From Candidatus Liptonbacteria bacterium (GTDB lineage Bacteria > Patescibacteriota > Minisyncoccia > UBA6257 > 2-01-FULL-56-20), in contig VGJV01000001.1 in NCBI GenBank assembly GCA_016867315.1, positions 1 to 34,862 of the forward strand: a stretch of 34,862 nucleotides of DNA, read 5' to 3'. Made by a program: the position numbers and the translations under genes. This document shows, piece by piece, positions 1-34,862 of this stretch (its first letter is position 1; every line of letters starts with the position of its first letter). The notes under the pieces were generated by a model. It was not told where the DNA came from and did not search any database. It worked only from the letters and a program-made list of their open reading frames with translations.

Positions 1-37
1 CTCACAAGGTTCTTGCTTATTCTGTATGGGCAGGAAT

Positions 38-127
38 GGAGGCGTGGCCGAGTGGTTTAAGGCAGCATCCTGCTAAGATGTTAAGGGGGGAACCCCTTCG
101 AAGGTTCGAATCCTTCCGCCTCCGCCA
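38..127 (+). tRNA. tRNA-Ser (anticodon GCT), CCA encoded
   Basis: Full cloverleaf by eye. The 7-bp acceptor stem pairs GGAGGCG (38-44) with CGCCTCC (117-123). The D arm is GCC...GGC. The anticodon stem GCATC/GATGT (one G-T pair) carries loop CTGCTAA with anticodon GCT at 72-74. A long variable arm typical of Ser tRNAs follows, then T loop TTCGAAT. The discriminator is G and CCA (125-127) is encoded. An AT-rich block of accessory genes starts directly downstream, as at tRNA integration sites. Confidence 0.96.
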
Positions 128-251
128 GTTAGGAAATGAAGTCATTGGCTCGCCCGCTACGCGGGCTCGCCAGCCGTTTTTTGCCCTAAATTCAAGCCGT
201 TTTGAATTCAGTAAGGCCAAAAGCGGGCTTTTCTTTACGGAATCAAAATTT

Positions 252-300
252 TTTGATATCATAATCTTGAAAGCATATCTTATGTTTTGATGATATCAAA
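252..300. promoter_or_regulatory. Paired palindromic operator over the XRE gene promoter
   Basis: A perfect 11-bp inverted repeat lies at 252-262 (TTTGATATCAT) and 290-300 (ATGATATCAAA). Each arm contains the self-palindrome TGATATCA, with 37 bp between equivalent points. A possible -35 (TTGAAA, 267-272) sits between the arms, and the second arm overlaps the expected -10 (about 290-296). The XRE start codon is only 12 bases beyond. This fits two repressor dimer sites with autoregulation by the downstream XRE protein; the regulator is inferred. Confidence 0.6.
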
Positions 301-311
301 GTTTTGAAACT

Positions 312-509
312 ATGGCAACAATCGGCGAGAATATCAAAAAATACCGCAATAAACTTGGAATAACACAAGACGATTTGGTGAGGAAGTCCGGTGTGAAGCA
401 CACCACCCTTACCAAAATTGAGGGCGACTTTGTGCAAAAGCCAAGTGTTCAAGTTATAGCGAAAATTGCTAAGGCGTTGGGTGTTTCAGTCGAGGATTTA
501 TTAAAGTGA
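312..509 (+). CDS. XRE-family helix-turn-helix transcriptional regulator
   Basis: This 65-residue protein is almost entirely one Cro/CI-type HTH domain. Helix 1 is IGENIKKYRNKLGITQ, the turn and recognition helix are DDLVRKSGVKHTTLTKIE, and it ends in IAKALGVSVEDLLK. Such single-domain proteins are repressors of small accessory modules or antitoxin-like regulators. No good Shine-Dalgarno is seen, so the mRNA may have a very short leader. It is the first gene after tRNA-Ser and is followed 4 nt later by a VOC gene, so it probably heads an operon. Its codons are AT-rich compared with gyrB. Confidence 0.9.
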   Translation: MATIGENIKKYRNKLGITQDDLVRKSGVKHTTLTKIEGDFVQKPSVQVIAKIAKALGVSVEDLLK

Positions 510-513
510 TTTT

Positions 514-882
514 ATGAACAAAGGAATCAAGCATATTGAAATAGCTGTCTCTGATTTACAAAAATCTTTAGATTTTTATGACAAGCTCTTTGAGATTATT
601 GGCTGGGAAAAAGTAGCCAAAAACGGGTTCGTTGTTGGTAGTACAAAAGTTTATTTGAAAAAATGGGATTTCCAAAGAGGTAATACATTAGGTGCGCGTC
701 ACATTTGTTTTTGGGCTGATGACCGAGCAATGGTTGATAAAGTTGGTGAATATGTAAAAAATGTTGGAGTAAAAATGATTCGAGGCCCACTTGTTGTTAC
801 TGAATATTCGCCGGAATATTATACTGTCGATTTTTACGACCTCGATGGATATATGTTAGAGGTGGCGCATACCCCTAACTAA
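514..882 (+). CDS. VOC-superfamily (glyoxalase/bleomycin-resistance-like) protein
   Basis: 122 residues with the vicinal-oxygen-chelate pattern. The N-terminal beta strand and helix are IKHIEIAVSDLQKSLDFYDKLFEIIGW, there is a central histidine strand (GARHICFWADD), and the C-terminal module ends YTVDFYDLDGYMLEVAH. Candidate metal ligands are H8, the central H and the terminal E of MLEVAH. The substrate cannot be told from sequence. It follows the XRE gene by 4 nt and precedes the dCTP-deaminase-like gene, all co-directional and AT-rich, so this looks like one acquired operon. Confidence 0.85.
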   Translation: MNKGIKHIEIAVSDLQKSLDFYDKLFEIIGWEKVAKNGFVVGSTKVYLKKWDFQRGNTLGARHICFWADDRAMVDKVGEYVKNVGVKMIRGPLVVTEYSPEYYTVDFYDLDGYMLEVAHTPN

Positions 883-890
883 ATTAAAAT

Positions 891-1346
891 ATGATACTTT
901 CCGGCGAAACAATTAAGAAATATGTTCGAGAGGGACTATTTGAGATTAATCCTTTCAGCGAAAAAAATCTAAAAGGGGCAAGTTACACGTTTACTCTTGA
1001 TTCAAAACTTTTGCGATTACGAGATGGACAAAAACTACTACGAGCTGATAAAAAGCCTGATTATGAGGAAATTGAGATTTCTAATGATGGATATATTCTC
1101 AAGCCCGGTGAATTTATTTTGGGATTTACAAAAGAAAAACTGAAACTTAATGACAAGTTTGCTTGTTCATTAAGCTCTCGAGGTTCATGTGCGCAAATAG
1201 GTTTGGATATTTTGCTTGGATCCAGTTTTGCAGAGCCGGATACGAACAACTCACAGACTCTTGAAATTTTTAATGTTAGCGGTTCGTCAATAGTTTTGTT
1301 CCGAGATATGCCGATAGTTAAAGGAATTTTTATTCCCATTGATTAA
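891..1346 (+). CDS. dCTP deaminase/dUTPase-superfamily protein, possibly inactive
   Basis: 151 residues resembling dCTP deaminase (Dcd). It opens MILSGETIKKYVREG like Dcd, has a central SSRGSCAQIGL corresponding to the GRSSLARLGL substrate motif, and QTLEIFN corresponding to the VLEFYN strand that carries the catalytic Glu. The Glu and first Arg are kept. The Ser after that Arg is Gly here, and the second motif Arg is Gln. In E. coli Dcd those positions (S111, R115) matter for catalysis. The protein is also shorter than the usual 180-190 residues. It could be a divergent enzyme, a nucleotide-binding relative or decaying cargo. Confidence 0.75.
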   Translation: MILSGETIKKYVREGLFEINPFSEKNLKGASYTFTLDSKLLRLRDGQKLLRADKKPDYEEIEISNDGYILKPGEFILGFTKEKLKLNDKFACSLSSRGSCAQIGLDILLGSSFAEPDTNNSQTLEIFNVSGSSIVLFRDMPIVKGIFIPID

Positions 1347-1350
1347 AGAA

Positions 1351-1636
1351 TTTGCCGGCAAAGAAAAACTTGAAATCGTCCTTTCCGCTCCGGTTCAAGG
1401 CGAGGCGGGCGGAAGGGGGGTGTGGGGGGAATTCCGCCCGCCGAGCCCAGTCAGTTCCGTTCGGATATTTTCAAACAGACACCGCCAATAGAAACTTCGT
1501 CGTTTGAAAGGATTGCTCCGCGCGGCCGCGAGGCGGCCGCGCTCCGCAAAATGGTTCGCCGCTTCGCGGCGAAATGGCTGGCTGGGCAAAAATCAAAGAC
1601 GGCGGATTTGTTACGAACCCGAGGGTTCGTTCCGAT
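1351..1636 (+). repeat. Structured dispersed repeat, copy A
   Basis: A non-coding block that matches 29434-29664 (minus strand) in order and orientation. It opens with a 29-base segment (1351-1379) that is 26/29 identical to copy B (core CAAAGAAAAACTTGAAAT). Two perfect GC triloop hairpins follow: 1520-1542 (10-bp arms, loop GAG) and 1555-1573 (8-bp arms, loop TTC). The second runs into the shared string GCGGCGAAATGG. It ends in a T-arm-like GGGTTCGTTCCGATT, against GGGGTTCGACCCGATT in copy B. No convincing gene lies here; the open frames are compositional. Confidence 0.65.
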
Positions 1637-2573
1637 TGTACATTAATCAAGCGTTAGTTACACTTTTTCGGAGTTCTCGGATTTCTTTTTTGGTCTCATC
1701 GATGTATTTCTTGAGGAACGCAAAAGGAGAAATTCCCCCTAAAGACTGATGCGGTCGGAGATGATTGTAGTATCTGACAATGGCGTAAAGTATGCGTCGC
1801 CTCTCTTCTCTTGAACCGAAATGATGTTTGCGAAGCATTCCTTTGACAGTCTTGATCACTCGCTCTGCTTTGCCATTGGTTTGGGGATGGTACGGTTTGG
1901 TAAACTGCTGAGGAATGTTTTTCTGTTTGCAAAAATCTTTGAAAGCCCCTTTGAATTCCTTGCCGTTGTCCGAGTATATGCACTCCACTTCAAACGGCAG
2001 CATGGTCAGAGCTTCATCGAGTACAATGGCCGCGCTGTAGCTGGTCTGATCCGGCAAGATATCGGCAAACAAAACTCTAGAACAATCATCCACGAAGACA
2101 TACAAATACTCTCTTGGGGTCATCAGGGCTTCACCGGGGATGAGTGGCAAGACTGAGGTGTCAGTATGAACCATTTCTCCCGGATGCTTTTTAACATATC
2201 TGTTTGCTCTCTTTTCTCTTTTGGCAATCTTCTTTTCCAAAACTTTTTCGACCTTCAAAAGTTTCTTGAGCCCATACTCCAGAGTCCTGTATCTCATGTT
2301 TTTTGATGAGAAATTCCCGAACACTCCCAGTTTGGCTTTGTGGAACGCCTCGTACAGAGTTTTTCTAGAGACTCTGTAGTATTTGGCCAAATCCGTGACT
2401 CGATCTCCTTCTCTCCAACGACGATACGCTTCCCGTCGCTGATACGGCAACAATTTGGTATTCTTATGCATACAAAAAGTGCGTTAGCTATTAATGGTTG
2501 CAATACCAAAAATGCTACCGCGCTTTTTGTTTTTCAAAGAACAAAAGTGTTACTAACCCGTATTATATGTACA
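1637..2573. mobile_element. IS481-family-like insertion sequence, 937 bp
   Basis: One transposase gene lies between imperfect inverted repeats of about 31 bp. The left end reads TGTACAT...GTTAGTTACACTTTT. The right end, read on the minus strand, gives TGTACAT...GTTAGTAACACTTTT, with the middle nine bases poorly matched. TGT...ACA ends are typical of the IS481 family. No clear target duplication is visible: flanks are CCGAT and TTATC. A direct TGTACATTA occurs at both ends, but it arises from the palindromic tip. The left end is flush with repeat A and the right end lies inside a small membrane-protein gene. Confidence 0.85.
1647..2471 (-). CDS. IS481-type DDE transposase
   Basis: 274 residues. 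An N-terminal HTH (RRWREGDRVTDLAKYYRVSR) and a basic linker are followed by an rve integrase core. The DDE acidic residues are visible: D in EMVHTDTSVL, D in CIYSDNGKEF, E in TNGKAERVIKTVKG. The typical YNHLRPHQSLGGISPFAFL tail is present. The frame is intact and of normal length for IS481, so the element may be active. It catalyses cut-and-paste or copy-out movement of the surrounding IS; it starts about 100 bp inside the right end. Confidence 0.95.
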   Translation of the reverse strand: MHKNTKLLPYQRREAYRRWREGDRVTDLAKYYRVSRKTLYEAFHKAKLGVFGNFSSKNMRYRTLEYGLKKLLKVEKVLEKKIAKREKRANRYVKKHPGEMVHTDTSVLPLIPGEALMTPREYLYVFVDDCSRVLFADILPDQTSYSAAIVLDEALTMLPFEVECIYSDNGKEFKGAFKDFCKQKNIPQQFTKPYHPQTNGKAERVIKTVKGMLRKHHFGSREERRRILYAIVRYYNHLRPHQSLGGISPFAFLKKYIDETKKEIRELRKSVTNA

Positions 2574-2704
2574 TTATCTTCCACGCCGACGAGTTGTCGA
2601 CCCACCCAAGCCAATCCCATTAAGGCTATCCGCAGAAGCGCGTATGCTCCCGCGATCGTGAATATTCCAGTCGCTATTCCAAATACCACTTCTTTCAGGG
2701 TCAT
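2534..2704 (-). CDS. Small single-span membrane protein, 3' end replaced by the IS
   Basis: A 56-codon frame beginning MTLKEVVFGIATGIFTIAGA, with a hydrophobic span at about residues 5-35. It has one of the best ribosome sites in the region (GGAGGA about 5 nt before the ATG at 2704). The frame runs out of its own sequence at 2574 into the IS inverted repeat and stops there at 2534, so the last 13 or so residues come from the IS. The original C-terminus is lost or relocated. The function is unknown. Confidence 0.6.
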   Translation of the reverse strand: MTLKEVVFGIATGIFTIAGAYALLRIALMGLAWVGRQLVGVEDNVHIIRVSNTFVL

Positions 2705-2868
2705 AAATCCTCCGATTTTTGGTTATTAATTTGCCCGCTTCCCCTTGCTTAGAGCCTAGACCATCGAAGTGAACTCCGTCAATTTTAGGGCTAGAAACCC
2801 CTTAAAATCCGTGCTAGAATTCTAGAGTCGCAATTACGCGGCTATTTTTAAGTAAACGAAGTAACGTT

Positions 2869-4896
2869 ATGGCTAAAAAGGAGGAAAAAGCCAAGGAAAA
2901 GTCAGCTTACGGGGCGAAAGACATTCAGGTTCTTGAAGGGCTTGAACCCGTCCGTAAACGACCCGGAATGTACATCGGTTCCACGGGGACCGGTGGTTTC
3001 CATCACCTTATTTGGGAAATCGTCGACAACTCGATCGACGAAGCGATGGCGGGACGCGCGAAGAACATCACCGTAGAACTTCTGAAAGACGGACAGGTGA
3101 GCGTAACCGACGACGGCGCCGGAATTCCCGTGGAGACTCACCACCAAACTAAGAAATCGACGCTTGAGACGGTAATGACCGTACTCCATGCCGGAGGTAA
3201 ATTCGGCGGAGAAGGATATAAGGTATCGGGAGGACTCCATGGCGTGGGAGCTTCCGTCGTAAACGCCCTCTCCGATCACCTCAAAGCGGAGGTGTGGAGG
3301 GACGGCGGCCACTTCGTGCAGGAATATAAGCGAGGCGTGCCCTTGAGCAAGGTAAAAAAAATAGGCAGCGCCAATCATACGGGAACCAAGGTAACCTTTT
3401 TCCCTGATACCGAGATTTTCTCCGAACGGCAGTGGAACGAGAAGCGGATCATGGATCACCTTCGCCAGCAGGCGTATCTCACGAAGGGCGTGCGTATCAA
3501 TTTTTATGATTGGCGAGCGGAGACTCCCCTCTTCTACGGATTCTATTTCGAAGGCGGATTACTCTCGTTCGCGAAACACCTCACCTTCAACAAAAAGACC
3601 CTGCAGGAGGATGCCTTTCATGTGCACAAAAACCAGAACGAGCTTGAGGTAGAAGCGGCATTCCTTTATATAGACGACACGAAAACCGAAGAACTTTCTT
3701 TCGCAAACAACATTTATACCCCCGACGGAGGGATGCACCTCACCGGGTTCCGCTCTGCCCTCACCCGGACCTTGAACAACTACGCTCGGGCCGAAGGATA
3801 CCTCAAAGAAAAAGATGAGAACTTCACTGCGGACGACGTGCGCGAAGGACTCGTGGCCGTGCTTTCCATAAAACTCCGCGAACCGCAGTTCGAAGGGCAG
3901 ACCAAGGCCCGACTTGGGAACCCCGAGGCTCGGACCGCCACGGAAGCGGTCGTAAACGAAGCCCTTAAAGAATTCCTCGAGCGGCACCCGCAGGAATCCC
4001 GCCGCGTAGTAGAAAAGGTACTTTTGACTGCCAAAGCCCGCATTGCCGCCAAGGCCGCTAAAGAAACCGTACTTCGGAAGGGAGCGCTTGAAGGCCTTAC
4101 TCTTCCGGGGAAACTTGCCGACTGCACTTCGAAAGATGCCAGTGAATCCGAACTCTTCATTGTGGAGGGAGACTCTGCAGGTGGATCGGCCAAACAAGGA
4201 CGCGAGCGCCGCACACAGGCCATCTTCCCTCTCAAGGGGAAACCCTTAAACGTGGAGCGTGCCCGGATGGACAAGATGCTCGCGAACACCGAAATTCGTT
4301 CGCTTGTGATTGCAATCGGCACTGCGATCGCTGAGGAGTTCGACATGTCGAAGCTCCGCTATCACAAGATTGTTCTCATGAGTGATGCGGACGTCGACGG
4401 CGCGCACATTCGGACCCTGCTTCTCACGCTTTTTTACCGGCACTTCCGCCCCGTGGTGGATGGCGGATATCTCTACATCGCCCAACCTCCGCTCTATCGC
4501 ATTCAAGCGGGCAAAGAAATCCAATATGCCTGGAATGACGGGCAGAAAGATAAAATACTCAAAGAGTTGGTGAACGCAAAAGCAGCCAAGGCAAAAGCTA
4601 AAGGAAAAGAAGAAAAACTCCCCACCGAAGAGGAGGCAGCAGAAGCCGGCGGCTCAGAAGGCGGAGAGAAAATCGCCGGCGTGAATGTGCAACGCTATAA
4701 AGGTTTGGGAGAAATGAACCCCGAGCAACTTTGGGAGACCACGATGAATCCGGCGAATCGAATCCTTCGCCAGGTTACCGTAGCAGACGCTGCGGAAGCT
4801 GATCGCCTCTTCGATATTCTCATGGGAGACGAGGTGGAACCCCGGAAAAAATTCATTCAAACCCACGCGGCCTCCGTGCAAAACCTCGACATATAA
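2869..4896 (+). CDS. gyrB: DNA gyrase subunit B
   Basis: 675 residues. The GHKL ATPase domain shows EPVRKRPGMYIGS, EIVDNSIDEA, DDGAGIPV and GGLHGVGASVVNALS. The transducer domain follows, then the TOPRIM domain with FIVEGDSAGGSAKQGR and SDADVDGAHI, and a GyrB tail with QRYKGLGEMNPEQLW. A Lys/Ala/Glu-rich insert of about 35 residues (near 568-602) interrupts the TOPRIM region, a divergent lineage-type insertion. GyrB supplies ATP hydrolysis for negative supercoiling with GyrA, which is not in the window. An extended -10 (TGCTAGAAT, 2812-2820) lies about 50 bp upstream; no strong Shine-Dalgarno is seen. Confidence 0.98.
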   Translation: MAKKEEKAKEKSAYGAKDIQVLEGLEPVRKRPGMYIGSTGTGGFHHLIWEIVDNSIDEAMAGRAKNITVELLKDGQVSVTDDGAGIPVETHHQTKKSTLETVMTVLHAGGKFGGEGYKVSGGLHGVGASVVNALSDHLKAEVWRDGGHFVQEYKRGVPLSKVKKIGSANHTGTKVTFFPDTEIFSERQWNEKRIMDHLRQQAYLTKGVRINFYDWRAETPLFYGFYFEGGLLSFAKHLTFNKKTLQEDAFHVHKNQNELEVEAAFLYIDDTKTEELSFANNIYTPDGGMHLTGFRSALTRTLNNYARAEGYLKEKDENFTADDVREGLVAVLSIKLREPQFEGQTKARLGNPEARTATEAVVNEALKEFLERHPQESRRVVEKVLLTAKARIAAKAAKETVLRKGALEGLTLPGKLADCTSKDASESELFIVEGDSAGGSAKQGRERRTQAIFPLKGKPLNVERARMDKMLANTEIRSLVIAIGTAIAEEFDMSKLRYHKIVLMSDADVDGAHIRTLLLTLFYRHFRPVVDGGYLYIAQPPLYRIQAGKEIQYAWNDGQKDKILKELVNAKAAKAKAKGKEEKLPTEEEAAEAGGSEGGEKIAGVNVQRYKGLGEMNPEQLWETTMNPANRILRQVTVADAAEADRLFDILMGDEVEPRKKFIQTHAASVQNLDI

Positions 4897-4903
4897 CACC
4901 AAC

Positions 4904-4931
4904 TGATAACCGATAACTTATGACTAATGAC
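4904..4931. repeat. Heptamer array, TGATAAC class
   Basis: Four consecutive 7-mers fill the start of the gyrB-secE gap: TGATAAC, CGATAAC, TTATGAC, TAATGAC. They begin 8 nt after the gyrB stop. The units are related but imperfect. This is one of about eleven heptamer arrays in the window. Confidence 0.6.
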
Positions 4932-4959
4932 AAGAGGATGGAGCCCTAAGCATAAGCTC

Positions 4960-4988
4960 TTGCGCTTTTAGCATGAGTCTGGTATAAA
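4960..4988 (+). promoter_or_regulatory. Candidate sigma70-type promoter for secE-nusG-rpsR
   Basis: TTGCGC (4960-4965) and TATAAA (4983-4988) are separated by 17 nt, upstream of secE in the only gap of this block. A second AT-rich candidate -10 (TATACT, 5002-5007) lies closer to the gene. This is a consensus match by eye only. Confidence 0.4.
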
Positions 4989-5046
4989 GAACCGAACTGT
5001 TTATACTATTTTATTGAGCAACGGGTTCGCCCATCACAGTATTCGT

Positions 5047-5235
5047 ATGTTTTCCAAGACCAAAAAATTTTTTAAAGAATCTCGCGAAGAGCTTCAGCAT
5101 GTGAATTGGCCCACGCGACAAGAAGCAATTCGCCTCACTACTATTGTTATCGGCATTTCATTGGCCCTTTCTATCTTTTTAGGAGCCTTTGACTCTGCTT
5201 TTAGCACCCTTATTCGAACCCTTATTACCCGCTAA
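5047..5235 (+). CDS. secE: Preprotein translocase subunit SecE
   Basis: 62 residues from the ATG at 5047 (a TTG at 5014 is open but adds an unlikely extension). The conserved SecE region FFKESREELQHVNWPTRQEAIRLT is followed by one membrane span, TIVIGISLALSIFLGAFDSAF. SecE clamps SecY in the SecYEG channel. Its TAA overlaps the nusG ATG by one base (TAATG), so the two are translationally coupled, the classic secE-nusG pair. Confidence 0.95.
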   Translation: MFSKTKKFFKESREELQHVNWPTRQEAIRLTTIVIGISLALSIFLGAFDSAFSTLIRTLITR

Positions 5236-5795
5236 TGACTAAGAAACTCGAAGCGCAACAGGATAACGGCCAGCGGGATTGGTATGCCGTACAAACCTAC
5301 TCCGGATACGAGGAGGCCGTAGCTCGCTACCTTAAGCAGCGTATCGAGTCCTTGGCGATGGGAGACAAAATCTTCAACGTGATCGTGCCCAAAGAAAAGC
5401 GGATTCGCGTAAAGAGCGGCCGCCGGCAAACTATCGAAGAGAAGATTTATCCCGGCTATGTGCTCGTAGAGATGATCCTTACCGAAGACTCGTGGTATGT
5501 GGTACGGAATACTCCACGCGTTACGGGCTTTGTGGGTCCTGACAACACGAAACCAACCCCCCTTTCCAAGGCGGAAGTGGAATCCTTACTCTCGCGCATC
5601 GGACAGGATGAGAACAAATTCACCCTCGATTTGAAGGTGGGAGATTTGGTAAAGATCATCGACGGGCCTTTCAAAGAATATGACGGGAAGGTATCGGAAG
5701 TGGATGAAACCAGAAACCGCGTAAAAGTAATGGTGCCCATCTTCGGACGGGACACCGCAGTCGAACTTGACTCCCTGCAGGTAAAAAAGCTATAA
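5235..5795 (+). CDS. nusG: Transcription termination/antitermination factor NusG
   Basis: 186 residues. The N-terminal NGN domain has DWYAVQTYSGYEEAVARYL and YPGYVLVEM...WYVVRNTPRVTGFVG. The C-terminal KOW domain has VGDLVKIIDGPFKEYDGKV and ends AVELDSLQVKKL. It binds RNA polymerase and couples transcription to Rho or ribosomes. The start overlaps the secE stop. rpsR follows after 7 nt, whereas rplK is the usual partner in many bacteria. Confidence 0.97.
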   Translation: MTKKLEAQQDNGQRDWYAVQTYSGYEEAVARYLKQRIESLAMGDKIFNVIVPKEKRIRVKSGRRQTIEEKIYPGYVLVEMILTEDSWYVVRNTPRVTGFVGPDNTKPTPLSKAEVESLLSRIGQDENKFTLDLKVGDLVKIIDGPFKEYDGKVSEVDETRNRVKVMVPIFGRDTAVELDSLQVKKL

Positions 5796-5802
5796 ACTTC
5801 CC

Positions 5803-6006
5803 ATGCCTCAACAGTGTTTTTTCTGTTCGCAAAACCTTACCAATATCGACTATAAAGAAGTCGACCTTTTGAAGCGCTTTATCTCAAGCCAAGCGAAGAT
5901 CATCGACCCGAAGCACACCGGAATCTGCGCTTCACACCAGCGGAAATTGTCCGAAGCGATAAAACGGGCACGTTTTCTTTCGCTTCTGCCCTTCGTCCGC
6001 CGATAA
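5803..6006 (+). CDS. rpsR: 30S ribosomal protein bS18
   Basis: 67 residues. It has the S18 core IDYKEVDLLKRFISSQAKIIDPKHTGICASHQRKLSEAIKRARFLSLLPF, ending in basic RR. An N-terminal CxxC (CFFCSQN) plus a Cys before SHQRKL suggests a zinc-binding form. S18 binds the 30S platform with bS6. It lies 7 nt after nusG and is followed by a strong terminator, closing the operon. Confidence 0.97.
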   Translation: MPQQCFFCSQNLTNIDYKEVDLLKRFISSQAKIIDPKHTGICASHQRKLSEAIKRARFLSLLPFVRR

Positions 6007-6023
6007 CCCTCTTCTCGCACACG

Positions 6024-6049
6024 AAAGCCGCTAGAACATAGCGGCTTTT
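6024..6049 (+). terminator. Rho-independent terminator after rpsR
   Basis: A perfect 10-bp stem AAAGCCGCTA / TAGCGGCTTT with loop GAACA ends in a short T run, 18 nt after the rpsR stop. It closes the secE-nusG-rpsR operon. Confidence 0.9.
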
Positions 6050-6109
6050 ATGGTCGGCGGCGGCGCCTCTTTATTTTCATAGAAGCGGCGCTTGCGATTC
6101 TTGTCTCGC
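6050..6109 (+). repeat. Perfect 60-bp direct repeat, copy 1 (orphan)
   Basis: Identical base for base to 6276-6335, which codes for an internal piece of the PAP2 protein (GRRRRLFIFIEAALAILVS). This copy begins immediately after the terminator and ends 24 bp before the likely PAP2 ATG. It is therefore a displaced copy of coding sequence in the 5' leader. Perfect identity suggests a recent event or an assembly artefact. Confidence 0.9.
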
Positions 6110-6133
6110 TTTGTTATTCTTTTTCTAACGTCC

Positions 6134-6736
6134 ATGGAATTCAACACGCTGTTCGCCGAATGGCTTTGGAGCTTCAGTTTGAAAAACAGCTTCCTCGATT
6201 GGGAAATTATTTTTTTCTCTAAATATCTCCCCTACATTCTTATACTTTCCTTCCTAGGATTTCTTCTTGCCGAACATGGTCGGCGGCGGCGCCTCTTTAT
6301 TTTCATAGAAGCGGCGCTTGCGATTCTTGTCTCGCGCGGTCTTGTTACCGAAGGTATACGATTTTTTCATCATGTCGCCCGGCCTTTTGAGGTTTGGCAG
6401 GTTATCCCCCTTGTACCCGAGACGCTGGGGAATTCCTTTCCTTCCGGTCATGCAACATTCTATTTTGCCCTGGCCACAGTGCTCTTTCTTCGGAATCGAA
6501 AATGGGGAATCTGGTTCTTTATTTTCGCGATCATAAACGGCTTTGCCCGCATTGCCGCAGGCGTACACTGGCCGATGGATGTGGTGGGTGGAGCTGCAAT
6601 CGGAATCGCTTCTGCGGGAATAATTCACTTGCTTCTTAGACGGTCCTCGGAAGAGTTAATGCTTAGCGACATGCCCTCTGCATCTCCTCGTGAGGTTGAG
6701 TCGGATTTGCCTGCTCAGGAAAAAAATACTCTTTAA
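6134..6736 (+). CDS. PAP2-family membrane phosphatase
   Basis: About 200 residues from the ATG at 6134; a TTG at 6092 inside the upstream repeat is a less likely start. The PAP2 signatures are present: RFFHHVARP (the family Kx6RP with Arg for Lys), FPSGH, and ARIAAGVHWPMD (the SRx5Hx3D motif with Ala for Ser). Several membrane spans surround them. Likely substrates are undecaprenyl pyrophosphate (BcrC-like) or other lipid phosphates. The charged C-terminal tail is cytosolic or disordered. It is followed 2 nt later by a DoxX-like gene, so the two form an operon. Confidence 0.88.
   Translation: MEFNTLFAEWLWSFSLKNSFLDWEIIFFSKYLPYILILSFLGFLLAEHGRRRRLFIFIEAALAILVSRGLVTEGIRFFHHVARPFEVWQVIPLVPETLGNSFPSGHATFYFALATVLFLRNRKWGIWFFIFAIINGFARIAAGVHWPMDVVGGAAIGIASAGIIHLLLRRSSEELMLSDMPSASPREVESDLPAQEKNTL
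6276..6335 (+). repeat. Perfect 60-bp direct repeat, copy 2 (inside PAP2 gene)
   Basis: The coding copy of the repeat also found at 6050-6109, offset by 226 bp. It encodes the second membrane span and the arginine stretch before it. The sequences on either side of the two copies do not match. Confidence 0.9.
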
Positions 6737-6738
6737 AT

Positions 6739-7170
6739 ATGGAGTCCTTTCTTCATAGGCTTTTCCCCGAAGAGAGGCTCGTCACTATTTTACGGTGGAC
6801 GCTGGGCATTATTTTTATTTGGTTTGGAATTTTAAAAATAGCGGGATTCAACCCCGTATTCGATCTTATCCACTCCGTGACTCCGTTTCTTGCGAGCGGC
6901 ACGGGTCTCATATTGCTCGGAAGTTTTGAAGCAGGGATTGGGATGCTCCTTCTTCTGAATCATTTTCTTTTCCTCACCCATCTCCTTCTCCTTGGACACC
7001 TCGCGGGGACCTTTCTCACCTTCATCATGGGGCCGGAGGTTATTTTCTCCCCCTACTTCCCCGTTCTTTCCCTCTCCGGAGAATTCGTGGTCAAAAACAT
7101 CACGCTCGTCATGGCGGGATTGCTCGTACTCATGCACGAGGTGAAGAAACGCGGGTGGTATAAAAATTAG
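6739..7170 (+). CDS. DoxX-like/DUF417-like four-span membrane protein
   Basis: 143 residues with about four hydrophobic spans: LRWTLGIIFIWFGILKIAGF, GTGLILLGSFEAGIGMLLLL, LTHLLLLGHLAGTFLTFI and NITLVMAGLLVLM. The WFGILKIAGF and SLSGEFVVKNITL patterns resemble the DoxX superfamily, especially YkgB/RclC-type DUF417 proteins. Its biochemical role is not established. It follows PAP2 by 2 nt. Its stop overlaps by 4 bp the stop of the convergent Nudix gene on the other strand. Confidence 0.75.
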   Translation: MESFLHRLFPEERLVTILRWTLGIIFIWFGILKIAGFNPVFDLIHSVTPFLASGTGLILLGSFEAGIGMLLLLNHFLFLTHLLLLGHLAGTFLTFIMGPEVIFSPYFPVLSLSGEFVVKNITLVMAGLLVLMHEVKKRGWYKN

Positions 7171-7736
7171 CTCTTAAAAAAGAGTTTGCGAAGAGATTCT
7201 TTCGCTTGAGGATCGAGCTTCGCCCGCAATAAATCCAATTTCATATCTCTTTCTTGGAACGTAGGGTCGTCGGCGAGCTCTAAAAATTCCTCCAGGCTTA
7301 TTAAACGGCTTTTTATCTTTTCTCCCGCATCGAGAGTTGGTTCCTGTTTTTTCATGCAGCCTCGGGCAATATAGGTGTACACCGTCCATTCCATCTTACC
7401 GACGGGTCTCCGCGCATTCCACAACTCCCAGTCGTCTGAACTATATCCGGTTTCTTCCAAGAGCTCACGCTTGGCGGTCACTAACGGCTCCTCTTCCCCG
7501 TCGGGTCTGCCTCCCGGAAGGGATTCGAAAGGCTCTTCTCTATCCGGCTGCTCTTCGGTTTGGATAAGAATTTTATCTCCCACCGTTCCAATTATTAATA
7601 CGGTGTTGGGCCGCCAAACTCGTTCAAATGTTTTGATACTCCCATCATACAATTTTTGCTCCCATTGCCACACATCAAACAACTTGCCCTTAAAGACATA
7701 TTTGGCGTGCGGAGGGATCTCGTTATGAGAAATCAT
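7167..7736 (-). CDS. Nudix hydrolase, ADP-ribose-pyrophosphatase-like
   Basis: 189 residues. The Nudix box is complete: GRPDGEEEPLVTAKRELLEETGY (GX5EX7REUXEEXGU), with three acidic residues for Mg2+. The N-terminal strand region FERVWRPNTVLIIG and the acidic EEQPDREEPFESLPGG resemble the ADP-ribose/NDP-sugar pyrophosphatase group, but the substrate is not certain. It starts 2 nt after the DNPH1-like gene, so the two are co-transcribed and may both clean up nucleotide metabolites. Confidence 0.9.
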   Translation of the reverse strand: MISHNEIPPHAKYVFKGKLFDVWQWEQKLYDGSIKTFERVWRPNTVLIIGTVGDKILIQTEEQPDREEPFESLPGGRPDGEEEPLVTAKRELLEETGYSSDDWELWNARRPVGKMEWTVYTYIARGCMKKQEPTLDAGEKIKSRLISLEEFLELADDPTFQERDMKLDLLRAKLDPQAKESLRKLFFKS

Positions 7737-7738
7737 TT

Positions 7739-8194
7739 TTATCGTTTGGCGGCAGCTTTGCGGGGACGGCTAGGCTTTTCGCTGAAAAATTCTTCGAATA
7801 TCTTCTTTACGTCCTCTATGACCACATACGGCGCTACGCGAAGGTTAGGATTGCCTGCGATCATAGGCGAGAGGTTTCGATCATCGTGTTCACGGTAGAG
7901 GCATAAAATGCGTTTATTCAAATTCTCCGCTTCGTGAAGTTCATAGCCTACCCCCAAGCTCGCGGTCGTAACTTCCGCGACAATTACATCTGCTTCTTTG
8001 ATCCAGCGCATGTCCCGCTCGAAGATTTCTTCATCGCTTACCTCAGGCGATTCCTCTCCTTCTTCGGTAAAACGATTCGTGCCGATATGCTCCGTCACTA
8101 CTTCTCCATACTGCTCGAGCAGCGGAATAATCTGGAGATACCATTCCCGGTCCCCCCTGCCTCCACGGATGGCTGCTACGAAATAAATTTTCAT
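7739..8194 (-). CDS. Nucleoside 2-deoxyribosyltransferase-family protein (DNPH1/RCL-like)
   Basis: 151 residues. The N-terminal IYFVAAIRGGRGD matches the nucleotide-binding loop of 2'-deoxynucleoside 5'-phosphate N-hydrolases. ERDMRWIKEADVIVAEVTTASLGVGYELHEA holds the conserved Asp and the catalytic Glu of the family. Such enzymes cleave deoxynucleotide N-glycosidic bonds to give base and deoxyribose 5-phosphate. The C-terminus is a basic tail. The 184-bp stretch upstream (8195-8378) holds no recognisable gene. Confidence 0.88.
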   Translation of the reverse strand: MKIYFVAAIRGGRGDREWYLQIIPLLEQYGEVVTEHIGTNRFTEEGEESPEVSDEEIFERDMRWIKEADVIVAEVTTASLGVGYELHEAENLNKRILCLYREHDDRNLSPMIAGNPNLRVAPYVVIEDVKKIFEEFFSEKPSRPRKAAAKR

Positions 8195-8378
8195 CCCGTT
8201 AGAGATTTAGAACTTAACGACTTTGCGATTTTTACCATAGACATTATCGTTTTTTATTTCTCATCTGGAATCCCGTTTTATATCTCTCACGGGTTCATCG
8301 TCTTTTATAAAGTACTCTCCTCAATTCTCCCGTCAACCCCTACGAATAATCTTTGAGATTACGTCAATGCAGATGGAG

Positions 8379-8774
8379 TTATGCTGAATTTGGCCTTCTC
8401 TTCTCTCTACGCTCTTCTGCTTGGGACACTTCGAGTTCGTCCATGCCTAAATAGTGCGCCACCTCATGCCAAATCGTATCTCTCACGATGCTTCGCACCG
8501 CTTCCCCTGTTTCTCCGGCTTCTTCTCCGGTCGAGGCTTTGAATATCACAATTCTGCCGGGCATCTCCCATGGGCCTGCGCCTTGCTCCCCCAAGTTCGC
8601 TCCCTCGAATAGACCGAGAAGTTTTTCTCCTTCCGGGATTTCCATATCTTCGAGAAGTTCTTTGCTCGGCTCTTCCTCCACCACAAACACGATATTCTTC
8701 AGCCGCTTGAGGAACTTTTCGGGAATTTTATCCGCTTCCTCGGCGACTATTTTCTCGAATTCTTCGAGGGTCAT
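8379..8774 (-). CDS. Zincin-like metallopeptidase family protein (HExxH)
   Basis: 131 residues from the ATG at 8774. That ATG overlaps the ABC exporter stop as ATGA, which settles the start over an upstream in-frame Met. It begins MTLEEFEKIVAEEADKIPE and carries RDTIWHEVAHYLGMDE near the C-terminus, the HExxH zinc motif with a downstream acidic residue. This layout matches the small possible zinc metallopeptidase family (formerly DUF1025). No signal peptide is seen, so it acts in the cytosol. Its substrate is unknown. Confidence 0.85.
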   Translation of the reverse strand: MTLEEFEKIVAEEADKIPEKFLKRLKNIVFVVEEEPSKELLEDMEIPEGEKLLGLFEGANLGEQGAGPWEMPGRIVIFKASTGEEAGETGEAVRSIVRDTIWHEVAHYLGMDELEVSQAEERREKRRPNSA

Positions 8775-10513
8775 AGTTTCTGCTTTTCCCAAAGTTCGGC
8801 GAATCTGCCTTTCTGCTTTTGGAGTTCTTCAAAACTCCCCGATTCCACGATTTTGCCGCCCTCGATCACGATAATGCGATCCATTTCTTTGATGGTCGTG
8901 AGGCGATGCGCGATTACGATCGCGGTTACGCTTTGGAAGAATTCGTGAAGGGATTCGCGGATTTTCTCTTCGGATTCAATGTCCAAGTGAGACGTGGCCT
9001 CATCCAAGAGGAGAATCTGGGGGTTTTTGAAGACTGCCCGAGCAATTCCTACGCGCTGCTTCTCTCCTCCCGAAAGCTTGATGCCTTTCTCGCCAATTAT
9101 GGAATGCACGCCGTCGGGCAGCTTTTTCATAAAGTCTTTCACATGCGCGATCGTGAGTGCTTTTTTGAGCAAACCTTCATTCTTCTCTTCTTTGTCATTC
9201 GTAATTGTGATGTTATTGCGAAGCGACGCATTGAAGAGTTCGGTGTCTTGAAGCACCACGGCCAAGTGATTGAAGTAGTCTTTTTTGCTGATATTGCGAA
9301 GCGGCGTGCCCCCTATCGCGATTTCTCCCGAGTATGATTCATGCTCTTTGAGCAACAACTTGAAAAGAGTGGACTTGCCCGCTCCCGAGAGGCCTACAAT
9401 TCCCACTCGTTCTCCCCTCTGTATCTCGAAGGAGATTCCTTTTAACGCCGGCTGTTTGCCGTATGAGAAGGAAACATTTTTGAGTGAAATGGATTTCCAA
9501 TCCGCAGGGAAAAGCACTTTTCCTTCTTCACGATCGATCGTGACCGGCTTATTTATTATTTCCTGCATACGCGCGACCCGATGCTTCGCTACTGCGAAAT
9601 TTTGGGAGATATCTGTGAGTTCCCGAATCGACATTACGATGTTCTTGAAGTAGCCATCCAAAAGCACCAAGAAACCCACTTCATATCTTCCCTCTACTAT
9701 TCCCCAAATCACGAATATCAAAAGCCCCACCCGAAACACATGCGTGTAGAAATCTCGAATGGCGCTGCCGCTCAAAAACCAGAAAAGCCTCACCTTCACG
9801 GCTTCGAACAAGCTCGCGGCGGCCTCCGTAAGAACCCGCATAAGTTTCGGCGCCATCGACATCACTTTGATGCTCCGAATATTGTTAATCGCCTCGAAGA
9901 TAAGACCGCTTTGCTCTTCTTCTTTCACATTCACTACGTCGGCAGCCTTGACTGCCCGTTTCACATGGAATCTCGCGAGAACGTAGAACGAGATAAGATA
10001 CACGACCATCGCCCCGGCGATGTATTTATCGAAAGCCGCGATAATAAATATCACTCCCACAAAGTTCACCCCGATCTCCAAAAAATTCGTGATCCACATC
10101 TGCATGATTTTATCGAGACTCGAGGCTCCCCTATCCACTCGTTTGAATTTGTTGCCGGCATTCTCTTTTTCATGCCAGGAAATATCCAGGAGGAAGAGAT
10201 GTCTCACCGCCTTAAGTTCTGCGTCGAGGAGAATCCTCTCACCCAGGCCGTAACAGAATGTCTTAGCAACATATATGCCTCCAAACCGAAGAAGTGCGGA
10301 AAGGGCCATAAGCGAGAGCACTACGTATACATGCGTCAAAGAATCCCCCGGCTGATACCGCATGAAAAAGTTGACGAGATCCGCCAACGCATACGCTTGA
10401 TAGAGCCAAATCGTGTCTCCCGCTACGCGCAAAAAAGTTCCCCACCAGAATTTGGTTTGGTAGGGTTTTACGTAGCCCCAAAAATCCCGAATCAGATCGA
10501 GAGTCGAATACAT
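8771..10513 (-). CDS. ABC transporter, exporter type (membrane and ATPase domains fused)
   Basis: 580 residues. A six-span type-1 exporter domain occupies about residues 20-310. The nucleotide-binding domain has Walker A GLSGAGKST (374-382), Q-loop VVLQDTELFNASLRNNI, signature LSGGEKQR (480-487), Walker B ILLLDEATSHLD and H-loop IVIAHRLTT. Half-transporters of this kind dimerise and move lipids, peptides or drugs outward. The coupled metallopeptidase gene downstream hints at a peptide or protein link, but that is only context. Confidence 0.95.
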   Translation of the reverse strand: MYSTLDLIRDFWGYVKPYQTKFWWGTFLRVAGDTIWLYQAYALADLVNFFMRYQPGDSLTHVYVVLSLMALSALLRFGGIYVAKTFCYGLGERILLDAELKAVRHLFLLDISWHEKENAGNKFKRVDRGASSLDKIMQMWITNFLEIGVNFVGVIFIIAAFDKYIAGAMVVYLISFYVLARFHVKRAVKAADVVNVKEEEQSGLIFEAINNIRSIKVMSMAPKLMRVLTEAAASLFEAVKVRLFWFLSGSAIRDFYTHVFRVGLLIFVIWGIVEGRYEVGFLVLLDGYFKNIVMSIRELTDISQNFAVAKHRVARMQEIINKPVTIDREEGKVLFPADWKSISLKNVSFSYGKQPALKGISFEIQRGERVGIVGLSGAGKSTLFKLLLKEHESYSGEIAIGGTPLRNISKKDYFNHLAVVLQDTELFNASLRNNITITNDKEEKNEGLLKKALTIAHVKDFMKKLPDGVHSIIGEKGIKLSGGEKQRVGIARAVFKNPQILLLDEATSHLDIESEEKIRESLHEFFQSVTAIVIAHRLTTIKEMDRIIVIEGGKIVESGSFEELQKQKGRFAELWEKQKL

Positions 10514-10533
10514 AAAAACCTATTGTAGCACAC

Positions 10534-11580
10534 CTATACTTCGACGGTTTTTACTCTCGGACGCGGCTTTCCGTCTCCCGGAGGGATCACGAGATACGTC
10601 AAAAGGTAGCCGGTAATTCCGGCGATCACTACCATTCCGCCCCACATATGCATGGACCAGGGGCTCATATCCATGATGAGAATGCTCGCGGCATAGGTAG
10701 TGAAAAGGGCCACTGGGGCCAATATGCCAAAAAATCGAATATGCTTTTCTTTGAGTTCCAGAGAACATAATGACTTATAAAGGCAATCGATAAAAAGGCC
10801 TCCCACTATGGCCGAGGAGATGAAGAAGTAATATTCCCCGTGCATGAGGGTGAGCGCCAACGCATTCAAACCTAAAATAGCGGCGAAACTGCCGAACGGG
10901 AATACCCAGTGCCGCACGGAGGCCAGGAGGAGTCCCATGAAGATGCCCGTGAACACAATCGTATTCGCAATGCCTAAGCCGACGCCGTAGTTCGCGTCAA
11001 TCGGATTCGCTCTGAGGAAGGATTCTGCCATCCACGGGAAGTTGAAGGGATGGAGAAATTGGAGCATGAACCCCAAGGCCATAAGAATGTAGGCGAAGGA
11101 GAGAATCACTGGGATTTTGTGGATCGTGGGAAGCTGCCGATCGCGGTACCAGATTGCATGCAAAGGGCCTCCCACGGTCATGGCTCCCCCGATCGCAAGC
11201 AGGATGTGCGTGGGGCTAAGAAGCGCCTCTACCCCCTCTTCGATGCCGAAGAGCGTGTGCCAGATCATATCCCCAGGACCGCCCACGGCGACAAAAATAA
11301 GTCCCGCCGCCGCAAACATGTATTCGCGCGGAAGTGAACGGCGCCACGGATAGCCTTTCTTTCTATTGAGGAGCGCTTGCACGAAAAGGAGAAGGGCTAT
11401 CAACGCGATACCCGTGTAGATCAAGGCGTGCCACGGAGTGAAGAACGAATCGAGCGTGTCCAGTATATGAATATGCGCCCAGCCGTCTACGAATACCCCT
11501 GCCACCCATACGGTTGAGAACTCAATAAATAACCAATCAAACAGATTGCTTACGGGAGCAAAACCGTTTTTGGTTCGCAT
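10534..11580 (-). CDS. Multispan membrane protein with conserved histidines, function unknown
   Basis: 348 residues, about nine membrane spans. Histidines and acidic residues sit at span edges: GWAHIH, FFTPWHALIYTG, GGPGDMIWHTLFGIEEGVEALLSPTHILL, LMHGEYYF and WSMHMWGG. That layout suggests metal or haem binding, as in some copper or cytochrome-oxidase assembly proteins, but no named family is certain. It begins 9 nt after the end of a DUF5676 protein gene, so the two probably form one operon. Confidence 0.6.
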   Translation of the reverse strand: MRTKNGFAPVSNLFDWLFIEFSTVWVAGVFVDGWAHIHILDTLDSFFTPWHALIYTGIALIALLLFVQALLNRKKGYPWRRSLPREYMFAAAGLIFVAVGGPGDMIWHTLFGIEEGVEALLSPTHILLAIGGAMTVGGPLHAIWYRDRQLPTIHKIPVILSFAYILMALGFMLQFLHPFNFPWMAESFLRANPIDANYGVGLGIANTIVFTGIFMGLLLASVRHWVFPFGSFAAILGLNALALTLMHGEYYFFISSAIVGGLFIDCLYKSLCSLELKEKHIRFFGILAPVALFTTYAASILIMDMSPWSMHMWGGMVVIAGITGYLLTYLVIPPGDGKPRPRVKTVEV

Positions 11581-11589
11581 GAATATCCC

Positions 11590-11841
11590 TTACTTAATTT
11601 TATTATAAAGAAAAGCGAAAAGGCCTACCGCAAGGAACGCAATTACGTTCCAAATCACCAGGCCGGAAATGAAGGTTCCGAGGGTCAAGATATTCTCTCC
11701 CATGTTCAATCCCATGTGCAGACCGTACTGCATGAAACCGGGACGAATTCCGGGGAAAAGCGCTACGCCGAGATAACATACAGCGTAGACCAGGCTGATC
11801 CATACCGCGGAAGCCTTCAGGACGCGCGAAGTATTAATCAT
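11590..11841 (-). CDS. DUF5676-family two-span membrane protein
   Basis: 83 residues. It has the pattern typical of DUF5676: MINTSRVLKASAVWISLVYAVCYLGVALFPGIRP, then HMGLNMGENILTLGTFISGLVIWNVIAFLAVGLFAFLY. The two hydrophobic spans are at about 12-28 and 52-78. Its function is not known; relatives are often near metal-handling genes. Here it is upstream of the histidine-containing membrane protein. Confidence 0.75.
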   Translation of the reverse strand: MINTSRVLKASAVWISLVYAVCYLGVALFPGIRPGFMQYGLHMGLNMGENILTLGTFISGLVIWNVIAFLAVGLFAFLYNKIK

Positions 11842-11893
11842 TGTATAGAAAAGACTCCGTTCGACTCTTTCTTATAGTATAGCAATTTGCACT

Positions 11894-12511
11894 TTAATGA
11901 TTGAACTGTTCCGTACTATAGATATACGCTTCTTCCGCATGCGTATCTTCCGAGAGGAGGAGTAATTCGGAGTTCCCGAAATGAAATTGCGTGAGTGCGG
12001 TTTTCCAATCCAGACCGTAATACGCGGCGAAGAGCATTTTTCCAAAATCGCCGTGCGTCACGAGGAGCACCGACCCGGCCGTGTGGGAATGTTTTACCAA
12101 CTCCAACACACCTCTCGCCCGCTCGAGCACCTGCGGAAAAGTTTCCGCGCCTTCGGGCGACAAAAAGTAAGTTATCGGGTTTGTCTTAAGAATATTCGGA
12201 GCGCAGAGGGATTCAATATCTTTAACAGGTTTCCCCGTCATCACACCAAAGTCTCGCTCTATAAGAGCGGGGAGCACAATCGGTTTCGGAAGATGGAGCG
12301 CCTGCGTTACCGTTTCCGCAGTTTTGTGCGCCCGCACCAAGGGGGAGCTGTATACCGCATCGAAGGTGACTCCTAATTTTTGGATGTTTACCGCAAGCGC
12401 TTGCGCCTGAGCTAAACCGAGTTCCGTAAGAGGTTCGTTTCGGTGGCCATTCACAATGCCGTTTGCATTGTCTTTATCTTGCCCGTGTCGCGCGAGGTAT
12501 ATTTTGAGCAT
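11894..12511 (-). CDS. Histidine phosphatase family (phosphoglycerate-mutase-like) protein
   Basis: 205 residues. The catalytic RHG motif is at the start (IYLARHGQDKDN), the second Arg in YSSPLVRAHKTAE, and the second His in VLLVTHGDFGKML. GIVNGHRNEPLTELGLAQA is the usual loop. It dephosphorylates small metabolites or phosphoproteins. Without a longer PGM-type insert it is more likely a phosphatase (CobC/GpmB-like) than a mutase. No signal peptide is seen. Confidence 0.9.
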   Translation of the reverse strand: MLKIYLARHGQDKDNANGIVNGHRNEPLTELGLAQAQALAVNIQKLGVTFDAVYSSPLVRAHKTAETVTQALHLPKPIVLPALIERDFGVMTGKPVKDIESLCAPNILKTNPITYFLSPEGAETFPQVLERARGVLELVKHSHTAGSVLLVTHGDFGKMLFAAYYGLDWKTALTQFHFGNSELLLLSEDTHAEEAYIYSTEQFNH

Positions 12512-12520
12512 GGAAATGTT

Positions 12521-12754
12521 TTAGATGCTCGATTCCGTAATTCGATCCACTACTTTTCTTGCGAGCGGCACGGCGAATGCAGTCACCGGCCAACCTATAA
12601 TAAATGATACTCCCCATGCCTTGATCCACCTCGTAAAGAAATCGGGCGCCGAGCCGATGTTTACAAACGTCACGATAAGCGACATGAGGCAGGACATGAA
12701 AATGGCGGTCGAGAGCACAAACACAAAATTCGAATATTTGGCAGGAATCCGCAT
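12521..12754 (-). CDS. DUF2798-family two-span membrane protein
   Basis: 77 residues with two membrane spans: FVFVLSTAIFMSCLMSLIVTFVNIG and WIKAWGVSFIIGWPVTAFAVPLA. The opening RIPAKYSNFVF and the ending VPLARKVVDRIT match the DUF2798 layout. The function is unknown. It is tightly spaced with the alpha/beta hydrolase upstream (2 nt) and the histidine phosphatase downstream (9 nt). Confidence 0.75.
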   Translation of the reverse strand: MRIPAKYSNFVFVLSTAIFMSCLMSLIVTFVNIGSAPDFFTRWIKAWGVSFIIGWPVTAFAVPLARKVVDRITESSI

Positions 12755-12756
12755 CG

Positions 12757-13479
12757 CTATTGATTGATCAGCCAGTCCACTACTATTTTTTCGAGTTCGC
12801 GCTGGAGTTCCGGTTTGTCGCGCAGGCTGTGCGGGGCGTCTTTCATAAGTACATACGTGAGTTGGCCCTCTTCTTCTACGGCAGCTTTGAAATTTTCTAT
12901 AGTCTGATGCGGAATCTCTTCGTCTTTTTCGGATTCGATGAGGAGCACCTTGCCTCGGAATTCATGGAGGGCGCGCAGGGTTTTCGTTTCTTTCCATTCT
13001 TTGGCTTGTGCGAGCCAAGTACCCATCTCTTTTTCTGCTTTTTCTACGTCGGGAGTCTCGAACCCTTCATCTGGATAGTCGGCAGGCACCCGAAGGATCA
13101 GACGAGAAACTTCTCTTTCTTTAGTGAGTAAGGCGGCGAGATACGCGCCGAAACTCGAGCCAAGTACAGTTATATCTTCTTTCGCTACTTTTTCCTGCGC
13201 GGCAAGAAAGTCATACGCGGCTATACAATCGTCCAAAAAGTCTTTCCGTGAGAGTTGCGGCAGTTCTCCCGGGCTTTTACCGTGGCCATGCATGTCAAAC
13301 GTAAGCACTATCACTCCCATCGCAGAAAGGAGCTTCGCAATTTCAAACGCCCTCTCCTGATTGCTCTTCCCTCCTCCATGAATGCTTAATAGAGCCGGAG
13401 CTTTGCCTTCGAGCTTCTCCGGACAAAAGAGAGTGCCGTTTAGTTGTACGTCCCCTATAGGGATTTGGACGGGTTGCAT
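12757..13479 (-). CDS. Alpha/beta hydrolase
   Basis: 240 residues. The oxyanion-hole segment is LLSIHGGGKSNQ, the nucleophile elbow is VLGSSFGAYLA (Ser in GSSFG), the acid is in LLIESEKDEEIP and the catalytic His is in KDAPHSL. FDMHGHGKSPGELP is the usual loop after strand 4. There is no signal peptide, so it is a cytosolic esterase- or peptidase-like enzyme of unknown substrate. It lies 2 nt after a Nudix gene in a run of tightly spaced minus-strand genes. Confidence 0.9.
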   Translation of the reverse strand: MQPVQIPIGDVQLNGTLFCPEKLEGKAPALLSIHGGGKSNQERAFEIAKLLSAMGVIVLTFDMHGHGKSPGELPQLSRKDFLDDCIAAYDFLAAQEKVAKEDITVLGSSFGAYLAALLTKEREVSRLILRVPADYPDEGFETPDVEKAEKEMGTWLAQAKEWKETKTLRALHEFRGKVLLIESEKDEEIPHQTIENFKAAVEEEGQLTYVLMKDAPHSLRDKPELQRELEKIVVDWLINQ

Positions 13480-13481
13480 GG

Positions 13482-13940
13482 TTATTTGAGATAACCGAGG
13501 TGCGTAAATAAGCCAACCGAAGGAGGCGTGAGTTTCAGATTAGGTAAATCAGCGATTGTCGCCCATCGAGATTCCGAAAATTCAGCGTTAAGTTTCACCT
13601 CGATTTCTTCAGAATTTTTACTGAGGCTGGCTTTATAATTGTAGAAATGCATTTTGACCAGGACTCGCTCACCGCTCTCTCGCAAAGTCTTCTCGCTTTC
13701 CCCTCTATCTTCTCCAATAAATTCTATTTTCGCAGAGGAGATGTCGATTCCGGTTTCCTCGTTCACTTCGCGAACAAGCGCAACTTCTTTTGATTCGCCC
13801 TGCTCAATGCCGCCACCCGGGACGTGCCAGCAATCGTCACTGTAGATGCCGCCAGTCTTGGGAGTCTTTTTAGCAAGGAAAACTTTTCCGTCTTTTGAGA
13901 TTATTACCGCGCCCACGATGTCGCGTTCGATGGTTCTCAT
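13482..13940 (-). CDS. Nudix hydrolase
   Basis: 152 residues with a perfect Nudix box, GGIEQGESKEVALVREVNEETGI. The N-terminal part (DIVGAVIISKDGKVFLAKKTPKTGGIY) and WHVPGG are typical of small nucleotide-cleaning Nudix proteins. Substrate not determinable. The frameshifted deoxyribosyltransferase-like gene ends 11 nt upstream of its start. Confidence 0.9.
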   Translation of the reverse strand: MRTIERDIVGAVIISKDGKVFLAKKTPKTGGIYSDDCWHVPGGGIEQGESKEVALVREVNEETGIDISSAKIEFIGEDRGESEKTLRESGERVLVKMHFYNYKASLSKNSEEIEVKLNAEFSESRWATIADLPNLKLTPPSVGLFTHLGYLK

Positions 13941-13951
13941 GATTTTAGTAG

Positions 13952-14331
13952 CTAAATTTTTTTCAATGCCTCATCTAAAGAATCCACCCTTATTACCTCG
14001 TCAGAAAGCATCCAGGGAGAATGGGATTCCTTGCCTACCATGAGAATGATTGGCTTTCTGCGTGTGCGCTGCAGACCAATCGCCATCCCTAACTCCATGA
14101 AAAGTGTGTGTCCCTCTGGAGCGGAGAGGTATATAAACGCATCACAAGAAAGAATTCCTGCATTTCGTTCCTCGCATATTGCCGCGCGATTTCTTTATTT
14201 TCATCATAAGGTTTGATGTTTTTGTGAGTTGTCCAATCATAGGAAACTGAATGCCCGAGTGCAGTAAGCTTGCGATACGCTTCGTATACCGCTTCTTTAT
14301 CTTCGAATTTTCCGGCGACGTAGACTCTCAT
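13952..14331 (-). pseudogene. Nucleoside 2-deoxyribosyltransferase-like protein, single-base frameshift
   Basis: The first frame gives MRVYVAGKFEDKEAVYEAYR...KEIARQYARNEMQ and then runs off as unrelated sequence to a stop at 14089. Moving one frame at 14157-14160 restores the family C-terminus: GILSCDAFIYLSAPEGHTLF, then MELGMAIGL...KPIILMVGK, ending at a stop at 13952. One missing G (CAGGGAATT to CAGGAATT) explains it. The restored protein is about 126 residues, including the family's Cys/Asp-Ala-Phe and Glu positions. Either a recent pseudogene or a base-calling error. Confidence 0.82.
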
Positions 14332-14333
14332 TT

Positions 14334-15996
14334 CTAGGGATCTGGAAGCTTATCGAACGACACAAGCGCATGCCATGAGGCGCCGCCATCCGTCGATTTC
14401 CAAATATATCCTCCAGCGCCCGTCAGAAATAGGGTATTTTTGTCCTTCGGATGCCACACCATCGCACTCAATTCCTGAAGCAAGCTCGGCTGGGCAAGCA
14501 CTTCCTTTGGAATAGTTCCGAACGGTTTCCATGTGGCTCCCGCGTCGTTACTTTCAAAAAGAGTTTTTGCTTCAGTCGGCGCAAGATAATCGAGCCGCCG
14601 GTAGCCAAGCATATGGCGCGAAGAGACGTCATGCGGATCATACGCCGCCACATGCATGTAATTATTCGAAGGATAGAACGTGTCTCCGCGATCAAGCGAA
14701 TAAAAACTCCTCGGAGGCTTGTCATTCGGTCCCCACGGAGAAACAAAGACGAAGGAAGGATTGCGGCGAGAAGCCGCAGCCCAAAGAACCGCTTCATATT
14801 CCGCCGGGAGCGAATGCACCGCCTTCCATGTCACCCCTCCGTCCAAGGACCGGAGTATGCCCATCTGGGAAACGCTTTCCACATTGCGGTTTCCGCTCAT
14901 AAGCGCGCTTTTAAAGGTGGTAACCAGAATATCGTCAGAACGTTCGGGATGGATAAAAATGTTCGTGGCACTCGTGCGGAAGGTAAAACCAGTAGGAAGC
15001 TCTTCCCACGTTTTGCCACTGTCTTTCGTTTTGTACACCAGCCCTTTCGTTACAAACGTCGTGTTCCTCGCCACCTCGTTGTACCCTCCGGGCTCCGCCG
15101 TCGTCGTATAGTAGAGCGTTTTCGAATTGTTGGGATCGATTGCTACGTCTGTGGTGTAGATATTCATCCAATCATGCACCAGGGGGGTCCATGTTTCCGC
15201 CCCGTCCCAGGACTCTACAATTCCTCCCACCTTCGTATACCCATCTCGAAACCGCGCGGGCGGCCCTGAAAGCGCGAGTACAAGATGCTTTGAATTATTA
15301 GGATCTATGGTCGCCGCAGGGTATTCCGTGTAACAGGGCTTTGCAAGATTATCTTTTCTCCTGTCCGCGGGAATTCCTTTTACTTTGAGCGCCCACGTCT
15401 TGCCTCCGTCTATCGTTTTATAAAATCCCTTATGCTCCACACTTACATACATTGTATTGGGAGTCTGGGGATCGATCACAAAGGTGCGATCCGTGCGGTA
15501 ATACTGATGGTTATCGCTTGTCGGTTTGCATGCGACGCTCAATCCCCCGTCCGGCACCGCGCTGCCTTCTCCGGCGAGAGAGACTGCGTTCTTTTCCGTT
15601 CTTCCCACTTTTACTTTCATCAACATCTGCCGCACTTTCGCGGTATTTGTCCCTGCCGCTTCTAATGTTTTTAATTTGTTATCAAAATAATCATAGCGCT
15701 CCTGCTGCATACCTCCGCTCTTCGAGGCGAATCCCAGTTCTCGCTCAATATCTGCGAGGATAACCATCCCCTCGTTTGGTTGTAATTTCTCCTTTCTTTC
15801 GGAAAGGGTACTGGTCGCCCGCGAGGCTGGGACGGGAGCATAGGTTTGAGGCTGTCCGGAGAAGGACTTAAAGAACGAAGAAAGCCAGGCGCCGTGATCG
15901 CTATTCGTAACTACATTTATTGTAGCCGCGCCCCCCCACAAGCGCCGCCACCATAAAAATAACTGCTGCTATACCATATCCTTCTCGAGCTTTCAT
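14334..15996 (-). CDS. Membrane-anchored BNR/Asp-box repeat protein, frameshifted at a G7 tract
   Basis: The main frame (14334-15941, 535 codons) carries at least seven Asp-box repeats: KTIDGGKTW, ESWDGAETW, KTKDSGKTW, RSLDGGVTW, YSLDRGDTF, ESNDAGATW, KSTDGGASW. This is a sialidase/BNR-type beta propeller. It lacks its own good start. In the adjacent frame, ATG 15996 gives MKAREGYGIAAVIFMVAALV, a signal anchor. The frames join if the G7 run (15931-15937) were G6 or G9. The intact protein would be exported and surface-bound. Sialidase activity is not shown. Confidence 0.8.
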
Positions 15997-16021
15997 AGGT
16001 GAATGCTCTCATCATAGCGCG

Positions 16022-16393
16022 TTACTTTCCTTTTACAATTTGAATCGAATGACCCATAGATTCGAGCTCGCGAAGCATTTCACTGCCCAGCCACACCGTG
16101 CCAAAAAGGTGTGCCACGGCAAAAAAGTGCTCGCTCCCCGCTTGGAGCACGAACTTTTTTTCGCCTTCGTGCACTTTCTCCTCAAACAAGAGCGGCACTT
16201 CCTCTTCCTGCAACTCCTCGAGTGGTCTCGGATGGGCGGCCACCTGTTTTCGCACAAATGCGCGGCTTATTCCGCAATTGCGGCATACGATAGAATCTTT
16301 TATTCCTCTTTTTTCGCACTCACACAGTATTTTTTTCATGGGTTTGTAAAACAAAAAGCGACTAGGAGTTTTAATCGAGCCTTGTGGCTCCAT
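16022..16393 (-). CDS. Small cysteine-containing protein, function unknown
   Basis: About 123 residues from the ATG at 16393, chosen for GGGAG about 5 nt upstream. A later Met (16339, MKKILCECEKRGIKDS) is possible. The N-terminal part has CxC and CRNC, a possible zinc knuckle. The rest is Glu-rich (EELQEEEVPLLFEEKV) and ends in a beta-like segment FFAVAHLFGTVWLGSEMLREL. No known family is recognised. It lies just upstream of the BNR gene on the same strand. Confidence 0.55.
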   Translation of the reverse strand: MEPQGSIKTPSRFLFYKPMKKILCECEKRGIKDSIVCRNCGISRAFVRKQVAAHPRPLEELQEEEVPLLFEEKVHEGEKKFVLQAGSEHFFAVAHLFGTVWLGSEMLRELESMGHSIQIVKGK

Positions 16394-16419
16394 GAAATCT
16401 CCCAATCGCCCTTCGGCAA

Positions 16420-16550
16420 TCAGTCAATTATTTCATACGGCTTCCCGCAGATTTCCCAGGTTGCCTTCCCCTCGCATGCGCTCGGGGAGAAATAAACGGT
16501 TCGCGAGCATGCACGAACGCATCTTTACTTTCAACTTGCACGTACATCAT
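16420..16550 (-). pseudogene. Short hypothetical gene with probable single-base deletion
   Basis: From the ATG pair at 16545-16550 (GGGG just upstream) the frame reads MMYVQVESKDAFVHAREPFI. The neighbouring frame then gives SPSACEGKATWEICGKPYEI and ID, with a stop at 16420. The span is 131 nt, one short of a multiple of three. Adding one C at the C4 run (GGGG at 16489-16492 on the plus strand) joins the two halves into about 43 residues. No family is recognised, so the reconstruction is tentative. Confidence 0.35.
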
Positions 16551-16626
16551 ACCCCACAATATTCTAAAAGGCCAAATTCATTATGAATCATTCGGACTTC
16601 ATAGAATACCTCCACAATGGAAGGAC

Positions 16627-16974
16627 ATGCCCAGAGATCCAAAGTTGGAACAATGCATTCGCCTTTGCAGTATGTGCTACCAAGTGTGCGTCTCTACCGT
16701 AAGTCATTGCCTTTCGATGGGCGGGAAACATACCGAAGCCACGCATCTCACGCTCCTTAAGGATTGCGCCTCGATATGCAAGCTCAGTGAAAACTTTATG
16801 CTCCGCAACTCGCTCCACGCGAAGCATATCGCGAAAGAGTGCGCGGAGATATGCGAGGCCTGCGCCGAAGATTGCGAGAAGCTCGACCTTAAGGATGAGC
16901 AAATGCAGGAATGTGCCAGGAATGTGCAAAGACTTGCCGCGAATGCGCCGCCGCGTGCAAAGAAATGTAATTAA
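16627..16974 (+). CDS. Csp-type four-helix-bundle copper-binding protein, C-terminal frameshift
   Basis: About 115 residues as read. The Cys pattern fits the Csp/DUF326 copper-storage family: LEQCIRLCSMCYQVC, LKDCASICKLSENFM and IAKECAEICEACAEDCEKL. The C-terminus is wrong in this frame. Inserting one G after 16920 gives ECARECAKTCRECAAACKEM with a stop at 16970, the expected last helix. The N-terminus may also be shifted: MNHSDFIEYLHNG is open from 16583 in another frame. In Csp proteins the cysteines line the bundle core and bind Cu(I). Confidence 0.8.
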   Translation: MPRDPKLEQCIRLCSMCYQVCVSTVSHCLSMGGKHTEATHLTLLKDCASICKLSENFMLRNSLHAKHIAKECAEICEACAEDCEKLDLKDEQMQECARNVQRLAANAPPRAKKCN

Positions 16975-16982
16975 AGTTTTTT

Positions 16983-17570
16983 ATGACTTCCAAACGAGTT
17001 ACGTTCGAGGATCGGATCGATGCGGGCAAACAATTAGCCGAAGCGTTACTCCCCTATCAGGCGGAGCGCCCCCTTATTTTGGCTCTGCCGCGCGGCGGAG
17101 CACCCGCGGGATATGAAACCGCTACGAAACTCAAAGCTCCCTTGGACACCGTCGTTGCCCGGAAGATCGGCGCGCCGTCGGACCCGGAGTTCGGCGTGGG
17201 AGCCTTGGCGCCCGGAGATGTGATCGTTTTGAATAATGAGGCGATTGAAACTCTTGCAATTCTCCGTAAAGAACTCGACCCCATTATCGCTGCCGAAATG
17301 GAAGAAATGGAACGCCGCATGGTGCATTATAAAAGCGGGGCGTATAGCGAAGACATCGAAGCCGGAACCGTGATTCTCGTCGATGACGGCCTTGCCACGG
17401 GAGTGACCGCACGGGCGGCGATCGAATCCGTGCGGCTCATGCGAAAACCGAAGAAAATCGTGTTTGCCGCCCCCATTTGCGCAATCGTGCACCTCGTTGA
17501 TAATAAATTTGTTGGCAGTTACCTTTGGGCGGCCTTTTGCTTTTGTAAGTGTTTTGTCATCACCAAATAA
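16983..17570 (+). pseudogene. Phosphoribosyltransferase, C-terminus replaced at a rearrangement junction
   Basis: Residues 1-167 are a type I phosphoribosyltransferase of the family often annotated as predicted phosphoribosyltransferase. It has ILALPRGGAPAGYE, VARKIGAPSDPEFGVGAL and the PRPP loop TVILVDDGLATGVTARAA (129-146), then KKIVFAAPICA. After about 17484 the translation (IVHLVDNKF...) is simply the reverse complement of a methyltransferase gene fragment, so the last third of the enzyme is missing. It begins 8 nt after the Csp gene. Function is probably lost. Confidence 0.85.
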
Positions 17571-17846
17571 CCCCAGCTGCGTGTTAGCGATAGGTGATGG
17601 TTTATAGCTCGTCGTGATTAATTGTTTCAAACCCAACCTGTTGAAATTGAGAACGAAATAACGAAAGAAGTTGCTCTCGAACGGATCGTCGCAGTTGCAA
17701 TACACTGCTTTAGCCCGAAATGTATCAGGGTTGAAATCTAAATATTTTTCAATCTCTTTCTGAATATCAATGTACTGAGTATAAAACTCATCGTTTTTTG
17801 CCCTTTTCGCATTTGTAAGATTTTTGACTGATGCTTCTCTGGCCAT
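17490..17846 (-). pseudogene. N-terminal fragment of an EcoRI-type adenine DNA methyltransferase
   Basis: 119 residues from the ATG at 17846: KNDEFYTQYIDIQKEIEKYL, CNCDDPFESNFFRYF and LITTSYKPSPI, then LGLFGDDK...KVTANKFIINEV. This matches the start of the EcoRI-methylase family. After EV the frame runs into the antisense strand of the phosphoribosyltransferase gene and stays open to 17046 only by chance. The catalytic NPPF motif and the rest of the enzyme are absent. No restriction-enzyme gene is present nearby. Confidence 0.85.
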
Positions 17847-17982
17847 AAATTTATTATAGCTTTAGAACCCTTTATTTTGCTTCTATTCTAACTTGGACAC
17901 CTGCGCGTCAGGGATTCGAATTTGATTGAATCCACTATAGCAAAAAAGCGGGTTTTTGGCTTTTCTGATAGGATAATCCCTA

Positions 17983-19176
17983 ATGACCCCTCGGATTTCG
18001 AAGCGCGGAGAGAAGGTTATGTTCTCCCCCATCCGTAAATACATGCCCCTCATGGATGAGGCGGAGAAAAGGGGCGTGCATGTGTACCGGCTAAACACCG
18101 GGGACCCGGATATACTCCCTCCCCCGGCGTTCCACAAGGGGATCAAGGCGCACGCGAAAGGCAATTTGAAATATGCGCCGAGTACGGGAATTCCGGAGCA
18201 TGTGGAGGCTTGGATCGAGTATTACAAAAAGCTCGGCGTCTCGCTTGAGCCCAAGAATATCATCCCCACCGTGGGGTGTGCCGAGGCAATTCTCTTTGCG
18301 ATGCAGGCGGCGGCGGACCCGGGAGACGAGATTATTGTTTTCGAACCGGTCTATGTGAGCTACAAATCCTTTTCGGTAATGACGGGAATTAAACTCGTGC
18401 CGGTCTTGCTCGACCTCGAGAAAAACTTCGCGCTTCCCCCGGTTTCCGAGATAGAGAAGAAAATTACTAAAAAGACGCGAGCGATTGTGGTCGTGAACCC
18501 AGACAACCCCACGGGGAAACTCTGGAGCGAGAAAGAACTTTCTTCAATTGTGGGGCTCGCGAAGAAACATGGGCTATTTATTATCGCGGATGAGACATAT
18601 CGAGAAATTCGATTTAGCGGAAAGCCGCACACGCTTCTCTCCGAAAAGTCTGCTTCAGAACATGTGATCGTCACCGACAGCGCTTCGAAGCGGTTCTCAC
18701 TTCCCGGGGCGCGGGTGGGAGCGGTCGTGTCTTTGAACGATTCCGTAATGCAAGCAGTTTTGAAGTTCGCGCAGGCGAGGCTCTCCGTGGGGACGCTCGA
18801 ACAGAAGGCGCTTATTCCCCTACTCCGCGAGGCGCACACGCTCACTGTCTCACTCAAGAAAGAATATTTGAAACGGCGAGATGCCGTATATGCCGCGCTT
18901 TCGGCGATTCCGGGAGTCAAATGCAGCAAACCCGAGGGAGCCTTCTATATATATGCGCGATTGCCGGTGGAGTCGGCGGAGGAGTTCGTGAAATTCCTTA
19001 TCAAAGACTTTAACTATAAAGGAGAGACAGTGGCGGTTTCTCCGATGGCGGACTTCTACATCACGCCGGGATTGGGGAAGAATGAGATACGGATTGCTTA
19101 TGTGTTAAGCGTGCCCAAGCTTAAGCGGGCGATGGAGATTCTTGCGTGCGCATTGGCGGCTTATAACAATAGATAG
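17983..19176 (+). CDS. PLP-dependent aminotransferase, class I/II (aspartate-aminotransferase fold)
   Basis: 397 residues. Family marks: YRLNTGDPD, YAPSTGIPE, the VVVNPDNPTGKLWS substrate/PLP motif, IADETYREI, and the Schiff-base lysine in TDSASKRFSLPGARVG. ENEIRIAYV-like KNEIRIAYVLS ends the small domain with the carboxylate-binding Arg. It transfers amino groups between an amino acid and a keto acid; the exact substrate is not clear. It is monocistronic, convergent with the Fic gene. Confidence 0.92.
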   Translation: MTPRISKRGEKVMFSPIRKYMPLMDEAEKRGVHVYRLNTGDPDILPPPAFHKGIKAHAKGNLKYAPSTGIPEHVEAWIEYYKKLGVSLEPKNIIPTVGCAEAILFAMQAAADPGDEIIVFEPVYVSYKSFSVMTGIKLVPVLLDLEKNFALPPVSEIEKKITKKTRAIVVVNPDNPTGKLWSEKELSSIVGLAKKHGLFIIADETYREIRFSGKPHTLLSEKSASEHVIVTDSASKRFSLPGARVGAVVSLNDSVMQAVLKFAQARLSVGTLEQKALIPLLREAHTLTVSLKKEYLKRRDAVYAALSAIPGVKCSKPEGAFYIYARLPVESAEEFVKFLIKDFNYKGETVAVSPMADFYITPGLGKNEIRIAYVLSVPKLKRAMEILACALAAYNNR

Positions 19177-19195
19177 TAAAGATATATCCTTAGAA

Positions 19196-20335
19196 CTATT
19201 TTGTTTCGTCAGTGAATAGCTTCAGATATTTTTTATATTCGAAATCGCGGCCATATTTCGTACGCTGATTCCGCTGAACTAGAATCCCCTCTTTCATAAG
19301 CGCGGCAACTAACCCATTTGCTGCAGGGCGAGAAAGATTCGTCCACTCTTCAACTTTACGAACATTCACAATAGGAAGTTCATAGAGCTTACGGAGCACA
19401 ATCATGCCGCTTTTTGCCCGGAGGCCTCCGATAGCTTGTATCTTCGCCATATCTTCTTCGCGAAGCGTATTGATCTTTTTTGCCGTTGCAACAGCACCCT
19501 CTGCAACATGAGCCACTCCCTCCAAAAAGAAGTTCACCCATGGCTCCACTTCCCCCTTATTGTGATACCCCTCGAGTAAATCGAAGTACACCTCCCGATG
19601 TTTTTTGAAAAATTCGGAGATATACAATACTGGGCGCTCCAAAATCCCTTGATGACAGAGATAAAAAGTAATCAAAAGACGGCCGACGCGCCCATTTCCG
19701 TCGAGGAAGGGGTGGATCGTTTCGAACTGCACATGCATCAGCGCGGTTTTTATCAGAGGGGTAATATTATCCTTCTCATGTAAAAATCTTTCCCAATCCG
19801 AAAGAGATCTCCTCATTTCTGGAGCCGGAGGAGGCACAAATCTCGCAGTTGCCGGAGAAGCTCCTCCAATCCAGTTTTGCGTTGTCCGGAATTCTCCCGG
19901 CGTTTTTCCAGGAGCATCGCCCGTACCCTCAAACAATGTTTTATGCACCTCTCGAATAAGGCGATTTGAAAGAGACAGGGATTCCAACCGATGCAACCCC
20001 TGATTCATTGCCTTGATGTAATGCAGGATGCGATCGACGTCTTTCGGCAAGTCGCTTGTCATCTCTACTTCGGCGCGTATCGCATCGCTCATCGTCGCTT
20101 TCGTTCCTTCAATTTCACTCGACAAAGCAGCCTCTTTGCGCGCATACATAAAAATAAAGAGGTCTACATCGGGTAAGAGTTGGGTTACCCCATCCAGTTT
20201 TCCCACTAGAAGAGAGGCTTTTGCGTGGAGCTGCTCGGTTAACTTAGAAAACTCAAAAGGCTCCACAGGTGGAAATTTCCCCGGCACGAAGGCTTTAAAA
20301 CCTTTTGGTTGTTGTATAAAATCACCTAATTTCAT
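19196..20335 (-). CDS. Fic-domain protein (AMPylator type) with winged-helix C-terminus
   Basis: 379 residues. The N-terminal Fic_N region contains the inhibitory motif SSEIEG (72-77), the class II autoinhibitory helix. The catalytic motif HPFLDGNGRVGR starts at H208. A C-terminal helix-turn-helix (VRKVEEWTNLSRPAANGLVAALMKEGILVQ) follows. Fic proteins transfer AMP from ATP to protein hydroxyls; this architecture is common in bacteria and often self-regulating. The gene is directly downstream of a cluster of GATGTTAA sites that could be its operator. Confidence 0.93.
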   Translation of the reverse strand: MKLGDFIQQPKGFKAFVPGKFPPVEPFEFSKLTEQLHAKASLLVGKLDGVTQLLPDVDLFIFMYARKEAALSSEIEGTKATMSDAIRAEVEMTSDLPKDVDRILHYIKAMNQGLHRLESLSLSNRLIREVHKTLFEGTGDAPGKTPGEFRTTQNWIGGASPATARFVPPPAPEMRRSLSDWERFLHEKDNITPLIKTALMHVQFETIHPFLDGNGRVGRLLITFYLCHQGILERPVLYISEFFKKHREVYFDLLEGYHNKGEVEPWVNFFLEGVAHVAEGAVATAKKINTLREEDMAKIQAIGGLRAKSGMIVLRKLYELPIVNVRKVEEWTNLSRPAANGLVAALMKEGILVQRNQRTKYGRDFEYKKYLKLFTDETK

Positions 20336-20355
20336 ACCTTAACAAGTATATCAGA

Positions 20356-20404
20356 GATGTTAAGCTTTTTGCAAACAACTTAACATCGTAATATCTGATG
20401 TTAA
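20356..20404. promoter_or_regulatory. Three GATGTTAA sites upstream of the Fic gene
   Basis: GATGTTAA occurs at 20356-20363 and 20397-20404, and in inverted form (TTAACATC) at 20380-20387, all in the 65-bp gap before the Fic start. The first two form an inverted repeat, ATGTTAAG...CTTAACAT. The last copy overlaps the PEPC stop codon. Likely an operator, possibly bound by the Fic protein's own winged helix. Confidence 0.5.
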
Positions 20405-21957
20405 CCTAAGCTCTTTCGGAGAACTCCGGTTTCGGTGATAAGGCCGGAGAGGCGTGACCCGCCGTCGCTTGCCTGCACTTCGCCGAAGGCTCCGGCAAGG
20501 CGGGCGCTATGGCGTGGCAAAGCAAAAACACTCGAAGATAGCCTCTCGTGCATCAGTTCGGATTTCGAGCGGGGGCCGAGCTCAAAACCGAATATCGACT
20601 CCACCACTCCCAAATCTTCTTCCACCCGCGCCCACGCGGGGTTTTGTTTAATAAGCCGCTTCAAATTTTCCTTATTCACGAAAGCCCCGGCGGTCTTCAG
20701 ATCGGCTTCTATATTGCGGTAATACCGGAAGAGAAGCTTCATCGCTTCGGGAGATAAGTCTTTCAAGGCGCGAAGGCCTAAAAATTCCGGCGGGATGCCA
20801 ATCGAATAGAACGCGGCGGTAAAGTTGATCGCACGCGGGAGTTCGAGTTTCCCCATTTGGCGCGCGTACCGCAAAAGACCAATGTGCTGGCGACGTTCCC
20901 GGCGACGCGGGACCGCCCGAAAGAACTGCTCCATGTCCCCCGCAATACTTTGGAGCGTGTGCGCATAGGAGGCTTCGAACTGTTTAATAATGGAAAGGAG
21001 CACGGCGCGGTCTTTTTCGGAGACGGAGCCGGGAGCGGATTTCGGCAAAAGAGTATTCAATTTTTCTACCGCAGCGGCGGCAGCTTCGAAGTTATAATCG
21101 TAGCGAAAGGCGGATTGAATCGTCACCGTGCGCACGCCTTTATATTCCGACGCAAAGGAGTCGATCGCATCGGGATTCAATCCCCCGCGGAACGGCAGGC
21201 TGCCCGCCCCCAAGATCGGGAACATCCGCACCTTTTCCCTCTCCCCCACTTCGCGGATATCTGAAAGAGCGATTTTGTTCGCGAGCACCGTCGAGACAAT
21301 TCCCGATACAAGCGCGGGATCGGAACGCGCAAGGAACGGCCGGATATATACGGGCTTGGATTTGAATTCTTTTTTGTGAAGATCGATGTAGCGCGCGAGA
21401 AGCGAGCCCACGCCGAGCTGACGCTCCACGTTTTCGACGAGCGGAATCATGTCTAGCTGTTCCATGTTTACCCCGCTCCGGTGATTGAAGGTCTCCGTCT
21501 TGAAACGCGCGAGTTTGCGGAAAGAACTTTTTATGTACATTAACTCTTCGGGTTTTTCGGTCATCGGCAGAATGAGTTCGAAGAGCGGGGGGACGTGAAA
21601 CTTCAAGTCTCGCGCGAAGTCTTCGGCGGTCAATACCACCATGAGCGCGCGAAGCAAGGAGTGGCCTTTTTCTTTCCATACGTTCGGAATCCGGAATGTA
21701 AGAAAAATATCTTTTCCTAATTTGTGTTTTTTAAAATATTCGTGGAATTCACCGAAAAGACGATCTACGACAGCCTCATCCGCATATTTCCCCTCCCAGT
21801 CCCACATGAACTCCCCTACTCCCAATTCTTCAAAACACTTCACGCATTCGAGCGTTTCTTCGCGGCTGCTTATGAATGCATCTCCTTGCTTGTCCCAAAA
21901 AGGCGCCCGGGCGTTGTCCGGGTGCTGGGTGGCCATGGCGGAGGGAATGTGGCGCAT
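20401..21957 (-). CDS. ppcA: Phosphoenolpyruvate carboxylase, archaeal type
   Basis: 518 residues, about half the length of the bacterial enzyme and right for the archaeal type. Hallmarks: MATQHPDNARAPFWDKQGD at the N-terminus, the GEFMWDWEGKYADE segment, FLTFRIPNVWKEKG, ILPMTEKPEEL, and GAGSLPFRGGLNP, which holds active-site residues. It carboxylates PEP with bicarbonate to oxaloacetate. The aspartate-type aminotransferase nearby could use that product, though this is only context. Its start codon abuts a heptamer array and has no Shine-Dalgarno. Confidence 0.95.
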   Translation of the reverse strand: MRHIPSAMATQHPDNARAPFWDKQGDAFISSREETLECVKCFEELGVGEFMWDWEGKYADEAVVDRLFGEFHEYFKKHKLGKDIFLTFRIPNVWKEKGHSLLRALMVVLTAEDFARDLKFHVPPLFELILPMTEKPEELMYIKSSFRKLARFKTETFNHRSGVNMEQLDMIPLVENVERQLGVGSLLARYIDLHKKEFKSKPVYIRPFLARSDPALVSGIVSTVLANKIALSDIREVGEREKVRMFPILGAGSLPFRGGLNPDAIDSFASEYKGVRTVTIQSAFRYDYNFEAAAAAVEKLNTLLPKSAPGSVSEKDRAVLLSIIKQFEASYAHTLQSIAGDMEQFFRAVPRRRERRQHIGLLRYARQMGKLELPRAINFTAAFYSIGIPPEFLGLRALKDLSPEAMKLLFRYYRNIEADLKTAGAFVNKENLKRLIKQNPAWARVEEDLGVVESIFGFELGPRSKSELMHERLSSSVFALPRHSARLAGAFGEVQASDGGSRLSGLITETGVLRKSLG

Positions 21958-22010
21958 AGAAATAGAAAGTAGAGAGTAGAAAGTAGAAATTAGAGTAGAA
22001 AGCAGAAGGG
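21958..22010. repeat. Heptamer array, TAGAAAG class, abutting the PEPC start
   Basis: Plus-strand units TAGAAAG, TAGAGAG, TAGAAAG, TAGAAAT, TAGAG, TAGAAAG, CAGAAG, mostly 7 nt with occasional 5-6-nt units. It begins at the PEPC start codon with no gap. The PEPC leader therefore reads as a pyrimidine-rich (CTACTTT)n. Confidence 0.75.
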
Positions 22011-22050
22011 CAGGATAACTCTCAGATCTTCGCCATTATACTCTCCCGGA

Positions 22051-22077
22051 TAACGAATTACGAATGAGGAATTACGC
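22051..22077. repeat. Heptamer array, CGAATTA class
   Basis: Units CGAATTA, CGAATGA, GGAATTA, then CGCTTA, just after the stop of the ABC ATPase gene (reading the minus strand). The same unit class occurs at 25731-25763. Confidence 0.6.
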
Positions 22078-22755
22078 TTATTTTTTCCTTACGTCTCCTA
22101 CAATTTGGCCGTCTTTGATTGAGAGGACGCGGCGGGCGTGGCGCGCATACTCTTCTTCGTGCGTTATCATCACGATCGTTTGGCCTTCTTTATGCAGCGC
22201 CTTAAAAGCTTCCATCACGAGCTCGCCATTTGTCGAATCCAGGTTCGCCGTGGGTTCATCTGCGAAAAGGACGTGGGGGTGATGCGCGATCGCGCGGGCA
22301 ATCGAGACTCGCTGCTGCTGCCCGCCGGAGAGCTGACTCGGGAGGTTCACGCGCTTATCGAGAAGCCCCACCCGCTCGAGCGCTTTTCCCGCGCCTTTCA
22401 AAGCCGCTTTCTTATCCATCCCCTGCATGAGCATCGGGAGCGCCACGTTTTCTTCCGCAGTTAACTCGGGAAGAAGGGCGTAGTCCTGGAAGACGAACCC
22501 CATCCGATTCAATCTGAGGGCCGTTCTTTCGGCCTGACTTAAGAGGCTCGTGTCGATATCGTCAAAATGGACTGTCCCCGAGGTCGGCTCGTCGAGGAGC
22601 GAGAGCTGATACAAGAGCGTGGACTTCCCCGCGCCCGACGGGCCCACGATCGCAAGGAATTCACCATCTTCAATTTCTACATTCAAACTTTTGAGCACCG
22701 TGAGCTGAAGCTCGCCCTCTCCGTATGCCTTTACCAGCTTATGACTCTTTATCAT
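22078..22755 (-). CDS. ABC transporter ATP-binding protein, LolD/MacB type
   Basis: 225 residues. Walker A GPSGAGKST, Q-loop FQDYALLPELTAEENV, signature LSGGQQQRVSIARA, Walker B VLFADEPTANLDS, H-loop IVMITHEEEYA. The sequence around DEPTANLD is typical of the MacB/LolD/FtsE branch. It pairs with the FtsX/MacB-like permease encoded 4 nt upstream. The system probably moves lipoproteins, peptides or other substrates by mechanotransmission. Confidence 0.95.
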   Translation of the reverse strand: MIKSHKLVKAYGEGELQLTVLKSLNVEIEDGEFLAIVGPSGAGKSTLLYQLSLLDEPTSGTVHFDDIDTSLLSQAERTALRLNRMGFVFQDYALLPELTAEENVALPMLMQGMDKKAALKGAGKALERVGLLDKRVNLPSQLSGGQQQRVSIARAIAHHPHVLFADEPTANLDSTNGELVMEAFKALHKEGQTIVMITHEEEYARHARRVLSIKDGQIVGDVRKK

Positions 22756-22759
22756 GTGA

Positions 22760-24058
22760 TTATCTGCCTAAAATGGCATCGAGCGTATTCCGACGGACAA
22801 TGAGTTTCGCAGGGAGATAGCCTGCAAAAAGGGTTACGGCCATAAGGATCGCGACGCGCAGCGCGGCCCCCGTGGGAGTAACCACGAGAATGCCATCGGA
22901 GAACGGAAAGTCGATGGGGTTCGCCGCAAAATAGGGCTCCAAGAAACCGAAGGTGAGCAGCACCCCGATCAAGCAACCGAAGAATCCATAAAAGAACGCT
23001 TGGAACACGTAGGAGAGTTCGATGGCGCGGGGACTCACTCCAATCCCCTTCATGATGCCTATAAACTTTCTTTTCGTGACCGCGTTAATGAAAATTACGA
23101 TAAACACCGTGATGCTCGCCACGACCACGCCGATCGAGGAAAGAGCATTTCCCAACACGCCGAAGGTGGTTTCTATGTCGCGCAGGAAAGAAGGGATCGC
23201 TTCATCCGAGGTCTGCACGCGCGCCGCATAGGAACCCATGAAGGTTTTGATTTCTTCGACGAGCCGCGGGGCGTATTCCAGATCCGTGCGCACCGCAATT
23301 TCCTGAAGCTGTTCCTTATTTATAGGGAGGAGACGCCGCAGTTCCTGATTCGAGATGAACATGCGCGTCGAAATTTCATCCACCTTGCTCTTCACGATGC
23401 CTTTGATAATAAAATCCTTCCGCACTATTCCCCCATCTTTGCGGGACAAGGTCATCCGCACACGGCTCCCCACATCCACGTCGTCCAAAAGATCGAGTCC
23501 CGGAATGTTCGCATCGGCGAAGGCGGAATATTTTTTGAGCAGGTTCGCGCCTATGAGCATGTATCCTTCTTCTCCCGGGGCGAGATGCTCTCCGTATTTC
23601 AAGAATCGGGAAAAGCCCGTCACCACTTCTTCCCGCTCGACATCGATACCCATCACTCTCATCGAGAGCTGATTCGGCCGTTCATTTTTCTCCGGAAGCC
23701 GCGTCAAGGTCCCCAAGACCGTCACTCCCGCGCCATATCGCGGAGAAAAAGCTTCCACTTTCGGATGGCTTTCGAGGAAGTTCACAAGCGCGGGCGAGTT
23801 TTCGATATGATCCATCCCCTCCGCCGCAGTGATGATCACCTCGCCGGAATATGCATCGCGAAACTGCACGAAAGAACCCGTGATGAGTCCCAAAAGCAGG
23901 CCCGAGACCACGACGAGGTTCAGGAACGTAAGCACCATTATGAAAATAATGAGGGCGGTCGTGCCTTTCCCGGAGCGCTTAATCTGACGCAACGCCAAAA
24001 ACCACCCTACTCGGAGAGCGTGGAAATATTCTCGCTGCAGTGCGCGAAGCTTTTTCAT
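22760..24058 (-). CDS. ABC transporter permease, FtsX/LolE/MacB-like
   Basis: 432 residues. An N-terminal span (TTALIIFIMVLTFLNLVVVSGLLLG) leads to an extracytoplasmic domain of about 230 residues (SGEVIITAAEGMDHIENSP...). Three C-terminal spans follow (ASITVFIVIFINAV, AFFYGFFGCLIGVLLTF, ILMAVTLFAGYLPA). KRKFIGIMKGIGVSPRAI is the coupling segment of the FtsX family. It forms the channel half of the exporter with the ATPase gene that follows after 4 nt. Confidence 0.93.
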   Translation of the reverse strand: MKKLRALQREYFHALRVGWFLALRQIKRSGKGTTALIIFIMVLTFLNLVVVSGLLLGLITGSFVQFRDAYSGEVIITAAEGMDHIENSPALVNFLESHPKVEAFSPRYGAGVTVLGTLTRLPEKNERPNQLSMRVMGIDVEREEVVTGFSRFLKYGEHLAPGEEGYMLIGANLLKKYSAFADANIPGLDLLDDVDVGSRVRMTLSRKDGGIVRKDFIIKGIVKSKVDEISTRMFISNQELRRLLPINKEQLQEIAVRTDLEYAPRLVEEIKTFMGSYAARVQTSDEAIPSFLRDIETTFGVLGNALSSIGVVVASITVFIVIFINAVTKRKFIGIMKGIGVSPRAIELSYVFQAFFYGFFGCLIGVLLTFGFLEPYFAANPIDFPFSDGILVVTPTGAALRVAILMAVTLFAGYLPAKLIVRRNTLDAILGR

Positions 24059-24098
24059 TCCTCCCTATTCTACTCAAAAGGAGGAGTAATGAACAGAA

Positions 24099-24503
24099 TT
24101 ACTTGGCGTTCGGATCAGGCTGGTGAATGCCGAACGTGTTGCCCTCAGTATCGATAAAGTACCCTTGCCAGGCCATGCCGCCCAAGGCGAACTTCGGCAT
24201 TGCCACCTTACCTCCCGCTTGCTCGATCTTTTTCGCAATCTCGTCGAAGTTCTCTACTTGCACCGTACACGCGTAAGCGTTCGTCCCCTGCTCCAAGGCC
24301 GGCGCGGGACACGGGCGCTTTAGAAGCCCGCCGTTGATCCCGAGCTCTTTGCTCTCTTTGGGCGCTGTCATAATCCCCCAGTATTCCGATCCCGCCACTT
24401 TGCTCCAATCCGTAAATTCCCAATCGAACACGTCACCGTAGAATTTTTTGGCGCGAGAGACGTCGTCCGCTTGGATTTCGAAATGCACAACCCTATTAGA
24501 CAT
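24099..24503 (-). CDS. VOC-family protein
   Basis: 134 residues: VVHFEIQADDVSRAKKFYGDVFDWEF, then YACTVQVENFDEIAKKIEQAGGKVAMP and WQGYFIDTEGNTFGIHQPD. H6, the central region and the final FGIHQ match the VOC fold of glyoxalase-like/YyaH-type proteins. It is a paralogue of the protein at 24963-25346 (shared FYGKVFDWEFKDW and KKIEQAGGKV patterns), so a local duplication is likely. A TAGAAAG heptamer array directly precedes the ATG and there is no Shine-Dalgarno. Confidence 0.88.
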   Translation of the reverse strand: MSNRVVHFEIQADDVSRAKKFYGDVFDWEFTDWSKVAGSEYWGIMTAPKESKELGINGGLLKRPCPAPALEQGTNAYACTVQVENFDEIAKKIEQAGGKVAMPKFALGGMAWQGYFIDTEGNTFGIHQPDPNAK

Positions 24504-24530
24504 ATGGATAGAAATTAGAAAGTAGAAAAT
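24504..24530. repeat. Heptamer array, TAGAAAG class, abutting a VOC start
   Basis: Directly after the VOC start codon: ATGGATAGAAAT, TAGAAAG, TAGAAAA. The junction string ATATGGATAGAAA recurs exactly at the cupin gene start (25685-25697). Confidence 0.7.
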
Positions 24531-24534
24531 ACGA

Positions 24535-24909
24535 CTACTTGCCGTCGACGATTACTTTGAAACCTCCGTAGGCCATGCGTTTTATATCGAAGGGCATCTC
24601 CGGCATATTCTTGTCATTGTAATGCTCCTCCATTTCCGCCATCACTTTTTTGTTCACCTGATCGCGGTGGGCGCGGGATTTGTAGACGATATATGAGAAC
24701 CACACCGTTTCGTTACTTTTCGACTTTGCCATTTTAGGAAACTGAAGCGCGGGCATTCCTTTCATGTCTGGACGCAGATCATCGCCCATGCATTCCTTAT
24801 AATCCAAAGCGCCGTGCTTCTTCCACATTTTCGCTCCCTCTTTTGCCATCTTGCGATACGTTGCCACATTCTTTTTTGGAACCACTAACACAAAGCCGTC
24901 TACATACAT
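24535..24909 (-). CDS. DUF1428 (YbaA-like) protein
   Basis: 124 residues: MYVDGFVLVVPKKNVATYRKMAKEGAKMWKKHGALDYKECMGDD opens the ferredoxin-like fold of DUF1428. VWFSYIVYKSRAHRDQVNKKVMAE and PFDIKRMAYGGFKVIVDG complete it. The function of the family is unknown; relatives resemble small dimeric alpha-beta barrel proteins. It is between two VOC genes and is preceded directly by a heptamer array. Confidence 0.9.
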   Translation of the reverse strand: MYVDGFVLVVPKKNVATYRKMAKEGAKMWKKHGALDYKECMGDDLRPDMKGMPALQFPKMAKSKSNETVWFSYIVYKSRAHRDQVNKKVMAEMEEHYNDKNMPEMPFDIKRMAYGGFKVIVDGK

Positions 24910-24948
24910 TGATTAGAAATTAGAAATAGAAAGTAGAAAGTAGAATAT
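24910..24948. repeat. Heptamer array, TAGAAAG class, abutting the DUF1428 start
   Basis: Units TAGAAAT, TAGAAA, TAGAAAG, TAGAAAG, TAGAATA in the 53-bp gap. It starts 3 nt from the DUF1428 ATG. The gene has no Shine-Dalgarno, and its leader is (CTACTTT)n. Confidence 0.7.
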
Positions 24949-24962
24949 CTACTTAGGTTCGA

Positions 24963-25346
24963 CTATTTTTTCGCGCTTTCCCACAACGCAAACTCATTAC
25001 CCTCGGGGTCGGTGAAATCGGCCATGAATCCCCACTCACCGAGTTTATGCTTCGGCGCCGTGACTTTTCCACCCGCCTGCTCGATCTTTTTTATGGTTTC
25101 GTCTATCGAGTCTGTCTGTATTACCATCGAAGGGCGATCATTTGGAGATTTCCTTTTATAAAATCCACCATTAATACCGCCGGGTTCCGTGGGATGGCCA
25201 TCGTTATCCGAGGCAGTCGTACGCGCCTCGAATCCCTCGTCTCCCCAATCTTTGAATTCCCAATCAAACACTTTCCCGTAAAAATCCTTTGCTTTTTTGA
25301 AATCCGAGATGGGAACTTCGAAATTGGTTACTTTGTTTTTGTTCAT
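24963..25346 (-). CDS. VOC-family protein
   Basis: 127 residues: VTNFEVPISDFKKAKDFYGKVFDWEFKDW, then PSMVIQTDSIDETIKKIEQAGGKVTAPKHKLGEWGFMADFTDPEGNEFALWE. A glyoxalase/bleomycin-resistance-like fold; the usual first His is Asn-Phe-Glu here, so metal binding may differ. It looks like a paralogue of the VOC protein at 24099-24503. The substrate is unknown. Confidence 0.88.
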   Translation of the reverse strand: MNKNKVTNFEVPISDFKKAKDFYGKVFDWEFKDWGDEGFEARTTASDNDGHPTEPGGINGGFYKRKSPNDRPSMVIQTDSIDETIKKIEQAGGKVTAPKHKLGEWGFMADFTDPEGNEFALWESAKK

Positions 25347-25396
25347 TGAATTATGAAAAGCGAATTAATAATTTCGCTTCGACTTTATATATACTA

Positions 25397-25687
25397 TCAT
25401 GCTGCTTCGTAGGATCGTTTCGTTCCCACGATCATACTTCCTTCGGTGACGCCGCCCTTTGCCTTATGCGTGGTCCCGGCTTTAAATTCCACCCTGTCGC
25501 CTGTGCGAAAAGTCTTCGAACCCTCCTCATCGGTGATCGTGAGTTCACCACTCAAAATAATGTGCACCGTGTGATCCGGATGCGTATGTTCTCCCGCTTC
25601 GAATCCCGGAGCAATAGGAACCACGCGCACGTTTGAGAATCCTTCTTTTTCTAACTCTTTGATCCAGCCCTCGGCTTGTTCAAGCAT
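25397..25687 (-). CDS. Small single-domain cupin
   Basis: 96 residues. Cupin motif 1 is GEHTHPDHTVHIILSGELTI, with metal-binding His residues; motif 2 is GDRVEFKAGTTHKAKGG, with the last His ligand. Small cupins of this kind bind a metal and serve as isomerases, dioxygenases or sensors; none can be assigned. It is encoded downstream of the Nudix pair and is preceded by a double heptamer array. Confidence 0.88.
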   Translation of the reverse strand: MLEQAEGWIKELEKEGFSNVRVVPIAPGFEAGEHTHPDHTVHIILSGELTITDEEGSKTFRTGDRVEFKAGTTHKAKGGVTEGSMIVGTKRSYEAA

Positions 25688-25765
25688 ATGGATAGAAAGT
25701 AGAAGTTAGAAAGTAGAAAATAGAATATCCAACGAATTACGAATAACGAATTGCGAATTACGCTT
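25688..25765. repeat. Double heptamer array: TAGAAAG class then CGAATTA class
   Basis: From the cupin start codon: ATGGATAGAAAG, TAGAAGT, TAGAAAG, TAGAAAA, TAGAATATCCAA, then CGAATTA, CGAATAA, CGAATTG, CGAATTA. Two unrelated 7-mer classes lie head to tail in one gap. The 25766-25829 remainder holds no gene. Confidence 0.75.
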
Positions 25766-25829
25766 CGCGTCGCAATTCCAGAACCATCATTCACAATCGT
25801 AAGGGCTTTGGATGAAGTTATGGAGAATT

Positions 25830-26276
25830 TTACAGCTTGCCCTCTTTAATAAGCTCAATTGAAGATTTGCCGATTTGAGCCTTATATACTGCTTCGGGCA
25901 AATTTTGCAGTGCATCCTTAATTCGCTCTAATTGTTTCGGGGAGGTATTCTTTGGAATTTCTTCGAGTTTAAAGTAGCCGAACTCGTCCATTTCCTCAGT
26001 GGGCTTTATTTCTCCCGCTACTCGTCTACATAGGAAAGAGAATATTACGTCATTCTTTTCAGGTTTTCCGTACACACCCAAGAGCTTTACAATTTCTACT
26101 TCTAAACCTGTTTCTTCTCTCACTTCCCACTTCGCACAGTCCCACGGCGTCTCCCCTTCTTCCATTCCCCCGCCGGGCAAATTCCATAAATCATAATCGC
26201 GCCGATGGCAAAGCAACACTCTTTTTTCTTCGTCAAAAATAATTCCGAACGCGGCAATGGTGAATTGAGCTCTCAT
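25830..26276 (-). CDS. Nudix hydrolase
   Basis: 148 residues from the ATG at 26276. It overlaps the upstream Nudix stop as ATGA, which makes it more likely than the longer start at 26312. The Nudix box is GGMEEGETPWDCAKWEVREETGL, with Trp in place of the usual Arg of REUXEE; the metal-binding Glu residues are kept. The N-terminal FTIAAFGIIFDEEKRVLLCHRRDYDLWNLPGG is typical. It forms a translationally coupled pair with another Nudix gene. Confidence 0.88.
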   Translation of the reverse strand: MRAQFTIAAFGIIFDEEKRVLLCHRRDYDLWNLPGGGMEEGETPWDCAKWEVREETGLEVEIVKLLGVYGKPEKNDVIFSFLCRRVAGEIKPTEEMDEFGYFKLEEIPKNTSPKQLERIKDALQNLPEAVYKAQIGKSSIELIKEGKL

Positions 26277-26698
26277 GGAAGCGCGAGATATTCCTGTACT
26301 CCTTTTAACCAACCGCCCGTGAAGTAAGCTTCGGGTTTAAAGGTGTGCTTATCCACCCATTGCATTTCGGGGTGCCGCGCGGAAAGCCGGATATCGCCTC
26401 CTTCGAATGCAGCTTTGTAGCCCAACGCGAAGATTCGTACCGTGGGATTCCCCGGGGCAGCTTCTTTCCGTTCATGGCGCATGTAGACTACCGGTTTTCC
26501 TAACACATATTGGACTTCACTTCCCAATTCTTCCGCGAGTTTGCGCTTCACTACTTCTTCGAGCGGTGTTTCGAATTCACCCGGCAGGAGTCGTCCGCCC
26601 GGTAAATCCCAATCGCCAAAATTATCCTTCACAATAAGGAGCTTCCCATCGTGCTCGAGAAACACCTTTACGGCTACGAAGTATGTGTCCTTTTCCAT
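26273..26698 (-). CDS. Divergent Nudix-fold protein
   Basis: 141 residues. The Nudix region reads GRLLPGEFETPLEEVVKRKLAEELG. Compared with GX5EX7REUXEEXGU it has three extra residues before the Arg and Lys instead of the first Glu, but the AEEL pair remains. Metal binding and activity may be altered. DWDLPGG and VVYMRHERKEAAPGNP are typical surrounding strands. It is coupled to the following Nudix gene by a 4-bp overlap. A heptamer array ends 2 nt before its ATG. Confidence 0.8.
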   Translation of the reverse strand: MEKDTYFVAVKVFLEHDGKLLIVKDNFGDWDLPGGRLLPGEFETPLEEVVKRKLAEELGSEVQYVLGKPVVYMRHERKEAAPGNPTVRIFALGYKAAFEGGDIRLSARHPEMQWVDKHTFKPEAYFTGGWLKGVQEYLALP

Positions 26699-26700
26699 GC

Positions 26701-26730
26701 ACTAGAAATTAGAAAATAGAAAATAGAAGA
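26701..26730. repeat. Heptamer array, TAGAAAG class, at a gene breakpoint
   Basis: Units TAGAAAT, TAGAAAA, TAGAAAA, TAGAAGA. It lies between the Nudix start (26698) and the truncated end of a DoxX-like gene, whose frame runs into the array. Confidence 0.65.
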
Positions 26731-26867
26731 AACCTAGAATCCGGCCCGAGACCAGTCACCACCATAGCCATGCTCGTAAGCTTCATCCACCCGGCGTTCA
26801 TAAACACGATCCCCACCGCTACCCGCACGAATAACAGACCCAAATCGGCATTCTGCAGCCGATGCAT
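26709..26867 (-). pseudogene. DoxX-family N-terminal fragment
   Basis: The frame begins MHRLQNADLGLLFVRVAVGI and continues VFMNAGWMKLTSMAMVVTG, the first span and GW.KL motif of DoxX proteins. It then departs into LGPDSRFLLFSIF, where it reads the heptamer array and stops. The remaining spans (about 90 residues in the family) are missing. No good ribosome site. It looks like a relic left at a recombination breakpoint. Confidence 0.6.
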
Positions 26868-26964
26868 CAAATTGTGCAATTATTGAGGATTAATTATTGT
26901 AATTTTATCACAACCAGCGAAGACATGCGTTGCACAGGGCGTCTCGCAGGACGACGGTCCGAGA

Positions 26965-27003
26965 GGAGAGCGCTGTGGCAGCAGCCGCAGACAGCGTCCC
27001 TCC
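26965..27003 (-). other. GC-rich stem-loop downstream of the TPM-protein gene
   Basis: Plus-strand GGAG, then CGCTGT, then GGC pair with GCC, ACAGCG and CTCC, giving 4+6+3 bp with small bulges. A second small hairpin (GGAC/GTCC) lies at about 26949-26960. It starts 19 nt after the TPM-gene stop. No T run follows, so a simple Rho-independent terminator is not proven. Composition is GC-rich against an AT-rich flank. Confidence 0.4.
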
Positions 27004-27021
27004 GCAATGCATGTCGAGCAC

Positions 27022-27906
27022 CTACCATCCGCCGCTTGCCCCTCCGCCGCCAGAGCGGCCGCCACCGAACCCCCCGAAGCCCCCGCCTCCCCATCTCCCT
27101 CCCCTTCCTCCGCCACCAATCCACCACGGCGGCTTGTGTCCCGTTGCCACACTGTGCTGGTATGCGTGCGAGACGATGTAGTCGAAAAGAAGCCCCAAAG
27201 GAGTAAGGATTGCGATTGCCAATATTCCTGCATAGACAAAGCCGAAAAATAACCCAAGTGCCACTCCGAGCACTCCCCCGATTACACCTCCTAACCACCA
27301 GGATTTGGAGCGGCTCAAAATACTCGCGATCCACATTGGAATCGTGAGGATAACCCAAAACCAATCTACGAATATTTCCGGATTAGGACCTCTTCCTTTG
27401 GTGGCCGTGGGGAGTACCTCTCCTTTTACCGCGGCAATGATTTTGTCCGTCGTGCGTTCTAATCCTGTCGCATAGTTCCCTTCGCGAAACGCGGGTAGAG
27501 CTTCGTTCTGAATAATCCAGTAACTTTGCGCATCCGTGAGCGCACCTTCGAGCCCATATCCCACTTCGATACGAACTTTTCGATCATCGCGGGAGACCAC
27601 CACGAGCACCCCGTTATCGAGTCCTTGCTTCCCTACTTTCCACGCCTCGAAAAGATCCACTGCATATTCCTCTACGGTATCGCCGCCTAAATTCGGTACT
27701 AACGCGAGCGCAATCTCATGGCCGGATTCTTTGGCGAAATTCGAAAGTTTAATTTCGAGAGAGTTCTTTGAAGCTGCATCGAGAAGATTAGCGTAATCAT
27801 TCACGAATCCGGACGGCGCGGGAAATTCTACATGCGCCTTCACCGAAGGCGCAGCAAGTAGCGAGTAGCATGTAGCAAGTAGCAGGAATACTGAAAACTT
27901 TTTCAT
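27022..27906 (-). CDS. TPM-domain (YgcG-like) secreted membrane protein with Gly-rich tail
   Basis: About 294 residues. Signal peptide MKKFSVFLLLATCYSLLAAP. TPM domain FVNDYANLLDAASKNSLEIKLSNF, ...HEIALALVPNLGGDTVEEYAVDLFEAWKVGKQGLDNGVLVVV, ...RKVRIEVGYGLEGALTDA. Two or three spans follow, then a tail of GGGG/GGFGG repeats. TPM proteins such as YgcG sit in the envelope and often accompany LemA, as here. Part of the signal peptide is encoded by a TAGCGAG-class heptamer array. An upstream array separates it from lemA. Confidence 0.92.
   Translation of the reverse strand: MKKFSVFLLLATCYSLLAAPSVKAHVEFPAPSGFVNDYANLLDAASKNSLEIKLSNFAKESGHEIALALVPNLGGDTVEEYAVDLFEAWKVGKQGLDNGVLVVVSRDDRKVRIEVGYGLEGALTDAQSYWIIQNEALPAFREGNYATGLERTTDKIIAAVKGEVLPTATKGRGPNPEIFVDWFWVILTIPMWIASILSRSKSWWLGGVIGGVLGVALGLFFGFVYAGILAIAILTPLGLLFDYIVSHAYQHSVATGHKPPWWIGGGGRGGRWGGGGFGGFGGGRSGGGGASGGW
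27851..27886. repeat. Heptamer array, TAGCGAG class, inside a signal-peptide coding region
   Basis: Units AGCAAGT, AGCGAGT, AGCATGT, AGCAAGT, AGCAGG on the plus strand encode LLLATCYSLLA of the TPM protein on the minus strand. A 26-bp segment (27857-27882) is identical to 33919-33944 upstream of argH. Confidence 0.8.
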
Positions 27907-27907
27907 C

Positions 27908-27942
27908 AATTCTACTTTCTACTTTCTATTTTCTATTTTCTA
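27908..27942. repeat. Heptamer array, TAGAAAG class, inverted orientation
   Basis: On the plus strand it reads CTACTTT, CTACTTT, CTATTTT, CTATTTT, CTAG, filling the gap between the lemA stop and the TPM start. Relative to the downstream gene its orientation is opposite to the other TAGAAAG arrays. Its last unit supplies the lemA stop codon. Confidence 0.7.
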
Positions 27943-28494
27943 GAATTTGACTGAAGGAGCAGTCTCTGCGCCTTCTACAGATTCGAAGTAGGTGCGCTCA
28001 CTGAAGCCACCCAGACGAGCCACGATATTCGTGGGGAAGGTTTTTACTGAAGTGTTCAAGCTGCGTACGGCGTCATTGAAGCGACCGCGTTCCGTGCCGA
28101 TCCGGTTCTCCGTCCCTTCGATCTGTGCCATCAGAGTCTGCACGTTCTCCGCGGATTTGAGCTGCGGATAATTCTCCATCACGACGAGGAGCCGGGCCAA
28201 GGCGCTTTCCACCTCGCCCGCGGCTTTCGCCTTCGCATCTACGGTTCCCGCTCCCGCGTAGCGGGTGCGCGCTTCTGCGATCGCATTGAATACGGCCTGT
28301 TCCTGCTTCATCGTACCCTTCACGGATTCCACGAGGTTCGGGATTAAATCAAAACGGCGCTGATATTGCGTTTCAACCTGCGCCCACTGGCCGTTAATTG
28401 CCTCGTTCTTCCCTACGAGCGAGTTGTAGGTACCTACTCCCCAAAGGAGCACCACCACTACGACTGCTATCAAAATCCACCATCCCTTCTTCAT
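27940..28494 (-). CDS. lemA: LemA family protein
   Basis: 184 residues. One N-terminal span (GWWILIAVVVVVLLWGVGTYNSLVG) leads to the LemA helical domain with NGQWAQVETQYQRRFDLIPNLVESVKGTMKQEQ, ...VESALARLLVVMENYPQLKSAENVQTLMAQIEGTENRIGTERGRFNDAVRSLNTSVKTFPTNIVA. The N-terminus probably faces out with the helical part anchored at the membrane; the role is unknown. The TPM-domain gene follows. htpX, a frequent partner, is divergent 100 bp away, but it is broken here. Confidence 0.96.
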   Translation of the reverse strand: MKKGWWILIAVVVVVLLWGVGTYNSLVGKNEAINGQWAQVETQYQRRFDLIPNLVESVKGTMKQEQAVFNAIAEARTRYAGAGTVDAKAKAAGEVESALARLLVVMENYPQLKSAENVQTLMAQIEGTENRIGTERGRFNDAVRSLNTSVKTFPTNIVARLGGFSERTYFESVEGAETAPSVKF

Positions 28495-28562
28495 ATTTTT
28501 TATTTTACATTACTTTACGTACTGACGACTTTTAATTAGGATAATTATAGGCTATAAAATCC

Positions 28563-28590
28563 AAATTTCAAAGCTCAAATTTCAAATAAA
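28563..28590. repeat. Heptamer array, AAATTTC class, before htpX
   Basis: Four 7-mers in a row, AAATTTC, AAAGCTC, AAATTTC, AAATAAA, end 3 nt before the htpX ATG at 28594. A fifth unit class in the window. Confidence 0.6.
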
Positions 28591-28593
28591 CCC

Positions 28594-29300
28594 ATGAACA
28601 TTTCGGAATACAAAAATCAAAATCTTTGGCGGACGTATATGCTCTTTGCGGGGTTTTTTATCGTCGTCATCGGGTGGGGGTGGGTGTTTTAGTATGCCTT
28701 CGGAAACCGGAATATTTTACTTTATGCCACGGTGTTTAGCGTGGGGATGAGCCTTATCAGTTACTGGTTCTCGGATAAGATCGCCCTTTCTTTTGCGAAA
28801 GCCAGGCCGGTGCAACGCGAAGATAATCCGGAGCTTTGGGATATGGTGGCGCGACTCGCGAAGGCCGCGAATCTTCCACAGCCTGCGCTCTACATCACTC
28901 CCGATATGCAAATCAACGCGTTTGCGACCGGGCGAAATCCGCAGCACTCGGCGGTCGCCGTTACGCAGGGAATTCTCCAAAAACTCTCGCCCGAAGAACT
29001 CGAGGGCGTGCTCGCGCACGAACTCTCGCACATTGCGAACCGAGACATTCTCGTCTCCACTATGGCAGTGATTCTCGCGGGAATTATTTCCATGCTTGCC
29101 GACATGTTTATGTGGTCCACGTGGTTTGGCGGCGATGAACACGATTCACGCAGCGGCTGGGCGATGCTTGCGGGAATCGTACTCTCGATCCTCGCCCCGA
29201 TCGGCGCAATGCTTATTCAATTTGCGGTGTATTCTTAAAATAGCTCGAACGGAGTTTGCTCGCCGCGCCCTCGCTTCGGCTGGCGGCCAAATTCATGCCA
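28594..29300 (+). pseudogene. htpX: Decaying htpX (membrane zinc protease)
   Basis: The frame starts MNISEYKNQNLWRTYMLFAG, meets an in-frame TAG at 28690-28692 (codon 33), and continues in the same frame as YAFGNRNILLYATVF. The HtpX core includes AHELSHIANRD (HExxH), and it is open to a stop at 29236. Just beyond, CGAACG...GAGTTTGCTCGCCG resembles a degraded RTREFLADA segment with several small indels. The downstream third, with the last zinc ligand, is gone. A nonsense mutation plus C-terminal decay; the 28732 Met could still start a fragment. Confidence 0.85.
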
Positions 29301-29433
29301 GCGTTAGCTGGCGCACCATTCATTTTGTCTCTGTAATCTCTTCTCTTATTGATAACCAAATTTTACAGGGTTTATCTTATATCCTTCCCTTGTACACCGC
29401 TTCCTTCACCTTCAGGTTGAACGCGGGAGAAAG
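29301..29433. other. Non-coding stretch, nothing recognised
   Basis: Between the htpX remnant and repeat B. I see no gene, terminator or clear repeat here. A possible hairpin at GCCAGCGTTAGCTGGC (about 29296-29311) lies at its left edge, near where htpX similarity ends. Confidence 0.4.
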
Positions 29434-29664
29434 AATCGGGTCGAACCCCTGCGGGAATGGATTTTGGATTTGAAACAAGCAGCCCATCCCTCGCGTCTTT
29501 TCGGTTTGCTCTGCGCCGCCCCCTTCCATTTCGCCGCTTGGCGGCGTGCATATCTCCCCGCCCATTCATCCGCCGCGCTTCGCGCGGCTCAGAAAATGGG
29601 AGTGAATAAATTCGGAGCGGCTCCGCCGCACATTAACAATTTCAAGTTTTTCTTTGGTGGCAAA
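29434..29664 (-). repeat. Structured dispersed repeat, copy B
   Basis: Minus-strand counterpart of repeat A (1351-1636). It begins at 29664 with TTTGCC..CAAAGAAAAACTTGAAAT. Triloop hairpins follow at 29617-29629 (5 bp), 29572-29588 (7 bp) and 29532-29546 (6 bp), the last running into GCGGCGAAATGG as in copy A. It ends at GGGGTTCGACCCGATT. Order and spacing of the elements match copy A, while the sequence between them has diverged. Confidence 0.65.
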
Positions 29665-29674
29665 TAAATCAGAT

Positions 29675-30379
29675 CTATTTCACTTTGAGTGAAAGAAGAA
29701 TTTTTGTAAAAAATTCTTCTTCTTGATTCGGAGAAATAATTCCTGGCAAAGCGAGATACTTTTGATTATCTGTAACCGCGGAGCTAAGTTCGGTAATAAG
29801 AGAGCGAGTAATAACCAATGTTTTATTGGAAGAAATAGTTAGATAGTAAACATATGATCCGCAACCTTCTATTCCTTGCATAATTTTATATCCGCTCCAC
29901 GAGCCGAGTGTAAAAGGATTAGCGGAGACATAATCCCATCCAGGGTATTGGCTACCCTGCACAAAAGTTTTTAGATTCTGGTTGATGAGTTTAATTGAAA
30001 CACCAAAATCGTTCAGTCTCTCGAGTGGAGGAGCGTCGCCCTTAAAATCGCACACATCAGAATGCTTGTAAGCAATGGAGTGATCTAAGTTAACGGCTTC
30101 ACCGTTGCGTTCCACAGAAACTATAGGTGGGTATTCAAACGCAAGTTGAGCATCAGTATATTTTTTCCATCCAGAGTTAATAGTTTGAACTGGAGGTGTC
30201 TGATTAGGGTTAGTTGGCGTAGACGTAACTGGAGTAATTGGTTCATTATCATTATCGGTAATAACGGGAGAAGTGGCAGGTTCTGTCGTCGGTTTGCGTA
30301 AAGCAAAATATCCAGTTGTCCCAGCGAGGATAACAACTAAAATTATTAAAATTATGTTTGCAAAACCTTTCTTATTCAT
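29675..30379 (-). CDS. Signal-anchored extracytoplasmic protein, function unknown
   Basis: 234 residues. The N-terminal MNKKGFANIILIILVVILAGTTGYFAL is a signal anchor with a GF junction resembling a type IV pilin-like leader, though the usual Glu at +5 is absent. A Pro/Thr-rich linker (PATSPV...TPTNPNQTPPVQ) is followed by a beta-rich domain with WKKYTDAQLAFEYP and two or more Cys that could form a disulfide. Unknown family. Visibly AT-rich against its neighbours, lying between tRNA-Ser(GGA) and repeat B, so likely acquired. Confidence 0.75.
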   Translation of the reverse strand: MNKKGFANIILIILVVILAGTTGYFALRKPTTEPATSPVITDNDNEPITPVTSTPTNPNQTPPVQTINSGWKKYTDAQLAFEYPPIVSVERNGEAVNLDHSIAYKHSDVCDFKGDAPPLERLNDFGVSIKLINQNLKTFVQGSQYPGWDYVSANPFTLGSWSGYKIMQGIEGCGSYVYYLTISSNKTLVITRSLITELSSAVTDNQKYLALPGIISPNQEEEFFTKILLSLKVK

Positions 30380-30513
30380 AGTGTTTTTGTTACTAAAATT
30401 TATTTATTTCGACTTAATAAAATTGATAAAAATTTCTTTTGCCCTTACAAAATATGGTTCGAGCCGATTTGTTTTCAAATTCTTTGGCAGTTTAATTATA
30501 ACATCTTTTCTAT

Positions 30514-30601
30514 TGGCGGAGGGGGAGAGATTCGAACTCTCGATACCTTGCGGTATGCCGCCTTTCCAAGACGGTGCACTAGACCACTATGCGACCCCTC
30601 C
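30514..30601 (-). tRNA. tRNA-Ser (anticodon GGA), CCA encoded
   Basis: On the minus strand: acceptor GGAGGGG (30601-30595) pairs with CCCCTCC. Anticodon stem CCGTC/GGCGG with loop TTGGAAA gives anticodon GGA at 30567-30565. The long variable arm ATACCGCAAGGTAT is typical of tRNA-Ser. T loop TTCGAAT, discriminator G, and CCA encoded at 30516-30514. It follows the UMP kinase stop by 5 nt and may be co-transcribed with it. Confidence 0.96.
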
Positions 30602-30606
30602 AAGTT

Positions 30607-31296
30607 TTACCGGATGATTGTACCCTCGAACTCCTCCCCTTTCAATAAGGAAGCCAAATTTTCCAGGCTTGGCCCCACTACAAACATTGTCATTCCTTTG
30701 GATTCGGAAAACTTCGCGGCGATAGGGTCCACAGGCGCATGGAATCCCGGAGTCCATTTTTTAGGCACCATACCTCGATAGTCTTTCCATCGCAATTCTT
30801 CGAAAGGCTTCGCATCCTTATGTGCATCAGGATTTTTATCGTACACAAATCTCGGCTTCCCAATGTTTACCACTTCTTTCGCACCAAAATCCGCGGCGAG
30901 CTGGGTGGCCATAAAGTCCGTGGACCAGCCCGGCTTCCATCCGCCGGACAAAGTTACGGGGCGCGAAAGCTTTTTCAGTTTTCGAGGCTCTTCAAGAAGG
31001 AGTGGATGCGCGCGCTTTCCAAATGCACTTCGCACCACTGAAGCATTGAGGCGAGTGGAGTAAATCCCAATCCAATCTTTGTCTTCGTCTGTAATGGGTG
31101 CTATCTCCTCCGCTCCGCGTTGATATGTGCGACAAATTCCTCCTCCGCCGACCACAATGACAAACTTCTTTCCTTTTTTTGTGAGGCTCTCGATAAGTTT
31201 CCGGAATTCTCGGAGGAATTCGGCGTTGATCCCATCCGCAAATGCAATCGAACCCCCTAACGACATCACTATTGTTTTTTCGAACTCGTGGCGCAT
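30607..31296 (-). CDS. pyrH: UMP kinase, archaeal type
   Basis: 229 residues from the ATG at 31296; a TTG at 31332 gives 12 more residues that do not match the family start. EKTIVMSLGGSIAF is the phosphate-binding start of the amino-acid-kinase fold. FVIVVGGGGICRTYQRGA, STDFMATQLAADFGAKEVVNIGKPRFVYDKNPDAHKDAKPFEEL and a C-terminal VDPIAAKFSES follow. The N-P-D...DAKPF region and overall length match the archaeal-type enzyme. It makes UDP from UMP and ATP. Confidence 0.92.
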   Translation of the reverse strand: MRHEFEKTIVMSLGGSIAFADGINAEFLREFRKLIESLTKKGKKFVIVVGGGGICRTYQRGAEEIAPITDEDKDWIGIYSTRLNASVVRSAFGKRAHPLLLEEPRKLKKLSRPVTLSGGWKPGWSTDFMATQLAADFGAKEVVNIGKPRFVYDKNPDAHKDAKPFEELRWKDYRGMVPKKWTPGFHAPVDPIAAKFSESKGMTMFVVGPSLENLASLLKGEEFEGTIIR

Positions 31297-31364
31297 TGAG
31301 TGCAATTGTACGGTTTTCCTCGATTCTCGCAATGACTTATGATAATGAGAATAATTTTATAACT

Positions 31365-31841
31365 ATGGCAAAAAACGCATTACTGAGAATGGACAACGTA
31401 GGCATCGTGGTCGAATCCCTCGATGCCGCAGTTTCTTTCTTCACCGAGCTTGGCCTCAAGCTCGAAGGACGAACTATGGTCGAAGGAGAATGGGCTGGAC
31501 GCATTACCGGACTCAGCAACCAGCGTGTCGAAATCGCTATGATGATCACCCCCGACGGGCACAGCCGGCTCGAGTTATCGCGATTTCTCACTCCGCCTAC
31601 CGTTGCCGATCACCGAAATGCCCCCGTGAACGCTCTGGGCTACCTGCGTGTAATGTTTGCGGTGAGTGACATAGATGACACCATTACTCGGCTGCAGAAG
31701 CATGGGGCAAAACTTGTTGGCGAGGTGGTACAGTATGAGAACCTGTACCGACTTTGTTATCTGCGCGGCCCCGAAGGCATTCTCGTCGCACTGGCCGAAG
31801 AACTCCACACATCAGCAGCGGATGGACGAGAAAATTCTTAG
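31365..31841 (+). CDS. VOC-family (glyoxalase/bleomycin-resistance-like) protein
   Basis: 158 residues from the ATG at 31365. LLRMDNVGIVVESLDAAVSFFTELGLKLEGR is the first VOC module; LGYLRVMFAVSDIDDTITRLQKHGAKLVGEVVQYENLYRLCYLRGPEGILVALAEEL is the second, with the terminal Glu ligand. The usual first His is replaced by Asn-Val-Gly. It is larger than the other VOC proteins in the window because of an inserted 50-residue middle loop. It is divergent from pyrH and ends at a strong terminator. Confidence 0.9.
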   Translation: MAKNALLRMDNVGIVVESLDAAVSFFTELGLKLEGRTMVEGEWAGRITGLSNQRVEIAMMITPDGHSRLELSRFLTPPTVADHRNAPVNALGYLRVMFAVSDIDDTITRLQKHGAKLVGEVVQYENLYRLCYLRGPEGILVALAEELHTSAADGRENS

Positions 31842-31853
31842 CGAAAGAAAATA

Positions 31854-31879
31854 CAAAAGCCCCTTTCGAGGGGCTTTTG
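31854..31879. terminator. Bidirectional Rho-independent terminator
   Basis: A perfect 10-bp stem CAAAAGCCCC / GGGGCTTTTG with loop TTTCGA has A- and T-rich ends on both strands. It lies between two convergent genes, so it can serve both. Confidence 0.92.
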
Positions 31880-31895
31880 ACTAAGCGTCTTCGGA

Positions 31896-32516
31896 TTAAG
31901 ACTGCGGCAATGGATTCGATTTTCTCTCTCTTTTCCAAAGAATAAATGCGAAGAGTCCTATGAGTACCACTATTGCGATCATTCCATGCCAATTCGTCTT
32001 TCCGGCAATCGAGGCAGTTTGTTTGTCTTTCGCGACAATCTCTTCAACGGACTTTCCTGATTTACTTTCCGCCACTGCGGCGACTGCCGCTGGTTTCTCA
32101 GCCTCTTCCGACTTCACCACTACGGGTTGCACATTGAGCTCGATCGTCGGAGTTACCGCTACCATCGCTTTCTTCGCAGCAACAGGGGTCAAGGTTTCTT
32201 GCACCGCCATGAGTTGCGTACTAAGACCCATAAGTCCTACACCGATTGTCGCCTTCTCCTCCGCCGTAACCGCAGGATCCGCAAGTTTATTCTTTACTTG
32301 AGAGACAAGCGCCGCGGCAGCTTCGAGCGCACGTTTCGCAGCCACTTTGGCTTCGAGTTCCGCAACTGTGGCCTTGAGTGCAGTGATCTGAGCCTGCAAG
32401 GCGGCGGCCTCAGTAGCACTCAGGGACCTCACTCCCGAAGTAACCGTTTGGGCCTTTACCAACCCGCTCTGCATGCCAAGTATGAGCACCGCTATACCAC
32501 AAATAACTTTTTTCAT
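31896..32516 (-). CDS. Exported coiled-coil protein with C-terminal membrane anchor
   Basis: 206 residues from the ATG at 32516. The signal peptide is MKKVICGIAVLILGMQSGLVKA. A coiled coil (ATEAAALQAQITALKATVAELEAKVAAKRALEAA) is followed by an Ala/Val/Glu-rich linker, a membrane span (WHGMIAIVVLIGLFAFILW) and a basic tail KRERKSNP. This suggests an extracellular coiled coil tethered by a C-terminal anchor with the tail inside. Family unknown. Confidence 0.75.
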   Translation of the reverse strand: MKKVICGIAVLILGMQSGLVKAQTVTSGVRSLSATEAAALQAQITALKATVAELEAKVAAKRALEAAAALVSQVKNKLADPAVTAEEKATIGVGLMGLSTQLMAVQETLTPVAAKKAMVAVTPTIELNVQPVVVKSEEAEKPAAVAAVAESKSGKSVEEIVAKDKQTASIAGKTNWHGMIAIVVLIGLFAFILWKRERKSNPLPQS

Positions 32517-32627
32517 TGACTTGTTTACCAATAATTTTCGGCCTTTTTATAAACTCACCACTTCAAAGAACCACCTTCCTTTCACAAGGTATATCCAAAT
32601 AGAACGGCCGTCTAGACTTGCCTGACG

Positions 32628-33914
32628 TTACAATTCCTTGCTCAATTTGTAGGAGTCAAGCTGGAGATTCCCTGGGCCGCCGATCGAGAGCACTTCTTTG
32701 ATCGCCTTCACGGGGTCTTCCACTTTAAGTTCCTGGAGGTGTTCCTTCACATGGCTGTACGCGTCGCGGAAGGGCATCCCCTTCTTCACCAGGCGGTTCG
32801 CTTCATGCACTGCGAAGAACTCCGGCGCCAAGGATTTCATAAGCGCTTCTTTGTTCGGTTTCACCGCAGCCATCACGAGGGCGGTTACCTCCAAACTCCG
32901 CCGCGCGATCCCTAAACCTTTGATCAAGGGCTCCTTTGTGAGCTGCGTGTCGCGGTTGTAGCCGGAGATAAGGTTTTTCGAGATGTCTTTCACCTGCGTC
33001 TGCAAGGCTACGATCACGTTCACATTCCCCCGCAGGATTTCGAAGACGTCGGGGTTTTTCTTCTGCGGCATGATCGAGGAGCCGGTCGTAAACTGCGGAG
33101 GCAGGAAGAAGAGGTTGAATTCGGGGGTTGTAAACCAAATCATTTCGTTCGCAAGTCTGCCCAAGGTCATCATGATCTTCGTGAGCACTCCCAGGATGTA
33201 GGACTCCGTCGGTCCCCGGCTGTTTACGCAGTAGAGCGAATTCTGCTGGAGCCGTTTGAAGCCGAGGAGTTTCGTCGTGAGCTTTCTATCCAAGTTGATG
33301 TTTATACCGAAACCCGCGGCCGCTCCCAAAGGATTTTGGTCATTCAAATCGTAGGCGGACTCCAAAAGCTTGTGGTCGTTAATGAGCTCTTCCAAATACG
33401 CCGCCGCCCAGTGGCCTACGCTCGAAGGCATTGCCCGACGCGTGTGCGTGTAACCCGGCAGCGGAAGAAACTCGTATTTCTTCGCGAGCTTCAAGAACAC
33501 CTCTTGGGTTTTTATGAGTTCGTGGCTAATCTGCTTCAATTTTTTACGCGTGTAAAGACGGGTCGCTACAAGCACCTGGTCATTCCGCGAGCGACAAGTG
33601 TGGATCTTTTTTCCCAAGGTGCCCAGCTTCGCCGTAAGGTACCCCTCGATCGCGGTGTGGCAGTCCTCATCCGAAGGCTGGATCACGAACTTCCCCGCTT
33701 CGTGAAGTTTCAAGATTTCCTTAAGAGCCTTCGTGAGTTTCTGCAGTTCGGAGGCGGTAAGAATCTTCGCTTTATGGAGCGCCTGCGCATGCGCAAGCGA
33801 GGCTTCGATATCGAAAGGCAAAAGACGGGCATCCAAAATGTAGTCGTTCCCTACTGTGTACTTTTCGACGAGCGGGTGAATCTTCGTCGATTTGGATTGC
33901 CAGAGTTTAGGCAT
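32628..33914 (-). CDS. argH: Argininosuccinate lyase
   Basis: 428 residues. HTCRSRNDQVLVATRLY, PLPGYTHTRRAMPSSVGHW (catalytic region with the His/Thr pair), and the fumarase-superfamily signature GSSIMPQKKNPDVFE. It splits argininosuccinate to arginine and fumarate. argG is not in the window, so the pathway is unproven here. A heptamer array starts at the start codon and replaces a Shine-Dalgarno. The downstream gene order on this strand leads into the coiled-coil protein gene. Confidence 0.95.
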   Translation of the reverse strand: MPKLWQSKSTKIHPLVEKYTVGNDYILDARLLPFDIEASLAHAQALHKAKILTASELQKLTKALKEILKLHEAGKFVIQPSDEDCHTAIEGYLTAKLGTLGKKIHTCRSRNDQVLVATRLYTRKKLKQISHELIKTQEVFLKLAKKYEFLPLPGYTHTRRAMPSSVGHWAAAYLEELINDHKLLESAYDLNDQNPLGAAAGFGININLDRKLTTKLLGFKRLQQNSLYCVNSRGPTESYILGVLTKIMMTLGRLANEMIWFTTPEFNLFFLPPQFTTGSSIMPQKKNPDVFEILRGNVNVIVALQTQVKDISKNLISGYNRDTQLTKEPLIKGLGIARRSLEVTALVMAAVKPNKEALMKSLAPEFFAVHEANRLVKKGMPFRDAYSHVKEHLQELKVEDPVKAIKEVLSIGGPGNLQLDSYKLSKEL

Positions 33915-33944
33915 AGCGAGTAGCGAGTAGCATGTAGCAAGTAG
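33915..33944. repeat. Heptamer array, TAGCGAG class, abutting the argH start
   Basis: Units TAGCGAG, TAGCGAG, TAGCATG, TAGCAAG, TAG directly after the argH start codon. A 26-bp segment (33919-33944) is identical to one in the TPM-protein signal-peptide region (27857-27882), 6 kb away. Confidence 0.8.
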
Positions 33945-33956
33945 TAGAAAAAAGAA

Positions 33957-34862
33957 TTAGTTAATGTACAGTAACTTTCTTCCATTCGTCGTGGCGATAT
34001 CCACTAGCTTATCAAAATCATAGAATCGGCACGCTTCCATGAGCATTCGGAGCTCAATCCACATATCTCCGTCAACGAACGGTAAATAGAAATCACATAC
34101 ATTGTCCACCCCGAGCCCTACGACCACTCCGGCCTGTAACATCTCGGGAACGTTCGCAATGGAATTATGCATGGGACTCACGCTGTCTTCGAACATTACC
34201 TGCGAAAGCATTGCGGAGGGCGAACAGGCCACACTCATACCTACTGCCGCCATTTTTTTGTAGATCTCCGTTCTGTACGCTTTGGGTTGGGCAGAAACAG
34301 AAACCACATGTATTGCAGTTACTTTGCCTTCGTATCCGTGTTTCACCGTCGCATTAATCAATTTTTCCGTATCGAATTCGTCATGACGACCAAGCTGATC
34401 AATGTGCGCGTGAATTGGCTTATTCAAATTCTTCGCGATGCGAAACATTACATCCATATTTTCTTCCTGACGAGGACGATCTTTCGAAGGCAACCCTCCT
34501 GCGATGTCGGCTTTCGCCGTAATTTCTTCATAGAGTTTTTGCGCTTCGGGAGTGAGTAGACCGTCCAGCGGCTGCGTGGCTATCAAAATTTTAATTTTGT
34601 CTTTATATTCTTCTCTCACCTTAAGAGCTGCATCAATCGCCTTGTGTCCTACTGCGCTGTAGGCATCGACGAACGTCATGGTGGCCTTACAGCCCTGAGC
34701 GACTAAAATATCAAGACCCGTCCTTATGCGGGTCTCTATCTCCTCCTGTGTAGAACGTATTTTTATGTCATCGCTAAGCCGCCACTTTTCTTCCATGGTG
34801 AACTTCATGCTTTTGTCCAAGGTTTCTTTCGTAATATAGAACGCCTTGTCGAAATGAGCATG
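33957..34862 (-). CDS. Amidohydrolase-family protein (cytosine-deaminase-like), 5' end outside the window
   Basis: The frame is open to the window edge; at least 301 residues are seen. The N-terminal HAHFDKA at the edge is the first metal motif (compare HVHLDKT of cytosine deaminase). PIHAHIDQLGRHDEF, the AIHVVSVSAQP strand and VGLGVDNVCDFYLPF supply the other metal and catalytic positions. Such enzymes deaminate cytosine or related cyclic amides; the exact substrate is unknown. The next gene on the strand, argH, lies upstream of nothing else visible here. Confidence 0.85.
   Translation of the reverse strand, partial: HAHFDKAFYITKETLDKSMKFTMEEKWRLSDDIKIRSTQEEIETRIRTGLDILVAQGCKATMTFVDAYSAVGHKAIDAALKVREEYKDKIKILIATQPLDGLLTPEAQKLYEEITAKADIAGGLPSKDRPRQEENMDVMFRIAKNLNKPIHAHIDQLGRHDEFDTEKLINATVKHGYEGKVTAIHVVSVSAQPKAYRTEIYKKMAAVGMSVACSPSAMLSQVMFEDSVSPMHNSIANVPEMLQAGVVVGLGVDNVCDFYLPFVDGDMWIELRMLMEACRFYDFDKLVDIATTNGRKLLYIN

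Follow-up and report, generated by a model that had tools for sequence, protein, structure and literature searches.

Two islands behind tRNA-Ser genes in a Liptonbacteria contig as probable recombinase-less members of a family of small serine-recombinase elements in Patescibacteria

Two small islands, each lying exactly 3' of a tRNA-Ser gene with its cargo reading in the direction of the tRNA, have been delimited in a 34,862-nt stretch of contig VGJV01000001.1 from a Candidatus Liptonbacteria bacterium (this whole stretch is called the window below). Very probably they belong, as integrated elements without autonomy, to a family of small integrative elements that extends through the phylum Patescibacteria and uses a serine recombinase at the 3' ends of tRNA genes; we give this reading a probability of about 0.88. 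The anatomy of the elements, their junctions, the variable occupancy of their sites and the target specificity of the recombinase clades were established by comparing sequences among relatives. Table 1 gives the coordinates.

Table 1. Features of the two tRNA-Ser islands in the window
Feature	Position	Strand	Remarks
tRNA-Ser(GCT)	38-127	+	Target of island 1; ARAGORN
Insertion point at tRNA-Ser(GCT)			Its final nt, CCGCCA; junction compared with relatives
Island 1, integrative element without recombinase, LE to RE	128-1487	+	LE GTTAGGAAATG, RE TTCGGATATTTTCAAACAGACACCGCCA
Island 1 LE	128-172	+	GTTAGGAAATGAAGTC, then hairpin
XRE-type HTH protein, island 1 cargo	312-509	+	Pfam HTH_3, 4e-14
VOC/glyoxalase-fold protein, island 1 cargo	514-882	+	Pfam Glyoxalase, 5e-10
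dCTP deaminase-like protein, island 1 cargo	891-1346	+	Pfam DCD, 5e-24
N-core, island 1 (36 nt)	1345-1380	+	AAAGAATTTGCCGGCAAAGAAAAACTTGAAATCGTC; copy of serine-recombinase codons ~29-44
Island 1 RE	1460-1487	+	Final nt copy the tRNA tail CCGCCA
gyrB	2869-4896	+	Conserved neighbour by which the orthologous tRNA-Ser(GCT) site of relatives is recognised
tRNA-Ser(GGA)	30601-30514	-	Target of island 2; ARAGORN
Island 2, integrative element without recombinase	30513-29223	-
Cargo leader, island 2	30493-30448	-	Fused recombinase N- and C-terminal coding fragments (AAACTGCCAAAGAA...CAAATCGGCTCGAACCATATTTTG)
Secreted/membrane-anchored protein, island 2 cargo	30379-29675	-	MNKKGFANIILIILVVILAG...
N-core, island 2	29668-29633	-	ATTTGCCACCAAAGAAAAACTTGAAATTGTT
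Island 2 RE	29249-29223	-	TTCGAGCTATTTTAAGAATACACCGCA; identical RE in congener G002
Ser-type RE/LE junction			CACCGCCA followed by GTTGGAAT...

The architecture expected from the original prediction -- a tRNA-Ser, co-directional AT-rich cargo and an end repeat oriented like the tRNA -- is borne out by ARAGORN, by the GC content of the cargo (36.5% and 38.7%, versus 49.1% for the window, with 0 of 133 windows of the same size as low) and by the common core of the two repeats. The outer limits have had to be moved. Island 2 is longer than had been proposed, ending at about 29223 instead of 29434, because an RE, identified by comparison with the right ends of relatives, lies there, and island 1 ends at about 1487 instead of 1636. 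The LE of island 2 at the tRNA tail is merely a short AATAGAAAAG, that of island 1 being the sequence given in Table 1; from it, GTTAGGAAAT... is found again behind tRNA-Ser at three other loci (L162, L076 and L301). The DDE transposase gene (rve/rve_3; 1647-2471, minus strand) between the RE of island 1 and gyrB is probably an insertion sequence acquired next to the island.

The core common to the repeats of both islands is 30 nt long, 27/30 identical (1350-1379, plus strand, and 29665-29636, minus strand), and has in each the direction of its own tRNA. The 17 nt at its heart are present in the genome in exactly two places, and the number of core matches in the window was reached by no shuffle. 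The core is present in 157 of 384 genomes of the class, terminating similar islands, and exact matches are found in other Patescibacteria, with almost all of the island 1 repeat (repeat A) present in a Sungbacteria record (L013). Among relatives it frequently occurs in outward-pointing pairs; in those examined that have an intact recombinase gene, one core lies in codons ~31-39 of a large serine recombinase (...EFAAKEKLEIV...) and the other after the cargo. The constant part of what had been described as a structured repeat is accordingly some 36 nt copied from recombinase coding sequence; after these come hairpins and a conserved RE (TTCGGACTAATTCAAGAATACTGCACCA or variants). These outward pairs, about 1-1.6 kb apart, had also raised the suspicion of a transposon with terminal inverted repeats, which was dropped, one core of each pair being recombinase codons. 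A structured-RNA reading of the repeats was rejected as well, the Rfam matches being tRNAs alone, and so was the core as a universal recombination site, since the Ala element of the islands' own genome has no such repeat of 25 nt or more. In a second group (L024, L028, L029 and L021) a ATCCTTCGCTAAGGCTACGGAGTGCA-type hairpin stands before the core in place of the recombinase codons.

Complete members of the family carry a recombinase with the three domains of the large serine integrases; in that of L073, PF00239, PF07508 and PF13408, that is, Resolvase, Recombinase and zinc-ribbon domains, are all above their cut-offs. Most of some 80 loci have one order, with a tRNA, then either an antisense recombinase and cargo or cargo alone, then core and RE on the strand of the tRNA, the elements measuring from about 1.3 kb (cargo only) to about 3 kb. 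Sequence was sufficient for 61 right-end cores. In 49 of them a tRNA on the same strand lies no more than 3.2 kb upstream, and 12 have no tRNA in that distance; an opposite-strand tRNA is found in 2. The matched C-terminal end of the antisense recombinase is usually 50-140 bp from the tRNA. A full-length recombinase lies antisense directly behind a tRNA at 41 of 53 testable loci in the class and the islands' own genome and at 23 of 27 in the phylum, or 64 of 80 together, the chance rate estimated from tRNA density being about 1%; at several of the exceptions a tRNA-like or masked tRNA sequence is present. At least seven large serine recombinases of nearly full length are encoded in the genome itself, and six of these lie behind a tRNA; antisense recombinases stand behind Pro, Ala, Tyr, Leu, Leu and Glu tRNAs, with a truncated one behind Thr. 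Neither island has a recombinase of its own, none matching anywhere in the window, in agreement with the original prediction, which saw no integrase in either. A Ser-clade recombinase was not found in the genome either, the best matches to a Ser-type query being 45-47% identical and located at other tRNAs; the matching enzyme is present in congener G002 (L215, from 11104). Viral contigs yielded only two relatives of the recombinase, both distant (31-32% identical).

The final nucleotides of the RE copy the tail of the element's own tRNA -- CACCGCCA for Ser, CTGCACCA for tRNAs ending in GCACCA, CTCTGCCA for Glu, CACAGC for Gln and GACCAC for Ala -- over 4-8 nt, and this agreement was equalled in 0 of 2000 trials in which the tRNAs were shuffled among elements. 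On a tree of 67 recombinases the Ser targets require 4 changes, versus 13.8 under shuffling, and 0 of 500 shuffles gave so low a number; Gln targets are clustered as well, and Glu, Ala and Pro more weakly. Because clades cluster by target in this way while targets with the tail CACCA are mixed on the tree, the recombinase seems to read the acceptor end and not the anticodon. Assigned by their ends only, the islands are placed as recombinase-less members of two Ser-specific lineages, island 1 (core ...ATCGTC, RE TTCGGATATTTTCAAACAGACACCGCCA) resembling that of L072 and island 2 (core ...ATTGTT, RE TTCGAGCTATTTTAAGAATACACCGCA) that of L074, congener G002. The idea of a small integrative unit on the 3' side of tRNA-Ser genes has thus held for the side of the tRNA, the exchangeable cargo and the constant RE, but across the family most tRNA isoacceptors serve as targets, and only these two lineages are specific for Ser.

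In the mechanism proposed here, a large serine recombinase with the three domains named above would join a circular element, carrying RE next to LE, to the 3' end of a tRNA gene. Crossover would fall within the final 5-6 nt of the tRNA (discriminator plus CCA), so that the tRNA would stay whole and those nucleotides would reappear at the RE. The recombinase clades differ by acceptor end, with CGCCA for Ser, TGCCA for Glu and AGCCA for Gln, the CACCA end being common to Leu, Arg, Ile, Tyr, Phe and Val targets. From the tRNA outward, complete elements consist of LE, antisense recombinase, inverted attP-like junction, cargo, N-core and RE, then the flank. The window islands retain LE, cargo, N-core and RE but have lost the recombinase, and would therefore rely on one provided in trans, a mobilisation that is plausible; like the circular form, the reaction and its direction, it is something that we infer.

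The inverted junction of the complete elements is an intact RE/LE sequence about 130 bp upstream of the recombinase start, lying between recombinase and cargo in most of them; it is absent from both window islands, as expected from the absence of the recombinase module. Its LE part equals the LE at the tRNA, with arms of 45-158 nt that mostly start 3-7 nt inside the tRNA and are 99-100% identical in four elements of the islands' own genome, and its RE part is closest to the RE of its own element in 12 of 15 cases. Because both parts match the element's own ends, the complete element is interpreted as two modules, each between inverted copies of one end. Double integration through both attP-like junctions was considered and is unsupported as a common event: it predicts a recombinase between two convergent tRNAs, which was not found, and equal use of the junctions should give random orientation, yet among 116 recombinases a single one turns its 5' side towards a tRNA (L287, tRNA-Tyr, reading away from it). 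Simple attP x attB integration does not account for an N-core within the recombinase gene or for the inverted second junction, and the latter makes a testable puzzle. One possibility, put forward tentatively and rather less likely to be right than wrong, is a phylum-wide two-module system that radiated over tRNA acceptor ends, in which a recombinase module between inverted LEs and a cargo module between inverted REs are joined by the intact inverted attP, and in which cargo modules can be separated, mobilised in trans, stacked in tandem and redistributed among tRNA genes. If true, it would be the serine-recombinase counterpart of integrons and tycheposons.

The cargo of related elements is mostly one to three small, diverse genes per unit. 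That of island 2 has no Pfam match; its relatives are cargo at tRNA-Leu (L158, E 1e-12) and tRNA-Met (L166, E 3e-10), and its prepilin-like start (MN.xKGFaNI.LIVLVVVLAG), common also to L144, L146, L158 and L166, suggests a recurrent family of secreted or surface cargo. Fused fragments like the leader of island 2 are found in L024, L133, L141, L147, L159, L160, L166 and G002, and in L131, L141, L174 and L024 cargo units stand in tandem with the N-core of one fused to a recombinase-derived leader, L024 having three direct N-cores; together these suggest that recombinase genes gave rise to cargo modules by internal deletion. Five contigs of the islands' genome (G000; C2, C4, C10, C11 and C12, loci L207, L209, L211, L212 and L213) break off some 270-720 bp upstream of a recombinase on the tRNA side, as would happen with cargo that is repeated or that varies within the population.

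Integron gene cassettes likewise pair one small, diverse gene per unit with a structured repeat, and depend on IntI and an attI platform. The small cargo genes, the structured repeat after them and the occasional tandem units with their core-leader fusions would suit an integron-like system in which the repeat is an attC-like site and the cargo genes are cassettes gathered at a tRNA. We consider this improbable: the recombinase at these loci is a serine and not a tyrosine (IntI) enzyme, there seems to be no IntI or attI platform here, each end is coupled to the tail of a tRNA, and most loci hold a single unit.

Genes for tRNAs are the classic places at which mobile DNA inserts. By the accepted rule, the integrases that use them are of the tyrosine and not of the serine type. 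The Islander paper of 2014 knew only tyrosine integrases, and none of the serine type, to target tRNA genes (PMC4383910), a 2023 survey of Mycobacterium prophages reported tyrosine integrases at tRNA sites but a serine-integrase island away from them (PMC10654092), and a review of mobilizable elements describes site-specific serine elements as interrupting the genes into which they insert (PMC5704250). Like the Islander/TIGER tyrosine islands (PMC4383910), the present elements use the tRNA 3' end as attB, leave the tRNA intact and repeat its tail at the far end with cargo between, and this, with the foreign composition of the cargo, would also be expected of remnants of classical tRNA islands left by a tyrosine integrase, the enzyme named in the original prediction. 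Such an origin is highly improbable, for no tyrosine integrase is seen in the elements, the sole tyrosine recombinase of the genome (a PF00589 protein at C1:217762-218274) lies outside the islands, large serine recombinases occupy the tRNA junctions instead, and the repeated tail is merely 4-8 nt. The family differs from Islander/TIGER islands further in that the antisense recombinase ORF ends at or in the tRNA, and in its size. With the large serine integrase elements (phage phiC31/Bxb1-type enzymes and Tn4451-type IMEs; PMC5704250) it shares the three domains and a short junction core, but it sits at tRNA 3' ends and not in protein genes or intergenic sites, and has the second, inverted attP-like junction inside.

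No later report of tRNA-targeting serine integrases, or of any for Patescibacteria, was found in the literature searched, the coverage of which was incomplete, so that priority is not certain. Tycheposons, the small tRNA-associated cargo elements of Prochlorococcus, seem similar in layout, many of them also being without an integrase, but belong to a different phylum and use a tyrosine recombinase. Serine recombinases at tRNA ends across Patescibacteria, in clades that follow the acceptor end, would run against the rule. They would give these organisms, whose genomes are very small, a way of gaining genes, and would make up a natural collection of enzymes graded in their specificity for conserved tRNA ends.

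In several family members a tRNA-Ser(GCT) lies upstream of gyrB, and there the proposed elements can be compared at one orthologous site. It holds the cargo-only element in the islands' genome, an autonomous element with HAD-hydrolase-like cargo in G002, and a different element RE in G001, where the contig stops before the tRNA; in two further family members (G019 and G025) the tRNA is immediately followed by other genes and an element is absent. Three congeners thus have different elements and two family members none, so that the variation anticipated at tRNA-Ser flanks was found at this site, as different content or as emptiness, but a base-exact empty site for the window islands was not found among the genomes compared, one per species and near species included. 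At tRNA-Ser(GGA) in G001, G002, G003 and G005 there is no recognisable element end within the first 260 nt. That the islands are static relics, genes accumulated behind tRNAs by chance with a shared terminator-like or structured RNA element as the repeat, would suit hairpin-rich repeats following the cargo stop codon, but is the least credible reading of all, given repeats that match nothing in Rfam, hold recombinase coding sequence and pair with tRNA tails, and a site of varying occupancy with the recombinase-bearing form in G002.

Two other kinds of repeat were seen in the window. A perfect 60-bp direct duplication lies at 6050-6109 and 6276-6335, 226 bp apart, and low-complexity TAGAAAGTAGAAA-type repeats are dispersed intergenically at 21954, 24500, 24911, 25684, 26703 and 33905, and inverted at 27906.
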